Positions 1 through 64,000 of a stretch of 64,000 bases of DNA are shown piece after piece. Numbering within the stretch: the first letter of the stretch is position 1; each line of letters opens with the position of its first letter. The notes below the pieces were generated by a model, which ran no database searches, was not told where the DNA came from, and worked only from the letters and a program-made list of their open reading frames with translations. This DNA is from Frigoriflavimonas asaccharolytica (GTDB lineage Bacteria > Bacteroidota > Bacteroidia > Flavobacteriales > Weeksellaceae). The DNA lies in contig NZ_JABSNO010000002.1 of assembly GCF_013294015.1 (NCBI RefSeq), positions 124,001 through 188,000 of the forward strand, written 5' to 3'. The translations under genes and the position numbers were made by a program.

Positions 1-378
1 ATGATATTCGTTATCTTTCCACTTTTCTTTCTCGCGCTTGCAAATTTGTATTATTTTCTATTTTTTAGAAAATCAATGAGTGAAAATGTTTGGTATCTTT
101 TATTAGTTGTAATTGTGGGAAGTATATTGTTAAGTTTTGCTTTTTCAAATGGAAATTATTCTTCTATTAAAGATTTGCCGATGAATTTTCTATTTTCATT
201 TGCAACTATTTCGATTTATGCAACACTTTTATTGGGTTTGCATCATTTCATTATCAACAAAGAATTGATTTTAATAGAAAGTTATAGTGCCTATATTGTA
301 TTTTTCTTCCTGATTTTTATGTTTGCAACTGTTTTTTTAATTGTTTCAATAGCATTGATTTTCGGTACTGGAAGTTGA
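1..378 (+). CDS. Hypothetical four-helix membrane protein
   Basis: This 125-residue protein has four predicted membrane helices, at about residues 3-20, 33-50, 64-84 and 97-120, joined by short loops with few charges. I do not recognise the family and see no catalytic motif. The ATG is the first base of the window, so the true start may lie upstream and the gene may be longer. It converges on the PLP enzyme gene with a 39-bp gap. Function unknown; an inner-membrane location is the only inference I would make. Confidence 0.6.
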   Translation: MIFVIFPLFFLALANLYYFLFFRKSMSENVWYLLLVVIVGSILLSFAFSNGNYSSIKDLPMNFLFSFATISIYATLLLGLHHFIINKELILIESYSAYIVFFFLIFMFATVFLIVSIALIFGTGS

Positions 379-417
379 AACATTATTTTTTAAGAACAAA
401 ATTATTCAAAAACCAAC

Positions 418-2253
418 TTACAAAGACTCCACAAACTCCAAAAATACTTTTTTGTGCAATTCTAAATCTAAATCTGGTGAAAGAGAAGCGCGAACGATGT
501 AATCTTTGTCGCCTTCTTTTGTGGTTCCTTGCGTAGATGTTGCAGGAACCGTCCAATATAAACCTTTTAATTGGCCATAACTTACACAGAATTTACTTTC
601 ATTTGGAATTTTTGTAATCATTAAATTGATTAATTTTAAATTTAATTCTTTTTTAAATTCATCTTTTTCCTCTTTGGTTTCACCTTTTGTAGGCAAGTCC
701 AAAGAAAAAACGGACGGTGTAAAACCTTGTTCTGCTAATTCTTCGGAAACGAAATTTATTTTTGCAGAGGGCAAAACTTCGTGAATATAATTTACAAATT
801 CGCGGGTGTTTTTGTATGCATCATCAATTCTTTGCAGCATTGATGGTAGTTGTTTTGCCAAAATTTCATACTGCAAATCTGTGGCTTCATTGTCGCAAAT
901 ATTCAAATGAAGTTCTATTTTATTTAAAATTTCATCGGTTTTAGCATTTCCAACTACGTAACCAGCAGTGCATTTTCCGCCGCTTGGAAATTTAGATCCG
1001 CTTGCATAAGAAATACTGCGAACCGTAGAAAGTATTTCGCCTTCACCTAAAAATTGATAATTTGGGCAAAATGTTTGGTCCAAAATAAATACAGAATCTA
1101 TGGCAATTTCACCATTTGAAGTCGTTCTTTTCTTACTTAAAACAGCTTTTAAATCTTCCAAATTGGGAACTTCCACTCTCGGATTTGTAGGAATTTCTGC
1201 AATAATATAAGGAACAGCATTTTCTTTAGCTAAATTTTCTAAAATAATATCTAGACTTTGTACCATTTCATTGTCACCATCTACTAAAAGATCTACAACT
1301 TCCACGTTGTCAATAGCTTCTGCTATTCGTCTAGCTTGGTCGTTTGTTCCGCCATAGCAGTTTGGTGGAACAATTAATTTGATAGATTTTCCAGGATGAT
1401 TTTCTTGCGCTTCATGAACAAGACCCATCATTATTGCATATTGCATTGATAATCCGCTGGTTGCTACCAAAACTTTGCTTTTTGTTCCCGTAATTTGATT
1501 AATAGAATTGATAACGCTTTTCTTGTCGCTTTCTCTATTGCTGTTCTCAGATTTTATTTCGAAAGAATTGGCAATCATTTGCAAAGCGATCAAAGAGTTT
1601 GATGGCGTCATTGCCACAGTTTCTCGTCTTCTCACATGTTGAATATCAGCAACGTAACCTTCATTTTTAATTAAAAGAATACTTCCGAGTTTAGAACTAT
1701 TGTTAATGAAAAAATCTACAATAGGATTGGAACTAAATTGTAATAATTCTTCATCTTCAGTAAAGAAAATAGTAGAACCGTCAAAATTAGAAATATCATT
1801 TTCACTTTCTATTTTTTTCAAATCAAATTCATAATCATAAATTTCTTTGATGATTTTTTCATTAAAAGATTCTGGTAAATTTTTTGTGTAAAAAATTTGA
1901 GTTTTTTTATTTTGTAATTTATTTGTTCTCAAAATGGCCAAAATTGGCATTGTTTGAGAATCAAATGTAATTACATGATCTGCGTGCACATTTTGTTGCT
2001 TTGCAATTGCCCATTCTAAAATACAAGAAAGCGGATGCCCTAATCGAATGTAATCATAAGCAGTTGGCAAAGAATTTAAAGCTGAAGTTTCGAAATTATT
2101 ATCTTCAAATAGATTTTCAAATTTATTTAAAAAATCTGTTTTCGCATTTTTTTCATCATAAATATCCAATCTGTGTGTAGTTAAATATAGCCAATCTTTA
2201 GGCATGTTTTTAATTACATTTTCTATATAATTTTTAACGTTATTTTCGCTCAT
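418..2253 (-). CDS. PLP-dependent Cys/Met-metabolism family enzyme, long form
   Basis: This 611-residue protein belongs to the cystathionine gamma-lyase/synthase-like fold-type I PLP enzymes. The C-terminal two thirds hold the family landmarks: a PPNCYGGT stretch, EIPTNPRVEVP, an aspartate in FILDQTF expected to contact the pyridine nitrogen, and SGSKFPSGGK, whose first lysine (about residue 421) should form the Schiff base. The first 200 residues or so are an N-terminal extension that ordinary 390-residue family members lack. I start it at the ATG at 2253; an in-frame TTG at 2277 adds eight residues and is less likely. The substrate cannot be read from sequence; lyase or synthase activity on a sulfur amino acid is plausible given the neighbouring sulfur genes. 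Confidence 0.82.
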   Translation of the reverse strand: MSENNVKNYIENVIKNMPKDWLYLTTHRLDIYDEKNAKTDFLNKFENLFEDNNFETSALNSLPTAYDYIRLGHPLSCILEWAIAKQQNVHADHVITFDSQTMPILAILRTNKLQNKKTQIFYTKNLPESFNEKIIKEIYDYEFDLKKIESENDISNFDGSTIFFTEDEELLQFSSNPIVDFFINNSSKLGSILLIKNEGYVADIQHVRRRETVAMTPSNSLIALQMIANSFEIKSENSNRESDKKSVINSINQITGTKSKVLVATSGLSMQYAIMMGLVHEAQENHPGKSIKLIVPPNCYGGTNDQARRIAEAIDNVEVVDLLVDGDNEMVQSLDIILENLAKENAVPYIIAEIPTNPRVEVPNLEDLKAVLSKKRTTSNGEIAIDSVFILDQTFCPNYQFLGEGEILSTVRSISYASGSKFPSGGKCTAGYVVGNAKTDEILNKIELHLNICDNEATDLQYEILAKQLPSMLQRIDDAYKNTREFVNYIHEVLPSAKINFVSEELAEQGFTPSVFSLDLPTKGETKEEKDEFKKELNLKLINLMITKIPNESKFCVSYGQLKGLYWTVPATSTQGTTKEGDKDYIVRASLSPDLDLELHKKVFLEFVESL

Positions 2254-2344
2254 TTTAATAATTTTTTGAATAGTCAAAGGTACAATATTTAGAAATTTTT
2301 GATAGAATAGGAATTATAATTCTTGTTAAAGTTTCTGATACTAT

Positions 2345-2758
2345 TTAATGTGGAAGCTTATCCTTCAACAAACCATATACGAATGTTCCTAAAAGTGCAG
2401 CCGCAATCACAACTAAAATTGAAACATAGCCTGCACCAACTAAAATATACATTGGTCCTGGACAAGCGCCAGCTAAAGCCCAACCCAAACCGAATAGTGT
2501 ACCGCCAATTAAATATCTTGCCACACCTTTTTCTTTTGGATTTAAAGCCATGTCTTGTTTTCCTATAGCTTTTAAGTTTTTTCTTTTGATAATTTGTACG
2601 CCTATTATTCCTAAAACTACAGCAGAACCAATGATTCCAAACATATGAAAAGAGCCAAACTGGAACATTTCATAAATACGAAACCAAGAAGCTGCCTCAG
2701 ATTTGTATAAAACAATACCTATAAAAACACCGATTGCTAAAAATTTTAAATATTTCAT
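2345..2758 (-). CDS. YeeE/YedE (DUF6691-like) membrane protein, second half-transporter
   Basis: This 137-residue protein has about four membrane helices. It carries the YeeE/YedE motif GACPGPMYILVGAG, whose cysteine is expected to relay sulfur in thiosulfate transporters of the TsuA type. It starts at the ATG at 2758, which overlaps the TGA of the preceding gene (ATGA), so the two are translationally coupled. An upstream in-frame extension to 2884 lies wholly within the other gene and is not used. Together the two genes look like the two halves of a longer single-chain YeeE protein. The likely role is import of thiosulfate or another sulfur compound across the inner membrane. The family is clear; the substrate is inferred. 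Confidence 0.85.
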   Translation of the reverse strand: MKYLKFLAIGVFIGIVLYKSEAASWFRIYEMFQFGSFHMFGIIGSAVVLGIIGVQIIKRKNLKAIGKQDMALNPKEKGVARYLIGGTLFGLGWALAGACPGPMYILVGAGYVSILVVIAAALLGTFVYGLLKDKLPH

Positions 2759-3318
2759 ATACCAAAAATTAATGGAAAAATTAAATGAATCATCACCAAT
2801 CCGCCAACGAAAAAGCCAATAACTGCAAGTAGGGAAGGCATTTGCAAATTGCTTAATCCAGAAATGGCGTGACCAGAAGTACAACCACCAGCGTAACGAG
2901 CACCAAAGCCAACTAAAAATCCACCAATGATTAATATGGCCAAATTAAAAGGGCTAGAAAGATTCTCGATACCAAAAATTTCTGTTGGTAAATAAGCTTT
3001 TCCTGCGCTTTTTATGCCGTAATCTTGAGACAATTGCGCCGCAACTTCAGGATTGATTGCTACAGCATTATTAGACATAAAATTTGAGGCGAGAAATCCA
3101 CCAATGATTGATCCTAAAACCACAACTAAATTCCAACGTTGAGCGCGCCAATCAAACTTAAAAAAATCTGAAATTTTTCCGGCGCCTCCAATTGCGCATA
3201 TTGTACGCAGATTGGACGACATACCAAATTGTTTACCGCTAAAAAGCAATAAAAACATTCCCAAAGCGATGAGCGGACCTGCCACGTACCACGGCCAAGG
3301 TTCGTAAATCCAAGTCAT
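2755..3318 (-). CDS. YeeE/YedE family membrane protein, first half-transporter
   Basis: This 187-residue protein has four or five membrane helices and the YeeE/YedE signature ARYAGGCTSGHAISGLS near residue 145; the cysteine in GGCTSGH is the conserved sulfur-relay residue of the family. The ATG at 3318 is preferred over an in-frame TTG at 3333 because MTWIYEPWPWY is a sensible N-terminus and a -7 element at 3331-3338 would overlap the longer start. It is the first gene of a two-gene operon with the 137-residue partner, joined by an ATGA overlap. It lies downstream of the SQR transcription unit, so it probably takes part in sulfur-compound uptake in this sulfur cluster. Confidence 0.85.
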   Translation of the reverse strand: MTWIYEPWPWYVAGPLIALGMFLLLFSGKQFGMSSNLRTICAIGGAGKISDFFKFDWRAQRWNLVVVLGSIIGGFLASNFMSNNAVAINPEVAAQLSQDYGIKSAGKAYLPTEIFGIENLSSPFNLAILIIGGFLVGFGARYAGGCTSGHAISGLSNLQMPSLLAVIGFFVGGLVMIHLIFPLIFGI

Positions 3319-3330
3319 ATTTTTTTTGGG

Positions 3331-3338
3331 CAAAAATA
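3331..3338 (-). promoter_or_regulatory. -7 promoter element for the YeeE/YedE operon
   Basis: Read on the minus strand this is TATTTTTG, a match to the Bacteroidota -7 consensus TAnnTTTG, 12 bp upstream of the ATG at 3318. Unlike the other sulfur promoters nearby, no TGTRA-N6-TYACA dyad lies 33 bp further upstream. Confidence 0.45.
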
Positions 3339-3496
3339 GGCTTTGTACTACAGAGTTGTCGATATAAAGGAAAAGAATTTACTTATTGCTTCTATAGATA
3401 AATTCATTATTTCATTTTTGTAAAACATAAAATGGTTGAAAAAAACATACAATATTGTTTTCTAAAACTGAATGAATATTGTTAATATCTAATAAA

Positions 3497-3531
3497 AAAA
3501 TCCGTCAAGTTTATGCAAACAGACGGATTTT
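3497..3531 (-). terminator. Rho-independent terminator of the SQR unit
   Basis: A 10-bp perfect stem (AAAATCCGTC at 3497-3506 with GACGGATTTT at 3522-3531) closes a 15-nt loop and is followed on the minus strand by a run of T. It would end transcripts coming from the SQR gene and the small ORF at 3802-3933. It is separated from that ORF only by the MITE-like insertion. Confidence 0.8.
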
Positions 3532-3553
3532 CGCTAATTTATATTCAATTCTA

Positions 3554-3790
3554 ACCTGTTGTGCATTTGGGAAAAGATTTTTAACCTAAAGAATTTCAAT
3601 CACTTACATTTATTTTAAGTAAGCAAAGAATGCGAATATTCGCATTTGAAGCGAACGCTTCATCAAATCTGCTTGCAGATTCCACTTTGCTAACTTAAAT
3701 ATGGTGTAAAAAAAATAAACTTTGCGTTTAATTTTTTTAATTAACTGATAATATAAGTTTTATATTTTAAACTCTGAATGCACAACAGGT
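3554..3790. mobile_element. MITE-like element with 14-bp inverted ends and 9-bp target duplication
   Basis: The 237-bp element begins with ACCTGTTGTGCATT (3554-3567) and ends with the exact inverse (3777-3790). It is flanked directly by identical 9-bp copies of TCAATTCTA at 3545-3553 and 3791-3799, as expected of a target-site duplication made by a DDE transposase. It holds no convincing ORF, so it would have to be moved in trans by an insertion sequence elsewhere with the same ends. The class of that IS is not visible here. The insertion lies 2 bp past the stop codon of the small ORF at 3802-3933 and separates it from its terminator. Confidence 0.85.
3615..3698. repeat. Four-way-junction (cloverleaf) fold inside the MITE
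   Basis: An outer stem pairs TTAAGTAAGCAAAG (3615-3628) with CTTTGCTAACTTAA (3685-3698), 13 of 14 positions. It encloses three hairpins side by side: the perfect palindrome AATGCGAATATTCGCATT (3629-3646), GAAGCG-AA-CGCTTC (3648-3661) and AATCTGC-TT-GCAGATT (3666-3681). Nearly every base between 3615 and 3698 can pair. I do not recognise a known structured RNA; it does not have tRNA features such as a T-arm GTTC or a sensible anticodon loop. Confidence 0.7.
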
Positions 3791-3801
3791 TCAATTCTAG
3801 A

Positions 3802-3933
3802 CTATTTTCTCGTTCCGCCATGTCCACTTGCTACAATTTTTAAGATCCTTACATTTAGATAAAGGAATTTGAAAAATTGAAGAAAAGGATTTTGCATTTT
3901 TGCTTTCTGTGAGTCTGATATTCTTTGTGTCAT
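3802..3933 (-). CDS. Small basic protein (43 aa) in the SQR unit
   Basis: An ATG at 3933 opens a 43-residue frame. It begins MTQRISDSQKAKMQNP, continues with a hydrophobic and aromatic middle (FLQFFKFLYLNVRILKIV) and ends ASGHGGTRK before TAG. The middle could form one amphipathic or membrane-associated helix. It lies 65 bp behind the SQR stop on the same strand, with no terminator between, so it is probably co-transcribed. The compact layout and charged, glycine-rich tail look like a real small protein rather than chance. Function unknown; a membrane-bound accessory of SQR is only a guess. Confidence 0.6.
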   Translation of the reverse strand: MTQRISDSQKAKMQNPFLQFFKFLYLNVRILKIVASGHGGTRK

Positions 3934-3998
3934 TTTTTTTAATTTTAATTATTGAATACTGTTTTTTGAAAAATGAAGATTAATTATTCAACCTGCAA

Positions 3999-5459
3999 TT
4001 ATTCTGGAATCAACCACCAAAACGGACGCATTTTAGCTTTCCAAATAAAAGCATAATGCAAGGAAAGTTTCACCCAATGTCCTGCTAAACCGATGTCTCC
4101 AAATGTTTTTTTGATATCTCTTCCACCTGTGTTTGGATATTTTACATAATCTGGAACGATTGGGTAAGTTGTGATGCTCACTCCGCTTCCTTTCGTTAAT
4201 CCAAACCCTGCAGAAGCAATACAAGCAGCGCCCATATTTCCCATAGATCCTTTGTGATGAAGCGATTCTTTGCCAGATTTAATAGAATCTATAATATTAT
4301 CGGCAACAAGTTTGGCAGTGATTCCAGAAGGCATTCCTGTTCTTGGTGGTGCTGGTGTAATATCCGTTCCATTTTTACTTTTTCTTGGTTTTGAAATAGA
4401 ATGTGGTGGTGCAAAAGCAATACCTGGGGCAAAAATATTTTTATAAGATGGATTTTGATAGGTTTCTGGCCAATCTTGTACAGTCCATTCTTCATAAGGT
4501 CTTTGGGTATAATCTGCATCTACAATCATAAAACCTTTAAATAATTTTTCGGTGATTTCATTATCATTTTTATCAAATGCTTGAAAACCGTGGCCAGAAA
4601 AAGCTGGGATTAACATTCCGAAATCGAAATTTTCAGTTTTATATTCACCATCTAAATTTTCGTAATGAAGGATTCCATCTTCAACTTTAGTAACGGCTGC
4701 ACCTAAAATCCAATTGATGCCTCTATCTTCAAACACCATTTCTATCAGGTCTTTTGAGCGCATATTGATGCCACCATAATCCAGCAACATTCCATCCATA
4801 CCGAAATCTCCGAGTTCATATTCGTTGGAAATCCAAGTAACTTCTACCTTATCTCTTACGCCAAAACTCACTAATTCTTTTTCTACATTCAAAATATATT
4901 CAAAAGCAGCACCTTGACAAGTGGCTTTTGCATGGCCCGTTCCGATAAGAATTTTTACTTTTTTATCAGATTTTTTTATTTCATTTATTAATTTATGCAA
5001 CGCTTCGGAAGCATGGGCAGCATGGTCATAAGTACAAACCGAGTAAACTTTGTTGGTTGCGGGTGATAAGCCTTCGGTTAAATCAAAGGCTAATTTTGGT
5101 CCGGTAGCATTAATTAAATAATCGTAGTTTACAATTTCTTGCGTGCCCCGTTTTTCCCCGTAAACATATTCTACTTTTACAAATCCTTTCGTTTCTTGGG
5201 CATTCCCTTCTGGATGAAAAGACACTGCTTTTGCTTGTTTGTAGCCAATTCCTTTTCTTTTATATAAAGGTTCAAGAGGAAAAATCACATCTTTTGCTTT
5301 CATTTTACCAGTTCCTACCCAAATATTTGAGGGGAACCATTGGAAATTATGAGTGGGCGAAACCACTAAAACTTCATGTTCCTTGCCTAATTTTTTACGC
5401 AAATGAGAGGCGGCTGTATGGCCAGAAATTCCAGCACCTAAAATAACTATTTTTGACAT
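3999..5459 (-). CDS. sqr: Sulfide:quinone oxidoreductase-like flavoprotein
   Basis: This 486-residue FAD protein starts with a dinucleotide-binding motif (GAGISGHTAA, residues 8-17). It has three cysteines, at about 142, 181 (ATCQGAAFEY) and 413, comparable to the three redox cysteines of SQR enzymes. It ends in an aromatic tail (MRPFWWLIPE) suited to binding the membrane surface. The expected reaction is oxidation of sulfide to protein-bound or soluble persulfide with electrons passed to quinone. Neighbouring persulfide dioxygenase-rhodanese, YeeE and TauE genes fit this role. It has its own promoter with a Crp/Fnr-like dyad at 5509-5524. The alternative is a flavocytochrome c sulfide dehydrogenase-like oxidoreductase. 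NDH-2 is unlikely because that enzyme is encoded at 23406. Confidence 0.85.
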   Translation of the reverse strand: MSKIVILGAGISGHTAASHLRKKLGKEHEVLVVSPTHNFQWFPSNIWVGTGKMKAKDVIFPLEPLYKRKGIGYKQAKAVSFHPEGNAQETKGFVKVEYVYGEKRGTQEIVNYDYLINATGPKLAFDLTEGLSPATNKVYSVCTYDHAAHASEALHKLINEIKKSDKKVKILIGTGHAKATCQGAAFEYILNVEKELVSFGVRDKVEVTWISNEYELGDFGMDGMLLDYGGINMRSKDLIEMVFEDRGINWILGAAVTKVEDGILHYENLDGEYKTENFDFGMLIPAFSGHGFQAFDKNDNEITEKLFKGFMIVDADYTQRPYEEWTVQDWPETYQNPSYKNIFAPGIAFAPPHSISKPRKSKNGTDITPAPPRTGMPSGITAKLVADNIIDSIKSGKESLHHKGSMGNMGAACIASAGFGLTKGSGVSITTYPIVPDYVKYPNTGGRDIKKTFGDIGLAGHWVKLSLHYAFIWKAKMRPFWWLIPE

Positions 5460-5479
5460 ATTTTTTATTTTAATATCAT

Positions 5480-5524
5480 CAAAGTTAGTTACTTACGCTT
5501 TGCTATACTGTAACCTTTATTACA
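5480..5524 (-). promoter_or_regulatory. SQR promoter with Crp/Fnr-like site
   Basis: The dyad TGTAACCTTTATTACA (5509-5524) fits TGTAA-N6-TTACA. On the minus strand the -7 element TAACTTTG lies at 5487-5480. The two centres are 33 bp apart, which puts the dyad near -41 from the expected start of transcription. The ATG follows 20 bp after the -7 element. The same geometry recurs at four other promoters in this cluster. Confidence 0.75.
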
Positions 5525-5568
5525 TAGAAAGGTATTTGTAGAATGTTTTATTTAAAAATTGTCGTACT

Positions 5569-5865
5569 TTATTTATTCAATTTATTTTTCAAATATTTAA
5601 TGGCTATCAAACCAATTGCGCCGCCAAAGAATGATACTAAAATATTGATTGTAAGCAAAGTAACGTTGTAAGATCCTGTTTTCATAATCGAAAAAGGATC
5701 AAAACCTAATCTTCCAAATGATTTAATGAAAAATATGCTGCCAAAAACACCAGCAATGGTATTTCCGATAAGTCCAAAAGAGTACTTTTTGAAAATTATA
5801 CCCGCAAAATTTCCTCCTATAATTCCTACAAAAATGCTGATTAAAGATATTAATGTCTGTGTCAT
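5569..5865 (-). CDS. Hypothetical small glycine-rich membrane protein
   Basis: This 98-residue protein has three or four hydrophobic segments with many glycines (GIIGGNFAG, GLIGNTIAGVFGSIF, FFGGAIGLIAIKY) and a lysine-rich tail. The pattern of glycines in helices suggests tight helix packing. It starts 14 bp after the cydB stop codon on the same strand and is probably part of the cydAB transcript. It is too long to be the small CydX/CydS subunit and I do not recognise it. A role in assembly or stability of the bd oxidase is possible but untested. Confidence 0.65.
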   Translation of the reverse strand: MTQTLISLISIFVGIIGGNFAGIIFKKYSFGLIGNTIAGVFGSIFFIKSFGRLGFDPFSIMKTGSYNVTLLTINILVSFFGGAIGLIAIKYLKNKLNK

Positions 5866-5879
5866 CAGTTAGTATTTAA

Positions 5880-6956
5880 TTAATGTTTTCCGTAATCCAT
5901 TTTATCTATTTTTCCAGCCAACAATCTTTTTTGAACAATGAAGTAAATAAAAATCAGAGAAAAACCTATAATTCCCCACACTAAAGCGACGGACAAACCA
6001 TATTCTTCTGCGGAAGTATTATAAATGGTTAAAGATTCATTAACATTATTGATAGATGGCAATATTACTGGAAACAATGATGCGAGCGACGAGGTAATTC
6101 CACCTAAAATGATTAAAGTTGAAAATATAAAACCGTAAATGTCTTTTTTTAATTTTTTAATGTAAAATAATCCGATTAATCCTGTAAAATAGATGATTGG
6201 AAAGACGATTAGGTAAGGCTTTTCAAAGAAATTATTTAATGATTCTGGACGCACAATTTGCCAAACAGAAAGCGATAAAACGGTAAGAATTGCCAAAGCA
6301 ATATTTAATTTAAAAATGACACTTTTAAGTTTTTCATTTATTGATGAGTTGGTTTTAAGAATAATCCAATTGGCACCGTGCATCGCTAAAGTTACTACAG
6401 AAATTACTCCAATAATTATTGTAAACCAATCTATAATTCCTGGCGTTGCACTTAGCGGGCTGAAACTACTATCCCACAAAGGCAAGAAAAAATATTGACC
6501 TTCATGCGTTGAAATTCCGTTTTCTACACCGCCCAAATTTACTCCTCTTACAATATTTCCCAAAGCAATTCCGAAAAATAATGCCAACAATAAACTAGAA
6601 ACTCCAAACGAAGCGTCCCAAATATCTTTCCACATTTGATAATTAAATTGTGCTCTAAATTCCAAACCAATTGCTCGAAAAACAATGAGCCACAAAACGA
6701 TAATTAATGGTAAATAAAACCCACTAAAAACGGAAGCGTAAAAAGTAGGAAAAGCCATGAAAAGCATTCCACCACCTGCTACAAGCCACACTTCATTAGA
6801 ATCCCAAAATAATCCGGCAGATTTTGTAATTACTTCTTTATCTTCTTCATTTTTTGCGAAAAATAAATGAATAATTCCTGCGCCAAAATCATAACCATCT
6901 AATATAAAAAACATCGCTAATACTATTGCAATTGCTATAAACCAAAATATTTCCAT
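5880..6956 (-). CDS. cydB: Cytochrome bd oxidase subunit II
   Basis: This 358-residue integral membrane protein has about nine helices and CydB-type sequence: FILDGYDFGAGIIHL near residue 20, DSNEVWLVAGGGMLFMAFP near residue 55 and a later WQIVRPES stretch. It pairs with CydA to form the quinol oxidase that reduces oxygen to water without pumping protons. The gene begins 2 bp after the cydA stop. Cytochrome bd enzymes are known to tolerate sulfide better than haem-copper oxidases, which fits its position between SQR and oxidant-defence genes. Confidence 0.95.
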   Translation of the reverse strand: MEIFWFIAIAIVLAMFFILDGYDFGAGIIHLFFAKNEEDKEVITKSAGLFWDSNEVWLVAGGGMLFMAFPTFYASVFSGFYLPLIIVLWLIVFRAIGLEFRAQFNYQMWKDIWDASFGVSSLLLALFFGIALGNIVRGVNLGGVENGISTHEGQYFFLPLWDSSFSPLSATPGIIDWFTIIIGVISVVTLAMHGANWIILKTNSSINEKLKSVIFKLNIALAILTVLSLSVWQIVRPESLNNFFEKPYLIVFPIIYFTGLIGLFYIKKLKKDIYGFIFSTLIILGGITSSLASLFPVILPSINNVNESLTIYNTSAEEYGLSVALVWGIIGFSLIFIYFIVQKRLLAGKIDKMDYGKH

Positions 6957-6958
6957 AA

Positions 6959-8290
6959 TTAATGTGTTTGTGGTTTTGGACCTTGATTAATAGCTTTACC
7001 TACCAATAGTAGAAAAAGCAAACCTAGTAACATATAAAGTGCTACAAAACCGAGTAATGTGAATAATGTATTTCCTGATGAAACGGTGGGTGAAATTCCG
7101 TCTGCAGTTTTTAACAAACCATAAACCAAATACGGCTGTCTGCCCAATTCTGCGGTATACCAACCCGTAAGATTTGCGATGTATGGAAACGGAACCAAGA
7201 ACATAATCGTCCAAAGTAAGATTTTTGTTTTGTATAATTTATGGCGCCATAAAAAGATGAATGCAACCAACATTACTCCGATAAAAACGGTACCCAATCC
7301 AACCATAATGTGGTAAGAATAGTACAATGCAGGAATATTATCTGGCAATTCTTCTTTTTTAAATTGATCCATTCCCGGTACTTGTTTATCCCATTCTTGA
7401 TACGTAAGAAAACTTAAAACATTGGGAACTGCAATTTTATTATCCAATTTTTTTGCAACCATATTGGGTTGACCAATGAGCACAATTTCTGCTCCTTTTT
7501 CTTCTGTTTTAAAGATTCCTTCCATTGCCGCAAAACTACCTGGTTGATGTTTTGCTACATTTTTCGCATTCCAATCTCCAGTAGGAAATGCCAACAAAAC
7601 ACTAGAAATCAAACCGAAAATAACGCCCGTTTTTAAAAATAATTTACCATATTCTATTTGTTTTTTTCTTAAAATATAAAAAGAACCAATACTCGCAACT
7701 ACAAATGAAGAAGTAACAACAGATGCCAACTGATTATGTAAAAAAGCCGGTAAAAGCCAAGGATTGCTAAATAGTGCAGAAAAATTATTTAATACAAATT
7801 TTCCATTGTCTAAAATTTCAAAACCCACGGGATGTTGCATCCACGCGTTGGTTGCTAAGATAAACCAACCACTTGCCCAAGAACCTAAAAAGACCAGAAA
7901 GCCAGTAAGAAAATGCAGTTTTTGCCCCATTAATTTTTCACCGAAAATAAAAAGTGCTAAAAATGAGGATTCTAAAAAGAAGGAAAACATACCTTCCATT
8001 GCTAAAGTTTGACCGATAATTCCACCAGTTAATTCTGAAAATTTTGCCCAATTGGTACCAAATTGAAATTCCATCGGTATTCCTGTGACGACGCCCATGG
8101 TGAAATTAATGGCGAAAATCTTCATGAAGAATTTCGCAGCATTGTTGTATTTATCAATATTGGTTCTTAGGAATTTCCATTTGAAAAAGACGATCAATAA
8201 AGACAATCCCATCGTTAATTGCGGAAATATGTAGTGAAAGGTGATCGTGAAGGCAAATTGCAAGCGATCGTAAAAAATCATGTCTTCCAT
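6959..8290 (-). CDS. cydA: Cytochrome bd oxidase subunit I
   Basis: This 443-residue protein is CydA: it opens with FYDRLQFAFTITFHYIFPQLTMG-type sequence, giving a haem-ligand histidine at residue 19 as in the E. coli protein, and has the WYTAELGRQP motif near residue 375. At this length it has the short Q-loop form. I start at the ATG at 8290; a longer start at 8320 would put the start codon inside the stem of the terminator at 8312-8337 and spoil the histidine-19 register. No clear -7 element lies between that hairpin and 8290, so expression may depend on read-through from the peroxiredoxin promoter. Confidence 0.93.
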   Translation of the reverse strand: MEDMIFYDRLQFAFTITFHYIFPQLTMGLSLLIVFFKWKFLRTNIDKYNNAAKFFMKIFAINFTMGVVTGIPMEFQFGTNWAKFSELTGGIIGQTLAMEGMFSFFLESSFLALFIFGEKLMGQKLHFLTGFLVFLGSWASGWFILATNAWMQHPVGFEILDNGKFVLNNFSALFSNPWLLPAFLHNQLASVVTSSFVVASIGSFYILRKKQIEYGKLFLKTGVIFGLISSVLLAFPTGDWNAKNVAKHQPGSFAAMEGIFKTEEKGAEIVLIGQPNMVAKKLDNKIAVPNVLSFLTYQEWDKQVPGMDQFKKEELPDNIPALYYSYHIMVGLGTVFIGVMLVAFIFLWRHKLYKTKILLWTIMFLVPFPYIANLTGWYTAELGRQPYLVYGLLKTADGISPTVSSGNTLFTLLGFVALYMLLGLLFLLLVGKAINQGPKPQTH

Positions 8291-8311
8291 AAAAGGATTT
8301 TTAGAATGTAA

Positions 8312-8337
8312 AAAGAGCATTTATAAAAATGCTCTTT
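8312..8337 (-). terminator. Terminator or attenuator between peroxiredoxin and cydA
   Basis: AAAGAGCAT (8312-8320) and ATGCTCTTT (8329-8337) form a perfect 9-bp stem with an 8-nt loop. On the minus strand it is followed by a run of T. It lies 11 bp after the peroxiredoxin stop and 21 bp before the chosen cydA ATG, so it could end the peroxiredoxin message or only dampen read-through into cydAB. Confidence 0.75.
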
Positions 8338-8348
8338 AAGGTTTTATA

Positions 8349-9071
8349 TTATTTCTTCAGAATTTCGCTTAAAATTAAATCTTTATCTAATTTTTTGGTA
8401 CAGAAAAACCAATCTTCGCATTCCAATTCGTCTGTGCTATTCATTCTTTGTTCTGCAACTCCACAAGAACCAGCGGGCGAAACGATCACATCATCTCCGG
8501 GATTCCAATCTGCTGGTGTTGCCACATTAAATTTATCGGAAGTTTGCATGGCGATTAATGCTCTGTAAAGCTCATCAAAATTACGTCCCAAACTTAAAGG
8601 ATAATAAATTAATGCTCTTACAATTCCTGCTGGATCTACAAAAAAAACGGCTCTCACTGCTTGTGTTTTGCTTTCTCCAGGTTGAATCATGCCATATTTT
8701 TTAGCAACATTCATAGAAATGTCTTCTATCAAAGGAAATTTAACTTCAATGTTTTCCATTCCGTTAAATTTAATTTTTTCTTTTATGGTTCTTAACCAAG
8801 CAATATGACTGTATAAACCATCAATTGATAAACCTACCAAATTGCAATTTGCCTTTTTAAATTTATCTTCTAAATGTGCAAACGTCATAAATTCTGACGT
8901 ACAAACTGGCGTAAAATCTGCAGGATGGCTGAACAAAATTGCCCATTCTCCTTTATAATCTGATGGGAAATTAATTTCGCCTTGTGTAGTAGTTGCCGTA
9001 AATTCTGGTGCTTTATCACCAATTCTTGGCATGGTGAAGGTTTCTTGATTTTGATTTTCTGTAGTATCCAT
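8349..9071 (-). CDS. Peroxiredoxin (AhpC/TSA family, Prx6-like)
   Basis: This 240-residue thiol peroxidase has the active-site stretch HPADFTPVCTSEF, with the peroxidatic cysteine at about residue 57. Its long C-terminal part holds further cysteines near residues 202, 217 and 223, one of which could act as resolving thiol. Length and motif match the Prx6-like group more than the 190-residue AhpC group. It should reduce hydrogen peroxide and organic peroxides in the cytoplasm. It has its own promoter with a Crp/Fnr-like dyad at 9127-9142, the same type as dps upstream and SQR downstream, which ties it to the sulfur and redox regulon. Confidence 0.92.
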   Translation of the reverse strand: MDTTENQNQETFTMPRIGDKAPEFTATTTQGEINFPSDYKGEWAILFSHPADFTPVCTSEFMTFAHLEDKFKKANCNLVGLSIDGLYSHIAWLRTIKEKIKFNGMENIEVKFPLIEDISMNVAKKYGMIQPGESKTQAVRAVFFVDPAGIVRALIYYPLSLGRNFDELYRALIAMQTSDKFNVATPADWNPGDDVIVSPAGSCGVAEQRMNSTDELECEDWFFCTKKLDKDLILSEILKK

Positions 9072-9097
9072 AATAGTGTATTTGCTTTAATTTTAAG

Positions 9098-9142
9098 TAA
9101 AGTTACCACTTCAGAATCCCGGAATATGTAACAAATATCACA
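9098..9142 (-). promoter_or_regulatory. Peroxiredoxin promoter with Crp/Fnr-like site
   Basis: The dyad TGTAACAAATATCACA (9127-9142) fits TGTAA-N6-TCACA. The minus-strand -7 element TAACTTTA is at 9105-9098 and is one base off TAnnTTTG. The centres are 33 bp apart, exactly as in the SQR, dps, MBL-rhodanese and TauE promoters. The ATG is 26 bp beyond the -7 element. Confidence 0.75.
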
Positions 9143-9189
9143 GTAACTGCCTTTTTTTGGTAAAACTGATATAACTTAGTTTAAAAAAA

Positions 9190-9217
9190 AAGTCTGAACA
9201 AGTAAATGCTCAGACTT
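9190..9217 (-). terminator. Terminator of dps
   Basis: AAGTCTGA (9190-9197) pairs with TCAGACTT (9210-9217) in a perfect 8-bp stem, followed on the minus strand by a run of T. It lies 18 bp beyond the dps stop codon and separates dps from the peroxiredoxin promoter. Confidence 0.8.
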
Positions 9218-9235
9218 CAGTTTTAAATAAATATT

Positions 9236-9709
9236 TTAATCTTGATAAGCAGATAACATCCAGATCAATTTTTCCTGTTGAACGATATAATCGCTCATTT
9301 GCGAAACAGTTCCTTCGTCATTTGCATCTGCTGCTAGAGATAAAATAATACGTTCTTTAGAAAGTAAAATCTTAAAATCTTTCAAAATTTCATCAATTGC
9401 AATTTCGCCATCTGTAATGTTCTCCGCAGTCTTTATTTCTGAGATTTCTACATATTTTGCAAAAGAATGGAAAGGTGTTTCATTTAATGTTAAAATTCTT
9501 TCTGCAATTTCATCTACTTTTATTACTGCGTCATTATACAATTCTTCAAATTTTAAATGCAATTCAAAAAATTTTCTTCCTTTTATATTCCAATGAAAGC
9601 CTCTCAAATTCATATAAAACAATTGATAATTTGATAGCAAATCATTTAATTTTTCTGCAATTTTTGTCGCCTTAATGTTATCTAAACCAATATTGTTTGT
9701 GTTTACCAT
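9236..9709 (-). CDS. dps: Dps family DNA-binding / iron-storage protein
   Basis: This 157-residue ferritin-like protein has the Dps dinuclear-centre residues in FHWNIKGRKFFELHLKFEE and the following DEIAERI helix. Dps dodecamers oxidise ferrous iron with hydrogen peroxide at subunit interfaces, store the iron and so protect DNA. The N-terminus is short with only a few lysines, so direct DNA binding is uncertain. It is transcribed alone, from a promoter carrying a Crp/Fnr-like dyad at 9768-9783 and ending at the terminator at 9190-9217. Confidence 0.93.
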   Translation of the reverse strand: MVNTNNIGLDNIKATKIAEKLNDLLSNYQLFYMNLRGFHWNIKGRKFFELHLKFEELYNDAVIKVDEIAERILTLNETPFHSFAKYVEISEIKTAENITDGEIAIDEILKDFKILLSKERIILSLAADANDEGTVSQMSDYIVQQEKLIWMLSAYQD

Positions 9710-9738
9710 TTTTGTAATTTTTATATTTAAATTATACT

Positions 9739-9783
9739 CAAATATAGCGATTAAATTTTAATCATTCTGTAACAATTATCACT
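9739..9783 (-). promoter_or_regulatory. dps promoter with Crp/Fnr-like site
   Basis: The dyad TGTAACAATTATCACT (9768-9783) fits TGTAA-N6-TCACA with one mismatch at the last base. The minus-strand -7 element TATATTTG lies at 9746-9739, and the two centres are 33 bp apart. The ATG follows 29 bp later. Confidence 0.75.
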
Positions 9784-9831
9784 TAAACTAATAATTATTA
9801 AAAATAATAACTTCGTAATTAATGAAAATAA

Positions 9832-10437
9832 TTAAATCTTCCTGCCTACAAATTGTATGACTTCGGCTTCACCTTTATGTCTTTCACCTTCTGCAAGAAT
9901 AACCGTGTTTTGTTCTAAAATTTCAAAATTTAATTCTAAAAATTCTTCTTCAATTTCCTTTAATGAAAATAGCATCTCGAGATTTTTTGATCCACCAGAA
10001 GATTTTGAATATTGTTCTTTTGCAAAAGCCTCAAAAATAATAAGACCATCTTTTTTTAAGAATTGTAATAAATGTTTATGGGCTTTTTTTCGAATATCAG
10101 TTGGGAAATGGGCGAAAAATAATCCGATAACATCAAATTGTTCTTTAGTTTCAAAATTGAGTACATCATTTACCACATAATTAATCTCAACATTATTGTC
10201 TGCTGCAAGTTTTAATGCTTTATTTTTACCAGTATCACTACTATCAAAAGCATGCACATCCCAAAGTTTTGTAGCCGCATAAACTGCATTTCTACCTTCA
10301 CCTTCGGCTGCAAAAAGAATTTTGCCTTTAGGTAGATTGTTAATCTGCTCTTTAAAAAATGCATTTGGCGAAGTACCATAAACGTATTCTGGTGTTTCGT
10401 AAAATTGGTTCCAAAAATCTGCGGGATATTCTTTCAT
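9832..10437 (-). CDS. Class I SAM-dependent methyltransferase (TehB/TPMT-like)
   Basis: This 201-residue protein starts with the FWNQFYETPEYVYGTSPNAF stretch common to small tellurite- or thiopurine-type methyltransferases. It has a SAM-binding region in LFAAEGEGRNAVYAA with an acidic residue after the second strand (AFDSS), and motif IV-like VIGLFFAHFP. It probably methylates a small, soft nucleophile; a thiol or chalcogen substrate would fit the sulfur cluster but is inferred. It stands between dps and the membrane methyltransferase, with 92 bp separating it from the latter. No Crp/Fnr-like dyad is seen upstream. Confidence 0.8.
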   Translation of the reverse strand: MKEYPADFWNQFYETPEYVYGTSPNAFFKEQINNLPKGKILFAAEGEGRNAVYAATKLWDVHAFDSSDTGKNKALKLAADNNVEINYVVNDVLNFETKEQFDVIGLFFAHFPTDIRKKAHKHLLQFLKKDGLIIFEAFAKEQYSKSSGGSKNLEMLFSLKEIEEEFLELNFEILEQNTVILAEGERHKGEAEVIQFVGRKI

Positions 10438-10529
10438 ATATAAATTTTATTATTTTTTAATTTTACTTTGCGCCAATAAAACTTCTTCATCTCTATGTTT
10501 AAATTTATGAAAAGTGATTTAATATTATC

Positions 10530-10979
10530 CTAAATAAATCTTCGGGTTTTGCTTTTATAACTTTCATATTCAGGAAATTTTTTTGAAAGTAGCGTTTCTT
10601 CGTATTTAGATTTGAAATAAAATAATACTGCTAAAATAAATGTAATCAATAACTTATAAAGTGATTCTTGGTGTATGCCGTAACCAATTCCAGAAAAAAG
10701 TAAACCTGTATAGATTGGATGCCTTGATATTGAAAATGCACCGGTAGTCATTAATTTTCCCGCCTGAACTGGCGTTGGAAATGGCGAAATATTTTTATTG
10801 AGTTGTGCTACAGTTAATAGAGCCAGTAAAAGTGCCAAAATCAACATAAATAAACCCAAATAGCGAAGCCATTCGGGTAAATTTATAGTTGAGATTGTTA
10901 TTGGCAAACTATACGCTGCGAAAATCAGCAGTTGAATAGTTACAAATAAGTAGTCTTTTAAAGGTTTAGTATTTTTCAA
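10530..10979 (-). CDS. Membrane methyltransferase, isoprenylcysteine carboxyl methyltransferase-like
   Basis: This 149-residue protein has four membrane helices and the ICMT/PEMT-type C-terminal pattern: SRHPIYTG followed by a hydrophobic pair and a KYEE...FPEYESYK tail that binds SAM. Family members methylate lipids, thiols or prenylcysteine; the substrate here is unknown. The start is TTG at 10979, which overlaps the TGA of the MBL-rhodanese gene as TTGA. The next in-frame ATG would remove the first helix, so the TTG is probably real and translation is coupled to the upstream gene. Confidence 0.78.
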   Translation of the reverse strand: MKNTKPLKDYLFVTIQLLIFAAYSLPITISTINLPEWLRYLGLFMLILALLLALLTVAQLNKNISPFPTPVQAGKLMTTGAFSISRHPIYTGLLFSGIGYGIHQESLYKLLITFILAVLFYFKSKYEETLLSKKFPEYESYKSKTRRFI

Positions 10980-12307
10980 TCTTGAAATTGTGTCACATCA
11001 TCACTTAAATCATAAACTTTTGCATTAGGCAATTTGCTTTCTATAATGCTGCTTCCAGCTGCACTTCTATATCCACCAGCACAATGCACCACGATTTGCT
11101 TATCCGTTGGAATTTGAGAGGCCGTATCTCGCAAGTCACTTAGTGGATGCGTGAAAGCATTATTAAAAAATAGACCTGCGTCTGTTTCAGTTTTATTGCG
11201 AATATCTACAATTGTATAATTTTCTGGATGTTTTTTAAAATCTTCTAGATCTAATTTATCATCGGTTTCTAAATGGTCTTTTGCCAAAGTAATCACTTCT
11301 TTCACCATCGTTTCATAGCCGATTTTAGCAATTCTATTCAGCATTTGGTCTTTATCTTCTTTGGAATCTACTACCAAGGTGAATTTTTCTTCAGGTTTAA
11401 TAATTGCACCCAACCAAGTCTCAAATTTTTGAGTGTCTGTACTAGCTTGTATATTGATGCTACCCTTTAAATGTCCTTTTTTAAATTTTTCTTCCGCTCT
11501 TGCGTCTACAATTAGACCTTCTGCAGTTGCATTTTCTCTGAATGGAATATTTGCAAGTGAAGCATCCAAGTTTTTTGCACCTTCTTTATTAATGCCCACA
11601 TTAAAACCAAAATAAAACGGAATAATTGGCTGACCATCTAAAATAGTTTCCATAAATTCTTCTTTGGATTGTTTTTTAAACGCCCAATTATGATTTCTTT
11701 CGTCACCCAAAGTACTGCTTGCAGCATCACTTAAATTTTTTCCACAAAGCGAACCTGCGCCATGAGCGGGGTAAACCACCGCATCGTTTGGTAAATCTGT
11801 GAATTTATTTTGCACCGTTTCATACATCATTTCTGCTAATTCTTCTCTTTTTGCCTTCATATTTCCGGCTTTTTCACGAAGATCTGGTCTTCCCACATCA
11901 CCAATAAATAAAGTATCACCCGTAAAAAGCTCCGTTTTATCTCCTTCTGTGGCTACAATTGTGATGCTATCTGGTGAATGTCCCGGTGTATTTATTGCTT
12001 TCAATGTCGCGTTTCCTAATTGAAAAGTATCTCCTTCATCAAAACCTTTGTGCGGATAATCTGCACCCAACATTTCACTATTATAGATAGTTGCGCCCGT
12101 TTCTTGGTGTATTTGCAAGTGAGAACTCACAAAATCTGCGTGCGGATGCGTTTGGAAAATAGCGACAATCTCTGCATTATTTTCTTTTGCAAAATCATAA
12201 TATTGTTGTGGGTCTCTTTCCGCATCTATCACTGCCATTTTTCCCTCGCTGATTATAGCGTAAGAATAATGAGAAAGTGGTTTGTATTCAAATTGTTTTG
12301 TGATCAT
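10976..12307 (-). CDS. Persulfide dioxygenase-like MBL-fold protein with two rhodanese domains
   Basis: This 443-residue protein begins with an ETHE1-type metallo-beta-lactamase domain (about residues 1-230) with THPHADF (metal ligands near 54-58), TPGHSPDS, and the GDTLFIGDVGRPDL motif typical of persulfide dioxygenases. Two rhodanese domains follow. The first (about 250-335) lacks the catalytic cysteine, with VVDSKEDKD at that position. The second (about 345-443) has VVHCAGGYRSA with the active cysteine. It should oxidise glutathione- or other low-molecular persulfide to sulfite and transfer sulfane sulfur, acting after SQR; TauE next door could export the sulfite. It has its own promoter with a Crp/Fnr-like dyad. 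Confidence 0.9.
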   Translation of the reverse strand: MITKQFEYKPLSHYSYAIISEGKMAVIDAERDPQQYYDFAKENNAEIVAIFQTHPHADFVSSHLQIHQETGATIYNSEMLGADYPHKGFDEGDTFQLGNATLKAINTPGHSPDSITIVATEGDKTELFTGDTLFIGDVGRPDLREKAGNMKAKREELAEMMYETVQNKFTDLPNDAVVYPAHGAGSLCGKNLSDAASSTLGDERNHNWAFKKQSKEEFMETILDGQPIIPFYFGFNVGINKEGAKNLDASLANIPFRENATAEGLIVDARAEEKFKKGHLKGSINIQASTDTQKFETWLGAIIKPEEKFTLVVDSKEDKDQMLNRIAKIGYETMVKEVITLAKDHLETDDKLDLEDFKKHPENYTIVDIRNKTETDAGLFFNNAFTHPLSDLRDTASQIPTDKQIVVHCAGGYRSAAGSSIIESKLPNAKVYDLSDDVTQFQD

Positions 12308-12326
12308 ATTGCTATTATTTAAAGTA

Positions 12327-12371
12327 CAAATTTACGTATATTTTAGAGTTGGTTTTGTGACATTAGTTACA
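12327..12371 (-). promoter_or_regulatory. MBL-rhodanese promoter with Crp/Fnr-like site
   Basis: The dyad TGTGACATTAGTTACA (12356-12371) fits TGTGA-N6-TTACA. The minus-strand -7 element TAAATTTG lies at 12334-12327, and centres are 33 bp apart. The ATG follows 19 bp later. Confidence 0.78.
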
Positions 12372-12432
12372 ACTGGAATTATTTGATTGTAAATACCGTT
12401 GTATTTAGTCTTAGTTAAAAACTAGTTTAATT

Positions 12433-13236
12433 TTAAAAAAATATTTCTTTAGATAAAATATAAATCCCCATTATTAAAACAAACCATCCAAAACTAGTTT
12501 TTAATTTTTTACCGTCAATAAATTTATTTAAATAAATACCGAGAAATATTCCTGCAATTGCAACACCAGTAAATGGCAATAAAAATTTCCAGTCGATTTG
12601 GATTTCATTCACATCACCTAAAAAACCAATCAAAGAACTGATGGCAATAATGAAAAGGGAAGTGGCAACGGCTTTTTTTATAGGTAAGTCAGCCAATAAT
12701 ACTAATATTGGAATAATGATAAAACCACCACCTGCACCAACTATTCCTGTAATTAATCCAGTTAAAAGTCCTAACATTGCTAAAATGAATTTATTGCTTG
12801 GCTGCTCGTCATTTTCACTTTTTAAACTTCCAGAAGTGTTTTTTATCATTGCTATAGATGCAGTTAACATCAATATTGCAAAAAAGACCATTATGGCAAT
12901 ATCTTTTGTTAATGTAAAATCTCCTATTGAGAAAAGTGTTTCAGGAATGGCTGGAACTAAGAATTTACGAACGCTAAAAACTGAAATAACTGCGGGAATC
13001 GCAAAGGTAAGCGCTGTTTTAAAATCAATTAAACCTTTTTGTACGTTTTTACCAGAACCAACAAGCGCAACTCCACCAACTACAAATAAAGAATAAGCAG
13101 TTGCTGTAACGGGTTCTATTTCAAGTAAGTATACGAATATGGGAACTGTTAAAATAGAACCACCACCACCTATTAGTCCTAGAATAACTCCAATAATTAA
13201 TGCTCCAAGATATCCTAAAATTAATATAAGGTCCAT
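12433..13236 (-). CDS. TauE/SafE family sulfite / anion exporter
   Basis: This 267-residue protein has eight predicted membrane helices and the two glycine-rich repeats of the TauE/SafE family (GLIGGGGSILTVP near residue 20 and GIVGAGGGFIIIPIL near residue 165). Family members move sulfite, sulfoacetate or related anions out of the cell. Next to the persulfide dioxygenase-like protein, sulfite export is the natural hypothesis. It is a single gene with its own promoter, bearing a Crp/Fnr-like dyad at 13281-13296. Confidence 0.9.
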   Translation of the reverse strand: MDLILILGYLGALIIGVILGLIGGGGSILTVPIFVYLLEIEPVTATAYSLFVVGGVALVGSGKNVQKGLIDFKTALTFAIPAVISVFSVRKFLVPAIPETLFSIGDFTLTKDIAIMVFFAILMLTASIAMIKNTSGSLKSENDEQPSNKFILAMLGLLTGLITGIVGAGGGFIIIPILVLLADLPIKKAVATSLFIIAISSLIGFLGDVNEIQIDWKFLLPFTGVAIAGIFLGIYLNKFIDGKKLKTSFGWFVLIMGIYILSKEIFF

Positions 13237-13251
13237 TTGTAAGAATTTTTA

Positions 13252-13296
13252 CAAATTTAAAGGTACTATTTTGAAGATTTCGTAACAAATGTTACA
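13252..13296 (-). promoter_or_regulatory. TauE promoter with Crp/Fnr-like site
   Basis: The dyad CGTAACAAATGTTACA (13281-13296) fits TGTAA-N6-TTACA with one mismatch in the first base; its core GTAAC-N4-GTTAC is a perfect inverted repeat. The minus-strand -7 element TAAATTTG lies at 13259-13252, 33 bp centre to centre. The ATG follows 15 bp later. Confidence 0.78.
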
Positions 13297-13385
13297 TAAG
13301 AAACATGAAATGAATTTAAACTCAATTTGATTATTGTTCCAAATTGTTTTGACTAAAACAAAATTTATAGCAATTATCTAAATTT

Positions 13386-14060
13386 TTATTTGAAAATCTT
13401 ACCGTCCATCATTTCTATTATTCGGTCGCTTTTTTGGGCAAAATCATCATCGTGAGTTACGGCAATGATGGTTTGTCCATATATTTGAGTTAATTCTTGG
13501 AAAATATCAAAGACAATATCTGTGTTTTTACTATCCAAATTACCAGTCGGTTCATCACCCATTATTATTAAAGGATCATTAATTAAGGCTCTTGCAATGG
13601 CTACACGTTGCTGTTGACCGCCTGAAAGTTTGCTAGCTGGTTTTAGCGCTTGGTCTTGCAATCCTAAAATTTCTAATTTTTGATAGGCTCTTTCTTCTAT
13701 TTCTTTTTCGGGAAGTTTTCCTAATTTCAATGCTGGAATCATCACATTTCGCAGGCAAGAAAATTCTGGTAATAAATAATGAAATTGAAACACAAAACCA
13801 ATTTTCTCATTACGAAGTTCTGCCAATTTATCTTTTGATAAGCCAGTAGTCAACTTATTGTCAATATACAAATTGCCACTATATTCTGTATCCATCGTTG
13901 ATAGAATGTAGAGCAAGGTAGATTTTCCGCTACCAGATTTGCCAATCATTGAGAGAAATTCGCCTTTTTTAACTTCAATATTGATATCTTTCAACACGTG
14001 AAATTCTGTGGGTTGATGGAAAAATTTATCTATGTTTTCTGTTTTTAAAATGGTTTTCAT
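13386..14060 (-). CDS. ABC transporter ATP-binding protein (MacB/LolD type)
   Basis: This 224-residue ATPase has a Walker A (GKSGSGKST, near residue 40), a Q-loop in FQFHYLLPEF, the LSGGQQQRVAIARAL signature and Walker B IIMGDEPTGNLD, the pattern of MacB/LolD-like exporters. It powers the FtsX-type permease encoded at 14275-15498. It is the last gene of the efflux operon, after a 214-bp gap that contains a REP-like repeat, an unusual spacing because all other genes of the operon nearly touch. Confidence 0.93.
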   Translation of the reverse strand: MKTILKTENIDKFFHQPTEFHVLKDINIEVKKGEFLSMIGKSGSGKSTLLYILSTMDTEYSGNLYIDNKLTTGLSKDKLAELRNEKIGFVFQFHYLLPEFSCLRNVMIPALKLGKLPEKEIEERAYQKLEILGLQDQALKPASKLSGGQQQRVAIARALINDPLIIMGDEPTGNLDSKNTDIVFDIFQELTQIYGQTIIAVTHDDDFAQKSDRIIEMMDGKIFK

Positions 14061-14120
14061 TTTTCTGATTTTGGAAATACTAATTCTACGTACTAAACTT
14101 TTGTTTTGCTGCTACAAATT

Positions 14121-14203
14121 GCAGCCCGACTTGAGTGGAAATCCTTTTTGTTTTTTCTCAAAAAAAAGAAAAAGATTGGGAACGGAAGGCGGAAATGCTG
14201 CCC
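14121..14203. repeat. REP-like intergenic repeat, copy A (complete)
   Basis: The copy starts GCAGCCCGACTTGAGTGGAA and ends GGCGGAAATGCTGCCC. GCAGC and GCTGC at the ends are inverted, and an inner AATCCTTTTT / AAAAAGATT pair makes a T/A-rich hairpin. The same element, inverted, is at 63309-63379, and half of it is at 39218-39240. A second TGCTGCCCAAATAA lies about 44 bp further on, at 14241. It interrupts the efflux operon between permease and ATPase. Confidence 0.75.
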
Positions 14204-14274
14204 AAATAAATTTTAAAATGAGCATTCAACGAAGTCACATTGCTGCCCAAATAATTCTGCTTGTTGCTAAATTC

Positions 14275-15498
14275 CTATTTTCTTAAGATATCAACTGGGT
14301 CCAAATTTGCCGCTTTCTTCGCAGGAATATATCCAGCGAAAAAGGTAATTATAAGACCAATCACAACACCTTGCGCAAATTTTATAGGTTCATAATCTAT
14401 AGGAAAATAGCCGATATCGCCTCCAAGATAGACGGTTTTTAAAACCGAAATTAATATTATTGCTACTATTACACCACTAATTACTCCCATAATTCCTATA
14501 GAAATTGCTTGCGTAACAAATATTTTGATGACGTCTTTTCCTTTGAAACCCATTGCTTTTAAAATGGCAATGTCATTTATTTTTTGGGAAACTGTCATAT
14601 TCAAAATATTGTAAATTCCAAAACCTGCAACCAGCAAAATTGTAAGCGAAATAAAAGTGATGATCATTTTTCGCATTTTATTACTTGCCATTGCCGTTTC
14701 ATTAGCTTGTTTCCAGCCTTCCGCTTTGTAGCCAGTAATTTGGGTGAGATGTTTCGCTACATCTTCGGCTAATTCTGGGTCGGTTACGTTCACATTGATA
14801 TCTGTAATGTAGGTGTTTGGTTCTTTTAGAAGTTGTTGAGCAGCAGTTATATTGAGGTAAGATTTGGTTTTGTCTATCGCAGAATTATTAGTTTTAAAAA
14901 TACCAAGAACTTTGAAAGTTTTATTTACCGCTTTGGATGAATTTAGATTAAGATTGTCACCTATGGCTAGGTTCATTTTTTCTGCTATGCCAACACCAAT
15001 AACGATTCCGTTTGGATTGGATTTTAAGGTTTCAAAATTTCCATCTACCATGAAAGATTCTATGTTGTACATTTCATTGGCCTCAATTGGTTTTACGCCA
15101 ACCGCGAGACCAGAAATTTGCGATTTTCCGTTGTTGTAAAACACATTGGAATTGACTTGCGAGGTTACCACCGTTACTTCTTTTTGTTTTAAAATGGTCT
15201 CAGTTATTTTGTTGGGATTAATGATAACATTGTTATTTGGTACTACTTTCGGATTGATAATAATGGATTTTTGCCCGATGGAATTAATCAAAGGTTTGCT
15301 CATTTCGTCATCTTTATAAACCCTAATGTGGGAAGTATTTCTAAAAATGGAGGTGTTGGAACTTTTATCAAAACCCACCAAAAGACTGTTCATAAAAATA
15401 TAAACCGACATGCCCAAAAGTACCCCCATTACAGCAACAGCAGTGAGTTTTTTGTTAGAAAAAATATAAGTTTTTGCGATGGTGTAATTAATATTCAT
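14275..15498 (-). CDS. ABC transporter permease, FtsX/MacB type
   Basis: This 407-residue protein has one membrane helix near residues 17-36, a large periplasmic MacB_PCD-like domain (about 40-270) and three C-terminal helices of the FtsX domain (about 280-400), ending AANLDPVDILRK as many such permeases do. It should form a MacAB-TolC-like tripartite pump with the HlyD and TolC proteins and the ATPase. It begins 3 bp after the HlyD gene stop. The substrate is unknown; peptides, lipids or antibiotics are typical for the family. Confidence 0.9.
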   Translation of the reverse strand: MNINYTIAKTYIFSNKKLTAVAVMGVLLGMSVYIFMNSLLVGFDKSSNTSIFRNTSHIRVYKDDEMSKPLINSIGQKSIIINPKVVPNNNVIINPNKITETILKQKEVTVVTSQVNSNVFYNNGKSQISGLAVGVKPIEANEMYNIESFMVDGNFETLKSNPNGIVIGVGIAEKMNLAIGDNLNLNSSKAVNKTFKVLGIFKTNNSAIDKTKSYLNITAAQQLLKEPNTYITDINVNVTDPELAEDVAKHLTQITGYKAEGWKQANETAMASNKMRKMIITFISLTILLVAGFGIYNILNMTVSQKINDIAILKAMGFKGKDVIKIFVTQAISIGIMGVISGVIVAIILISVLKTVYLGGDIGYFPIDYEPIKFAQGVVIGLIITFFAGYIPAKKAANLDPVDILRK

Positions 15499-15501
15499 GC
15501 T

Positions 15502-16587
15502 TTAAAGTTTTAAAGGGATTAAAACATCGTTCTTTGTAATTCCACTCAAAACTTCTACATATTCTGTGGAAATAATTCCGGGTTTTATAATCACGTATTC
15601 ATCTTTGCCTTTCACATTTACTTTATTTCCGAAACCTACATAATTCCGTGGAATTAACAGTGCATTTTTCTTTTGCCCAACCAAAATATTGGCTTCCAAT
15701 TGAGTACCGAAAAGTGAATTATTGATGGTTTTATCAAACGTAATTTTACAATTAAAAGACTGCGTTTTTTCATCAAAAGCCGAGAGAATTTCTGATATTT
15801 TTGCATTGTAAACGGTGTTTTTATCGGTGTTGAGTTGCACAAAAACCTGTTGTCCCAATTTCACTTTTCCGATGCTATTTTCATCAATATTTAAAATTCC
15901 TTCTACATTATTGGCGTTCGCAACAGTGGCAATTATTTCGCCTTTTCGAATGTAATCACCTGTTGTTTTTAGTTTTTTTATTACCGTTCCAGTTTCTGTG
16001 ATGATGATGGAATTGTAATCTTGCATCACTTTATTATTGCTCAATTGTCCTTTTGCTGAAATTTGTTGCTGTTTTGCAGATTGTAAAATTTGCGCGGATT
16101 GCTTTTTTAATGAATTCAAATTAGCTAATGAATTTTTGCTGCTCAATTGCATATTTTCATATTCTACTTTCGCAACACTTTGGCTTTCGTACAAGCGTTT
16201 GTAGCGAGCTTCTTGCACTTTATCTTGTTGGTATTTGCTTTCTGCAAAAGAAATATTTTGTTGTAATTGTTGCAATGCTGGGGAATTTTTACTTAAATTT
16301 TCGTTGGTAATTTGCAACTGTTCTTCTGCTGTTTTTGTGTTTATGCCGCTACTTTGATTGTTGATGTTCGCAATGCTATTTCCCTTTAAAACAACATCGC
16401 CCACTTCAAAATCTGCATTTTGCAAAACGCCATCCGTTTGCGCGGTTAGGTTGTAAGAATCATCCCATTCCAATTGTCCAGACGCAAAAACCAACTCCTG
16501 AATATCTTGAGTAATTGGTGTAATTTCTTTCTCTTTATTGCAAGAAAAAACAGCTGAAAATGCTAATAAATAGATGAGTTTTTTCAT
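15502..16587 (-). CDS. HlyD/MacA-like periplasmic adaptor lipoprotein
   Basis: This 361-residue protein has a lipoprotein signal with cysteine at residue 16. It contains a biotinyl-lipoyl-like half (GVLQNADFEVGDVVLKGNSI), a long coiled-coil hairpin rich in Gln, Asn and Lys (about 75-190), the second lipoyl half (VIKKLKTTGDYIRKGEIIA) and a beta-barrel region. It bridges the inner-membrane permease and TolC. It is tightly packed between tolC (2 bp) and the permease gene (3 bp). Confidence 0.9.
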   Translation of the reverse strand: MKKLIYLLAFSAVFSCNKEKEITPITQDIQELVFASGQLEWDDSYNLTAQTDGVLQNADFEVGDVVLKGNSIANINNQSSGINTKTAEEQLQITNENLSKNSPALQQLQQNISFAESKYQQDKVQEARYKRLYESQSVAKVEYENMQLSSKNSLANLNSLKKQSAQILQSAKQQQISAKGQLSNNKVMQDYNSIIITETGTVIKKLKTTGDYIRKGEIIATVANANNVEGILNIDENSIGKVKLGQQVFVQLNTDKNTVYNAKISEILSAFDEKTQSFNCKITFDKTINNSLFGTQLEANILVGQKKNALLIPRNYVGFGNKVNVKGKDEYVIIKPGIISTEYVEVLSGITKNDVLIPLKL

Positions 16588-16589
16588 TT

Positions 16590-17915
16590 TTAAAATTTAT
16601 TATTAATGATGATTTTGTAAGTATTAAAACCAATATTGGCGTAGGAAGAAAGTAAGTTTAATTTACTGATGAGCATTTCATTTTGAGAAATCAACAATTT
16701 GTCTAATGGTAAAATTCCTTCTTTATATTGATTGAAGTTTTTATCGTATGTGTCTTGTTTCAAGTTGAATATGGTTTCAAAATTATCTTTTTGCTTTACA
16801 GATTTTTCTAAATCTAAAGACAATTGTTTGGTTGTAGTTAGTTGCGCAACTTGTAAATGTTCCTTATTATTTTCTAAAATAGTTAACTGTAATTTCTTAT
16901 TTTTCAAAGAGGAAAGTCTTTGCACGACAGGCAAATCCCAAGCTAATTTCAAACCCACAAAATTGAAATTTTGAGAAATTGAATTATTATCGAAAAAACC
17001 TTCATTGCTTAAATTTTGCCAGTTGAATGAAGAAATAAAAGACAAAACCGGCAGATTTTGATATTGTAGAGATTTGTAGTCTTGCTTTGCCAAATCGGTC
17101 TGGAAATTTATTTTTTCCGTTTGCAGATTATTTTCTGCAGCCGTAATTTCTGTTGCGTTTTTGTAGTCCCAAATATTTTCTGTGAGTTCCGAGTTGGCGG
17201 TATTTTCAAAGTAAGAATTGAAAATTTGGTATTGAATTTTAGTATTAAATTCTACTTGTTCAATTTTATCCTGAATGGCAATTAGATTCACTTCCGCTTC
17301 ATTTACCTCTTGTTTGCGGGCAATTCCTTCTTTAAATTTATTGGTGGTAATTCTTAAAAGTTCTTCTGCAATTACCTTATTTTCTTGCAAAACTTTTTTT
17401 TGTCCGTTGAAGGATAAAATATTAAAATAAACTGCATTGATTTGTTCATATATACTTTGCTCTTCTATTTTATTCTGAATTTCCGTTAGTTCCGCATTTA
17501 TTTTCGAGGATTTAATTAATGCGATATTGGATAAATTTAAAATATCAAATTGCGGTTGCACAGAAAAAGTGGAAACATATTGCAAACCCATAAAAACTTC
17601 TTTAAACTCACCCGGATTTCCGCCAAAAACTTGCGCAGGTAAATAACTGGTTTGCAGATTGAGATTATTTATCGATTGCGCATTAACATTTATTCTGGGT
17701 GAAAAGACGTTTCCAAAAGCCGTTTTCTTTGCTAAACTTGCAATTTCCGATTGGTAATTGGCGTTTTTGAATTGATAATTCTTCTCTTTTGCGAAATTTA
17801 AAACTTCATCCAGATTAGAAAAAGATTTAGATTCTTGCGCAAAAATTGATATACTGCTAAAAATTAAAAGCAATAAAACCAATTTTAATGAGTGAACGTT
17901 TACTAACTTTTGCAT
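16590..17915 (-). CDS. TolC family outer-membrane efflux protein
   Basis: This 441-residue protein has a cleavable signal peptide ending near SIFAQ and two repeats of long helices typical of TolC-like channel proteins (OEP family). It provides the outer-membrane duct of the pump. The ATG at 17915 is used; an in-frame TTG three bases upstream is also possible. A sequence similar to the TetR operator lies within codons 4-9 (17891-17904). Confidence 0.9.
   Translation of the reverse strand: MQKLVNVHSLKLVLLLLIFSSISIFAQESKSFSNLDEVLNFAKEKNYQFKNANYQSEIASLAKKTAFGNVFSPRINVNAQSINNLNLQTSYLPAQVFGGNPGEFKEVFMGLQYVSTFSVQPQFDILNLSNIALIKSSKINAELTEIQNKIEEQSIYEQINAVYFNILSFNGQKKVLQENKVIAEELLRITTNKFKEGIARKQEVNEAEVNLIAIQDKIEQVEFNTKIQYQIFNSYFENTANSELTENIWDYKNATEITAAENNLQTEKINFQTDLAKQDYKSLQYQNLPVLSFISSFNWQNLSNEGFFDNNSISQNFNFVGLKLAWDLPVVQRLSSLKNKKLQLTILENNKEHLQVAQLTTTKQLSLDLEKSVKQKDNFETIFNLKQDTYDKNFNQYKEGILPLDKLLISQNEMLISKLNLLSSYANIGFNTYKIIINNKF
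17891..17904. promoter_or_regulatory. Possible second TetR operator inside tolC
   Basis: AGTGAACGTTTACT matches the palindrome at 18891-18904 (AGTGAATGTTCACT) at 12 of 14 positions, but lies in the first codons of tolC. It may be an internal operator or a chance match. Confidence 0.3.
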
Positions 17916-17924
17916 CAAAAAAAA

Positions 17925-18290
17925 TTATTTAATTAATAGAAAATTAGAATTTTTAAAAGCACTAACCCAATGTTTTACGTTGGCTTCAATTTTCACAAAA
18001 TCACCAGATTTCATTAGGATTTTTCTTCCTTTTTCATCTTCATAATTTCCCTTTCCCGAAACGCAAACTAAAAGCGCAGGAACTGTTGTTACATGTTCCT
18101 TTAATTGCTCATTTTTAGATATTTGCAAAGAAATCACTTTGCCTTCTTCTGCTTTAAACATCATGTTTGTTTGTACGCCAATTTCGGTTTTGTGCAGATT
18201 CTTTAAATTGCCTTCTGTAAGATTTTTTGTTTGCGAGAATGTTATTTGAGAAGCGAGCATCAAGGCAAAAGTTGCTATTATTTTAACCAT
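17925..18290 (-). CDS. Periplasmic cupin-like protein
   Basis: This 121-residue protein has a signal peptide of about 19 residues (ending TFSQ) and one small beta-barrel resembling a cupin: VPALLVCVSGKGNYEDEKG and SGDFVKIEANVKHWV. The usual histidine cluster of metal cupins is thin, so a binding rather than catalytic role is likely. Its start overlaps the end of the TetR gene by 8 bp and tolC starts 9 bp later, so it belongs to the efflux operon. It might sense or bind the pump substrate, but that is inference. Confidence 0.72.
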   Translation of the reverse strand: MVKIIATFALMLASQITFSQTKNLTEGNLKNLHKTEIGVQTNMMFKAEEGKVISLQISKNEQLKEHVTTVPALLVCVSGKGNYEDEKGRKILMKSGDFVKIEANVKHWVSAFKNSNFLLIK

Positions 18291-18879
18291 TTTTATTTTT
18301 AATTAATGTTAATATATTTTTCATGGTTTTCATCCCTTCTATTTCAATATCAAAGCTAAAATTGGACAATTTCCATTTTAGCATTTGCAATCTGAAACTT
18401 CCGATAATCGCGTGAACTAAATCTGAAGCGCTTATTTCTGTTACAAAAATTCCTGTATTCTGACCATTTTCAACAACCGTTTTATACACTTTAGAATTGG
18501 TTTGCATTAATTTCAAAACTTCTGATTTTATGTTTTCAGAATTATCTATCAATCCATCAGAAAGTACAATCACTATAAAATGCGGATTGGTTTTAAAGAA
18601 ATAAAATTGACTTTTAAATAATTCCAAAAGTGTTGCTTCTGCACTTAAATTTTTATTAACAATATTTTCAAATCTTTCGTTAATGTTTGAAGATAAATAT
18701 TTTATTAAATTAGAGATAATTGATTCTTTATCCTTAAAATGCCGATATAAAGCACTTTCCGAGAATTTCATTTCGAGAGCAAGGTTTTTTGTAGTCAGTC
18801 CTAAAATCCCTCTTTCCATCAAAATTTTCCCAGAAGCTTGTAATATTTCTAATTGTCTATCAGATAAATCTAAATTCAT
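18283..18879 (-). CDS. TetR/AcrR family transcriptional regulator
   Basis: This 198-residue regulator has an N-terminal helix-turn-helix (about residues 25-55: GLTTKNLALEMKFSESALYRHF) and a helical ligand domain. It is the first gene of the efflux operon and probably represses its own promoter, because a perfect AGTGAA-TG-TTCACT palindrome lies 11 bp upstream of its start, next to the -7 element. Ligand unknown; release by a toxic compound that the pump exports is the usual logic. Confidence 0.9.
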   Translation of the reverse strand: MNLDLSDRQLEILQASGKILMERGILGLTTKNLALEMKFSESALYRHFKDKESIISNLIKYLSSNINERFENIVNKNLSAEATLLELFKSQFYFFKTNPHFIVIVLSDGLIDNSENIKSEVLKLMQTNSKVYKTVVENGQNTGIFVTEISASDLVHAIIGSFRLQMLKWKLSNFSFDIEIEGMKTMKNILTLIKNKNG

Positions 18880-18890
18880 ATTCTTTTGTT

Positions 18891-18915
18891 AGTGAATGTT
18901 CACTCTGCAAATATA
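18891..18915 (-). promoter_or_regulatory. TetR operator and -7 element of the efflux operon
   Basis: The palindrome AGTGAATGTTCACT (18891-18904) lies just downstream of the minus-strand -7 element TATATTTG (18915-18908), where a bound repressor would cover the start of transcription. It is the only promoter-like sequence before the six-gene run. Confidence 0.7.
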
Positions 18916-18926
18916 TAATTTTTTTT

Positions 18927-19790
18927 TTAATCTATCGTCATTTGTTTTAAACTCCAAAGATTTCCGTTGTAGATATCCACATCTACTTTTGTATTGATGC
19001 CGTATACAATTCCATTTTCTGTGAATTGCCAAAAATCCCAATCGTCTGTTGGTGCAGGTGTGGGAACATCATTATAGTTTGCAAGCCAAAGAGGGTAATC
19101 ATCAAACTCACCTTTGATATAATCTTTATAATAATAGTAATAAGTGTATATTATCGGCTTTTTTCCATACGCTTCTTCTACAATTTTGCACCAAATTTTG
19201 AGATCTGCTATCAAAGCTTCTTTAGATTTTCTTTTCGGAATTTTTTCTATATCCAAAATTGGTGGCAAATCTCCACTTTCTAATTTTACTTGTGCAAGAA
19301 AATTATTTGCTTGAAAAACAGGGTCTTCATCTGCTCTATAAAAATGATATGCACCACGAATTAAATTATTTTCCTTCGCTTTTATCCAAAATTTTTGAAA
19401 ATTTTTATCTTTAGTTCGGTTTCCCATTGTAGATCGCATAACGATAAATTCTATCGGTAGGATGCGATTTCCGATAGAAAGACTGTCCCATTTGATATCC
19501 TTCTCGCGTTGATAATGGGATATATCTATTCCAAAAGTTTTGTTGGTATTATCACTTAAAATTCTATTAATCCTTGCAGTTTCAGTTTCGCTGTTTTTTA
19601 GTTTTTTGTGTTCAAATTTTTGGAAATACATGGCGTAATAGAAAGCCACTTTGTTTTTTAGGTAAAAACCTGTAGAGAAAAGTGCAATTGCTAAAATTGC
19701 CAATACGATATATCTACGCAAAAGGAAATTTTTTCCGCGTTTTTTGTGAATGTTTCGTTTCGTTTTTTTTGGAATCTTTCTTTTTGCCAT
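18927..19790 (-). CDS. Glycoside hydrolase family 25 lysozyme, membrane-anchored
   Basis: This 287-residue protein has a very basic N-terminus (Lys/Arg-rich to residue 26), one membrane helix (about 27-45) and a GH25 domain from about residue 85. The domain shows GIDISHYQ, ILDIEKIP with the paired Asp/Glu, and a YTYYYYY strand before the final DVDIYNG. It cleaves N-acetylmuramyl bonds in peptidoglycan. The uncleaved helix suggests it is tethered in the inner membrane with the enzyme in the periplasm. Cell-wall turnover is the likely role rather than phage lysis, because no phage genes are near. Confidence 0.9.
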   Translation of the reverse strand: MAKRKIPKKTKRNIHKKRGKNFLLRRYIVLAILAIALFSTGFYLKNKVAFYYAMYFQKFEHKKLKNSETETARINRILSDNTNKTFGIDISHYQREKDIKWDSLSIGNRILPIEFIVMRSTMGNRTKDKNFQKFWIKAKENNLIRGAYHFYRADEDPVFQANNFLAQVKLESGDLPPILDIEKIPKRKSKEALIADLKIWCKIVEEAYGKKPIIYTYYYYYKDYIKGEFDDYPLWLANYNDVPTPAPTDDWDFWQFTENGIVYGINTKVDVDIYNGNLWSLKQMTID

Positions 19791-19820
19791 GAAGATTGCA
19801 AAAGTAAGATTTTAAAAAGA

Positions 19821-19858
19821 AAATTTCACCATGCTATTTTTAAAGTATGGTGAAATTT
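19821..19858 (-). terminator. Terminator of the DUF1800/DUF1501 operon
   Basis: AAATTTCACCAT (19821-19832) and ATGGTGAAATTT (19847-19858) form a perfect 12-bp stem with a 14-nt loop, followed on the minus strand by a T-rich stretch. It lies about 100 bp past the DUF1501 stop codon and just upstream of the lysozyme gene. Confidence 0.75.
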
Positions 19859-19961
19859 ATATTTTATTTTTGAATTTTTTACCAAAAAAATTGAATCGTT
19901 TTTTACAGCTTCAGATTTTTTAATTAAATATCCCGCAGATAAATTTATTTATTAAATCTCA

Positions 19962-21581
19962 TCAATGTGCGACAATTACTCTCTTCGAATATGTTTTATG
20001 ATCTGTTACTATATTCAGGATATAATTTCCAGTTGGATATTCGCTCATATTTAACTCATATTTTGGTTGGTACAAATTTTCTTGTCGACTCAATATTAAT
20101 TTCCCAGATAAATCAAATAGCATAAATTTGACTGTAGAAAATTTGATGCTAGAAACATCAATATTTAAAATATTCTTCACAGGATTTGGATGAATATTTA
20201 TTTCTGTTGTATTTTTCACCTCGCTGCTACCCAATGTTGTGCATACTACATCTGCTTTTTTACTTCCAGATACCAAATCAACTTTCGTTCCTGCTGTTAC
20301 AAAATCTTGAAGTTCTGTATTAGCAATTATTCCTGATTCTGCACCCAACCAATCTTGTAATAACGAGGCAAAAATCTGCCGGTAATCATATTTTCTTTGG
20401 TTTTGATTGTAGTAATAACTTGTGGTATTCGTGAATACAGGATGATTTCCTAAAATTCCACCAGAAATACTATTTCCAATCACAAAAAATGGTGCTAAAT
20501 CTCCGTGGTCTGTTCCTAAGCTTCCATTTTCTCGCACTTGTCTTCCAAATTCACTAAAAGAAACCGTTAAAATTTTATTTTCAATGCCTAAAATTTGTAT
20601 ATCTGCCTGAAATGCGGCAATAGAATTGGAGATATCTGCCAAAAGATTGGCATGCGTTCCAAGATTATTGCTACCACTTTGAATTTGATTGACGTGGGTA
20701 TCAAAGCTTCCAACATTTACCTGAAAAATTTTGGTTCTACTGCCACCTTTTATCATTCTTGCAACTGTTTTCAGTTGTTTTCCTAATGTTGTATTTGGAT
20801 ACGTAGTTGTAGAATTGTTTCCTGCATTAAAAACAGAAAGTACCCGATTGTAATAAGTATCCATGCTTATTTCTACATTCTTTATATAATTCAGCAAATC
20901 ATTATATTCTGAAGGTACAATCACATTTTGAAGAGAATTAAATAAAGTAGTTTGAAAGCCTGTTAAATTATATTCTATATTTCTTTCTATCGCATGTTCA
21001 TAAAAGAGGGAAGGGTTTAAATTTCCAAGTTGAATTGCCAATGGATCTGGACTTTGTACGGTTGGATTTCCTGCCAATCCTGGAAATAAGGAAGACAAAT
21101 ATCTACCAAAAATTCCATCTGTAAGGTCTGTATTATTAGTCCCATCTTTTCCTCCAAACATTAAGTTTTCTGAGCGGAAATGAGAATAATTTGGGTTTGG
21201 ATATCCTACACCGTTTAGTAATGTTAATTTTCCAGCATCGTAAAGTGATTTAAAACCCGTCATAGATGGATGTAAACCCACCAATTTTTCTGAAGAAACA
21301 GTAGTATCCAAAGGAATATATGCTCCAGCTCCAGAGTTTGCAATTTTTATATTTGGTCGAAGATTGGCATAATTGTCATATTGGCTGATAGGAATTACCG
21401 TGTTCAAACCATCATTTGCACCTGCTAGTCGCAAAATTACCATTGCTCTATCGTTTACTTCTGAGCAATTGGCTTGCACATCCATAAAATTATTCATAAA
21501 TCTTGAAGGCATACCATTTAAAACAAATGGAGCTCCGACACCAGCTAGTGATGCTTTTTTTAAAAATTCTTTTCTATCCAT
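19962..21581 (-). CDS. DUF1501 protein with T9SS C-terminal sorting domain
   Basis: This 539-residue protein starts MDRKEFLKKASLAG, resembling a Tat-like leader with only one arginine, and has a DUF1501 (sulfatase-like fold) body with HSHFRSENLMFGG-type sequence, SEFGRQVRENGS and GTDHGD. The last 80 residues form a T9SS type A sorting domain (IHPNPVKNILNID ... YPTGNYILNIV). It is therefore exported and passed through the type IX system to the cell surface. It starts 3 bp after the DUF1800 gene and the two are almost always paired in Bacteroidota and Planctomycetes. The substrate is unknown. Confidence 0.88.
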   Translation of the reverse strand: MDRKEFLKKASLAGVGAPFVLNGMPSRFMNNFMDVQANCSEVNDRAMVILRLAGANDGLNTVIPISQYDNYANLRPNIKIANSGAGAYIPLDTTVSSEKLVGLHPSMTGFKSLYDAGKLTLLNGVGYPNPNYSHFRSENLMFGGKDGTNNTDLTDGIFGRYLSSLFPGLAGNPTVQSPDPLAIQLGNLNPSLFYEHAIERNIEYNLTGFQTTLFNSLQNVIVPSEYNDLLNYIKNVEISMDTYYNRVLSVFNAGNNSTTTYPNTTLGKQLKTVARMIKGGSRTKIFQVNVGSFDTHVNQIQSGSNNLGTHANLLADISNSIAAFQADIQILGIENKILTVSFSEFGRQVRENGSLGTDHGDLAPFFVIGNSISGGILGNHPVFTNTTSYYYNQNQRKYDYRQIFASLLQDWLGAESGIIANTELQDFVTAGTKVDLVSGSKKADVVCTTLGSSEVKNTTEINIHPNPVKNILNIDVSSIKFSTVKFMLFDLSGKLILSRQENLYQPKYELNMSEYPTGNYILNIVTDHKTYSKRVIVAH

Positions 21582-21584
21582 TAT

Positions 21585-23222
21585 TTAATAGGTTTGAAAT
21601 TCTGGTGATTTTATTAAGGCTTTTACCAATCTGTCTATAGCAATTTTTACACTTGTAGAATTATTTGTAGATAGGTAGGAATTCCAATCGTTTTGCCAAT
21701 TTGTAACAGACAAACCTCCTAAAAATATATCTTTAAAATAATCAAATCTTGTTGGATCTGGAACCTCTATGTGCAATAATGTGAAAAAATCTGTAACCAA
21801 TGTGACTGCAGATCCTGGATTGGAGAAGTAGCCACTTGATTTTACAAAAACTGGCGTATTCAATTTGTATAGAAAAGTATTGTAGGTGAAGCCCGAAATA
21901 AAAGCATCTATCGTATTCAAATATCTTATGCGCAGAGAAGCTGTAGTAATAAAATTTTTGTCGTACTCTGGACTGCTAGAATATCCTGCGTATCCATTTA
22001 CAGTTTGTGGCGTGAAAATTGGAAATCCGCAATTAAAAGAATTATTGTAGACTCTAGTTTTCATCAAACTATGTATGGCTGATACATTTGCTTCGTACAA
22101 AGGGATTTGCAGCTCTAATAAAGACATCATATGAAAATATAATTCCAATGGACTTCTTGCCAATGCACCAATTATTTGGTCGCCTGTTGTTGCATCTTCT
22201 TCATCGTAAAAATGTTTGCTGCTTAATAAAGCTGTAAGTGCGGGAAGAATATTGTAATTATTTGTTTTCAAAATCGTTGCAAGTGGCGTGATAATGTCTG
22301 ATTCTATCGCCGAAGTTATATTTCTACCCACAAAATATCTGTACATCCTTCTGCAATATGCTTTTGCAGTTTCATCTTTATTGAAAACCATCGTGATGAA
22401 GTTTTCCAATTCTGCTTGTATCGTTGCTTCTGTAGTACCAGGATTAATGCTTGCCCCACCAAAAGCACTACTGAAAGTTTTTACAGAGGTAGTATCGTGG
22501 TTTGTGATACTGATGATTCCTTTTGGCAAATTTGTGATAGGATCTACATTTTGCAATCTATTTGTTTTGTCTAATACTGCCGTGCTTGTGGTAAAACCTG
22601 TCAAAACTTTTGCAGCTTGTTGCACATCTAGTTCTGTATAATTGGTATAATCTCCTGTTGCAATTTGCGGTCCTTTCAAAATAGTGAATAATTCTAAAAA
22701 TTCTCTAGAATAATTTTGATTAGGACTTGTTTTTTTATTTTGATTATTATTCAAAAACACCAACATTCTTGGGTTTGTAGTGATGCGAATTGCCAAATCT
22801 TTCAAACTTTTGTTGGCATGAAATCTTAGTAATTCTTTATAATCAAAATTGCTATGAATAGAATAATCATCATCTGCTACAAACAACAAATGCAAAAATG
22901 ATGTTATTTTATATTGAGCAGATGGATCTTTATACGCTTGATACAAATACCAATGTTTATCAAATTCTTCAAAACTTTGCGTATTCAAAGTATCTGTAAT
23001 CGTTGGATTTGCAATGGTGGGAATGATCGTTTCACCATTTATATTCAGCGGAGCAGGTGGAATAGGACTAGCAAAAGTGAATAAAATATTTAATGCTTGC
23101 GCTGGAGTTTTGGTGGCAAAATCTAGTATTTTTGCTTTTGTTATATTGTAAGTCGTTCTACGAAGCAAATGATAAGCGTTATTGTATCCGAGGATATCTG
23201 CTTTCTGCGTTAAACTTGGCAT
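21585..23222 (-). CDS. DUF1800 domain-containing protein
   Basis: This 545-residue protein matches the DUF1800 family: LLRRTTYNIT near the start, a HWYLYQAYKDPS region, YSREFLELFTI, then DVQQAAKVLTGF and YCRRMYRYFVGRNIT. I see no clear signal peptide, although the family is generally secreted. It is the first gene of a two-gene unit with DUF1501. The pair is thought to act on extracellular material, but the chemistry is unknown. Confidence 0.88.
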   Translation of the reverse strand: MPSLTQKADILGYNNAYHLLRRTTYNITKAKILDFATKTPAQALNILFTFASPIPPAPLNINGETIIPTIANPTITDTLNTQSFEEFDKHWYLYQAYKDPSAQYKITSFLHLLFVADDDYSIHSNFDYKELLRFHANKSLKDLAIRITTNPRMLVFLNNNQNKKTSPNQNYSREFLELFTILKGPQIATGDYTNYTELDVQQAAKVLTGFTTSTAVLDKTNRLQNVDPITNLPKGIISITNHDTTSVKTFSSAFGGASINPGTTEATIQAELENFITMVFNKDETAKAYCRRMYRYFVGRNITSAIESDIITPLATILKTNNYNILPALTALLSSKHFYDEEDATTGDQIIGALARSPLELYFHMMSLLELQIPLYEANVSAIHSLMKTRVYNNSFNCGFPIFTPQTVNGYAGYSSSPEYDKNFITTASLRIRYLNTIDAFISGFTYNTFLYKLNTPVFVKSSGYFSNPGSAVTLVTDFFTLLHIEVPDPTRFDYFKDIFLGGLSVTNWQNDWNSYLSTNNSTSVKIAIDRLVKALIKSPEFQTY

Positions 23223-23381
23223 ATTATTTTATCTGTTAAAATTATTAACAAAATTAATTAATATATTAACACAAAATAAAAAAAATTAATTATTTATCAC
23301 TTGTTTTATAATTAATTGAATTCTATGGTTAAATTGTAATCAAATTAATTTTTTAATCAATTACAATCGCTAATATTTCCG

Positions 23382-23389
23382 TAAATTTG
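23382..23389 (+). promoter_or_regulatory. -7 promoter element for the NDH-2/trmD unit
   Basis: TAAATTTG matches TAnnTTTG and lies 16 bp before the ATG at 23406. A separate inverted pair, ATTGTAAT at 23333-23340 and ATTACAAT at 23360-23367, lies upstream but with a longer spacer than the dyads in the sulfur cluster. Confidence 0.5.
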
Positions 23390-23405
23390 AGCTTAATTAA
23401 AACAG

Positions 23406-24665
23406 ATGCGAGAAAAAATTATCGTTGTTGGAGGCGGTTTTGCTGGCTTACAATTTGCCCGCAAACTCAACGGAAAAATGGGGCACAAAGTGATGGTTAT
23501 AGACCAGGTAAATCACCACATGTTTCAGCCACTTTTCTATCAAGTAGCTTGTGGTAGGATAGAACCATCTAATATTTCTTTCCCCTTTCGCAAAATTTTT
23601 CAGCGTTCTAGAAATGTGCAGTACAGAATGACCGCGGTAAAAAAAGTTATACCCGAGGAAAATAAAATCATCTGTGAAGAGGGTGTTTTTAATTATGATA
23701 AACTCGTAATTGCGACTGGTTGTAAAACTAATTTCTTTGGAAATGATAAAATGGAACATCTGGCCTTTGGAATGAAAAACACGCAAGAAGCCATCTCAAT
23801 TAGAAATCATATTTTGCTCACTTTCGAGAAGTTAATTATCGAAAAAAATAGAAGTGATGATGGAAATTGGAATATCGTAATCGTAGGAAGCGGACCAACT
23901 GGTGTGGAATTGGCAGGTGCATTTTCTGAGATGAAAAAATATATCTTGCCAAGAGATTATCCACACATGAATTTTAATGAATTAAAAATAATTCTCGTAA
24001 GTTCTACAGAAAATCCCTTAGCAAATATGAGTGAAGAAGCTCAAACAAAATCCGAAGAATATTTGAAAGAATTGGGCGTAGATTTCTTGAGCGGAGAAAG
24101 AGTTACGGATTATGACGGAGATAAAGTTTTCCTGGCAAGCGGGAAAAATATAGCTTCAAATAATGTGATTTGGGCGGCTGGAGTTACAGGAAATGTTATT
24201 GATGGATTTACAGAAAATACTTTGCAAAGAGATCGATATAAAGTAGATCGTTACAACAAAATCATCGGGACAAAAAATATTTTCGCCATCGGAGATATTG
24301 CTTACATGGAAACGCCACTTTATCCAAAAGGACATCCGCAGGTAGCAAATGTGGCCATCAACCAGGGGAAAAATCTTGCAAAAAATTTCATGAAAAAAAT
24401 GAAAAAAGATTGGCAAGAATATGAATATAACGATCAAGGTTCTATGGCAACCATTGGTAAACACCGAGCTGTGGTAGATCTGCCAAGATTCAAATTTCAA
24501 GGCCTACTTGCTTGGTATTTTTGGATGTTTCTGCATTTAATGTTAATTTTATCTGTAAGAAACAAAATTGCCACATTTTTCAATTGGATGTGGAGCTACA
24601 TCAACAAAGATTCTTCCTTAAGACTTATTATTTTATCAAACAAAAAAAACCCTACTGAGCAATGA
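23406..24665 (+). CDS. ndh: Type II NADH:quinone oxidoreductase (NDH-2)
   Basis: This 419-residue FAD protein has two dinucleotide motifs, VVGGGFAGLQFA at residues 6-17 for FAD and IVGSGPTGVELAGAF near residue 160 for NADH. AIGDIAYM near residue 300 contacts the flavin. The last 60 residues hold a hydrophobic stretch (FLHLMLILSVRNK) for membrane association. It passes electrons from NADH to quinone without pumping protons and could feed the bd oxidase encoded earlier. Its TGA overlaps the trmD ATG (ATGA). Confidence 0.92.
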   Translation: MREKIIVVGGGFAGLQFARKLNGKMGHKVMVIDQVNHHMFQPLFYQVACGRIEPSNISFPFRKIFQRSRNVQYRMTAVKKVIPEENKIICEEGVFNYDKLVIATGCKTNFFGNDKMEHLAFGMKNTQEAISIRNHILLTFEKLIIEKNRSDDGNWNIVIVGSGPTGVELAGAFSEMKKYILPRDYPHMNFNELKIILVSSTENPLANMSEEAQTKSEEYLKELGVDFLSGERVTDYDGDKVFLASGKNIASNNVIWAAGVTGNVIDGFTENTLQRDRYKVDRYNKIIGTKNIFAIGDIAYMETPLYPKGHPQVANVAINQGKNLAKNFMKKMKKDWQEYEYNDQGSMATIGKHRAVVDLPRFKFQGLLAWYFWMFLHLMLILSVRNKIATFFNWMWSYINKDSSLRLIILSNKKNPTEQ

Positions 24666-25339
24666 GAATAGATATCATCAGTGTTTTACCAGAATTAATG
24701 GTAAGTCCGTTTCAAACTTCTATTTTGAAAAGAGCTGTGGAAAAAGGTTTGGTAGAAGTTAATTTTCATCAATTAAGAGATTGGAGCATCGGAAAACACA
24801 AACAAATAGACGACGAACCTTATGGAGGAGGAGCTGGAATGGTGATGATGGTAGAACCTTTAGATAAATGTATTTCTGAATTAAAATCTGCCAGAAACTA
24901 TGATGAAATAATATATCTCACACCAGATGGTAAAACCTTGAATCAAAAAACGGCGAACACATTATCTATACAAGAAAATTTGCTTTTCATTTGCGGACAT
25001 TATAAAGGCATCGATCAGCGTGTGCGAGATTTGCATGTAACCTTGGAAATTTCTATCGGAGATTTTGTGCTAACTGGTGGAGAATTAGCGGCATGCGTTC
25101 TGGCAGATTCAATAATAAGATTGCTTCCAGGAGTTTTGAATGATGAACAAAGCGCTTTGACGGACAGTTTTCAAGATGATTTGCTTTCACCACCCATTTT
25201 TACAAGACCAAAAATTTATAAAAATTTAGAAGTACCAGAAATTCTTTTGAGCGGAGATACAGCAAAAATTGAAGATTGGAAATATGAAGAAGCCTTGAGA
25301 ATTACAGAAGAGAGGAGGCCAGATTTATTGGGCAATTAA
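24662..25339 (+). CDS. trmD: tRNA (guanine-N1)-methyltransferase TrmD
   Basis: This 225-residue SPOUT enzyme has the family stretches DDEPYGGGAGMVMMVEPL (residues 51-68), YLTPDGK, LLFICGHYKGIDQR and GDFVLTGGELAA, the last being the trefoil knot that binds SAM. It methylates G37 of tRNAs to prevent frameshifting. It overlaps the NDH-2 gene by 4 bp rather than lying in the usual rpsP-rimM-trmD-rplS operon, a genomic rearrangement seen in this group. Its stop interlocks with that of the convergent TRIC gene in the tetranucleotide TTAA. Confidence 0.96.
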   Translation: MRIDIISVLPELMVSPFQTSILKRAVEKGLVEVNFHQLRDWSIGKHKQIDDEPYGGGAGMVMMVEPLDKCISELKSARNYDEIIYLTPDGKTLNQKTANTLSIQENLLFICGHYKGIDQRVRDLHVTLEISIGDFVLTGGELAACVLADSIIRLLPGVLNDEQSALTDSFQDDLLSPPIFTRPKIYKNLEVPEILLSGDTAKIEDWKYEEALRITEERRPDLLGN

Positions 25340-25971
25340 CCCTCATCATTTTTTTGATAACTATATATTTTCGGCATTTGCCAATCGTATTTTAATGCTA
25401 AAGTACGAATGGTGAAAATTACCGCGATGGTAGAAATTTGCGCAAAACCTAGCGTGAAATTAGAATATTTTTCTAGAATAATAAAAACAGCACCACCAAC
25501 AATACAAGCAGTCGCATAAATTTCTTTTCGGAAAATTAATGGAATTCTATTCAATAAAATATCTCTAATAATACCACCAAAACAACCCGTAATTGTACCC
25601 AAAGTGATGCAAATTATGGGGTGAAGATCTGCGGTAAGTCCCTTTTGGATTCCGATGATGGTGAATAAACCCAATCCAATACTATCAAATAGAAATAGGG
25701 TTACTTTAAAATTTTTCTCGATGGATTTTACGAAAATTGCAACCAAGGTGCTTAGAAATATAACACCACAAGTGAAAATATCTCTTGTCCAAAAAACGGG
25801 TTGATCCAAAAGTAAATCGCGAATAGTACCACCACCAACAGAGGTTACAAAAGCGATAATTAAAACCCCAAAAACATCAAAACGTTTCTGCATTGCCGCA
25901 AAAGCACCCGACATTGCAAAAGAAATTGTGCCTAAAATTTCTATGATAAAATTTAAATTTTCTTGAATCAA
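25336..25971 (-). CDS. Trimeric intracellular cation (TRIC/UPF0126) channel family protein
   Basis: This 211-residue protein has seven membrane helices built from two inverted repeats, each with a glycine-rich GGGTIRDLL or GGIIRDILL motif. Bacterial TRIC proteins form trimeric potassium-permeable channels. The start appears to be TTG at 25971, as the next in-frame ATG would delete most of the first helix. It converges on trmD with overlapping stop codons and no room for a terminator between. Confidence 0.87.
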   Translation of the reverse strand: MIQENLNFIIEILGTISFAMSGAFAAMQKRFDVFGVLIIAFVTSVGGGTIRDLLLDQPVFWTRDIFTCGVIFLSTLVAIFVKSIEKNFKVTLFLFDSIGLGLFTIIGIQKGLTADLHPIICITLGTITGCFGGIIRDILLNRIPLIFRKEIYATACIVGGAVFIILEKYSNFTLGFAQISTIAVIFTIRTLALKYDWQMPKIYSYQKNDEG

Positions 25972-26030
25972 ATTTTAGTTTTTTTTAAAATATTGAAAAT
26001 TAATCATCAAATATAATGGATTGTTGGCAT

Positions 26031-26492
26031 TTAAACGCGTACAGAATCTGGAACTAAAATCTCATAGTTGCCTTTAAAAGATATAATTTCTCGCACAATA
26101 CTACTACTAATAAAGGATTTGCTAGCAGAAGTTAAAAGAAAAATAGTTTCTATCTTATTATCTTGTGTTAATTCTCGGTTGGTTTGTGCAATGGCTTTCT
26201 CAAATTCAAAATCGGCGGGATTTCTTAAACCTCGAAGGATGAAATTTACATCTTTACTTCTACAATAATCTATGGTCAAACCTTCAAAAGAATCTACTTC
26301 TACATTTGGGAAATCTTTGAATGTTTTCTTGATGAATTCCATTCTTTGATCTAGAGTAAACATGTATTTTTTTTGAGAATTTTGCCCAATGGCGATAATG
26401 ATTTTATCGAAAAGTGGCGATGCTCTTTCTACAATATCAAAATGTCCGATAGTAATAGGATCAAAAGATCCAGGGAATATAGCTGTTTTCAT
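26031..26492 (-). CDS. coaD: Phosphopantetheine adenylyltransferase
   Basis: This 153-residue enzyme shows the nucleotidyltransferase motif FPGSFDPITIGHFD (residues 6-19) and ISSSIVRE near residue 130. It transfers AMP to 4'-phosphopantetheine in coenzyme A synthesis. It begins 10 bp after the ddl stop on the same strand and is probably co-transcribed with it. Confidence 0.96.
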   Translation of the reverse strand: MKTAIFPGSFDPITIGHFDIVERASPLFDKIIIAIGQNSQKKYMFTLDQRMEFIKKTFKDFPNVEVDSFEGLTIDYCRSKDVNFILRGLRNPADFEFEKAIAQTNRELTQDNKIETIFLLTSASKSFISSSIVREIISFKGNYEILVPDSVRV

Positions 26493-26502
26493 AAATTTTA
26501 GA

Positions 26503-27489
26503 TTATTTTTTCAAAGCTTTTTCTACTTCAAAACCACAAAGATCCTTAATAGAAATTCCGTAATGCTTTGCTTGCTGAGGTAGAATACTTGCCGGAGAAA
26601 AACCTGGGTTTGTATTAATTTCTAGCATGTAAGGTTGGCCATTCATGATGATAAATTCGGAACGCGAAAAACCGCTCATTCCCAAAGATACATAGGCTTT
26701 TTTAGCAATGTTTTCAACTTTTATTCTGGTTTCATCATCTATTCTTGCAGGTGTAATTTCTTGCGAAGCACCTTCGTATTTAGCTTCATAATCAAAAAAT
26801 TCGTTTTCAGATACTATTTCTGTGATGCCTAAAACCACAGTTTCACCACGAAAATCTATCACTCCTACAGAAACTTCCATACCTTCTAGATAAGATTCTA
26901 TCAAAATTTCATCGTCTTCTGCAAAAGCATAGTCTAGAGCTTTTTGAAGATTATTAATGTCTTTTAGCTTTGTAATACCAAGTGAAGAACCAGATTGGTT
27001 GGGCTTTACAAAAACGGGAAGACCTAATTTTTCTATAATTTGCTCACCAGAAATAGTATCTCCTTTTCTTAAATAAATACTTTTTGCAGATGGTATATTA
27101 TATTTAGATAAAACTGCAAGCGTATCTTTTTTATTAAAAGTAAGTGCGCTTTGGTAAAAATTACAACCAGTATAAACTTGTCCGATACAATCCCAATATG
27201 CTTGTAGCAAGCCGTTTTCTCCAGGAGATCCATGGATGATATTAAAACAAACATCAAACTTCACTTCAAAGCCACTGCTTAATTTTACGGTAAAGTCTGC
27301 TTTGTTTATGGGTGTTTTCTCGCCTCTATCGTCTATAAAATACCAATCGTTTTGCAAAATAACAACCTTATATACATTGTAAATTTCTCTATCCAAAGAT
27401 TCAAAGATTAGTTGTCCGCTTTTTAAGGAAACTACATATTCATCAGAATATCCGCCCATCACTACGGCTATATTTTTTCTATTCGGCAT
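26503..27489 (-). CDS. ddl: D-alanine--D-alanine ligase
   Basis: This 328-residue ATP-grasp enzyme has the Ddl stretches HGSPGENGLLQAYWD (about residues 85-99), KPNQSGSSLGI, and LEINTNPGFSPASILPQQA near the end. It makes the D-Ala-D-Ala dipeptide for peptidoglycan. It is divergent from the PASTA-rluD unit, and the ddl/coaD next to PASTA/rluD arrangement is common in Flavobacteriia. Confidence 0.96.
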   Translation of the reverse strand: MPNRKNIAVVMGGYSDEYVVSLKSGQLIFESLDREIYNVYKVVILQNDWYFIDDRGEKTPINKADFTVKLSSGFEVKFDVCFNIIHGSPGENGLLQAYWDCIGQVYTGCNFYQSALTFNKKDTLAVLSKYNIPSAKSIYLRKGDTISGEQIIEKLGLPVFVKPNQSGSSLGITKLKDINNLQKALDYAFAEDDEILIESYLEGMEVSVGVIDFRGETVVLGITEIVSENEFFDYEAKYEGASQEITPARIDDETRIKVENIAKKAYVSLGMSGFSRSEFIIMNGQPYMLEINTNPGFSPASILPQQAKHYGISIKDLCGFEVEKALKK

Positions 27490-27622
27490 AATATATTATC
27501 TATAAATGCAAATTTAATGATTTTTGTGAATTTCGAGAATTTTATGAGGAATACTTTCTAGTCTTATTTTTTTTTATTTTCAAAATTTAATAAGGCTCAA
27601 TTTAAAATTTAAAATTATTAAT

Positions 27623-27630
27623 TATCTTTG
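27623..27630 (+). promoter_or_regulatory. -7 promoter element for the PASTA protein gene
   Basis: TATCTTTG matches TAnnTTTG and lies 22 bp upstream of the ATG at 27653. I see no strong -33 element. Confidence 0.5.
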
Positions 27631-27652
27631 TCCATAAATAAAGTAGAAAATT

Positions 27653-28702
27653 ATGCTGAAATCGCTTTTCCATTGGAAAGTTCTTGTGAATATAATTGTG
27701 GCAGCAGTAATATTTTGTGGCTTGGTATGGCTTACATTTCGTTGGCTAGAGTACCATACAAAGCATGGGGAAGAAACACCTGTGCCAAATGTGGTGAATT
27801 TAACGATGCAAAAAGCTATAAAACAACTAGATGATGCGGGACTTGCTTATGATATAGATAGTGGAAATTATAACCCTGCCTATAGACCATTTCAAGTTTT
27901 AGATATTTTTCCTAAGCCTGGTGCACGAGTAAAAAACGGGAGATCTATTTATTTAAAAGTAAATCCTAGAAGTTATGCTCCAGTGCAGGTTCCGGATATT
28001 TTGGATACTTACAAAGGGTTGGCTTTTAGGCAATTAGAATCTGTAGGGTTAAAAGTAGGCGATACAATATTTGAACCAAGTATACAAAAAGATGCCGTAA
28101 TAAGAATGATGTTTAATGGCAATACTTTGAAACCTGGAACATTATTAAAAAGATTTTCAACCATAGATTTAGTGATAGGTTCTGGACCATTGCGTAATAT
28201 TGGCGTTCCAAATTTAGTAGGAATGACGGTTGCCCAAGCAAAAGCTATGATTGCAAACAACCTTTTCGAAACAGGTTTAATAGAGCATGAAGACGGAAAA
28301 GAAGATGCAAATGATATCATTTATTATCAAGATCCTGCTGGTGGAAGCATACGAGATCAAGGAATGCAGATAGATTTGTGGGCAAGTAAGAAAACTCCTG
28401 CGGAATTAGGTGGTAAAATTTCTTATTTAAATTCTATTTACAGAATGAAAATAGATACTACTTTGGCACCAATTAGATATGAAGAAATACCTTCTTATAA
28501 CGATCCAGTATTTACACCGGACAGTGATGTGCCACCAACTCCAGATAAACAAATTGAAAAACCAGCTCCTGTAAAACCAGATGCTACAAAAAAACCTGTT
28601 GATAATAAACCAACAACTGTAAAAAAACCAACCGAAACAAAACCGACCACGTCTAAACCGGCAGATAAACCGAAGCCAAAAGGTGGTATGACGATGGAAT
28701 AA
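27653..28702 (+). CDS. Membrane-anchored PASTA domain protein
   Basis: This 349-residue protein has a short cytoplasmic tail, one membrane helix (about residues 12-30) and three PASTA domains (about 42-110, 112-182 and 183-250, each starting with a VPNVV/VPDIL/VPNLVGMTV-type strand). It ends in a long Pro/Lys/Thr-rich tail. PASTA domains bind peptidoglycan or muropeptides. No kinase domain is present, so this is a wall-binding protein rather than a PknB-type kinase. It lies opposite ddl, which fits a role in cell-wall synthesis, and ends at a clear terminator. Confidence 0.9.
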   Translation: MLKSLFHWKVLVNIIVAAVIFCGLVWLTFRWLEYHTKHGEETPVPNVVNLTMQKAIKQLDDAGLAYDIDSGNYNPAYRPFQVLDIFPKPGARVKNGRSIYLKVNPRSYAPVQVPDILDTYKGLAFRQLESVGLKVGDTIFEPSIQKDAVIRMMFNGNTLKPGTLLKRFSTIDLVIGSGPLRNIGVPNLVGMTVAQAKAMIANNLFETGLIEHEDGKEDANDIIYYQDPAGGSIRDQGMQIDLWASKKTPAELGGKISYLNSIYRMKIDTTLAPIRYEEIPSYNDPVFTPDSDVPPTPDKQIEKPAPVKPDATKKPVDNKPTTVKKPTETKPTTSKPADKPKPKGGMTME

Positions 28703-28721
28703 TTTAGTATTAGATATAATT

Positions 28722-28752
28722 AAAGCTTCAGCAAAATTGTTGAAGCTTTTTA
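28722..28752 (+). terminator. Terminator of the PASTA protein gene
   Basis: AAAGCTTCA (28722-28730) pairs with TGAAGCTTT (28741-28749) in a 9-bp stem, followed by TTTATTTT. The rluD ATG lies only 11 bp beyond it. Confidence 0.8.
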
Positions 28753-28763
28753 TTTTAAAAGAA

Positions 28764-29825
28764 ATGATAGAAGAAAAAGAAGACGATTTTTTAGATATAG
28801 CACAATCAGAAAGCGAATCTGATGATGAGGAAAATAATGGCTTGTACGAACATCTTAATTACATTGTAGATGGCAACCAAGATCCATTGAGAATTGATAA
28901 ATACTTGATGCTTTTTCGCAAAAATGCTACTAGGAATAAAATTTCGCAAGCTTGTAGAGCAGGAAACGTTCTCGTAAACGGTGAACCTGTGAAACAAAAT
29001 TATAGAGTAAAACCAGAAGACCAAATTTCTATATTTTTGGCACATCCGCCGAGGGAAAATCTCATCACTCCGCAAGATATTCCTTTAAAAATTGTTTATG
29101 AAGACGATGATGTGATCGTAATAGATAAAGAACCCAATATGGTTGTACATCCAGGACATGGAAATTGGGATGGAACTATGATCAACGCTTTGGCTTTTCA
29201 TCTTGAAAAAAATAATCAAAAATCTGATTTAGATAGAGTAGGTTTGGTGCATAGAATAGATAAAGATACATCTGGACTATTAGTAGTTGCAAAAAATGAA
29301 TACGCTCTAAGCCATCTTGGAAAACAATTTTTCGATAGAAAAACCAAAAGATTATATTGGGCATTTGTCTGGGGAAATGTAGAAGAAGACGAGGGAACGA
29401 TAACTGGAAATATAGGAAGACACGTAAAAAACAGAATGCAAATGGCGGTTTTTCCAGACGGTGATTTTGGAAAACACGCTGTTACGCACTACAAAGTAAT
29501 AGAAAGATTGCGCTACATCACTTGGGTAGAATGCAAATTAGAAACTGGAAGAACGCATCAAATACGAGCGCACTTCAAACATATTGGGCATACTCTTTTC
29601 AATGATGAGCGTTATGAAGGAAATATCCCGTTAAAAGGCCAAAATCTTCCTAAATACAAACAATTTATCCATAATGCTTTTCAAGTTTTGCCTCGTCACG
29701 CATTGCATGCTCACACGCTAGGTTTTGTGCATCCAACAACCAAAAAGGAGATGTATTTTGAAAGTCCAATGCCATTGGATATGGAAAATGCAATAAAAAA
29801 ATGGAGAATTTATTTAGAAAGGTAA
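28764..29825 (+). CDS. rluD: RluD-type 23S rRNA pseudouridine synthase
   Basis: This 353-residue enzyme has an acidic N-terminus, an S4 RNA-binding domain (about residues 40-110: RIDKYLMLFRKNATRNKISQ) and an RluA/RluD catalytic domain with GLVHRIDKDTSGLLVVAK, whose aspartate is the nucleophile, followed by ECKLETGRTHQIRAHF. It modifies uridines in helix 69 of 23S rRNA. I use the ATG at 28764; a TTG 27 bases upstream would lie inside the terminator stem. Confidence 0.93.
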   Translation: MIEEKEDDFLDIAQSESESDDEENNGLYEHLNYIVDGNQDPLRIDKYLMLFRKNATRNKISQACRAGNVLVNGEPVKQNYRVKPEDQISIFLAHPPRENLITPQDIPLKIVYEDDDVIVIDKEPNMVVHPGHGNWDGTMINALAFHLEKNNQKSDLDRVGLVHRIDKDTSGLLVVAKNEYALSHLGKQFFDRKTKRLYWAFVWGNVEEDEGTITGNIGRHVKNRMQMAVFPDGDFGKHAVTHYKVIERLRYITWVECKLETGRTHQIRAHFKHIGHTLFNDERYEGNIPLKGQNLPKYKQFIHNAFQVLPRHALHAHTLGFVHPTTKKEMYFESPMPLDMENAIKKWRIYLER

Positions 29826-29876
29826 GTTTATAAAAAGAATTTTTTTATATTTGTTGAACGGAAATTAATATTTGCT

Positions 29877-30827
29877 ATGAGAAAACTTTATGCTATCATT
29901 TGTCTGGTTATACTGGCAGGATCATATAATGCACAAGAAACATTACCATATTATCAACAATATTTGCTAGATGGGGATTTTCTCTTCAATCCAGCTCAAT
30001 ATGGTAGTACAGATCAAGTGCACGTGAACGCCAACTATCAAAAACAATTTTCAAAATTTAGCGAATCCCCAAACGTACAGTCTGTTGGAGTTCACGCAAA
30101 TATTTTTGATAGAGTAGGAGCAAGTATTTCTGTATTCAGAGATCAAAATGGTCCTATCAATGCTGGTGGTATTACTGCAGGTGCATCCTACTTTATTCCA
30201 TTAAGTGATGAAGGAGAAAGACAAGATCAATTCTCTTTCGGTACTAGTGTTACTGCATACAACGCTAATTTTGATTACACTAAATTAAACACAGATAATT
30301 CTAATGATCCTTTATTGCAAGGTTCTGATAGCAGCATATTTTTATTATATGCAAACTTTGGTTTAGCTGCAAAATATAAAGGGATTTTTGGTGGAGCTTC
30401 TATTAACGATATCGCTCTTAATAATGACCAATCTATTGTAAATAACGTAGAACCATCACCAATAAAAATATTCTTGAATTTAGGTTATGATTATTACATT
30501 ACGGAAGGATTTTATGTAACACCTTCAGCTTTAATTAATTTGAATACCAACTCTACAAGAATGACAGATTATAATTTGATGGCAACTGTAAAAAGCGATT
30601 TCAATTCGTTTTCTGCAGGAGCGAGTTTCAGATCTGTACAAAATAGATTTGATAATCAGCAATTGAGTATTTCTCCAGTTGTAAAAGTAAAATTGAACAA
30701 TTTGATGATTGGGGCTACTTATAATCTTGGTTTATCAGATATTCAAACTTATGGTGGAAACAGTTTCATGCTAGGTTTAGGATATAATTTTGATAACTTT
30801 ATCAATGCTAGAGGTTTTAGATATTAA
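29877..30827 (+). CDS. PorP/SprF family T9SS-associated outer-membrane protein
   Basis: This 316-residue protein has a signal peptide ending SYNAQ and the PorP/SprF family start (LPYYQQYLLDGDFLFNPAQYG), then a beta-barrel-like pattern of alternating strands to the terminal RGFRY. Such proteins sit in the outer membrane. In gliding Flavobacteria SprF helps the type IX system secrete a paired adhesin, but no SprB-like partner is in this window. It is a single gene ending at a strong terminator. Confidence 0.9.
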   Translation: MRKLYAIICLVILAGSYNAQETLPYYQQYLLDGDFLFNPAQYGSTDQVHVNANYQKQFSKFSESPNVQSVGVHANIFDRVGASISVFRDQNGPINAGGITAGASYFIPLSDEGERQDQFSFGTSVTAYNANFDYTKLNTDNSNDPLLQGSDSSIFLLYANFGLAAKYKGIFGGASINDIALNNDQSIVNNVEPSPIKIFLNLGYDYYITEGFYVTPSALINLNTNSTRMTDYNLMATVKSDFNSFSAGASFRSVQNRFDNQQLSISPVVKVKLNNLMIGATYNLGLSDIQTYGGNSFMLGLGYNFDNFINARGFRY

Positions 30828-30849
30828 AATTTTCATTATTAAAATATAT

Positions 30850-30875
30850 AAGCTCCGTTCTTCGGAGCTTTTTTT
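30850..30875 (+). terminator. Terminator that abuts the hemW start codon
   Basis: AAGCTCCG (30850-30857) pairs with CGGAGCTT (30863-30870) around a short loop and is followed by TTTTT at 30871-30875. The ATG of hemW begins at the next base. Confidence 0.85.
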
Positions 30876-32000
30876 ATGATATACATTCACATTCCCTTTT
30901 GCAAACAAAAATGCAGTTATTGCAATTTTCATTTTTCTACATCTACTTCCAAAGTAGATGAAATGGTAAATGCTATAAAAAAAGAAATTTATCTGCGTAA
31001 AGATGAATTGCAGAACAAAAGTCTGGCCTCTTTATATTTCGGAGGCGGAACTCCAAGTATTTTAAAAGTAGATCATTTAAAATCTATTATTGATGAGGTT
31101 TCAAAATATTTTGAATTTCAAAATGATATAGAAATTACACTGGAAGCCAATCCCGATGATTTGAATAAAAAATTTTTGCAAGAACTTTCTTCTACAGAAT
31201 TCAATAGACTATCAATTGGTACACAAAGTTTTTTTGAAGAAGATTTGAAGTTGATGAATAGAGCTCACACATCCAATGAAGCGCTAGATTCCATAAAACG
31301 GAGTCAAGATTTCGGATTCGAAAATTTGAGTGTAGATTTAATTTATGGTTCGCCGAGTTCTAGCTTTTTAAATTGGCAGCAAAATTTAAAGACCATAATA
31401 GATTTGCAAGTTCCCCACGTTTCCAGTTATGCATTGACGGTTGAACCAAAAACTGCGATGGAAAATTGGGTAAAAACTGGAAAAATGGAAGCTCCAAAAG
31501 ACGATTTTCAAAATGAAGCATATTTCTACATGACAGAATTTTTGAAAGAAAATAATTTCCAGCACTACGAAATTTCTAATTTTGGAAAAGAAAGTTTTCA
31601 ATCTCGTCACAATACTGCTTATTGGCAAAGTAGAGAATATTTAGGCATTGGTCCATCTGCACATTCTTATGATGGAAATTTAAAAAGAAGCTGGAATATT
31701 GCTAATAATTCAATTTATTTGGATAAAATTTCTGCAAACACAATTCCCTCTGAAGTAGAAATTCTATCAGAAAAAGAGCAATTAAATGAAATGTTGATGA
31801 TAGGCTTGCGCACAAGTTGGGGAGTTTCTTTAGCAGAATTAAAAAATCGCTTCTCGTTGGATTTGATAGAAAAAATAACATCAGAAATTGAATTCAAAAT
31901 AGAGGAAGGAATATTATTGATAGAAAATGATTACTTGAAAATCCCGGAAAAACATTGGTTTTTAGCAGATGGAATTGTCTCAGATTTATTTTTAATCTAG
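30876..32000 (+). CDS. hemW: Radical SAM haem chaperone HemW-like protein
   Basis: This 374-residue protein starts MIYIHIPFCKQKCSYCNFHF, giving the CxxxCxxC iron-sulfur motif followed by F rather than the fourth cysteine of HemN, which is the HemW pattern. FGGGTPS and ELTLEANP-like (ITLEANPDDL) radical-SAM motifs follow. HemW proteins deliver haem to respiratory enzymes rather than making it; cytochrome bd is a plausible client. The start codon is fixed by the conserved N-terminus and lies directly after the T-run of the previous gene's terminator. Confidence 0.9.
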   Translation: MIYIHIPFCKQKCSYCNFHFSTSTSKVDEMVNAIKKEIYLRKDELQNKSLASLYFGGGTPSILKVDHLKSIIDEVSKYFEFQNDIEITLEANPDDLNKKFLQELSSTEFNRLSIGTQSFFEEDLKLMNRAHTSNEALDSIKRSQDFGFENLSVDLIYGSPSSSFLNWQQNLKTIIDLQVPHVSSYALTVEPKTAMENWVKTGKMEAPKDDFQNEAYFYMTEFLKENNFQHYEISNFGKESFQSRHNTAYWQSREYLGIGPSAHSYDGNLKRSWNIANNSIYLDKISANTIPSEVEILSEKEQLNEMLMIGLRTSWGVSLAELKNRFSLDLIEKITSEIEFKIEEGILLIENDYLKIPEKHWFLADGIVSDLFLI

Positions 32001-32100
32001 AATTTTGCTTTTAAATTTTTTGCCATCTATTTTTGCACTTTGTATTAAATTCAATATTAATTAGTAAAAAATACCTTATTTTTGTTTTAAATTTTATTTC

Positions 32101-32931
32101 TTGAAAAGTAAAAAAATCGACTACAGTCATTTATCAAGCAACCAACCCATTGGAATTTTTGATTCTGGAGTGGGCGGACTAACGGTGGCAAAAGAGATAA
32201 AACGAGTTTTGCCAAATGAAAACCTAATTTATTTCGGAGATACAAAACATTTGCCTTACGGCGAAAAATCTAAAGAGGCCATCATCGGTTATTGTATCAA
32301 AATCACTCAATTTTTGTTGGATAAGAACTGCAAAGCAATCGTTATTGCTTGCAATTCTGCCACTGCAAATGCCTTGAAAGAAGTTTTAGAATTGGTAGAT
32401 GCAAAAATTCCAGTTATTGATGTCATCAATCCTGTTGCTGAAAAAGTAGCTTTTGAATTGCACAATAATATTGGCGTAATTGCCACAAAAGCAACGGTAA
32501 ATTCTGCATTATACAGAAAATCTATACGCAAGCACAATAAATTTATTCAAGTTGACGAACTCGCAACTCCACTTTTAGTTCCTGCAATAGAGGAAGGTTT
32601 GAAAAATCATGCGATTACAAATTCTATTATTTATCATTATTTGAGCAATAAAAAATTGAAGAATATAGAAACTTTAATTTTAGGCTGCACACATTATCCT
32701 TTGTTGATAGATGAGATTAAGCATTTCTATGGCAATAGAGTGCGAGTGATAGATTCTCCCAATATTGTAGCCGCAGAATTGAAAATGGTTTTGGAGAATA
32801 ATCATTTATTAAACGAAAAAAATACAGCGCCAACATACGATTTTTACCTATCCGACATCACCAAAAATTTCGAAAAAATTTCGAAAAAATTCTTTGGTAG
32901 AAGTATTCAGTTGGAATTGAAAGTGCTATAG
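32101..32931 (+). CDS. murI: Glutamate racemase
   Basis: This 276-residue enzyme has IGIFDSGVGGLTVAKEI (about residues 17-33), the first catalytic cysteine in IACNSATAN and the second in LGCTHYPLL. It makes D-glutamate for peptidoglycan. The start is TTG at 32101 (MKSKKIDYSHLSSNQP), as no ATG precedes the conserved IGIFDSG motif. It converges on the serine hydrolase gene with 8 bp between stops. Confidence 0.95.
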   Translation: MKSKKIDYSHLSSNQPIGIFDSGVGGLTVAKEIKRVLPNENLIYFGDTKHLPYGEKSKEAIIGYCIKITQFLLDKNCKAIVIACNSATANALKEVLELVDAKIPVIDVINPVAEKVAFELHNNIGVIATKATVNSALYRKSIRKHNKFIQVDELATPLLVPAIEEGLKNHAITNSIIYHYLSNKKLKNIETLILGCTHYPLLIDEIKHFYGNRVRVIDSPNIVAAELKMVLENNHLLNEKNTAPTYDFYLSDITKNFEKISKKFFGRSIQLELKVL

Positions 32932-32939
32932 ATTCTCAG

Positions 32940-34316
32940 TTATTCTTTAGTAAATTTTATTTTACTGTTTTCCTGTGTAAATATAAAAGATTTAGTGGTC
33001 GGAATAAATTCGATCGTTATGTTTGCGGGAATAAATTTGAAAGTATTATTTTCATAAGCGTCCAACGGAAATTCCTCTTGTCCAGTTGCTTTTGCAAACA
33101 AAATAAAATCTTTTTTTGTTAGGGTTATTTTTAATGGAAAATCGGGTGTAGAATAAATACCCAAAAATTTATCCAAATCTTCAGACTTTAATTCAATTTT
33201 CTTTTTAGATATAATTGCTTCATTGTACAAAATTTTCCTCACTTCTGCTGCTGGTATTACTGTAGATGGTATAGAATTATTTTGTAAAAGTATAATTGTT
33301 TTATCGTTAGATATTTCTCTTTCTATAAATGTAGAATATCCTGCCCAACCACCAGAATGATAGGCAATTTTTCCATATTTTTTGGAGTCTGCCAAAATCC
33401 AACCAAAACCGTAATTATTGTCTTTTCCATCTAAAGTTTGTGAATTGCAAAAAATTAGATTTTTATCATCGTCATTTACTAAAATATTATTTTGTAATGC
33501 TCTGTCCCATTTTAGTAAATCTTCTAAAGTAGAATTTACCATTCCATCTCCAACAATACCATCCAAATAATAAGTATAATAATCTTTTCCAAAACTATCG
33601 GTTGTAACTTTATTTCCTAAACTATCAATTACATAACCAGTTGCATGATTTTTAATTTTTTCTGGTTGAAATCTACTTCTGTACACAAAAGTATTTTCCA
33701 TTTTTAATGGCTTAAATATATAGTTTTTTAAAAATTCACCGAAAGATTTTTTAGAAACTCTCTCAATAATTAGTCCTAAAATAGCATATCCAGTATTGCT
33801 GTATTCATATTTTTCATTTGGTTTAAAATCTGGTGTAGGTTTATATTTTGCGAATTGCGTTGCAATATCTTCATTTGTTGCAAATTTTGTTTTGTCCCAT
33901 TTTTGGTCAAATATCTCAATGTAATCTGGTAAACCTCCAGTGTGATTTAACAAATTTTTTATGGTAATTTCCCCATACGAAGCTAATTCTGGAATATATT
34001 TTGAAATATTGTCGGTATATTCCAAATCCCCTTTTTTCTCTAATAATACAATTCCCATGGCAGTGAATTGTTTAGAAACTGAAGCAAGTTCAAACTTTGT
34101 TTGAAGATTTAATTTTATTTTATTTTCTTCATTAGCAAAACCATAACTTTTCTCGAAAATAATAACACCCTTTTCAGCAATTAAAACATTTCCATTAAAA
34201 GCATTTTCACTTTGCAAAGCGGCAAAAAGGCTATCTAACCGTTGGGTTTTGGAATTTTGAGCTAAGGAAAAATTCACAATAAAAAATAATAACGAAACGG
34301 TGAATAATTTTCCCAT
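32940..34316 (-). CDS. Serine hydrolase of the class C beta-lactamase / PBP family
   Basis: This 458-residue protein has a signal peptide ending SLAQ, an SVSK catalytic tetrad at about residues 79-82 (SxxK), the YSN motif in YEYSNTGY, and HSGG in place of KTG. A small beta-barrel domain (about 360-458) follows. Members act as esterases, D-amino-acid amidases or peptidases in the periplasm; true beta-lactam resistance cannot be inferred. It is a single gene next to rsmD. Confidence 0.88.
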   Translation of the reverse strand: MGKLFTVSLLFFIVNFSLAQNSKTQRLDSLFAALQSENAFNGNVLIAEKGVIIFEKSYGFANEENKIKLNLQTKFELASVSKQFTAMGIVLLEKKGDLEYTDNISKYIPELASYGEITIKNLLNHTGGLPDYIEIFDQKWDKTKFATNEDIATQFAKYKPTPDFKPNEKYEYSNTGYAILGLIIERVSKKSFGEFLKNYIFKPLKMENTFVYRSRFQPEKIKNHATGYVIDSLGNKVTTDSFGKDYYTYYLDGIVGDGMVNSTLEDLLKWDRALQNNILVNDDDKNLIFCNSQTLDGKDNNYGFGWILADSKKYGKIAYHSGGWAGYSTFIEREISNDKTIILLQNNSIPSTVIPAAEVRKILYNEAIISKKKIELKSEDLDKFLGIYSTPDFPLKITLTKKDFILFAKATGQEEFPLDAYENNTFKFIPANITIEFIPTTKSFIFTQENSKIKFTKE

Positions 34317-34334
34317 AAAATCAATTTTAAATTT

Positions 34335-34916
34335 TTATTCTTCTTTTAGTGTAGCATCAACGTCAGGAAACTGGAAAAAACTAAAAGTTATATTCCCATA
34401 CTTACGATCTTCAATTAAAAATTCGTTTTCTAATTTTAAACGTGTTTGATGTTCCAGAATTAACACACCACCAGGTTTTAAATAATTATTTTTCTGGATT
34501 GTATTTAATATTTCTGTGTATTTTTTCTCATCCGTTTCCAGAAATGGTGGATCTGCAAAAATAACGTCATATTGCTTTTTACTTCTATTTTTTTTCAACC
34601 AATCATAAGCATCTGCTCTTTGTATGTTGATATCCAAAGACATTTCCATCTCTGCCGCAGTTTTGTGGATGAATGTGGTATGCTTTGCTTCCATTTCTAC
34701 AACGGTAATATCTTTGCAACCGCGAGAAGCAAACTCAAAACTAATTGATGCAATACCAGCAAAAAGATCTAAAACAGAAATAAATTCCAGATCATATCTA
34801 TTTTCTATGATGCTAAAAAGTGCTTCTTTAGCAAAATCTGTAGTTGGTCTCACGTCAAAATTTTTGGGTGCAGCTATTTTTTTACCTTTCCATTTTCCGG
34901 AGATTATTCTGTACAT
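34335..34916 (-). CDS. rsmD: 16S rRNA (guanine966-N2)-methyltransferase RsmD
   Basis: This 193-residue enzyme starts with MYRIISGKWKGKKIAAP, has the SAM loop VLDLFAGIASISFEFASRG, and the catalytic FADPPF motif near residue 118. It methylates G966 of 16S rRNA. It follows the DUF3822 gene by 44 bp on the same strand; in flavobacteria DUF3822 and rsmD are often neighbours. Confidence 0.93.
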   Translation of the reverse strand: MYRIISGKWKGKKIAAPKNFDVRPTTDFAKEALFSIIENRYDLEFISVLDLFAGIASISFEFASRGCKDITVVEMEAKHTTFIHKTAAEMEMSLDINIQRADAYDWLKKNRSKKQYDVIFADPPFLETDEKKYTEILNTIQKNNYLKPGGVLILEHQTRLKLENEFLIEDRKYGNITFSFFQFPDVDATLKEE

Positions 34917-34960
34917 ATTTTGAAATTATTATGGTTGTTAATTTAGAATTATATGAAGGT

Positions 34961-35677
34961 TTAAGATAAAATAAAATTTTGTTGATGAATATTATCAAAA
35001 ACAATATCTAGATTATTTACAAATTTTTTCAATTCAGAAATGAAGGTTTCGTTTTCGGTAGTTTCGCCATACACGAAAAATTTTGTTTCCTTTAGGCCAA
35101 AATTTATTTTGCTAAGCGTAAACATTACAAAATAAAGAAAATCTACTTCAGAGTTGATGTCTAGATTATTATACAAGACTAATTTATTCGCATCTAAAGC
35201 TAAAAATTCACATTGATGATGGTATAAATTGATGTGAATTTCCTTATGATTTTTTACATTTATTTTTTGTAAAAAATTCTCTCCAGAGAAGTTAAAATTT
35301 GTAGGTAAATTTAATGATTTTATTTTGTTGTAATATTCATTCGGAAAGGAATAATAGAACTGTACTTCAAATTTTTTATTGATAGATAGCATTAATCCCT
35401 CATTTTCCTTATCTACATCTGCATTAAAAGCGATTAAATCCAAACCATTTTCATGATTGGTGAAGGAGTCTTTTTGCAAAGAAAAGTGGTTGAGTGCGGA
35501 AATTACTTGTATCTGTTGAAAATCTTCTTTCGATAAAATTTCATCTAATTTTGTAGAAATAAAATCTGCGTGAGAATTTTCATCAGGGAAATAGAAAATT
35601 TCCTTTTGCACTGTTTTTCCTTTGCAAATTTGGTATTGCAAACCATCTTTCGTGAATAGTAAATTGAGTTTCTGCAT
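34961..35677 (-). CDS. DUF3822 family protein
   Basis: This 238-residue soluble protein matches DUF3822, a family confined to Bacteroidota with an ASKHA-like fold. It has many alternating strands (ISALNHFSLQKDSFT, KFEVQFYYSFPNEYY) and no catalytic signature that I can name. The ATG at 35677 (MQKLNLLFTKDG) is preferred to a TTG 12 bases upstream. It lies directly upstream of rsmD on the same strand, so a link to ribosome maturation is possible. Confidence 0.78.
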   Translation of the reverse strand: MQKLNLLFTKDGLQYQICKGKTVQKEIFYFPDENSHADFISTKLDEILSKEDFQQIQVISALNHFSLQKDSFTNHENGLDLIAFNADVDKENEGLMLSINKKFEVQFYYSFPNEYYNKIKSLNLPTNFNFSGENFLQKINVKNHKEIHINLYHHQCEFLALDANKLVLYNNLDINSEVDFLYFVMFTLSKINFGLKETKFFVYGETTENETFISELKKFVNNLDIVFDNIHQQNFILS

Positions 35678-35726
35678 AATGATGTGCAAATTTAAAGAAA
35701 TAAAACGACTATATTTTAATTGAATT

Positions 35727-36221
35727 TTATCTAAAAGTAACCATCACACTGCCAGAACTTTGATGGAAAATATTTTCATCTTCGTATTCCAAATTGGTGT
35801 AACCTTTCAACAAATCAAAAACCATTGCTTGCAAAGTACCATCGCCAATGCCGTGGATGATATTTAATTTTTTTATAGGATTTTTTTTACAATAATCCAG
35901 CATTTCCAAAAGAGCTTCTTTCTGTATTTGCAACCTTGCTTGTGGTGAATAAGCGGTTGGATTTTTCACCAATAGATGAAAATGAAGATCTAAAATTTTA
36001 ATAATACTATTGTTTTTCTTAGACTTAATTTTAGATGTTTCCGGTTTTTTTTCTATGTGAATTTTAGAATAAAAGTCTTGATCTCGCAGCACTATTTCAT
36101 TCAAACTCAAGGTTTCTTTAAATCCAAACTCATCTAGAACATCAACAGAATTAATTGCAAGACCTATGATTTTTCCGGTTTTGTTTTCATTTAAATAAGA
36201 TATGGAATCTCCAATTTTCAT
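35727..36221 (-). CDS. Smr domain protein
   Basis: This 164-residue protein has an N-terminal beta-barrel (residues 1-45, MKIGDSISYLNENKTGKI), a basic linker (about 50-72) and a C-terminal Smr domain with LDLHFHLL (residues 77-84) and the HGIGDG loop near residue 124. Smr domains are nickases or RNA endonucleases, alone or at the end of MutS2. This is the stand-alone type. It follows the phosphodiesterase gene by 9 bp in the same direction. Confidence 0.87.
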   Translation of the reverse strand: MKIGDSISYLNENKTGKIIGLAINSVDVLDEFGFKETLSLNEIVLRDQDFYSKIHIEKKPETSKIKSKKNNSIIKILDLHFHLLVKNPTAYSPQARLQIQKEALLEMLDYCKKNPIKKLNIIHGIGDGTLQAMVFDLLKGYTNLEYEDENIFHQSSGSVMVTFR

Positions 36222-36230
36222 TTTAAAAAA

Positions 36231-36722
36231 TTATTTTGCGCCAAAATCTACTACTTCCAAATTTTCTATTTTTTCACCGTCTATGGTAAATTTTAGCATT
36301 GTTCTGGTTTGATGCCATCCTATTTTTCCTGCAGCTCCAGGATTCATGTGCAATAGATTATTTTTTGCATCATTCATTACTTTAAGAATATGAGAATGCC
36401 CAGTAATGAAAATTTTTGGTTGGTGTTCGGCAATTTTCTCTTTTGCTAAAGATGTATACCTATTAGGATATCCACCTATATGAATCATCAAAACAGATAC
36501 TTCTTCGCATTTAAAAGACAATGTTTCTGGATAGTGTTTTCTTATAAAATCATCATCTATATTACCGTAAACTCCACGCACTTTTGCTATTTTCTCCAGT
36601 TTTTCGGCAACGTTTATTCCAAAATCTCCGCAATGCCATACTTCATCAGCATTTTTTGCATATTCTAAAATACGATCGTCTAGGTAAGAATGTGTATCAG
36701 AAAGTAAGAGAATCTTTGTCAT
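36231..36722 (-). CDS. YfcE/MJ0936-type metallophosphoesterase
   Basis: This 163-residue enzyme has the calcineurin-type metal ligands in order: SDTHSYLDD (residues 8-16), WHCGDFG, VYGNIDDD, and ITGHSHI, plus HMNPGAAGK near the end. It hydrolyses phosphodiesters with two metal ions; the natural substrate is unknown. It lies upstream of the Smr gene and is likely co-transcribed with it. Confidence 0.92.
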   Translation of the reverse strand: MTKILLLSDTHSYLDDRILEYAKNADEVWHCGDFGINVAEKLEKIAKVRGVYGNIDDDFIRKHYPETLSFKCEEVSVLMIHIGGYPNRYTSLAKEKIAEHQPKIFITGHSHILKVMNDAKNNLLHMNPGAAGKIGWHQTRTMLKFTIDGEKIENLEVVDFGAK

Positions 36723-36749
36723 TTGATTGAAGAGGAGTATTTCTATATT

Positions 36750-37382
36750 TTAAAAGTATTGCCAATAATTATTTTCATAGCTTCTAGATAATGATTTCAA
36801 ACAATTATCAGAGATCATCTGCAGCTTTACAGTTCTTATTCCGTCAGTTTTTGTAAAAGGAAATTGCGGAATTTTTTCTTTAGAAACTACTTCTCTTCCA
36901 TCGAAATAGGTGGCTGTCCAAATATATTTAAATTGCAGATCTTCTCCTATGGGAAAAAATGAAACGATGTTTTCAGAATATTTTACCTCTTTAAAATCAC
37001 TTATTTTTACGTTGCAATCTACTGTTGGTTCTGGTTCTTTGGTGGTGATTTTTGAATTTTTGATGCTAGTTTTTCCATCGGTAATATCTATATTTTTACT
37101 ACACTGCATCAAACCTTGCGAGGTCAGAACGGCCAAAGAAATTATCTGTCTACCCGCGGAATTTGCTTTTATTTTCACAGAATTTTGTCGGTTGTCTCCC
37201 ACAATTGTTGCGTTGGAGCCAACTCCTACCCAAAGATGACAATCTTTGCATTGTGCAATTTCGTTGGCAATAGAGTAGGTTTCTTCAGCTTGATTTTCTA
37301 TACTAGATTTTCCTGTAATATTACATTGTGCATGGGCAATTGTAAACAGAAAAAATAGAAATAAAAATGATAATTTTTTCAT
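36750..37382 (-). CDS. Hypothetical secreted protein with Ig/PKD-like region
   Basis: This 210-residue protein has a signal peptide ending AHAQ and about six cysteines, some in a CxxC arrangement (QCKDCHLW). The stretch WVGVGSNATIVGDNRQNSVKI resembles the PKD-like folds common in T9SS proteins. There is no sorting domain. I do not recognise the family. It stands between the metallophosphoesterase and the carboxylase. Confidence 0.65.
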   Translation of the reverse strand: MKKLSFLFLFFLFTIAHAQCNITGKSSIENQAEETYSIANEIAQCKDCHLWVGVGSNATIVGDNRQNSVKIKANSAGRQIISLAVLTSQGLMQCSKNIDITDGKTSIKNSKITTKEPEPTVDCNVKISDFKEVKYSENIVSFFPIGEDLQFKYIWTATYFDGREVVSKEKIPQFPFTKTDGIRTVKLQMISDNCLKSLSRSYENNYWQYF

Positions 37383-37403
37383 GATTTTTTTTTAAATAAT
37401 TTT

Positions 37404-39032
37404 TTAAACTTGAATAATGCCAAGATTAAATTTTTCTGTAATTGGAGAATTATCTGCTGCTTCTATTCCCATAGAAATCCACGTTCTGGTTTCGGTAGGA
37501 TCTATAATTGCATCTGTCCATAATCTTGCAGCAGCATAAGTTGCTTCCGTCTGTTTTTTATATTTTTTGGTAATGCTATCCAATATTTCTTGTCTTTCTT
37601 CTTCAGAGATTTCTTTCCCTTGTTTTTTAAGAGTAGATTCTTGTATTTGTGCCAATACCTTCGCAGCTTGTGCACCTCCCATCACGGCTAAATCTGACCA
37701 TGGCCAAGCTACAATTAATCTTGGATCATAGGCTTTACCACACATGGCGTAATTTCCTGCGCCGTATGAATTTCCTGTGATGATGGTAAATTTTGGCACT
37801 ACAGAATTAGAAACTGCATTTACCATTTTTGCGCCATCTTTTATTATACCACCATGTTCGGATTTGGAACCTACCATGAAACCTGTTACATCTTGTAAAA
37901 ATACCAATGGTATTTTTCTTTGGTTACAATTGGCGATAAATCTTGTTGCTTTGTCTGCAGATTCAGAATAAATAACGCCTCCAAATTGCATTTCACCTTT
38001 GCCATTTTTCACCAATGTTCTTTGGTTCGCTACAATTCCTACGGACCAGCCATCTACTCTTGCTGTTGCACATATGATGGTTTTCCCATAATCCTCTTTA
38101 TATTCTTCAAACTCAGAGTTATCTACAATACATTTTATGATTTCTTTGGTGTCATATTGCTCCGTTCTTTGTGCAGGCATGATTCCAAAAATATTATCAA
38201 TATTTTCTTTTGGTTCGGCAGATTCTATGCGATCAAAGCCAGCTTTTTCGGTTTTACCGAGAGATTTCATGATGTTTTTTATTCTGTCTAAGGCATCTTT
38301 GTCATCTTTTGCTTTGTAATCTGTAACTCCAGATATTTCGCAATGTGTTTTTGCACCTCCAAGAGTTTCATTATCAATACTTTCGCCAATTGCTGCTTTT
38401 ACCAGATAACTACCAGCAAGGAAAATAGAACCTGTACCATCTACAATCATCGCTTCATCGCTCATTATTGGAAGATAAGCTCCACCAGCAACGCAACTTC
38501 CCATTACTGCGGATATTTGCACTATTCCCATGGAACTCATTTTGGCATTATTTCTAAAAATTCTACCGAAATTTTCTTTGTCTGGGAAGATTTCATCTTG
38601 CATTGGAAGATAAACTCCTGCAGAATCTACCAAATAAATGATGGGCAATCTATTTTCCATCGCAATTTCTTGTGCTCTCAAATTTTTCTTTCCTGTAATA
38701 GGAAACCATGCTCCAGCTTTTACGGTTGCATCATTTGCGACTACAATGCATTGTCTGCCAGAAACATAACCAATAACTACCACTACTCCTGCACTTGGAC
38801 AGCCACCTTCTTCTTCATACATTTCGAAACCAGCAAAAGCACCAATCTCTACAGACTTAGATCTTTTATCTAATAAATAATCTATTCTCTCTCTCGCAGA
38901 AAGTTTTCCTTGTGCATGTAGTTTTGCAATCCTTTTCTCACCACCACCTTTTTTGATGGTGTTTAGTAATTTATTAATCTCAGAAAGTTTGAGTTTATTT
39001 TGGTCTTCGCGTTTGTTAAATTCTAAATCCAT
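37404..39032 (-). CDS. Acyl-CoA carboxylase beta (carboxyltransferase) subunit
   Basis: This 542-residue protein has the two crotonase-like halves of biotin-dependent carboxyltransferases. KLSARERIDYLLD, GFEMYEEEGGCPSAG and VVANDATVKAGAW mark the N half; VFLQDVTGFMVGSKSEHGGI and GNSYGAGNYAMCGKAYDP mark the C half. Length and sequence match methylcrotonyl- or propionyl-CoA carboxylase beta chains. The biotin carboxylase subunit is not in the window, so the substrate stays open. Confidence 0.9.
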   Translation of the reverse strand: MDLEFNKREDQNKLKLSEINKLLNTIKKGGGEKRIAKLHAQGKLSARERIDYLLDKRSKSVEIGAFAGFEMYEEEGGCPSAGVVVVIGYVSGRQCIVVANDATVKAGAWFPITGKKNLRAQEIAMENRLPIIYLVDSAGVYLPMQDEIFPDKENFGRIFRNNAKMSSMGIVQISAVMGSCVAGGAYLPIMSDEAMIVDGTGSIFLAGSYLVKAAIGESIDNETLGGAKTHCEISGVTDYKAKDDKDALDRIKNIMKSLGKTEKAGFDRIESAEPKENIDNIFGIMPAQRTEQYDTKEIIKCIVDNSEFEEYKEDYGKTIICATARVDGWSVGIVANQRTLVKNGKGEMQFGGVIYSESADKATRFIANCNQRKIPLVFLQDVTGFMVGSKSEHGGIIKDGAKMVNAVSNSVVPKFTIITGNSYGAGNYAMCGKAYDPRLIVAWPWSDLAVMGGAQAAKVLAQIQESTLKKQGKEISEEERQEILDSITKKYKKQTEATYAAARLWTDAIIDPTETRTWISMGIEAADNSPITEKFNLGIIQV

Positions 39033-39549
39033 GAATATTCTAATTAAGCTTGTAAGATAAGATAATTTAAGAAATTATGACAAATAATTTTTATATTAAA
39101 TACTGAAAATTATTTGTTATATATAAATGCATCCAAATTTGTGGTAGATTTTTTAGACTTTAATTTAAATTGAATAGACTGTAATTGTTTCGAATATTTA
39201 TTAATGATAAAAAATTTGCAGCCCGATTTGAGTGAAATTCATTTTATTTTCAAAACAGATAAGAAGAATTATTTTGTTGAAGCAGTTCGTTAAGTTTGCC
39301 AACGGAACTAATAAAAAAGAATAAAGCGAAGACTTTTATTGAACTTTACGAATGAAATTTTGGCTGTTCAAAAATATACCTATGGAATATTTGACAAAGT
39401 TATAAATCTATCAAAAAAAATAATGAAAGGACAATAGACAATATAGAAATGCTGTTTAAGTTATATTTCTAATTTTAAGTACATACAAATGAGCTGCAAA
39501 GGATTTTAATTCAATTATTAATGATATTTTTGCAAAAGTTTTAAAAACC
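39033..39549. other. 517-bp gene-free region
   Basis: AT-rich, with no ORF that looks real. It holds the half REP-like repeat at 39218-39240, a small hairpin (AGTTCGTT at 39284 with AACGGAACT at 39301) and a TTTGACAAAGT at 39390-39400 that matches the core of the palindromes at 46294-46464. A -7-like TATTTTTG at 39525-39532 probably serves the DMT transporter gene. Confidence 0.5.
39218..39240. repeat. REP-like repeat, copy B (left half only)
   Basis: GCAGCCCGATTTGAGTGAAA matches the start of copy A at 14121, differing by a single substitution and a missing G. The inner hairpin and right end are absent, so this is a truncated or decayed copy. Confidence 0.6.
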
Positions 39550-40443
39550 ATGAAAACACCAGCAATTTTTCGGCTCCATTTGATTGTTTTCCTTTGGGGA
39601 TTTACGGCTATTTTAGGGAAATTAATATCTGCAGATGCACCAAACATCGTCTTCTATAGAATGTCCTTTGCTGCAATTTTTCTTTATATATTTATAAGAT
39701 TTATACAAAAAAGAAGTTTGCAAGTACCCAAAGTGCTATTTTTTCAGTTAATAGGAATTGGCGGAATGATGGCAATACATTGGTTTTGTTTTTTTCACGC
39801 CATCAAAGTTTCTAATGTTGCTATTGCTTTGTGCTGTTTGGCGACCTCTACTTTATTTGCTTCAATTATGGAACCAATCGTTTTCAAAAGAAAATTAGAT
39901 GTTTCTGAAGTGGTGATTGGTGTTATCATACTTGCATGTATATCTTTAATTTTCAAAATAGAATTTCAATATAAGGTTGGAATTTTTTATGGGATTTTAG
40001 CTGCGCTATTTGGTACATTTTTTTCCGTTTTTAATGGAAAATTGTATGGAAAAACAACATCAGGAAACATTATTTTTTACGAAATTTTTGGTGGATGGGC
40101 TTTAGCTGCAATCTTTTTTACCTTATCCGGACAAATATTTGAGGTAACTGAAATAAACTATAGAGATTTAGCGTTAATTACTATATTAGCAGGAGTTTTT
40201 ACAGCATATCCAATGCTGGAATCTGTAAGTTTGATGAAGTACATTTCGCCGTTTACCTTAATATTAACGGTAAATCTGGAACCTGTGTACGGTATTATTC
40301 TAGCTTTTTTTATCTTTGGAGAATCAGAAAAGATGACGCCTATTTTTTATATTGCTTCCATGGTGATGATTGTTGCCATCGTAATCAATGGAATTTTGAA
40401 AAATAGGAAAGCAAAAAAGGCTAAAAAATTAATTGAAGAATGA
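39550..40443 (+). CDS. EamA/DMT family transporter
   Basis: This 297-residue protein has ten membrane helices in two EamA repeats of five, with FLWGFTAILGKLIS at the start of the first and YGKTTSGNIIFYEIFGG at the second, and a basic C-terminal tail. DMT proteins export metabolites such as amino acids or cysteine, or import nucleotide-type solutes; the substrate here is unknown. Its TGA overlaps the ATG of the following gene (ATGA). Confidence 0.9.
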   Translation: MKTPAIFRLHLIVFLWGFTAILGKLISADAPNIVFYRMSFAAIFLYIFIRFIQKRSLQVPKVLFFQLIGIGGMMAIHWFCFFHAIKVSNVAIALCCLATSTLFASIMEPIVFKRKLDVSEVVIGVIILACISLIFKIEFQYKVGIFYGILAALFGTFFSVFNGKLYGKTTSGNIIFYEIFGGWALAAIFFTLSGQIFEVTEINYRDLALITILAGVFTAYPMLESVSLMKYISPFTLILTVNLEPVYGIILAFFIFGESEKMTPIFYIASMVMIVAIVINGILKNRKAKKAKKLIEE

Positions 40444-41519
40444 AAAAATTTATACTTTTATTTATATTCCTAAGTGTGGGAACGCAAGCGCAAATCATAA
40501 GAAAATATTCCAATGAATTTTTAAATATTGGTGCAGGAGCGAGAGGTCTTGCAATGGGAGGAGCGGTTATTTCTAACCAGAACGATGTCTATTCTCCGAT
40601 GTGGAATCCTGCAGGATTACTGGGTGTAGAGCGAGATTGGCAAGCCGCAGCAATGCATGCAGAATATTTTGAAAGTATCGCAAAATATGATTATATCGCG
40701 TTTGCAAAACCATTGGATAATAATGGTGGTGTGTTTGCGGTTTCCATCGTGAGATTGGGAGTAGATAATATTTTGAATACCACGCAATTGATTGATGGTG
40801 AGGGGAATATAGACTATGATAGAATTACACAATTTTCGCAAGCAGATTATGCAGCCTTAGTTTCCTACGCTTTTCATCCAAATGGAAGTCAAAAATTAGA
40901 TGTTGGTGTAAATGCAAAATTAGTCTACAGAAATGTAGGGAAATTTGCGACCGGTTATGGTTTTGGATTTGATATTGGTGCTATTTACCACGCAGACAAT
41001 GGCTATAATTACGGCTTTATGTTGCGAGATGCCACAACAACCGTAAACTTCTGGACGATAAATCAGAAAGAACTTTCTGCAATTGTAAATGGTGAAGAAT
41101 TTAACCCTGCTCCAACGGATAAATTAGAAATTACTTTACCGAAACTAAACGCTGGTGTCAGCAAAAATTTCGAGATCAATCAATCTTTAGAGCTTTTGCC
41201 AGAAGTTGGTATTAATGTAGATTTTGCCAAAACTGCAGCTTTAGTTTCTACCGATTTTGCGAGCATCACACCATATGCAGGTGCAGAATTGAAATATAAC
41301 AAGTTACTTTTCGTAAGGTTAGGAATCAATAGATTTCAAACGGTTACAGATATTGAAGATCTTTCTCGTAATGTTTCCTTTCAGCCAAGTGCAGGTGTTG
41401 GAATCCAATATCGTGGTCTAACGTTAGATTATGCCATCACCAATTCTGGAATTGGCGGCAGCAATTTCTTCTCCAATTTCTTTTCTTTGAAACTGGATAT
41501 GGGGGATTTTAGGAATTGA
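40440..41519 (+). CDS. PorV/PorQ family outer-membrane protein
   Basis: This 359-residue protein has a signal peptide ending GTQAQ and the family start FLNIGAGARGLAMGGA, followed by MWNPAGL and a barrel-like pattern of strands ending LKLDMGDFRN. PorV and relatives are FadL-like outer-membrane proteins that shuttle T9SS cargo; this may be PorV, PorQ or a paralogue. Translation is coupled to the DMT transporter by the ATGA overlap, an odd pairing for an outer-membrane protein. Confidence 0.87.
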   Translation: MKKFILLFIFLSVGTQAQIIRKYSNEFLNIGAGARGLAMGGAVISNQNDVYSPMWNPAGLLGVERDWQAAAMHAEYFESIAKYDYIAFAKPLDNNGGVFAVSIVRLGVDNILNTTQLIDGEGNIDYDRITQFSQADYAALVSYAFHPNGSQKLDVGVNAKLVYRNVGKFATGYGFGFDIGAIYHADNGYNYGFMLRDATTTVNFWTINQKELSAIVNGEEFNPAPTDKLEITLPKLNAGVSKNFEINQSLELLPEVGINVDFAKTAALVSTDFASITPYAGAELKYNKLLFVRLGINRFQTVTDIEDLSRNVSFQPSAGVGIQYRGLTLDYAITNSGIGGSNFFSNFFSLKLDMGDFRN

Positions 41520-41525
41520 TAGAGG

Positions 41526-41894
41526 TTAGATTACTTCTTTTAATTTTTGTATTTCTTCTTCAAGATTCATTACTTTTCTTTCTAAAAGTTGAATATAGTT
41601 CATTACAAAATCTGGAACGTTGATGTTTATCGTTCCAGAATTAAAACTATTTCCTTTTATATTTTTGTAGATATAAGTTTTGGGAACATCTTCTTCATAG
41701 ATTTCTTCCACAGGAACTTCTAAAACTTTAGCTAATAAATCTCATTCGGATTTTAATATTGGGTCATAACCACTTTCTTTTCTACTATATTTAGGTTGAG
41801 ACATTGCAGCTAATGTTGCAAGCTCTTTTTGAGTATAGTTTCTTTTTGTTCTAGTGTCGTGTAGTTTAGTTTTCAAAATTTTAGTTTTATTCAT
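41526..41894 (-). pseudogene. XRE-family regulator broken by an in-frame TGA
   Basis: From the ATG at 41894 the frame reads an HTH domain (residues 1-50: YTQKELATLAAMSQPKYSRK in the middle). It meets TGA at 41744-41742 and then continues in the same frame with DLLAKVLEVPVEEIYEED and a coiled-coil tail to TAA at 41526. Related regulators carry Trp where the TGA lies (SEW-ELLAK type), so a TGG to TGA change is likely. A GTG at 41711 could start a remnant of 61 residues without the HTH. The gene lies antiparallel to the lipoprotein gene at 42016, which it may once have regulated. Confidence 0.8.
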
Positions 41895-42015
41895 AAATAT
41901 ATTGTTTTATTCATAAATATTTACACTAAAATTTGGATTATATTTGGATAATAAAAATGGCATTTATGATTTTCATCATGTAATTTTGAATCATTAACCA
42001 AATAACATTTTTATT

Positions 42016-42660
42016 ATGAAAAACAATTTTATCAGAAAATTAGGAATGACAGCACTAGTAGTATTAACTATGGTAATTTCCTGTTCAAGAGAAGCTAGTA
42101 ATGATTTAGCTATCAATGATTTTAGTGAAAATACCTCATTTAGTAATTCAGCGAGGATATCAAATCTTTCAAAAGAAGATTTGATATTAAGACTTTCTAA
42201 AGATGAAAATTTTATTGAATTAGGAGATGCAATGGAAGCTTTTTTTGTAGAAATGCCAACTAAACAAAATTTTATTGATAACTACAATGATCAACAATTT
42301 CAAAGTCAGGGAGCAGAATATTTCTTAAATTTATCAGGTTATACAAATGAAGAAGTTAGTTCATCAGTTTTTACAATTCAAAATTTATCATTAACTTTAA
42401 AAAATAATTATCCGGAATTAGAATTGAATGGCGAAAATCAAGAATTTGTATTGGAAGTATTTGAAGGTGCAAATACAATTATTGAAGCGTCAAAACCAAA
42501 TCTTCCTGGTTGCAGAGCGTGTGTTAGAAAATGGAAACCAAGAATGCAAACTGGTATGTGGTTTGCAACTTTAACTGGACAAGGTTGGGTTGGTATTGTT
42601 TGGAACTTTGGTTCGACTGGTTGGTCACTTGTAGATTGTTTAGAAGATAATGGATGTTAA
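42016..42660 (+). CDS. Lipoprotein with Cys/Trp/Gly-rich C-terminal module
   Basis: This 214-residue protein has a lipoprotein signal with cysteine at residue 23 (VISCSRE). Residues 30-160 are acidic and helical, without a known domain. The last 51 residues change character: GCRACVRKWKP, then TGMWFATLTGQGWVG, and the end DCLEDNGC. That gives four cysteines flanking a hydrophobic, Trp/Gly-rich core. I do not recognise the family. The layout recalls precursor or bacteriocin-like tails seen in other flavobacterial lipoproteins, and the small membrane protein 11 bp downstream could be a partner. Both ideas are inference. Confidence 0.7.
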   Translation: MKNNFIRKLGMTALVVLTMVISCSREASNDLAINDFSENTSFSNSARISNLSKEDLILRLSKDENFIELGDAMEAFFVEMPTKQNFIDNYNDQQFQSQGAEYFLNLSGYTNEEVSSSVFTIQNLSLTLKNNYPELELNGENQEFVLEVFEGANTIIEASKPNLPGCRACVRKWKPRMQTGMWFATLTGQGWVGIVWNFGSTGWSLVDCLEDNGC

Positions 42661-42671
42661 AACTTTAAATT

Positions 42672-43061
42672 ATGAAAACTTTAAATTTAGAAAAATACGT
42701 AACTAAAAATCGTTTAAAATACTTTTTTTTAATATTTTCAGTGTTAAGTTTATTATATACTGGATATGTTTTGTTTAGTAATAATTATAATGATAATCCT
42801 AGTTATAATTTTATGAATAATCAATTTGGTCAATTTGGTTTTTATTGCATGCTGATATTTTTTATTTTTATTTCTTTAAAAGTTATTTCTAAAGAAAAAT
42901 TATTTCCTTTTTTTTTAGTTTTACTATTATTAACCAGTTTAATTTTATCATATATATCAGGCATATTTTTATATACAATGCCAATAGTTTTTATTTTATC
43001 TATTTTCTTTTTTTATACAAGGAAATATCTATTCTATCATAAACCTATTGTACAGCCATAA
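42672..43061 (+). CDS. Hypothetical four-helix membrane protein
   Basis: This 129-residue protein has four predicted helices (about 15-33, 55-74, 80-96, 98-116), a basic C-terminal tail and very AT-rich codons (many Phe, Ile, Leu). It begins 11 bp after the lipoprotein stop, so the two are probably one transcript, ending at the terminator at 43137-43166. No family recognised. A companion or immunity role for the lipoprotein is only a hypothesis. Confidence 0.65.
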   Translation: MKTLNLEKYVTKNRLKYFFLIFSVLSLLYTGYVLFSNNYNDNPSYNFMNNQFGQFGFYCMLIFFIFISLKVISKEKLFPFFLVLLLLTSLILSYISGIFLYTMPIVFILSIFFFYTRKYLFYHKPIVQP

Positions 43062-43136
43062 AAAAATCTAAATATTGCAAAACAATTTTTGGTGTAAATG
43101 TTATTATACACAATAGAAAAAATATGATTAATAAAT

Positions 43137-43166
43137 AAGCCGTTTCATTTATATATGAAACGGCTT
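43137..43166. terminator. Bidirectional terminator between the lipoprotein unit and uvrC
   Basis: AAGCCGTTTCAT (43137-43148) pairs with ATGAAACGGCTT (43155-43166) in a perfect 12-bp stem with a 6-nt loop. It is followed by T on the plus strand and by a T-rich stretch on the minus strand, so it can serve both convergent units. Confidence 0.85.
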
Positions 43167-43169
43167 TTT

Positions 43170-44966
43170 TTATTTAATATCATTAAAAAACGCCCAAACA
43201 ATCTGCCCTTTACTCACACCCAAAATTTCTTCCAATATTTCTTTTGAAGATTCCTTCACACGTTTCACAGATTTTAATTGAGATAAAAGCAACTCAATAG
43301 ATTTCGGACCAACACCGGGAATGGTTTCCAATTCAGATTGTATGGTGCTGTTTTTCCGTCTGGTTCTATGATGTTTCACGCCAAAACGGTGAGATTCATC
43401 CCGAACTCGTTGAATTATTTTTAAAGTTTCAGATTTTTTATCTATATATAAAGGAATAGAATCTTCGGGGAAATAGATTTCTTCTAAACGTTTTGCAATT
43501 CCAATAATGGTAATTTTTCCATACAAATCCAATAATTTCAAACTTTTTACCGCAGAAGAAAGTTGACCTTTTCCACCATCAATTACAATCAATTGCGGAA
43601 GTGGACTTTCCTCATCCAACATTCTTTTGTAGCGGCGATACACCACTTCTTCCATACTCGCAAAATCATTCGGACCTTCCACCGTTTTAATGTGGAAAAT
43701 TCTGTAATCTGCTTTGCTCGGTTTGCCATCTTTAAAAACTACACAAGCACCAACAGGATTGGTTCCTTGAAGATTTGAGTTATCAAAACCTTCTATATGT
43801 CTTGGTTCTACTGGCATGTGCAAGAATTTTTTCATTTCCTGCATTATTCTAGTTGTATGTCTTTCTGGATCTATTATTTGTACCGCTTTCAGCTTTTCTA
43901 TGCGGTATTCTTTCGCATTTCTTTCAGATAGTTCTACAATTATTTTCTTATCGCCAATTTTTGGAACCGATAAAATCACATTTGGGATTTCAAAACCCAA
44001 TTCAAAAGGCAACAAAATTTCATGAGAATCAGAAAGAAATTTCTGACGAATTTCTATCACCGCAGTTTCCAGTATTTCTTCGTCCGTTTCTTCCAAAATT
44101 TTCCGAATTTCTGTGGTGTAACTTTGGATAATGTTTCCTTTCCTTATTTTAAAATAATTGACATAAGCCGCAGTTTCATCGCTCGTCATTCCAAAAACGT
44201 CTACATCATTAATGGTTTCGCTTACAACCGTATGTTTAGATTGGTATTTGTTCAGCAACAACATTTTATCTTTTACAATCTGTGCATTTTCAAATTCTAA
44301 ATTTGATGCAAAATTGCTCATTTCCTCTATCAAATATTCTTTTGCTAATCGGAAATCACCTTTTATCACTTCTCGAATTGCGTTTACTTTTTTATCGTAA
44401 TTTTCCTTCGTTTCCAGACTTTCGCAAGGTCCGTTGCAATTTTTGATGTGAAATTCCAGACAAACTTTGTATTTGTCTTCCGCAATTTTTGAAGGTGCAA
44501 GATTTAAATTACAGGTTCGAAGTTTGTAAATGTTTTTTAAAGTTTCCAATAGAAAACGAGCAGGTTTCACTTTTGCGTAAGGACCAAAATATTCAGATCC
44601 GTCTTTTATTTTTGTTCTGGTGAGAAAAATTCTAGGAAAAGGTTCATTTTTAATGCAAATCCAAGGGAAAGTTTTATCATCTTTCAACATCATGTTGTAG
44701 AAAGGCTGATGTTCTTTAATTAAATTATTTTCTAGCAACAAAGCATCGTATTCACTAGGAACAATGGTAGTTTCCAAACGATGAATCTTCCGAACCATTA
44801 TTTTGGTGCGATATCCGGGAAGATTTTTATTAAAATAGGAAAGCACCCTATTTTTAAGATTTTTTGCTTTACCTACATACAACAGTTCGTCATTTTTATC
44901 GTAATACCGATAAACTCCAGGTTCTGTAGAAAGCGTTTTCAGTTGAAGGTCTAGTTGGTCGTTCAC
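43170..44966 (-). CDS. uvrC: Excinuclease ABC subunit C
   Basis: This 598-residue protein has a GIY-YIG-type nuclease at the N-terminus (EPGVYRYYDKNDELLYVGKAKNLKNRV), a Cys-rich insertion (CNLNLAPSK...CLEFHIKNCNGPC), a UVR motif near residue 210, the RNase H-like nuclease (EGFDNSNLQGTNPVGACVVF) and a C-terminal helix-hairpin-helix (ETIPGVGPKSIELLL). It makes the two incisions around DNA lesions in nucleotide excision repair. The start is GTG at 44966; no ATG is available before the conserved N-terminus. Confidence 0.96.
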   Translation of the reverse strand: MNDQLDLQLKTLSTEPGVYRYYDKNDELLYVGKAKNLKNRVLSYFNKNLPGYRTKIMVRKIHRLETTIVPSEYDALLLENNLIKEHQPFYNMMLKDDKTFPWICIKNEPFPRIFLTRTKIKDGSEYFGPYAKVKPARFLLETLKNIYKLRTCNLNLAPSKIAEDKYKVCLEFHIKNCNGPCESLETKENYDKKVNAIREVIKGDFRLAKEYLIEEMSNFASNLEFENAQIVKDKMLLLNKYQSKHTVVSETINDVDVFGMTSDETAAYVNYFKIRKGNIIQSYTTEIRKILEETDEEILETAVIEIRQKFLSDSHEILLPFELGFEIPNVILSVPKIGDKKIIVELSERNAKEYRIEKLKAVQIIDPERHTTRIMQEMKKFLHMPVEPRHIEGFDNSNLQGTNPVGACVVFKDGKPSKADYRIFHIKTVEGPNDFASMEEVVYRRYKRMLDEESPLPQLIVIDGGKGQLSSAVKSLKLLDLYGKITIIGIAKRLEEIYFPEDSIPLYIDKKSETLKIIQRVRDESHRFGVKHHRTRRKNSTIQSELETIPGVGPKSIELLLSQLKSVKRVKESSKEILEEILGVSKGQIVWAFFNDIK

Positions 44967-45074
44967 TTTACAAAAATAGGAAAGTATATTTGAATTATAA
45001 TTAAGAGAAAATTTTAAATGAATTATTTTAGATATAATTTATTTAAAATTTAGATGTGGAATTTTATAATTTTT

Positions 45075-45446
45075 TTATTCCACAGAAAGTTGATAATTAT
45101 TAACTAAAATTGAAGCGGAAATTTGAAGTTTTTGCTCCAATTCTCTGATCATTTCTACCGTCAATTTTTTCTTTCTATTTAGAATTTCCGATACTCTACT
45201 TTTTCCACCAATAATACCTACCAAATCTTTTTGACGCATATTGAGTTCCTCCATGCGGATTTTTATCGCTTCAATAGGATCTGGTGCTTCAATTGGGTAA
45301 TATTCGTTCTCGTAATTTTCTATAAGCAGTGAAAGTATTTCTGCTTCATCTCCTTCTTTAGTATCAACTGGTGCATCAAATATTATTTCCAAACGCTCAA
45401 GCGCATTTCGATAGTCTTTTTCGGATTTTATAGGTTTTAGGTTCAT
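45075..45446 (-). CDS. higA: HigA-type antitoxin, XRE family
   Basis: This 123-residue protein has an acidic N-terminal half (DEAEILSLLIENYENEYYP) and a C-terminal helix-turn-helix (MRQKDLVGIIGGKSRVSEILNRKKKLTVEMI), the layout of HigA antitoxins. It should neutralise the HigB toxin and repress the operon. It begins 10 bp after the toxin gene, the toxin-first order typical of higBA. Confidence 0.9.
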   Translation of the reverse strand: MNLKPIKSEKDYRNALERLEIIFDAPVDTKEGDEAEILSLLIENYENEYYPIEAPDPIEAIKIRMEELNMRQKDLVGIIGGKSRVSEILNRKKKLTVEMIRELEQKLQISASILVNNYQLSVE

Positions 45447-45456
45447 AATAATATTT

Positions 45457-45753
45457 TTAGATTGTGTTGGCGTCTATTTTATCATATTCAGCATGAGTGC
45501 CAATAAAACGGATAAAAGCCCATTGTTTTTTGTAATTGAACTTAACAATTAGTCGATAAGAATTTCCTTTAATATTAAAAACTACTCGATTGTTTTTTAG
45601 AATACTTGCGTTGATGTAAGTTTGCTTCACCTCATTTGGTGAAAACCATTTTGCATTTTTGGCAGTATCATACCAAGTTTTTAGATACTGTTCAGAGTCT
45701 CTATGCTTTTCCCAATATTCACGGAGTGTACTCTTTGCAATTATTCGCTTCAT
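45457..45753 (-). CDS. higB: HigB-type mRNA interferase toxin
   Basis: This 98-residue protein matches the HigB_toxin family: YWEKHRDSEQYLKTWYDTAKNAKW, NRVVFNIKGNSYRLIVKFNY and FIRFIGTHAEYDKID. It is predicted to cut mRNA on the ribosome. It is encoded upstream of its antitoxin on the same strand, and both reading frames are intact. Confidence 0.92.
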   Translation of the reverse strand: MKRIIAKSTLREYWEKHRDSEQYLKTWYDTAKNAKWFSPNEVKQTYINASILKNNRVVFNIKGNSYRLIVKFNYKKQWAFIRFIGTHAEYDKIDANTI

Positions 45754-45889
45754 TTATTTATTAAAGAACAAAAGTACTAAAAGTTCTCGAATAGTGAACA
45801 AATTTAGTTTTTTTATTTTTTGTAAGTTTTAAAAAATATCGGGAGAGTTTGAACAGTGGAAGTATTTTTAATTGATCAATTTACTGTTC

Positions 45890-46207
45890 TCAATAGTTTT
45901 TCGTTACACTTTTTAATTTGTTATTTTCAAATATAAGTGAAATTCTATCAAGCGAAATTGTATCCTTTTTAAAGTCCATGAATTCGTACAATTTGTTGTT
46001 TTTAAATTCTTCTTCCATTTGTGTTTTTGTCAAATCGGTATTATTGACGATATTCATTAAGTTATCAAGGTCTTTTTCCGTATCTATATAGCCTACTTTT
46101 TGAAAAGAAATTGTAACTGCTTGATCTAATATTGAATAAGTACTATATCCAGTTACCAAAAGCAAAACCGAAAGGCAAACCCAAAATGCAAATTTCCACT
46201 TATTCAT
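45890..46207 (-). CDS. Hypothetical single-helix membrane protein, possibly Imm58-like
   Basis: This 105-residue protein starts MNKWKFAFWVCLSVLLLVTG, with one membrane helix at about residues 7-25, then an acidic, helical periplasmic or cytoplasmic part. The N-terminus and length resemble small immunity proteins of the Imm58 type as I remember them, but I cannot confirm the match. No polymorphic toxin is next to it; higBA lies downstream on the same strand after a 136-bp gap. Confidence 0.55.
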   Translation of the reverse strand: MNKWKFAFWVCLSVLLLVTGYSTYSILDQAVTISFQKVGYIDTEKDLDNLMNIVNNTDLTKTQMEEEFKNNKLYEFMDFKKDTISLDRISLIFENNKLKSVTKNY

Positions 46208-46293
46208 AATTTATTTTATTTTTTGTTTGAATAGGCAATGACATCTGAAAAAACTTCACAAAACTCTTTCTTGTAAATTGTTATAAATAACTC

Positions 46294-46464
46294 TGTCAAA
46301 GATTTTAACTTTGACAAAGTGGCGGAGAACAAACTTCATTAATATTTTTCACATTTCTATTTTGGAATATACTACAACTCTGCACTACTTTGTCAAAGTT
46401 TTAAAGCGTAGAGATATTACTTTGACAAAGTTATTTTTCTTTTTTAAATCAAACTTTGACAAAC
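46294..46464. repeat. Cluster of ACTTTGACAAAGT palindromes
   Basis: Three full copies of the palindrome ACTTTGWCAAAGT are at 46308-46320, 46387-46399 and 46419-46431, and a near copy (ACTTTGACAAAC) at 46453-46464. Just before the first, TGTCAAAG (46294-46301) is inverted relative to CTTTGACA (46309-46316) and makes a hairpin. They lie in the 351-bp gene-free gap upstream of hutH. Spacing is irregular (79, 32 and 34 bp), so it is neither a CRISPR nor a simple tandem repeat. Confidence 0.75.
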
Positions 46465-46558
46465 GAGCTGTGAAAACTTTACTAAAGATATTCACATTGC
46501 TAAATTAAAATTTTTTATCAATTTCAAATTCTGTACTTTTAGGCTCTAAATTTTTACT

Positions 46559-48049
46559 ATGCTACACTACGGAATTGACCAATTTACATATCCTCAAATT
46601 ATCGCAATTATCAACGGCGAAGAAAAAGCAGTTTTAAATGATGTTGCAAGAGCGCAAATAGAAAATTCTTACAACAATGTACAAAAAATTGTAGCGTCAG
46701 ATCGAACAGTTTATGGTATCAACACTGGTTTTGGTCCTTTATGCGATGTGAAAATTTCTGAATCTGAAACTGCGCAATTGCAATATAATCTCATCATTTC
46801 TCATGCTGTTGGCGTAGGAAAATCCATTCATAAAGATCTTTCAAAAATAATGATGATTGCAAAAGTGCACGCATTATCCAAAGGATTTTCGGGAGTTTCT
46901 ATGGAAATTATCGAAAGATTGATTTTCATGATAGAAAATGACATTGTTCCCTGCATTCCAGAGCAAGGTTCTGTAGGAGCAAGTGGAGATTTGGCACCTT
47001 TGGCACACATGGTTTTGCCACTTTTAGGATTGGGAAAAGTTTGGGAAAATGGAGTAGAAGTTACCAGCGAAATAGTTTTAAATAAATTCAATTTGGAACC
47101 CGTAAATCTCGGACCAAAAGCAGGTTTAGGCTTGATAAACGGAACGCAATTTATATTAGCGCACACAATTGTTGGTTTAAATAAAATGCAGTATTTGCTA
47201 GATTTGGCAGATCTTTCTGCAGCCATGAGTTTGGAAGCTTATCGCGGTTCTGCAAGTCCTTTCAAAAAAGAATTGCATGATTTAAGACCATTTGAAGGCA
47301 GCAAAAAAGTTGCAGCAAGAATGGTGAAATTCTTAAAAAATTCTGAAAATCTAAATTCTCACGAGTTTTGCGATCGTGTGCAAGATCCGTATTCCATGAG
47401 ATGCGTTCCACAAGTGCATGGCGCAAGTAGAAATGCTTTTGAACATTTGAAAAATTTAGCAGAAACAGAACTCAATTCTGTAACGGATAATCCAATTGTT
47501 TTGAGTGATGAAGTTTCTATTTCTGGTGGAAATTTCCACGGACAATTGTTAGCAATGCCATTAGATTATGCAACTTTGGCAGCCGCAGAATTAGGAAATA
47601 TTTCGGATAGAAGAAGTTATTTATTATTAGAAGGAAAATTTGGTTTGCCAAGATTATTAATAGAAAGTTCTGGCTTAAACTCTGGTTTTATGATCCCGCA
47701 ATATACTTCTGCAGCTTTGGTTTCAGAGAATAAAAGTCTTTGTTTTCCGGCTTCGGCAGATTCTATTCCTACAAGTTTGGGGCAAGAAGATCACGTTTCT
47801 ATGGGAAGTATTTCTGGTAGAAAATTCAACCAAGTTTTGGGGAATTTAGAGAATATTTTGGCGGTAGAACTGCTTTTTGCAGCGCAAGGTTTAGAATTTA
47901 GAAGACCTGCAAAATGTGGAAAATCCGTTGAAGCTGCTTATGATATTATTCGTACGAAAGTAGATAAACTAGAGCAAGATCGATTAATGGGAGATGATAT
48001 CAATGCGATTGGGGATTTGATAAGAGCTAGAAAATTTGATGTAAATTAA
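46559..48049 (+). CDS. hutH: Histidine ammonia-lyase
   Basis: This 496-residue enzyme has YGINTGFGPL near residue 52 and the Ala-Ser-Gly triad at 141-143 (GSVGASGDLAPLAHM) that cyclises to the MIO cofactor. It also has QVHGASRNAFEHL, SGGNFHGQ and the GQEDHVSMGS motif. It converts histidine to urocanate and ammonia, the first step of histidine use. Tyrosine or phenylalanine ammonia-lyases share these motifs, but length and overall sequence fit HutH. No other hut gene is nearby. Confidence 0.92.
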   Translation: MLHYGIDQFTYPQIIAIINGEEKAVLNDVARAQIENSYNNVQKIVASDRTVYGINTGFGPLCDVKISESETAQLQYNLIISHAVGVGKSIHKDLSKIMMIAKVHALSKGFSGVSMEIIERLIFMIENDIVPCIPEQGSVGASGDLAPLAHMVLPLLGLGKVWENGVEVTSEIVLNKFNLEPVNLGPKAGLGLINGTQFILAHTIVGLNKMQYLLDLADLSAAMSLEAYRGSASPFKKELHDLRPFEGSKKVAARMVKFLKNSENLNSHEFCDRVQDPYSMRCVPQVHGASRNAFEHLKNLAETELNSVTDNPIVLSDEVSISGGNFHGQLLAMPLDYATLAAAELGNISDRRSYLLLEGKFGLPRLLIESSGLNSGFMIPQYTSAALVSENKSLCFPASADSIPTSLGQEDHVSMGSISGRKFNQVLGNLENILAVELLFAAQGLEFRRPAKCGKSVEAAYDIIRTKVDKLEQDRLMGDDINAIGDLIRARKFDVN

Positions 48050-48156
48050 TTAAATACAAGAAAAATTTCTAAAGCATTTCTATTGAATAAACTCTCAAAA
48101 TTTAATATTAAATTATTGATTTTAAGGTGTTTATCGTTAATTTATTGTATGTAATA

Positions 48157-48483
48157 TTAATTATTCTTTTTATCTTCCTCTTTCGCATTCATTCTATTTT
48201 CATGAAAGTGCTGAAATAGCACGTTTACAAAAAATAAAATCAATATTACAGAAATTATCATGTAGAAAATATTGAATATTTTGCCATGCATTGTTTGTGG
48301 AGAAACATCTGCATTTCCTGTGGTTACCATCACAGAAACGGAGTAGCTTATAGCATCTATCCATTCCCAATCTTCAAAATATTTAAAACAGACACTTCCC
48401 AAAATGAGCACTATAAAAGTGGTGTAGATTAAATACCTGTAATTTTTGTCTTTAATGAATGAGAGTAGAACGCTTGCTATCAT
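48157..48483 (-). CDS. Two-helix ion channel protein with noncanonical filter
   Basis: This 108-residue protein has the Ion_trans_2 layout: helix (about 17-34), pore helix and filter (about 43-60), helix (about 69-90). The filter reads TTGNADVSP instead of the potassium-channel TVGYGDISP, so potassium selectivity is uncertain. The first residues are basic and the tail is highly charged. It is a single gene between hutH and the DPP-IV-like peptidase. It may conduct monovalent cations without selectivity. Confidence 0.8.
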   Translation of the reverse strand: MIASVLLSFIKDKNYRYLIYTTFIVLILGSVCFKYFEDWEWIDAISYSVSVMVTTGNADVSPQTMHGKIFNIFYMIISVILILFFVNVLFQHFHENRMNAKEEDKKNN

Positions 48484-48675
48484 GTGATGAATTTAAATAA
48501 GATTTGCTAATGTACCGTTTTTCAGCTTGACAGGTAAAACCAGACAAAATAATCATTGATGATATAAATTTTAGGTGTATTTTAGAATAGCTGCTTTTTG
48601 TTTTAATTCTAAATATTCATCATAAAAAATTATTCTGATTTATTTTGTTTATTTTTACTTCAATAAAATTCAAAC

Positions 48676-50814
48676 ATGAAAATTCAAAAGATATTTGTTC
48701 TATTATTTTTTATTTCCCAAATTTCCTACGCTCAGAATCAAAAATTTACGATGGCAGAAGCTGTGAATGGTATGAGAAGCAACCTTGCAGTGAAGAATAT
48801 TTCTGGTTTTGCGTGGTCAGATGATGGGAAATCCTTTTATCAATCTGTAAAAAATGCCTACATTTCTACAGATTTAAAGTCTGGAAAAGTAGATACTTTG
48901 ATGTCTGTATCCAAATTGAATCAATCTCTTTCTGGGGATTTGAAATTGAAATATCTACCTCCTGTCCAATTTATTAAAAATAATAAAGGGTATTTTGAAT
49001 CCAATGGAAATTATTATTGGCTAGAAAAATCTGGCAATAGCTATCAATTAAAAAGCAATAGCAAAATAGAAGATGGTGCAGAAAACATAAAAGTATTAAA
49101 TGATAAAACAATACTTTATACCATCAAAAATAATTTGTACGCCTTAAAAAACGGACAAAAAGTTTCTATAACAAACGATAGCGAAGTTCATATCATAAAC
49201 GGACAAGCTGCGCACAGAAGTGAATTTGGTATTGTAGATGGTACTTTTCCCTCGCCAGATTATAAAAATGTGGCTTTCTACAGAATGGATGAAACCATGG
49301 TTGCAGATTATCCGATTATAGATTGGAGCAGTACACCTGCAAAAAATGTGAACATAAAATATCCAATGGCTGGTCAAAAATCTCATGAGGTAAGCTTGGG
49401 AGTCTACAATTTTAAAAATGAAAAAACTACATTTCTAAAGATTCAAGGCGATCCAGAGCAATATCTGACTGCAATTTCTTGGAGTCCAGATTCTAAGTTT
49501 ATTTTTGTGGGTGTATTAAATAGAGGTCAGAATTATTTGCAACTCAATCAATATAACGCGGAAAACGGAGATTTCGTGAAGACATTATTTGAAGAAAAAG
49601 ATTCAAAATATGTAGAACCGCAAAATCCGCTCTTGTTTTTTCCAAATTCTTCCACAGATTTTATTTGGCAAAGTCAGAGATCTGGCTACAATCATTTGTT
49701 TCATTACAATTTGGAAAAAGGTTTAGTATCACAAATAACGAAAGGAGATTGGTTGGTATCAGAAATTTTAGGATTTAATGAAAAGAAAAAAGATATTTAT
49801 TTTACTTCTACCAAAGAAACTCCGCTAGAAAGACATTTGTATAGAATCAATTGGAATACGTTCAAAATGGAAAAATTGGATAGCGAAACTGGCGTCCATT
49901 CAGGAATTCTGAGTAGTGACGGAAATGAATTGTTAGATGTTTATAGCAATGCAGATACGCCGAGAAAAGTAAACATCATCAATACTTCTACTTTGGCTAG
50001 CAAGAATTTATTGTCTGCGCAAAATCCATTATCAAACTACCAAAGACCGGAAATAAAAAATATTACCCTAAAAGCTGAAGATGGAACTCCGCTCTACGGA
50101 AAATTAATATTGCCTACAGATTTTGATGCTTCCAAAAAATATCCCGTCATCGTTTATTTATATAATGGTCCGCATTTGCAACTCATCACCAATACTTTTC
50201 CAGCTTCTGGCAATCTTTGGTACGAATATATGGCGCAACGTGGTTACATCATTTTCACTATGGATGGAAGAGGTTCTAGCAATAGAGGTTTGAAATTTGA
50301 ACAAGCTGTACACAGAAATTTGGGCGTAAACGAGATGAACGATCAAATGAAAGGTGTAGAATATTTGAAATCTTTGCCTTATGTAAATTCCGCAAAAATG
50401 GGAATTCACGGGTGGAGTTTTGGTGGCTTTATGACGACGAATTTAATGCTCACTTATCCAGATGTTTTCAAAGCAGGAGTTGCAGGTGGACCTGTGATTG
50501 ATTGGGATATGTATGAAATCATGTACACAGAAAGATACATGGATACACCGCAAGAAAATCCGGAAGGCTACAAAAATGCCAATCTTTTGAATAAAGTTCA
50601 GAATTTGAAAGGGAAATTATTGATGATCCACGGTGCGCAAGATAACGTGGTGGTTTGGCAACATTCTATAAAATTCTTGAAAGCTGCTGTTGATAATGGA
50701 GTGCAGTTAGATTATTTCGTTTATCCTGGTCACGAGCACAATGTGCGTGGAAAAGATAGGGTGCATTTGATGCAAAAAGTAACAGATTATTTTGATTTAT
50801 ACCTAAAAAATTAA
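48676..50814 (+). CDS. Dipeptidyl-peptidase IV-like S9 peptidase
   Basis: This 712-residue protein has a signal peptide ending SYAQ, a beta-propeller domain (about residues 40-470) and an alpha/beta hydrolase domain with the nucleophile in GWSFGG (near residue 580), Asp in MIHGAQDNVV and His in PGHEHNVRG. It removes X-Pro dipeptides from peptides in the periplasm or outside. The ERYMDTPQENPEGY stretch is typical of bacterial DPP-IV. The message ends at a hairpin near 50843-50905. Confidence 0.92.
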   Translation: MKIQKIFVLLFFISQISYAQNQKFTMAEAVNGMRSNLAVKNISGFAWSDDGKSFYQSVKNAYISTDLKSGKVDTLMSVSKLNQSLSGDLKLKYLPPVQFIKNNKGYFESNGNYYWLEKSGNSYQLKSNSKIEDGAENIKVLNDKTILYTIKNNLYALKNGQKVSITNDSEVHIINGQAAHRSEFGIVDGTFPSPDYKNVAFYRMDETMVADYPIIDWSSTPAKNVNIKYPMAGQKSHEVSLGVYNFKNEKTTFLKIQGDPEQYLTAISWSPDSKFIFVGVLNRGQNYLQLNQYNAENGDFVKTLFEEKDSKYVEPQNPLLFFPNSSTDFIWQSQRSGYNHLFHYNLEKGLVSQITKGDWLVSEILGFNEKKKDIYFTSTKETPLERHLYRINWNTFKMEKLDSETGVHSGILSSDGNELLDVYSNADTPRKVNIINTSTLASKNLLSAQNPLSNYQRPEIKNITLKAEDGTPLYGKLILPTDFDASKKYPVIVYLYNGPHLQLITNTFPASGNLWYEYMAQRGYIIFTMDGRGSSNRGLKFEQAVHRNLGVNEMNDQMKGVEYLKSLPYVNSAKMGIHGWSFGGFMTTNLMLTYPDVFKAGVAGGPVIDWDMYEIMYTERYMDTPQENPEGYKNANLLNKVQNLKGKLLMIHGAQDNVVVWQHSIKFLKAAVDNGVQLDYFVYPGHEHNVRGKDRVHLMQKVTDYFDLYLKN

Positions 50815-50842
50815 GAGCTTGTTTAAAAATAAATAAAACCAC

Positions 50843-50905
50843 AAAAGGAACCTAAGTTTAAGAACTTTCAAACGAATAATTTAAGCTCATTCTTTTGTTC
50901 CTTTT
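50843..50905 (+). terminator. Probable terminator with nested hairpin after the S9 peptidase
   Basis: AAAAGGAAC (50843-50851) pairs with GTTCCTTTT (50897-50905) around a long loop that contains a second hairpin (AAGTT-TAAG-AACTT, 50854-50867). T bases follow. The long loop lowers my confidence. Confidence 0.5.
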
Positions 50906-50947
50906 TTGGTCAAAATCTTTTAATTATACAATGTAAACAGCCTCTAC

Positions 50948-51601
50948 ATGAAAAAATACCTTATTCTATTTATTGCGATTATCTCTTTTAATGTTTCTTT
51001 CGCTCAAGATCCTTTAAATTTAGATAGCATAAAAGCAAACGTTACGGATAAAGCTTCCCCTTTTTTCTATGAAAAGTTGGTCTATCAATTCAATTTTAAT
51101 CCTGGAACTATCGGCCTAGAAGAAGCAAAACATTTATATTATGGAAAAACCTACGCCAACTACAAAGTTCCTTTTTCTACGCAACAAGAGATTTCTAGAG
51201 CAGAACTGAACGATTTGATCAAAGGCAAAAAGTATGATGAAGCTATTTTCGAAGGCGAAAAAATGATTAGAAATTCGCCGGCAGATATAGAAGTTTTGGG
51301 TTTGCTGATGTATAGTTTGTTGCAAACCGATAAGAAAGATGAAGATCTTCAATATTTGCGAGGCTACCAATTTCAAAAGTTGATAGAGACCGTAAAGAGA
51401 AATAAATCTGGCACAGACAAAAAACCAATTTACACCGTTACTTCCATTCCAGATGAATATGTGATAGCTGGTATTTTAAATTTAGACCTAAAAAATTTCA
51501 CCAGAAGAACGACCTACAACAAAATCGGTGCTTTGGATATGTGGAAAAATGGCAAGCAAAAAATTATTTTCCAAGTTGTGTATGATGTGGAAGCGCCTTG
51601 A
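50948..51601 (+). CDS. DUF4919 family secreted protein
   Basis: This 217-residue protein has a signal peptide ending SFAQ and matches DUF4919, a Bacteroidota family of periplasmic proteins with tetratricopeptide-like helices (about 25-165) and a final beta region (RRTTYNKIGALDMWKNGKQKIIFQVVYDV). Function unknown. It converges on the 102-residue protein gene with 6 bp between stops. Confidence 0.8.
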   Translation: MKKYLILFIAIISFNVSFAQDPLNLDSIKANVTDKASPFFYEKLVYQFNFNPGTIGLEEAKHLYYGKTYANYKVPFSTQQEISRAELNDLIKGKKYDEAIFEGEKMIRNSPADIEVLGLLMYSLLQTDKKDEDLQYLRGYQFQKLIETVKRNKSGTDKKPIYTVTSIPDEYVIAGILNLDLKNFTRRTTYNKIGALDMWKNGKQKIIFQVVYDVEAP

Positions 51602-51607
51602 TTTCCT

Positions 51608-51916
51608 TCAAAGATAAATTTTCTCATCTCTGCATCGGTTCAAGATAAATCTTTTCAAATTTGAAATAGCTTCTAGATATTGTGGTGCATCGTAGCCAAA
51701 ACGCTCGTGTTCCATTTGTTCTTTCTCCAGATCTTGGCAACCTTTGATCACTTCTTGCAGCAAATCCTTCATCACCAATTCTTTGTTGTTGGCTTTTTCA
51801 AATTTAAATTCTATGATTTCTGTTTCCAATTCTTCGCAATATTCCAGCAATTCTTCTATTTCTGGCTCATCAAGAAGTGTGGGCTTATTTTTAAAAATTT
51901 CTCGGGGAGATTTCAT
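51608..51916 (-). CDS. Hypothetical acidic helical protein
   Basis: This 102-residue soluble protein is mostly helical and strongly acidic in its middle (EIEELLEYCEELETEIIEF), with a cysteine-containing C-terminus (ILNRCRDEKIYL). I recognise no domain. It looks like a small coiled-coil protein. The antisense frames over it (for example 51680-52138) look like shadows. Confidence 0.6.
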   Translation of the reverse strand: MKSPREIFKNKPTLLDEPEIEELLEYCEELETEIIEFKFEKANNKELVMKDLLQEVIKGCQDLEKEQMEHERFGYDAPQYLEAISNLKRFILNRCRDEKIYL

Positions 51917-52004
51917 GAATTTAATTGTTTTATTGATTCAACAAATTTAATATTTGTAGCGCAATCCAGATTTATTTATTGGCATTTATTTCTAAATCAA
52001 ATAA

Positions 52005-52033
52005 AAAAAAACCGCTCAATCTGGCGGTTTTTT
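52005..52033. terminator. Bidirectional terminator between the 102-aa protein and DUF6261 genes
   Basis: AAAAAACCGC (52005-52014) and GCGGTTTTTT (52024-52033) form a 10-bp perfect stem with a 9-nt loop and A/T runs on both sides. It ends the DUF6261 message 2 bp after its stop codon and lies upstream of the 102-residue protein gene. Confidence 0.85.
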
Positions 52034-52035
52034 TT

Positions 52036-52773
52036 TTACGGAGCAGGCGGCGGCGGGTTTTTTCCCTTTCTGCGAGAGAGCACCACGCTAGAAAAATACG
52101 TACGCCCATTATTAATCACCGCCAAAACATCTGGATAGTACCCAGATTCCTTCACGTTTGCGATGGCAGCTATGTAATTGGCCATTTTTTTGTAATCTGC
52201 TGTCATTGCTTTTCTCAAAGCCTTCACGTCATACACTTCCTTTTGAGATGTTTTGTAGGAGCGTTGCGCAAAAAGGTTGTTGAAATTGGTATTGGCTTCG
52301 CCCAATCTTGTCACAAATTTTTTGATGTCCAAAGCGTCTGTGCGGTCTATATAATCTTCAGATCCTAGCCGCGTAGTAAGCGTATTCAGCTTGTTGGTCT
52401 CCGCTTCTAGCGAGTCATCTTCCGTGCCTTTGTACTCAGAAAGAAGAATGCTGAGCGCATTGTAGGCGGCACTTTCTTCTTCATCTTTTGCATTTCTGTA
52501 GGGTTTCAAAGAGTCTCGCAAGCTTTGCAGCGCGGCATCTCGCACAAAATCCAAACGCGCGATCTCTTTAGATTCTTCACTTGCCCGCACTTGGTCTAGC
52601 GCGCTGTTGAAGGTTGGGAGGGCACTTTCCAAAGCATTGTAGAGCGATTCAAAATCTGCATCATCCGCAGTTTTCAAATCTGTTTTGCTAAAATCCTCAA
52701 AAAAACGGACCATCATCTGCCCAAATTCTGCGTGGTGTAGCCCTGCAATATTAATGGGTGTAAGTTTTTTCAT
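52036..52773 (-). CDS. DUF6261 family protein
   Basis: This 245-residue protein starts MKKLTPINIAGLHHAEFGQM and is helical throughout, with no signal or membrane helix; it ends RRKGKNPPPPAP. It matches DUF6261, a family common in Chryseobacterium and relatives, often in several copies per genome. Its base composition is unusual: bases 52501-52560 hold 33 G+C of 60, well above the surrounding AT-rich genes. It lies between a tight terminator and an upstream palindromic minisatellite. Function unknown. A recent transfer or a special codon bias would explain the composition. Confidence 0.78.
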   Translation of the reverse strand: MKKLTPINIAGLHHAEFGQMMVRFFEDFSKTDLKTADDADFESLYNALESALPTFNSALDQVRASEESKEIARLDFVRDAALQSLRDSLKPYRNAKDEEESAAYNALSILLSEYKGTEDDSLEAETNKLNTLTTRLGSEDYIDRTDALDIKKFVTRLGEANTNFNNLFAQRSYKTSQKEVYDVKALRKAMTADYKKMANYIAAIANVKESGYYPDVLAVINNGRTYFSSVVLSRRKGKNPPPPAP

Positions 52774-52843
52774 AATAATTTTATTTTTTAATTGTTAAAA
52801 ATAGATCTCAAAAAACGGAATAATCTTCAGAAAACTTTGGAGA

Positions 52844-53068
52844 GAAACAGCGGCTGTTTTGTGCCATCCTGTTTAGGTTCTTATAAAACAGCGGCTGTTT
52901 TGGTCTATCCTGTTTAGGTTCATGTAAAACAGCGGCTATCTTGCTTTATTCTGTTTAGGTTTTATAAAAACAGCCGCTGTTTTGGTCTATATTGTTTAGG
53001 ATATGCTAAAACAGCGGCTGTCTTGGGCAAACCACTTTAGGATATCGCAGAATACCGGCTTTATTATG
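52844..53068. repeat. 41-bp palindromic minisatellite
   Basis: Five units of exactly 41 bp begin at 52844, 52885, 52926, 52967 and 53008, and a degenerate sixth begins at 53049. Each opens with an odd palindrome, AAAACAGCGGCTGTTTT in the best units, then a variable part and CCTGTTTAGG, itself an imperfect dyad. The fourth unit has the central G replaced by C without breaking the palindrome. The array begins 71 bp upstream of the DUF6261 start, where that gene's promoter should be. The gap from 52774 to 53386 has no credible gene. Confidence 0.9.
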
Positions 53069-53386
53069 ACAACTAACACTTATAAACCAAAAACCCGGCA
53101 TCTGCTATACCCTTTTTGTTTTATCTTACCCAAATTTAGAAAAAATATTGATAGATTGGTATTAAAATTAATGAAAATTTTGGAAATTTTTAAAGATGTA
53201 GGTTGGATTGGGTGTATTTCGTAAACTAAATATTTTAATGGTGTTTTTTTCAGACATTTTTTCTTATTTTAGCGATTAGTTTTTTATAATTAGTAAACTA
53301 TTTTGAAAAAATAAAAGATATATTATCCATATTTATAAATTGAAAGTACATTTTATTAAAATTAAATTCAAAATAGTAAAGACTTA

Positions 53387-53830
53387 ATGAAAAAAAAATT
53401 GTTGTTTGCTCATTTATTTTCGTTATCACTAGGCGTTTTAATTTACTTGCTTTTTCGTTCTGAAAGTTTAAAAATATTTTCTTGGTTAAAAATTATAGGA
53501 ATAGATTTTACCAATACGGATTTGCGAAAAACAACAATAGTCTTTGCTAAATTTTTACCTGATTGGTTTTTATTTTCACTTCCAGATGGTATATGGATAT
53601 TTTCTTATGTTTGTTTAATGTTATATATTTGGAAAAGTAATATTTCAGTACAAAGTTTAATTTGGATAACATTAATTCCATTGATTGCTATTTTTTCTGA
53701 AATAGCACAAATATTTCATATTGTTAATGGAACTTTTGACATAATTGACTTAATTTTTTACACATTAGGACTCTTTTCACCCTTTATAATTTTTAAAAAT
53801 AAATATAACCTTAAATTATTAAAACTATGA
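53387..53830 (+). CDS. VanZ-like hypothetical membrane protein
   Basis: This 147-residue protein has four predicted membrane helices (about 6-22, 58-78, 88-106, 118-137) and an EIAQIFHIVNGTFDIIDLIFYTLG stretch like that of small VanZ-like proteins. The function of such proteins in Bacteroidota is not known. Its TGA overlaps the ATG of the next gene (ATGA). Confidence 0.65.
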   Translation: MKKKLLFAHLFSLSLGVLIYLLFRSESLKIFSWLKIIGIDFTNTDLRKTTIVFAKFLPDWFLFSLPDGIWIFSYVCLMLYIWKSNISVQSLIWITLIPLIAIFSEIAQIFHIVNGTFDIIDLIFYTLGLFSPFIIFKNKYNLKLLKL

Positions 53831-54402
53831 ACCAAAAATTAAAACATGTAGCTTCTGCTTCTGTATTTGCATTCTTTTTATTTATTGCACTTGGAAGTGA
53901 TGATGATAAAAAAACATCATCAACGGGCTCAAAAACTGAAAATCAAAATGTTGTTTCCGATACGGCATCAACAAGTGAAGCAAGCACTAAATGGCAATTT
54001 CAGGAGGATGTTGATAAAATGACTTCTAAAACAGTGAAATATGCTTCAATAGATGCAAATGAAGTTTTAGAATTTGAATTTCCATACAACGGTGGCTCAA
54101 TACCAAGTCTTACAATTAGAAAGAAAGATGGTGTAAATGATATTTATTTAAAGGTTTCTAAAGGTCAATTTAACAGTTCTTATGATGGTGGTAATCTCAG
54201 AATTAAATTTGACGATGAGCAACCAAAAAAATTCTCTTTTAGTGGTGCATCAGATAACAGTATGGACATAGTATTTATAAATTCAACTAAAACAATTATT
54301 TCAAAACTTAAAAAAAGTAAAAAAATAATTATTGAAGTAGAATTTTATAATGAAGGTGTTAGACAAATGGAATTTGATGTATCAGGTTTTACATGGGAAT
54401 AG
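53827..54402 (+). CDS. Hypothetical exported protein of 191 residues
   Basis: This protein has a basic N-terminus, one hydrophobic stretch (about residues 9-22) and then ALGSDDDKKTSST, an acidic and Ser/Thr-rich linker where a lipobox would usually have cysteine. The rest (about 55-191) is a beta-rich domain (EVLEFEFPYNGGSIPSLTIRKK). It is probably anchored or exported. The ATGA overlap with the VanZ-like gene indicates that the two are expressed together. Confidence 0.65.
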   Translation: MNQKLKHVASASVFAFFLFIALGSDDDKKTSSTGSKTENQNVVSDTASTSEASTKWQFQEDVDKMTSKTVKYASIDANEVLEFEFPYNGGSIPSLTIRKKDGVNDIYLKVSKGQFNSSYDGGNLRIKFDDEQPKKFSFSGASDNSMDIVFINSTKTIISKLKKSKKIIIEVEFYNEGVRQMEFDVSGFTWE

Positions 54403-54575
54403 GTCCAACCCGCTGTGCAAAATCTCCCGACTTTACGTTTCCAATTAAACAATACCACCCAAACAAAGTGGAATTTTTATAACAAATTTATTTTTTTATA
54501 TGGATGAAAGTTCTTGTTTTTAGGTACTTTTACCTGTCGATAAAATATAATTTTAATTAATAAAAAATAGAAAAA

Positions 54576-54857
54576 ATGGCAAAGAAAGACGAAAAGACAA
54601 CAGAGAAAGCATCTTCCAAAGCATCAAAAACATTGAAAGACAAAAAATCTTCTAAAGAAGAAAAGTCTGCTGCAGCATCTAAATTATCTAAATCTGCTGA
54701 TAAGAAAAAATCAACAGCAAAAGATACAAAAGACACGAAGGGAAAGGCAGCAACGAAGAAGGAAACCAAGAAAAAGGCTCCCGCGAAGAAAGAAACAAAA
54801 GCGAAGGCTTCAGCTAAAAAGGAAACAAAAAAGAAGGAACCAGCGAAGAAAAAATAA
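54576..54857 (+). CDS. Lys/Ala-rich histone H1-like protein
   Basis: This 93-residue protein is almost only Lys, Ala, Thr, Ser and Glu, with repeated KKETKKKAPAKK-type modules (about residues 50-93) that recall the tails of histone H1 and bacterial HctB or AlgP-like proteins. It has no hydrophobic core and should be disordered and strongly basic. Binding to DNA or RNA is likely; nucleoid compaction is an inference. It ends at a strong bidirectional terminator shared with the M3 peptidase. Confidence 0.78.
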   Translation: MAKKDEKTTEKASSKASKTLKDKKSSKEEKSAAASKLSKSADKKKSTAKDTKDTKGKAATKKETKKKAPAKKETKAKASAKKETKKKEPAKKK

Positions 54858-54903
54858 AATTTCTTTTCATCTCGCGGAAATAGAATCCGTAAGTTCAAAA
54901 CAA

Positions 54904-54932
54904 AAAAAATCCCGTGTTATACGGGATTTTTT
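54904..54932. terminator. Bidirectional terminator between the Lys-rich and M3 peptidase genes
   Basis: AAAAAATCCCGT (54904-54915) and ACGGGATTTTTT (54921-54932) form a perfect 12-bp stem with a 5-nt loop and T-runs on both strands. Confidence 0.9.
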
Positions 54933-54961
54933 ACATTAGTTTTCAATCTTCAGAATTTCAA

Positions 54962-57100
54962 CTATTTTATAAAACCTTTATCTTTCAACAGAGCTTTAAT
55001 GTCTGGATCTTTGCCCGTAAATTCTTTAAAAGCAACATTTAGATCTTTAGAATTCCCGATGGATAGTATGTATTTTCTAAATCTGTCTCCGTTCGCTCTC
55101 GTCATTCCGCCGTTTTTAGAAATATAATCCCAAGCGTTTGAGTTCAACATATCGCTCCACATATAAGCATAATATCCTGCGGAATAACCACCGCCCCAAA
55201 TGTGCGCAAAGTAGGGAGAATGATATCTAGGCGGAACTTCTGCCAAGTTGAAACCATATTTTTTCAACACATCTTTTTCAAATTCTAAAGTGGGTTTCAA
55301 TTGATTTTCATCCGTAATGGAATGCCAACTCATATCCAAGGTTGCTGCAGAAACGAGTTCTGTAGTAGAATATCCCTGGTTGAATGCCGATGCTTTTTTT
55401 ATTTTATCTACCAAAGCTTGCGGCATCGGTTTTTTGGTTTGATAATGCAGGGCATAATTCTTCAAAACCGCAGGTTCTAGCGCGAAAAATTCATTTATTT
55501 GAGATGGGAATTCTACAAAATCCCGTGGAGTAGCCGTACCTGAAAGAGATACATATTTTTGGTCTGCAAACAAACCGTGCAAAGTATGCCCAAACTCATG
55601 GAACATCGTAGAAACATCGTCATAGCTGATCAAAGATGCTTTTCCAGGCGCAGGTTTTTGGTAATTAAATACATTCACGATCACTGGTTTTTGTCCTTTC
55701 ATGTGAGATTGATCTACCAAATTATTCATCCAAGCGCCACCATTTTTGTTGCTTCTGGTGTAGAAATCTAAATAATAAATGGCTAATGATTTTCCATCTT
55801 TATCAAATACTTCATAAGTTACCACATCTGGATGATACACGGGAAGATCTGTTCGTTTTTTAAAACTAATGCCATAAAATTGCTCTGCTGCGTAGAAAAC
55901 GCCTTTTTCTAGTACGGTAGAAACCTCAAAATAAGGTTTTATTTCACTTTCGTCTAGATCATATTTTGCTTTTCTTACTTGTTCCGAATAGAAATTCCAA
56001 TCCCAAGCTTCCACTTTGAAACCGCCTTTTTGACTATCGATCATATCTTGAATTTCCTTGCTCTCGCGCTTCGCAGTTTCTACGGCAGGAGTTGCCAATT
56101 GCGATAGAAGTTTAAGTGCATTTGTAGGGTTTTGCGCCATCTGATCTTGCAATTTCCAATCTGCAAAAGATTTTTTGCCGAGCAATTTTGCTTTTTGCAA
56201 ACGCAATTTCGCTTCCTTTTCTAGGGTTGCTCTAGTATCTGCATCATCGCTTTTTTCTGCGCGATACCAAGATGCTTTGAAGAGTTTTTCTCTGGTATTT
56301 CTATTCTTTAGGTTTTGCAAAAGCGGTTGTTGCGTTGTATTTTGCAAAGCAAGAAGATATTTTCCATCTTTGCCAGCAAGTTTTGCATCTGCTGCAGCAC
56401 TCGCTATTTGATCTGGAGAAAGCCCATCCAATTCCTTCACATCATCAATAATTAAGGCACCATTTTTTCGTGCGTCTAATAATTTATTGCCAAATTGAGT
56501 AGAAAGTGTTGCTAATTCTTTGTTGACGACTTTTAATTTTTCTTTGTCTGCAGAAGAAAGATTAGCACCGGCAATCTCAAAGTTTTGTTTGTAATATTCT
56601 AGCAAACGTTTGTCTTCACCTTGCAATTTGCTTGCATCAATAGCTTTTATTCTGGTGTACAATTTTTCATTTAAATAAATTTTATCCGAATGTCCTGCAA
56701 AAATTGGCGAATATTCTTCGTCCAAAGCTTGCAATGTAGGATTGGTGTTGGAACCGGTAAGATTTCCAAAAACGATTCTTGCACGGCTCAATATTTCGCC
56801 GCTGTTTTCTAAAGCGACAACGGTATTTTCAAAAGTTGGAGCATCAGCATTGTTGGCAATTGCATCAATCTCTTGAAGCTGAATTTTCAAACCATAATCA
56901 AAAGCGGGTTTGAAGTGTTCATCTTTTATTTTATCAAATTCTGGTGCTTGATATTGCAAAGAACTTTTCTTCATAAAAGGATTATTTGCTAATTCCATTG
57001 GGATTGAAGGCATATTGGTATTGGTTGTTTTATCCATCGTAGTGCAAGCGGTAGTCATCGTCAATGCGGAAACGATAGCGATCGGAACTATATTTTTCAT
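54962..57100 (-). CDS. dcp: M3 family peptidyl-dipeptidase, lipoprotein
   Basis: This 712-residue zinc peptidase has a lipoprotein-type N-terminus with cysteine at residue 19 (TMTTACTTMDK) and the M3 motif MFHEFGHTLHGLF (zinc ligands in HEFGH) with a downstream glutamate in FVEFPSQINEFFA. Length and motifs match Dcp/oligopeptidase A-like enzymes. It removes dipeptides or cuts short peptides in the periplasm, in line with the DPP-IV-like peptidase nearby. Confidence 0.93.
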   Translation of the reverse strand: MKNIVPIAIVSALTMTTACTTMDKTTNTNMPSIPMELANNPFMKKSSLQYQAPEFDKIKDEHFKPAFDYGLKIQLQEIDAIANNADAPTFENTVVALENSGEILSRARIVFGNLTGSNTNPTLQALDEEYSPIFAGHSDKIYLNEKLYTRIKAIDASKLQGEDKRLLEYYKQNFEIAGANLSSADKEKLKVVNKELATLSTQFGNKLLDARKNGALIIDDVKELDGLSPDQIASAAADAKLAGKDGKYLLALQNTTQQPLLQNLKNRNTREKLFKASWYRAEKSDDADTRATLEKEAKLRLQKAKLLGKKSFADWKLQDQMAQNPTNALKLLSQLATPAVETAKRESKEIQDMIDSQKGGFKVEAWDWNFYSEQVRKAKYDLDESEIKPYFEVSTVLEKGVFYAAEQFYGISFKKRTDLPVYHPDVVTYEVFDKDGKSLAIYYLDFYTRSNKNGGAWMNNLVDQSHMKGQKPVIVNVFNYQKPAPGKASLISYDDVSTMFHEFGHTLHGLFADQKYVSLSGTATPRDFVEFPSQINEFFALEPAVLKNYALHYQTKKPMPQALVDKIKKASAFNQGYSTTELVSAATLDMSWHSITDENQLKPTLEFEKDVLKKYGFNLAEVPPRYHSPYFAHIWGGGYSAGYYAYMWSDMLNSNAWDYISKNGGMTRANGDRFRKYILSIGNSKDLNVAFKEFTGKDPDIKALLKDKGFIK

Positions 57101-57240
57101 ATATAAATAATTGTTTTTTAATTTAATTTGTCCACACTTAAAATTTCATCGGTTCATTTACCAAATCTAATGAGATCGGTTTCATCTAAATTAATTTAAT
57201 TTTAAGAGCATTAAAGATACGGTTTTTCGCTTTAAATCTC

Positions 57241-57248
57241 TATTTTTG
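57241..57248 (+). promoter_or_regulatory. -7 promoter element for the DUF2807 gene
   Basis: TATTTTTG matches TAnnTTTG and lies 40 bp upstream of the ATG at 57289. Confidence 0.5.
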
Positions 57249-57288
57249 TGAAAGAGAACTTCCTTTTAAATATTAAATTTTATCTATT

Positions 57289-58119
57289 ATGAAAAAATCA
57301 ATTCTTATTTTATCTTCATTTTTAATGGTAAGCACTTCTTGTATCCAAACAAGCGGATCTAATGGGAAAAAAGGCGAAGATGGCATCAGTTTTTCCTTGA
57401 ATGGAAACGAGGGAAAAGGACCGATAAAAGAAAAAACCGTTACAGAAAATTTTTCTAGAGTGGAGGTTTCCAATGCTATAGAAGCAGAAATTTTCAAATC
57501 TACAGAAAATAAAGTGGTAATTTCTGCGCCATATGATATTTTAGAGTATGTAGATGCAAGTTTGCAATCTGATGGAACAATGAGAATTGGTATTAATAAT
57601 AATTCATCTTGGAACACTGGAATTTCTACAAAAAATATACGAGTGAAAATTTATACTAAAGAATTAACTTTTGTTGAAGCCAATAGCTCTGCCGAAATTA
57701 CCTTGAGAGATAAATTTTCTAATGAAAAAATGGAAGTAAATGTTTCTAGTTCTGGAGAAATGATGGGTGATCTTGAAACCAATAATTTAAAAATGTATAT
57801 TGGAAGCAGCGGAGAATTTGAAGGAACTATATGGGCAGATGTTGGAGATATTTCTGTCAATTCTAGCGGCGATGCAAACTTGAAAGGAAAAATACAAAAT
57901 GCTGCAATTTCTGTAAGTTCTAGTGGATATTTGGACGGCAAAAATTTAGAAATTAAAAATGGGAAATTAGAAGCATCTTCTTCTGGAAGTTTAGACGTGA
58001 TGATTTCTGTAAATGCAAATGCAGATGCTTCTTCTAGCGGATCTATCAATATCAAAAAAATGGGCAACGCTGCCATCACAAAATCAGAAAGCAGTAGTGG
58101 AAGTGTTTCAATACAATAA
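57289..58119 (+). CDS. DUF2807 (head GIN domain) lipoprotein
   Basis: This 276-residue protein has a lipoprotein signal (cysteine near residue 18) and a DUF2807 beta-helix-like domain. Seven Ser-Ser-Gly turns recur along it (SSGEMMGDL, SSGEFEGTI, SSGDANLKG, SSGYLDGKN, SSGSLDVMI, SSGSINIKK, SSGSVSIQ), one per rung. The family is widespread in Bacteroidota and may act as an adhesin-like or envelope protein; the biochemical role is unknown. Confidence 0.85.
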   Translation: MKKSILILSSFLMVSTSCIQTSGSNGKKGEDGISFSLNGNEGKGPIKEKTVTENFSRVEVSNAIEAEIFKSTENKVVISAPYDILEYVDASLQSDGTMRIGINNNSSWNTGISTKNIRVKIYTKELTFVEANSSAEITLRDKFSNEKMEVNVSSSGEMMGDLETNNLKMYIGSSGEFEGTIWADVGDISVNSSGDANLKGKIQNAAISVSSSGYLDGKNLEIKNGKLEASSSGSLDVMISVNANADASSSGSINIKKMGNAAITKSESSSGSVSIQ

Positions 58120-58215
58120 ATAAAGTTGATGAATTATGAATGATTATTGAATCTTGTATATTTTTAAATCAAACATCTTTCATCATTTATCTTTCATCTT
58201 TCATCATTAATAAAT

Positions 58216-60078
58216 TTAATCCAATTTTTCTTCATCTTCATCATTGTCTTTCCAAAGACCTTCGTCAAAGGAAAGGCTATCAAAATTGAGCAGATTTTCT
58301 TCTAATTTTAGAGACTCTTTTGTACTAAAATAAAGTCCATCTTTGGTATCTTCTTGTGCTAATTTTCTTACAGAAGCTCTATCAATTAAAGTAAATCTTT
58401 TGCCCATTCTGCGTGCCATATATTTTCGCATACCGGTTTCGTGTAGTAGATCTACTGCCATATTTACGGCGGTTCCCAATGTTTCTCTGTAAATATGATT
58501 CACGTCTTGTTTTAAATAATCGTAGGCATCTGTTCGGTTTTTTGCACGCACAAATATTTTTAAATGCGGAAAATTTTCTTTCGCAAGTTCAATCACATAC
58601 TTATTAGCTTCTGGATCGTCCAAACAGAGCACCAAAATCTCTGCAGTTTCTGCACCAGCTTGTCTCAAAATTGCCAAACGTGTAGCATCTCCATAGAAAA
58701 CTTTGAAGCCATAGCTTCGCAGCAATTTCACGCGATCGGAATCGTGATCCAAAATGGTTGATCTTATTTTATTGGCACGCAAAAGCCTACCAACTGTGCT
58801 TCCAAAATGCCCAAATCCTACGATGATTATTTTTCTGGGTTGCAAAGTATCTGGTAACTGCAGATCATTATTTTCTTCTCTTTTTGTATTAAAATTGGGT
58901 GCAATCCAATGGTCATTTATTAAAATAATAAAAGGTGTGATAATCATCGTAATGGCAACTACCGCCATTAGTTGAGCATTTAATTCTCCAGTTATTAAAA
59001 ATAAACCTACAGAATAATTTAATAATACAAACGCAAATTCTCCTACCTGCGAAAGTCCGAAAGCATAAAGAAAATTTTGATCATTGCTCAATTTAAAAAA
59101 TTTCCCAATCCCAAAAAGTACAGAGAATTTCACAATCAAAACCATCAAAACCATACTCAGGATGAAAATAGGATCTTCTAAAATTACAGCAAAATTGATA
59201 CTCGCACCAACACTCACGAAAAATACGGCAAGAAATAAACCTTTGAAAGGATCTATTTGAGCCTCCATTTCATGGCGAAATTCGCTGTTTGCAAGCATTA
59301 CACCTGCGATAAATGTTCCTAATGCAGGGCTTAAACCTACCATAATCATCAATTCTGAAACGCCTAAAACGAGAAATAGAGCAGAAGCAGTGAGCAATTC
59401 GCTCATATTGCTTTTTGAAACGTAGCGCAAAAATGGGACAAAAATATATCTTCCTAAAAATATTAATAATACAACTCCCAAAATTACCGACGAACTTTGC
59501 ATCCATTCTGGCAATTTTTGAATGAGTAAAGTAGCAACTGTCTCTTTTTCTTTTGGATGGTATTGCGCAATAAATGGTAATAAAGCCAAAATTGGTATAA
59601 AAGCAATATCTTGAAATAATAAATTTGAAAATGAAGCTTCACCTGCAGCAGATCCAAAAAGATTTTTTTCTTGTAATATCTGTAAAACTATAGCGGTAGA
59701 AGAAAGTGAAAAGCATAATGCAATCGTCAATGCTTCGTCTATTCGCCAATTGAAAAGGTACAAAATACCAAATATTAAACCTGTTGTAAGCAAAACTTGA
59801 GACAAACCAAGACCAATGATTTTTTTTCTCATTGCCCAAAATTTCTTGGGTTCCATCTCTAGTCCCACCAAAAAAAGCAACATGACAACTCCAAATTCTG
59901 TAACGTGCATTACGTCTTCTTCTTGATTTCCTGTCAATTTTAAAACAAAAGGACCGATGATAATTCCACCAACGATGTACCCAATCACAGAACTGAAACC
60001 AAATTTCCGTACGAGTGGTACCATAATAATGGCTGCTCCTAGAAAGACCAATAAAGTCATTGCAAAATTTCCTTCCAT
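58216..60078 (-). CDS. CPA2 family monovalent cation:proton antiporter, Kef-like
   Basis: This 620-residue protein has about twelve membrane helices (residues 1-385), with the conserved FLVGLEMEP and GEFAFVLLNY stretches, followed by an RCK_N domain (about 400-520: IIIVGFGHFGSTVGRLLRANKI), which binds NAD(H), and an acidic tail. It is probably a potassium efflux antiporter of the KefB/KefC type. The flavodoxin-like gene that ends 1 bp before it encodes the usual KefF/KefG partner. Confidence 0.9.
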   Translation of the reverse strand: MEGNFAMTLLVFLGAAIIMVPLVRKFGFSSVIGYIVGGIIIGPFVLKLTGNQEEDVMHVTEFGVVMLLFLVGLEMEPKKFWAMRKKIIGLGLSQVLLTTGLIFGILYLFNWRIDEALTIALCFSLSSTAIVLQILQEKNLFGSAAGEASFSNLLFQDIAFIPILALLPFIAQYHPKEKETVATLLIQKLPEWMQSSSVILGVVLLIFLGRYIFVPFLRYVSKSNMSELLTASALFLVLGVSELMIMVGLSPALGTFIAGVMLANSEFRHEMEAQIDPFKGLFLAVFFVSVGASINFAVILEDPIFILSMVLMVLIVKFSVLFGIGKFFKLSNDQNFLYAFGLSQVGEFAFVLLNYSVGLFLITGELNAQLMAVVAITMIITPFIILINDHWIAPNFNTKREENNDLQLPDTLQPRKIIIVGFGHFGSTVGRLLRANKIRSTILDHDSDRVKLLRSYGFKVFYGDATRLAILRQAGAETAEILVLCLDDPEANKYVIELAKENFPHLKIFVRAKNRTDAYDYLKQDVNHIYRETLGTAVNMAVDLLHETGMRKYMARRMGKRFTLIDRASVRKLAQEDTKDGLYFSTKESLKLEENLLNFDSLSFDEGLWKDNDEDEEKLD

Positions 60079-60079
60079 T

Positions 60080-60604
60080 TTATTCTTCTTCTAAAATTTT
60101 ATCAAACATTGCTTTATGCGCAATTATTTCTTTTTTGCTGATAAGTTCTGCATTGTAAATTGGCAAAATATCGAGTAATTTTATTTCGTTTGTTTTTAAT
60201 GTTACCAAAAGTCCAGAAATCATTTCTTCTATGGTGTAATGATATTGACCATCTCTGCCAAATAATTCTTCTTTGGAACCTGCGGTTATTAAAATTACAG
60301 CTTCTTTTCCTTTCATTGGATTTTCTGCGGCATCTAATCTCCAAGAAACATCAAAAACTTCGTCTATCCAAAGTTTTAAAAGGGGTGGAATTCCAAAAAA
60401 TATGAGTGGAAAATGAAAAATTATTCTGTCGAAATGAATAATTCTTTTTCTCTCTCGAAATGCGGGAATGTGAAAATCTGCATATTCTTCATACAAATCT
60501 CGGAAGGTATAATGGTGATGGCGCACATAAAAATTGAGCAGCATCTTGTTAGACTCCGAATATTCTAGATAAGGATGAGCAAAAAGTACGAGTGTATTTT
60601 TCAA
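60080..60604 (-). CDS. KefF/KefG-like NAD(P)H oxidoreductase (flavodoxin fold)
   Basis: This 174-residue protein has the flavodoxin-like start LVLFAHPYLEYSESNK, then HFDRIIFHFPLIFFGIPPLLKLWIDEVF, and GKEAVILITAGSKEELFG, as in the KefF/KefG/NQO1 family. It should bind FMN or FAD and activate the Kef-type antiporter. The start is TTG at 60604; no in-frame ATG precedes the flavin motif. It ends 1 bp before the antiporter gene starts. Confidence 0.87.
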   Translation of the reverse strand: MKNTLVLFAHPYLEYSESNKMLLNFYVRHHHYTFRDLYEEYADFHIPAFRERKRIIHFDRIIFHFPLIFFGIPPLLKLWIDEVFDVSWRLDAAENPMKGKEAVILITAGSKEELFGRDGQYHYTIEEMISGLLVTLKTNEIKLLDILPIYNAELISKKEIIAHKAMFDKILEEE

Positions 60605-60816
60605 ATATGGTGCATTTTCTCAAAGATAGAGAAAAGTTGATTAAAAAAAATTTAGAAATAGAAAATTTTATCTGCTGATAGTAGAAATACATTTAGGCAA
60701 CCAACAGAAGTAAATGTTAGATTAATTGTAGGATATTCATTTAATTTTAAATATTCAATAATTTACCATTCCAGAAGAATTTTCATGAATTATGACTTCA
60801 AATCATCTTCCCATTT

Positions 60817-61073
60817 TTAAAATCCGAAAACAGAAATGATATAACCTTTCCGAAATTCGAAAACAACTCTGTAACCTTTAAATATCAATTCGCGAATATT
60901 TTCATTTTCAAAAAATCTGGATTTCTTGTAAGCAGAAGGTTGATTTGGAATTTCTCAATCATAAGAATTATATCTGATCTAAATTTTTCTGCGGCAATAG
61001 GTTTATCTCGTGCTATAAAGTTGACTTGTCTATCTAATTTGTTTAAAAAAGTTTTGGTAAAAACCACTTTCAT
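60817..61073 (-). pseudogene. ParE/RelE toxin, single-base frameshift
   Basis: The frame from the ATG at 61073 follows a ParE toxin (KTFLNKLDRQVNFIARDKP) to residue 41, then departs and stops at 60885. Shifting by one base at GAGAAATTCC (near 60951) restores a good ParE end: IPNQPSAYKKSRFFENEN, LIFKGYRVVFEFRK and VFGF to a TAA at 60817. The total span, 257 bases, is one short of a whole number of codons. So a lost A in an A-run (AAAA to AAA) is likely. The antitoxin upstream is intact and overlaps it as ATGA. Confidence 0.82.
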
Positions 61074-61303
61074 TCTCTCAGCTTTTTTACAATATTATAA
61101 TGTTGCTTTACGTCTTCAATTGTATATAACTCTGCATCAGGCCACTGGGAATAAGCATAATCTTCTTCTAATTCTCTTTTAGTTTGCAAAAACTGTTGAT
61201 CTTTTTTTTCTTCAACTTGTAAATCTTTTTCAGAAAATGTGGCAAGAACTGTTTTCAATTTTTTCGCAATATTATCGTTGAAGTGTAAAATTAATGTATT
61301 CAT
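61070..61303 (-). CDS. Antitoxin of a ParDE/RelBE-type pair
   Basis: This 77-residue protein begins MNTLILHFNDNIAKKLKTV, with a ribbon-helix-like start, and is highly charged, ending YTIEDVKQHYNIVKKLRE. It overlaps the toxin gene by 4 bp (ATGA). The ATG at 61303 is preferred over an in-frame start at 61366, which would add a membrane-like stretch that overlaps the end of the TPM gene. With its toxin frameshifted, it may be a remnant or may neutralise other toxins. Confidence 0.7.
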   Translation of the reverse strand: MNTLILHFNDNIAKKLKTVLATFSEKDLQVEEKKDQQFLQTKRELEEDYAYSQWPDAELYTIEDVKQHYNIVKKLRE

Positions 61304-61359
61304 AAACAAGATGTATATTACAAATATAGAAACAATTATTTTAAATATTTCCAAATTTT

Positions 61360-62160
61360 CTACCAACCTCCAGAAGCACCACCTCCGCCAAAACTTCCGC
61401 CGCCACCGAAACCGCCAAAACCACCACCACCAAAACCTCCACCGCTAGATCTGCCGCCACCAAAACTTCCTGGGAAGGGAAAAAATCCGCCTGGAAAATT
61501 TCTGGCTCCGCGTCTGGAAAGAATCACATCATCATCATCGTCGTTATTTCTGCCGCCGCCCTTATTTTTAAATAGTAGACTGAAAATTAGAAGAGCAAAA
61601 AATAATATCAATAGTATTTCAAATGAGCTCAATCCTTCCTCATCTTTTACGACAGTTTCTGGCTTAAATTTACCTTGTACAGCTTCCATTATTGCAGAAG
61701 TACCACGATTGATGCCTTCGTACCAAAGTCCTTGCTTGAAATTTGGTGTTACAATATAATCTAAAATTTGACCAGCAACCGAGGCAGTTAGGTATTGCTC
61801 CACGTTTCTACCTTGTTGGATAGACATTTTCCGGTCTTCCGTAGCGATTAAAAATACAAAACCATTGTCTTTTGCGCTTTGCCCAATTCCCCATTTTTCT
61901 CCGAATTGTGTTGCGAGAAAATTTACATCTTCACCTTTCGTAGATTTAATGATGATCACTTCGATTTCCGTAGAAGTAGAATCTGAAAATTTGATGAGTT
62001 TATCGTTTAAAGATTGCTTTTCAGAAGCGTTTAAAAGTCCAGCTTCATCGTAAACAGGATATAAAATTTGAGGTTTTGCCGGAATGGTATATTGTGCTCC
62101 CAAAAATTGAAAACACAAAATGATTAAAATAAAAAATAATTTAAGAGAAGGTAATCTCAT
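61360..62160 (-). CDS. TPM domain protein with Gly-rich tail (YgcG-like)
   Basis: This 266-residue protein has a signal peptide ending FLGAQ, a TPM domain (about residues 30-165: VYDEAGLLNASEKQSLNDKL, EIEVIIIKSTKGED, RKMSIQQGRNVEQYLT), a membrane helix (about 182-198) and a tail of glycine and phenylalanine repeats (GGGFGGGGFGGFGG-type). The ATG at 62160 gives a clean signal peptide; an ATG at 62172 is also possible. It overlaps the preceding TPM gene by 20 bp and is co-transcribed with lemA. The function of TPM proteins is still unsettled. Confidence 0.87.
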   Translation of the reverse strand: MRLPSLKLFFILIILCFQFLGAQYTIPAKPQILYPVYDEAGLLNASEKQSLNDKLIKFSDSTSTEIEVIIIKSTKGEDVNFLATQFGEKWGIGQSAKDNGFVFLIATEDRKMSIQQGRNVEQYLTASVAGQILDYIVTPNFKQGLWYEGINRGTSAIMEAVQGKFKPETVVKDEEGLSSFEILLILFFALLIFSLLFKNKGGGRNNDDDDDVILSRRGARNFPGGFFPFPGSFGGGRSSGGGFGGGGFGGFGGGGSFGGGGASGGW

Positions 62161-62569
62161 CTGGAAGTTCATTAGGATTTTCTCCCGTTATTGGAAAATG
62201 ATTTTTCAGTTCTATTCCAGTTTTCAATACAGAACTTTTTAGTGCTTTGTAGAAATTTCCTTTTGCAAATTCTGCGGTAATATAATCGTGCATCACATCC
62301 CAAAATTTTTGATCTACACATCTGCTAATACCTTCGTCACCGATGATTGTAAGATATTTTTGCTCAAAATTCACGTGAAAAAGTACCGCATTTTTTTCAG
62401 CAGTTTTATCTTTGCAAAGCGTTTTGAAAACTTCAAACGCGACCTCTGCATTGCGATCATCCGTGTTGGAATCGATGTGAATTCTTATTTCTCCTGTAGA
62501 ATTATTTTCTGCAGTTTTGATGGTTTCAACCAAAGAATCCATTTCTATATTGGTGAGGAAATTACTCAT
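62141..62569 (-). CDS. Short TPM domain protein
   Basis: This 142-residue protein is a second TPM-type protein (TAENNSTGEIRIHIDSNTDD, LCKDKTAEKNAVLFHV, YLTIIGDEGISRCVDQKFWDVMHDY) without signal peptide, membrane anchor or Gly-rich tail. It overlaps the lemA stop by one base and its end overlaps the next TPM gene, so the three genes form one tight operon. Confidence 0.87.
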   Translation of the reverse strand: MSNFLTNIEMDSLVETIKTAENNSTGEIRIHIDSNTDDRNAEVAFEVFKTLCKDKTAEKNAVLFHVNFEQKYLTIIGDEGISRCVDQKFWDVMHDYITAEFAKGNFYKALKSSVLKTGIELKNHFPITGENPNELPDEITFS

Positions 62570-63177
62570 TATTCCGTAAATACATCTGGTGCTTTTTGAG
62601 CGCCTGCATCAGCTTTAAACTGAGGTTTTTCTTTAAAATTGGTAAAATTCGCGATGATATTGTTCGGAAATTGCTTGATGGTCGTATTGTAATCTTGTGC
62701 AGCTTCGTTAAAATACACTGTTTCCGTACGAATACTGTTTTCTATAGCCGTATATTCTCGCTGAAAATTTAAATATTGTTGATCCGCTTTCAAATCAGGA
62801 TATTTTTCTACCACTACCATCAATCTGCTCAATGCACCAGTTAATTCACCTTGCGCAGCTTGAAATTTTGCCATGTCTTGCTCCGTCATGTTGCTGGGAT
62901 CAATGTTAATGCCCGTAGCTTTAGATCTAGCTTCAACCACTTTTGTTAAAGTTTCTTGTTCAAATTTTGAATAAGATTTTACCGCATTTTGAAGATTGGG
63001 AATTAAATTGGCCCTTTTTTGATATACGGTTTCTACGTTACTCCATTTTGTGATCACATTTTGCTCTTTAGAAACAAAATCATTGTATCCTTTTGTGCCC
63101 CAAAAGAAAACGATGGCACCTATTACCAATAGCGCAATGCCGATAGTTCCTGCGCTTAAGCATCCTTTATTTTTCAT
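62569..63177 (-). CDS. lemA: LemA family protein
   Basis: This 202-residue protein has an N-terminal membrane anchor (about residues 7-27, GTIGIALLVIGAIVFFWG) and the helical LemA domain: WSNVETVYQKRANLIPNLQN, ETLTKVVEARSKAT, and RLMVVVEKYPDLKADQQYLNFQREYTAIENSI in later helices. It is the first gene of a LemA-TPM-TPM operon, a common set in Bacteroidota. The biochemical function is unknown. Confidence 0.92.
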   Translation of the reverse strand: MKNKGCLSAGTIGIALLVIGAIVFFWGTKGYNDFVSKEQNVITKWSNVETVYQKRANLIPNLQNAVKSYSKFEQETLTKVVEARSKATGINIDPSNMTEQDMAKFQAAQGELTGALSRLMVVVEKYPDLKADQQYLNFQREYTAIENSIRTETVYFNEAAQDYNTTIKQFPNNIIANFTNFKEKPQFKADAGAQKAPDVFTE

Positions 63178-63308
63178 AGTTTTTTGTGATTTTAGTCTAT
63201 TTTCAATCTCAAATATACGAATTAAGAAGATTGATAGTATAAAAAGTCGAGATAATTTTAATTTTAATTACTATTATTTTTGAATATTTCTTAATTATTT
63301 AGTTTCTT

Positions 63309-63379
63309 GGGCAGCATAATCCGCCTTCCGCTCTCATTCTTTTTTATTCAAAAAAGGAATTCCGCTCAAGTCGGGCTGC
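63309..63379. repeat. REP-like repeat, copy C (inverted)
   Basis: GGGCAGCATAATCCGCCTTC at one end and CGCTCAAGTCGGGCTGC at the other are the inverse of the ends of copy A at 14121-14203. The middle (CATTCTTTTTTATTCAAAAA) is A/T-rich and foldable as in copy A but differs in sequence. It lies in the 306-bp divergent gap between lemA and folA. Confidence 0.75.
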
Positions 63380-63440
63380 AAGCTGTCGCAATATATTTTG
63401 GGTATAAAAAGTTGATTATTTCTTTATCAAATAAATTATG

Positions 63441-63467
63441 TTGTCGCAAATATTAAAGTTATTTTTG
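63441..63467 (+). promoter_or_regulatory. folA promoter
   Basis: TTG at 63441-63443 and TATTTTTG at 63460-63467 are spaced 19 bp start to start, a good fit to the Bacteroidota -33/-7 promoter. The ATG is 16 bp downstream. Confidence 0.6.
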
Positions 63468-63483
63468 CATTAAAATAAATAGC

Positions 63484-63987
63484 ATGACAACAATTGTAGT
63501 CGCAATGGGAAAAAACAACGAGATTGGTTTTGAAAATCAATTGCTTTGGCATCTTCCAAAAGATCTTAAACATTTTAAAGAACTCACTTCTGGTCATCCA
63601 ATAATCATGGGAAGAAAGACCTACGAAAGCATTGGAAAACCGTTGCCCAATCGTACCAATATTGTTATTTCATCAAAGAAAGATTGGTTTCAAGAAGGTA
63701 TTTTAATTGTCGGAAATATTAAAGAAGCGCTAAAATTTTCCAAAAAAATAGATGAAGATATTTTTATTATCGGTGGTGGTACTATTTATGAACAAACATT
63801 AGATTTTACAGACAGATTAGAAGTTACAATTATTGATGTAGAAAAGGAAGCAGATACTTTTTTTCCAAAAGTTGATCTTAAAATTTGGAAAAAGATAGAA
63901 GAAACTTGCCATGAACCGGATGAAAAAAATAATCTTCCTTTTTGTTTTCAGACGTATGAAAGAATAAAACCTTTGGAGAAAATTTAA
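63484..63987 (+). CDS. folA: Dihydrofolate reductase
   Basis: This 167-residue enzyme has the DHFR start VVAMGKNNEIGFENQLLWHLPKDL, HPIIMGRKTYESIGKPLPNR for NADPH binding and FIIGGGTIYEQTLD near residue 95. It reduces dihydrofolate to tetrahydrofolate. The gene ends 13 bp before the window edge. Confidence 0.96.
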   Translation: MTTIVVAMGKNNEIGFENQLLWHLPKDLKHFKELTSGHPIIMGRKTYESIGKPLPNRTNIVISSKKDWFQEGILIVGNIKEALKFSKKIDEDIFIIGGGTIYEQTLDFTDRLEVTIIDVEKEADTFFPKVDLKIWKKIEETCHEPDEKNNLPFCFQTYERIKPLEKI

Positions 63988-64000
63988 ACAAAATTCTTAC

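Follow-up and report, generated by a model that had tools for sequence, protein, structure and literature searches.

The window analysed here, a stretch of 64,000 nucleotides from Frigoriflavimonas asaccharolytica, carries genes for sulfur handling and oxidant defence behind promoters of a common build, which raises the question of which regulator they share and which signal it answers to. We consider it probable (roughly 0.78) that they belong to a compact regulon of the protein P0001, a putative Crp/Fnr-family class II activator of at least nine promoters, with reactive sulfur perceived through Cys71 as our best guess at its signal.

The five window genes lie on the minus strand. Sulfide:quinone oxidoreductase (SQR, 486 aa, 3999-5459) matches PDB 3sz0 and other SQRs (E 4.6e-38) as well as Pyr_redox_2, with a score far under the NCBIfam equivalog cut-offs. 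A 240-aa peroxiredoxin with a 1-Cys-type C-terminal domain (8349-9071; PF00578 and PF10417) scores above the cut-off of NCBIfam PRK13189, and a Dps-like ferritin of 157 aa (9236-9709) matches PF00210. The 443-aa MBL-fold protein with two rhodanese stretches (10976-12307; PF00753 and PF00581) is of the persulfide-dioxygenase/rhodanese type, its PDB matches including 3tp9 (E 1.8e-58), 3r2u from S. aureus (E 2.9e-51) and ETHE1 4chl (E 3.9e-11). The fifth gene encodes a TauE/SafE exporter of 267 aa (12433-13236; PF01925, E 3.7e-41). SQR, MBL-rhodanese, TauE and rhodanese form a target set that we take to resemble the staphylococcal cst operon.

The original prediction placed a dyad TGTRA-N6-TYACA with at most one mismatch at 5509, 9127, 9768, 12356 and 13281, and all five are present. 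On the minus strand, the SQR promoter (5480-5524) combines the dyad 5509-5524 (TGTAATAAAGGTTACA) with the -7 box 5480-5487 (TAACTTTG), and the peroxiredoxin promoter (9098-9142) the dyad 9127-9142 (TGTGATATTTGTTACA) with the box 9098-9105 (TAACTTTA, one mismatch). The dps promoter (9739-9783) has its dyad at 9768-9783 (AGTGATAATTGTTACA, one mismatch) and its box at 9739-9746 (TATATTTG). The promoters of MBL-rhodanese (12327-12371; dyad 12356-12371, TGTAACTAATGTCACA; box 12327-12334) and TauE (13252-13296; dyad 13281-13296, TGTAACATTTGTTACG, one mismatch; box 13252-13259) have the same box, TAAATTTG. The 16-bp dyad lies upstream of the TAnnTTTG-type box at a measured gap of exactly 21 bp in 5/5 promoters, giving the 33 bp from centre to centre and the span of 45 bp that had been claimed. 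Such equal spacing is indeed improbable by chance, as 100 dinucleotide shuffles of the window averaged 0.01 gap-21 sites (maximum 1). When a single mismatch over dyad and box together is allowed, the window holds five dyad/box pairs at gap 21 versus two over the 22 other gaps between 10 and 32. The dyad by itself is weak evidence because its 18 window matches at up to one mismatch (11.65 ± 3.32 in shuffles) were reached by 5 of 100 shuffles. A perfect TGTRA-N6-TYACA dyad at 13238-13253, which overlaps the tauE start region, departs from the extended consensus and is not followed by a box at gap 21; we regard it as a chance match. Neither the window scan nor inspection by eye found a dyad/box pair upstream of the YeeE/YedE genes (2345-3333).

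Conservation upstream of orthologues, on which the original prediction had staked itself, held for SQR and peroxiredoxin. Every family genome possessing SQR (10/10, own included) has a perfect dyad upstream of it. Of six peroxiredoxin orthologues in the family, five (own included) have a gap-21 site that deviates from the consensus at no more than one position overall, and the sixth deviates at four. MBL-rhodanese has a single close orthologue besides our own, where the dyad contains two mismatches at gap 21. In G109, G117, G114, G018, G105 and G143, the first long ORF behind a site encodes a TauE homologue, the downstream gene being taken as the first ATG ORF of at least 60 aa, an assignment that can be wrong (3 rows). 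Across 148 family genomes, 75 of the 136 exact dyad/box pairs at gaps 10-32 have gap 21, gap 22 coming next with 15, and the reversed pattern at gap 21 does not occur. The number of sites in the family loci proves nothing, because most of these loci were fetched for holding a site.

The regulator gene had been expected to lie outside the window, and the ten PF00027 matches in the genome are all on other contigs. Among these ten proteins, only the 202-aa candidate P0001 (G000:C4:44875-45483) combines an intact winged helix with an R-E-x-x-x-R recognition helix, and its gene adjoins further copies of the site. P0001 scores 45.3 bits for PF00027 (cut-off 27.5) and 42.2 bits for PF13545 (cut-off 27), i.e. 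the barrel and winged helix of the Crp/Fnr superfamily. A Foldseek search returned 508 PDB chains at E <= 0.001, and the 50 matches listed are all Crp/Fnr-type with TM-scores of about 0.5. The co-occurrence search that had been proposed for the regulator found exact sites confined to homologue-bearing genomes, 40/120 with a regulator homologue (E <= 1e-20) and 0/28 without (Fisher p 5e-5, relatedness not corrected). Of the 75 exact sites, at least 19 have a listed regulator homologue no more than 15 kb away, a lower bound since the regulator list is partial, against a rough expectation of about 1.

A site profile, to which three of the seven regulator-bearing genomes (G000, G134 and G143) had contributed training sequences, gave a best match of E <= 3.6e-5 in all seven and none below E 0.1 in 8/8 genomes lacking the regulator, with 150 candidates scored per genome. 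One profile match, G143:C2:569003 (E 0.012), has no gap-21 pair at up to two mismatches, and three in relatives (L338, L340, L341) precede genes without a placement in the sulfur set. For the own genome, where scoring covered 150 of 5797 first-look candidates, the profile search (E < 0.1) left the five predicted window promoters standing but not the total of five, as there are at least nine. The recovery of these nine is by construction because all of them helped to build the profile; the next match (E 0.158) is intragenic. The sites outside the window belong to a rhodanese gene directly behind the P0001 gene, a TolC gene at the head of what looks like an RND efflux operon, and the genes of a heme lipoprotein resembling Tll0287 and of an M28/PDZ peptidase. 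Perfect dyads without a spaced box at C4:100528, C10:24404 and C12:55157 are intragenic and were put down to chance. The site at C31:25151 (perfect dyad, one box mismatch, beside another Crp-like gene) was left out as it is absent from the profile matches up to E 1.

Beyond the family, we inspected 80 named loci, chosen by regulator similarity as the best 80 of 494 relatives. The site occurs in 54/80 of these, with 75 sites at gap 21 versus 8 over the 22 other gaps, and it stands behind the regulator at genes that share no homology, across different Bacteroidota orders; in 7 rows the first ORF after it is again a TauE homologue. One of these loci, L231 of Kaistella jeonii DSM 17048, combines the regulator with sites at rhodanese, TolC and heme-lipoprotein genes. 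In this set, a linked site accompanies 51 of 55 RE-type regulators versus 3 of 25 in which V, T or A replaces E. The regulator family is not uniform, since 80 of the 120 homologue-bearing genomes are without an exact site and 22 of the 25 V/T/A-type loci without a linked one. A search near the genes of RV-type regulators for the motif they bind gave nothing clear.

A Crp/Fnr dimer reads its TGTGA-type palindrome via R180, E181 and R185. P0001 contains this R-E-x-x-x-R arrangement, and at the level of sequence site and helix co-vary in part. Position 4 of the half-site is A in 23/24 cases where V replaces E (class C), and G in 24/48 (family) and 56/88 (named loci, best 80 of 494) where the residue is E. 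The co-variation is not clean, as class B regulators are also without E, yet have G at position 4 in 9/24 half-sites. The family counts cover loci from genomes with one regulator class assignable by hand, identical dyads being counted once; L060, L156, L157, L160, L182-L186, L193, L195-L197, L201, L209 and L211-L213 were excluded, their class being mixed or undecided.

The sites, their fixed spacing, conservation and linkage to the regulator gene, and the site/helix co-variation are computed. In class II activation, E. coli CRP and FNR are centred at -41.5. The -7 box spans -12 to -5 in Flavobacterium psychrophilum, according to an excerpt of PMC9723704, and with 33 bp from centre to centre this puts the dyad centre at -41.5, the class II position and close to the predicted -41, if the start lies as in that species. 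We infer that a P0001 dimer would bind TGTRAY-N4-RTYACA centred at -41.5, contact RNA polymerase from there in the class II manner and switch on at least nine promoters, five in the window and four elsewhere. Their products would serve sulfide oxidation, persulfide sulfur relay and oxidation, export of sulfur species and protection against oxidants.

Cys71 is the only cysteine of P0001. Among its best 80 of 494 relatives, 67 have one cysteine and 13 have two, and Cys71 is invariant in 80/80 of these as well as in 26/26 relatives. It would border the effector pocket, on the margin of the segment in which CRP binds cAMP; the model has a mean pLDDT of 79.5, and the adjoining residues 73-81 fall below 50. 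The conserved cysteine suggests reactive-sulfur sensing. Our guess, made from the target genes and Cys71, is that the signal is most likely reactive (sulfane) sulfur or a related thiol oxidant that would react with this residue. The same regulon and regulator might instead respond to an oxidative signal (peroxide or disulfide stress) or to general redox state, Cys71 then being a simple thiol switch, since Dps and peroxiredoxin are among the window targets, an exact site is also found at a Dps homologue outside this genome (G115, L160), and a sole conserved cysteine could also react with peroxide. We find this doubtful: nameable targets in relatives are mostly sulfur-handling, namely rhodanese, TauE, SQR, MBL-rhodanese, a YgaP-like membrane protein, a DsrE-like protein and PF03601, and catalase is absent among the named targets, many downstream genes being without a name.

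A dyad just upstream of the -7 box could also serve repression, the bound protein blocking polymerase until the signal removes it. The dyad would cover roughly -49 to -34 and reach the -33 region, and MarR-family sulfur sensors are repressors (PMC11211675, in excerpt). A repressor, however, tolerates variable positions, whereas a single rigid spacing at -41.5, with gap 21 so far ahead of gap 22, fits contact between protein and polymerase, which makes repression improbable compared with activation by P0001.

We attach still less credence to the same sites being served by another Crp/Fnr protein, be it the FNR-like C7:103398, the wingless C31:24657 or an NO- or heme-sensing relative. C31:24657 also reads RETFVR and has a dyad beside its gene, but it ends directly after the recognition helix. 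Only P0001 and C7:103398 among the ten PF00027 proteins match the Crp winged-helix family, and the latter reads TESAIR at the contact positions. The Porphyromonas HcpR structure 9day is among the fold matches listed for P0001. HcpR2, likewise a Crp/Fnr protein, binds the similar motif GTAACnnnnGTTAC, which resembles the sites of class C relatives; as far as an excerpt of PMC1274295 goes, it has mostly proline (or Ser, Gln) at 181 and its regulons consist mostly of hcp only. P0001, in contrast, has E at the equivalent position and sulfur genes as targets, and the first target genes of the nine own promoters gave no match to hcp. Moreover, the P0001 gene overlaps a copy of the site with its end, and in many loci the site sits at the end of the relatives' genes. 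Chance matches plus promoters shared by descent are barely conceivable, for although dyads counted without regard to the box barely exceed chance expectation in the window and related genomes have promoters in common, the five promoters drive unrelated genes, the site recurs behind the regulator at non-homologous genes of several orders, and shuffles almost never produce it.

P0001 remains our preferred regulator, and it is like E. coli CRP and FNR as class II activators in its fold, its R-E-x-x-x-R helix, its putative TGTRA/TYACA half-sites and, given a start as in F. psychrophilum, their -41.5 centre; unlike in E. coli, the polymerase here uses the Bacteroidota TAnnTTTG box. FNR proper holds a [4Fe-4S] cluster with four cysteines, a set that P0001 with its one cysteine does not have. 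R82 is the phosphate-binding arginine of the cAMP pocket in CRP, but the aligned residue of P0001 is not arginine (CRP ...ERSAWV versus P0001 ...KIKAIV), and P0001 reaches 55.9 bits against an equivalog cut-off of 266. The best match in both sequence and fold among the matches listed is 3dv8, a structural-genomics Crp/Fnr protein from Eubacterium rectale whose cysteine aligns with Cys71; it is 24% identical to P0001 in the fold alignment and annotated only as a putative regulator. To our knowledge, none of the reactive-sulfur sensors CstR, SqrR/BigR/YgaV, FisR, OxyR, the MarR family and PerR is a Crp/Fnr protein. Several of them need two cysteines, unlike the P0001 group, which keeps one conserved cysteine. 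The Crp/Fnr signals we know of so far are cAMP, oxygen, NO, CO and 2-oxoglutarate. A CRP/FNR homologue from a MAG that likewise belongs to the Flavobacteriales is assigned to MalR and loosely to carbohydrate control, without mention of sulfide in the excerpt of PMC8510549.

Our literature search, in which some queries were apparently blind to 'Crp/Fnr' with its slash, found no paper assigning a regulator to sulfide or persulfide handling in Bacteroidota. The present analysis names a candidate regulator, its DNA site, a promoter geometry, targets and one residue, Cys71, and describes how the unusual TAnnTTTG promoters of Bacteroidota can show a class II-type geometry, which is maintained across several orders. 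Tentatively, and at somewhat less than even odds, P0001 may represent a Bacteroidota-wide Crp/Fnr branch with a single-cysteine persulfide/polysulfide sensor at the old cyclic-nucleotide pocket, acting as class II activator of sulfide and sulfane-sulfur detoxification. If true, this would place an activator-type, single-cysteine sulfur sensor within the Crp/Fnr family.

A minor observation concerns the region between the peroxiredoxin gene and cydA, where a terminator-like hairpin lies on the minus strand at 8312-8337 (-12.1 kcal/mol, z -5.1, 0/200 shuffles as stable; the scan lists the plus strand, and the T-run was read on the minus strand). The hairpin argues against simple run-on of the peroxiredoxin promoter into cydAB, and we regard such read-through as doubtful.

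The promoters of the genes for SQR, a peroxiredoxin, Dps, an MBL-rhodanese and TauE, all on the minus strand, carry a 16-bp TGTRA-N6-TYACA-type dyad (at 5509, 9127, 9768, 12356 and 13281, respectively) followed by a TAnnTTTG-type -7 box. All five dyads and boxes lie where the original prediction placed them, each pair separated by a gap of 21 bp. The claim that such equal spacing is not due to chance is supported by 100 shuffles of the window, in which gap-21 pairs averaged 0.01 per shuffle, and by the window itself, which contains five dyad/box pairs at gap 21 versus two over 22 other gaps. The dyad without its box is weak evidence, with 18 occurrences in the window against 11.65 expected and 5 of 100 shuffles equally high. 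An extra perfect TGTRA-N6-TYACA dyad without a gap-21 box lies over the tauE start region (13238-13253).

In class II promoters the dyad is centred at -41.5. According to PMC9723704, the TAnnTTTG box of F. psychrophilum spans -12 to -5; with the box placed likewise its centre is at -8.5, and therefore the dyad centre falls at -41.5, in agreement with the predicted site near -41. This class II position would be the strongest hint that the regulator activates, while repression is a possible alternative.

The regulator had been predicted to lie outside the window, and indeed none of the ten PF00027 proteins of the genome is encoded there. Two of the ten match PF13545, namely C7:103398 and our candidate on contig C4, the 202-aa protein P0001 (C4:44875-45483). 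The P0001 recognition helix, ITREATSRVLK, has R, E and R at the positions of CRP R180, E181 and R185 (numbering as in PMC1274295); that of C7:103398 is TATESAIR. RETFVR is also read in C31:24657, one of eight Crp-like proteins (C4:140324, C10:5921, C6:160898, C4:76039, C31:24657, C6:155896, C1:156195 and C10:1839) that lack the wing, the chain stopping at or shortly past the recognition helix. At an off-window rhodanese promoter the dyad extends into the 3' end of the P0001 gene, and in many loci among the best 80 of 494 relatives the site likewise begins where the regulator gene ends.

Across the 3.43-Mb draft genome, in which the window corresponds to C2:124001-188000, the dyad without box occurs at 169 places with at most one mismatch, compared with 115 for the reversed pattern. 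Nine dyads are perfect, three of which were rejected as they lie within genes and have no spaced box. Allowing one mismatch to TGTRAYN4RTYACA-N21-TANNTTTG yielded 10 sites: the five window promoters, C4:45479, C4:48558, C4:56779, C4:163517 and C31:25151. With two mismatches there were 15 sites versus 10 for the reversed pattern, and we therefore treat the weaker sites as noise. Beyond the window, the genes downstream of sites encode a rhodanese, TolC (the genes after it were assigned by eye to MFP and RND), a lipoprotein of the Tll0287-like type (PF11845) and a PDZ-domain M28 peptidase. We built a profile, R1, from 26 sites including all nine own-genome sites other than C31:25151, and scored 150 of 5797 candidates. 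R1 recovered these nine training sequences at E < 0.1; the next match is intragenic (E 0.158). All five members of the proposed five-promoter set are among the matches; the set itself is larger, with at least nine promoters. The site at C31:25151 has a perfect dyad and a gap-21 box one mismatch off, adjoins the wingless Crp-like gene C31:24657 and lies upstream of small cysteine-containing proteins; it perhaps belongs to a different regulon.

We surveyed 148 genomes, judged to be Weeksellaceae, at least 90% complete and taken from a larger group. Exact gap-21 sites numbered 75 in 40 genomes, orthologous and hence non-independent promoters of related species included, against 0 for the reversed control. 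When the gap was left free between 10 and 32 bp, 136 exact matches were obtained (75 at 21, 15 at 22, 8 at 20, 7 at 19 and 8 at 30, with no more than 4 at any other gap) versus 9 in total for the reversed control. A P0001 homologue was present in 120 of the genomes at E ≤ 1e-20, a loose threshold that admits relatives of ~33% identity. Site and regulator co-occur: 40 of these 120 genomes have an exact site, compared with none of the 28 others, and for at least 19 of the 75 exact sites a homologue among the matches listed is no more than 15 kb away. R1 was run on eight of the 28 regulator-free genomes and gave no match with E < 0.1 in any of them.

SQR (E ≤ 1e-60) occurs in 10 of the 148 genomes including our own, all with a perfect upstream dyad; eight of them place the box at gap 21 with no more than one mismatch, and in G064 and G073 a box with one or two mismatches fits either at gap 21 or at gap 22. 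Five of six peroxiredoxin orthologues (E ≤ 1e-90, own included) have a gap-21 site with at most one mismatch in total, the sixth a site with 4 mismatches. The only MBL-rhodanese orthologue beyond our own (E ≤ 1e-120) has a gap-21 site with 2 mismatches. The proposed motif scan of relatives gave R1 matches outside the training set upstream of tauE (G105, E 8e-5; G143, E 0.04), a cydA homologue (G030, E 2e-4) and an MBL-rhodanese homologue (G102, E 0.02); a peroxiredoxin match (G134, E 0.17) scored no better than chance. Matches at L338, L340 and L341 precede genes without placement in the target set, and G143:C2:569003 (E 0.012) has no gap-21 pair at up to two mismatches. PF03601, DsrE-like and thioredoxin proteins are also found downstream of family sites. 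In six genomes (G054, G111, G124, G095, G102 and G006) there is a family of conserved divergent promoters whose dyads, for example TGTGATACTGGTTACA, have boxes at gaps 19 and 30, unlike the gap-21 arrangement.

Using A1, an alignment of 26 regulators, we retrieved 80 named Bacteroidota loci, the best 80 of 494 relatives (Kaistella, Chryseobacterium, Epilithonimonas, Cytophagales, Chitinophagaceae, Mucilaginibacter, Pedobacter, Fluviicola and others). These loci test the link between regulator and site because they were picked by protein and not by site, and they share some species with the family survey. Gap 21 accounted for 75 sites in 54 of the 80 loci versus 8 sites over 22 other gaps; exact sites numbered 14 versus 2, with 0 in the reversed control. 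The first downstream ORFs, named by comparison with the window set, were rhodanese (26), TolC (16), TauE (7), heme lipoprotein (2), SQR-like (24% identity), MBL-rhodanese, RND and the regulator itself (1 each), and 20 others; the three of the latter that were compared with Pfam are one YgaP-like membrane protein (PF11127) and two DUF6132 proteins.

Within these 80, the recognition helix reads R-E in 55 regulators; the remaining 25 have V, T or A after the R. A linked site accompanies 51 of the 55 versus 3 of the 25, the other 22 (within L286-L310) showing no recognizable linked site. In the family, the half-sites that accompany class C (R-V) regulators are of the TGTAAC form, 23 of 24 having A, and RE-type half-sites have G or A (G in 24 of 48; 56 of 88 in the named loci), all raw counts that ignore kinship among genomes. 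Class B also lacks E, yet has G in 9 of 24 half-sites, which counts against a simple rule. Residues 180/181 correlate similarly with sites in other Crp/Fnr regulons, as described in PMC1274295.

Cys71, the sole cysteine of P0001, is invariant in the 26 aligned regulators and in the 80 named ones (best 80 of 494). It lies within GESC, just ahead of the segment aligned with the CRP cAMP phosphate loop. The AlphaFold model has a Crp/Fnr fold (mean pLDDT 79.5) and does not resolve the loop adjacent to Cys71 (residues 73-81, pLDDT below 50). SQR has a PDB match at E 4.6e-38, and MBL-rhodanese resembles 3tp9 and S. aureus 3r2u. With SQR, MBL-rhodanese, TauE and rhodanese among the predicted targets, the most probable signal is reactive sulfur; peroxide is its main rival. 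Bacterial reactive-sulfur sensors described in PMC9774590 and PMC11211675 are CstR, SqrR/BigR, FisR, OxyR, MarR-type and PerR; the term FNR is absent from both papers and Crp appears only in two PMC9774590 references, on Shewanella. PMC8510549 loosely assigns to MalR a CRP/FNR homologue found in a Flavobacteriales MAG. Among the top-ranked open-licence papers on FNR-family regulators and rhodanese, persulfide or Bacteroidota, none describes this regulon in its title or the opening of its abstract. The sites are best read as a Crp/Fnr regulon of class II type whose regulator is unusual and may sense sulfur.

Between the peroxiredoxin gene and cydA, a strong minus-strand hairpin with a T-run (8312-8337) is likely a terminator; in G030 a cydA homologue is itself preceded by a copy of the site (L334). 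Finally, a short inverted repeat seen by eye at ~3556-3797, CCTGTTGTGCATT ... AATGCACAACAGG, flanks ~240 bases in which no ORF reaches 40 aa; the whole resembles a small mobile element of non-coding type.
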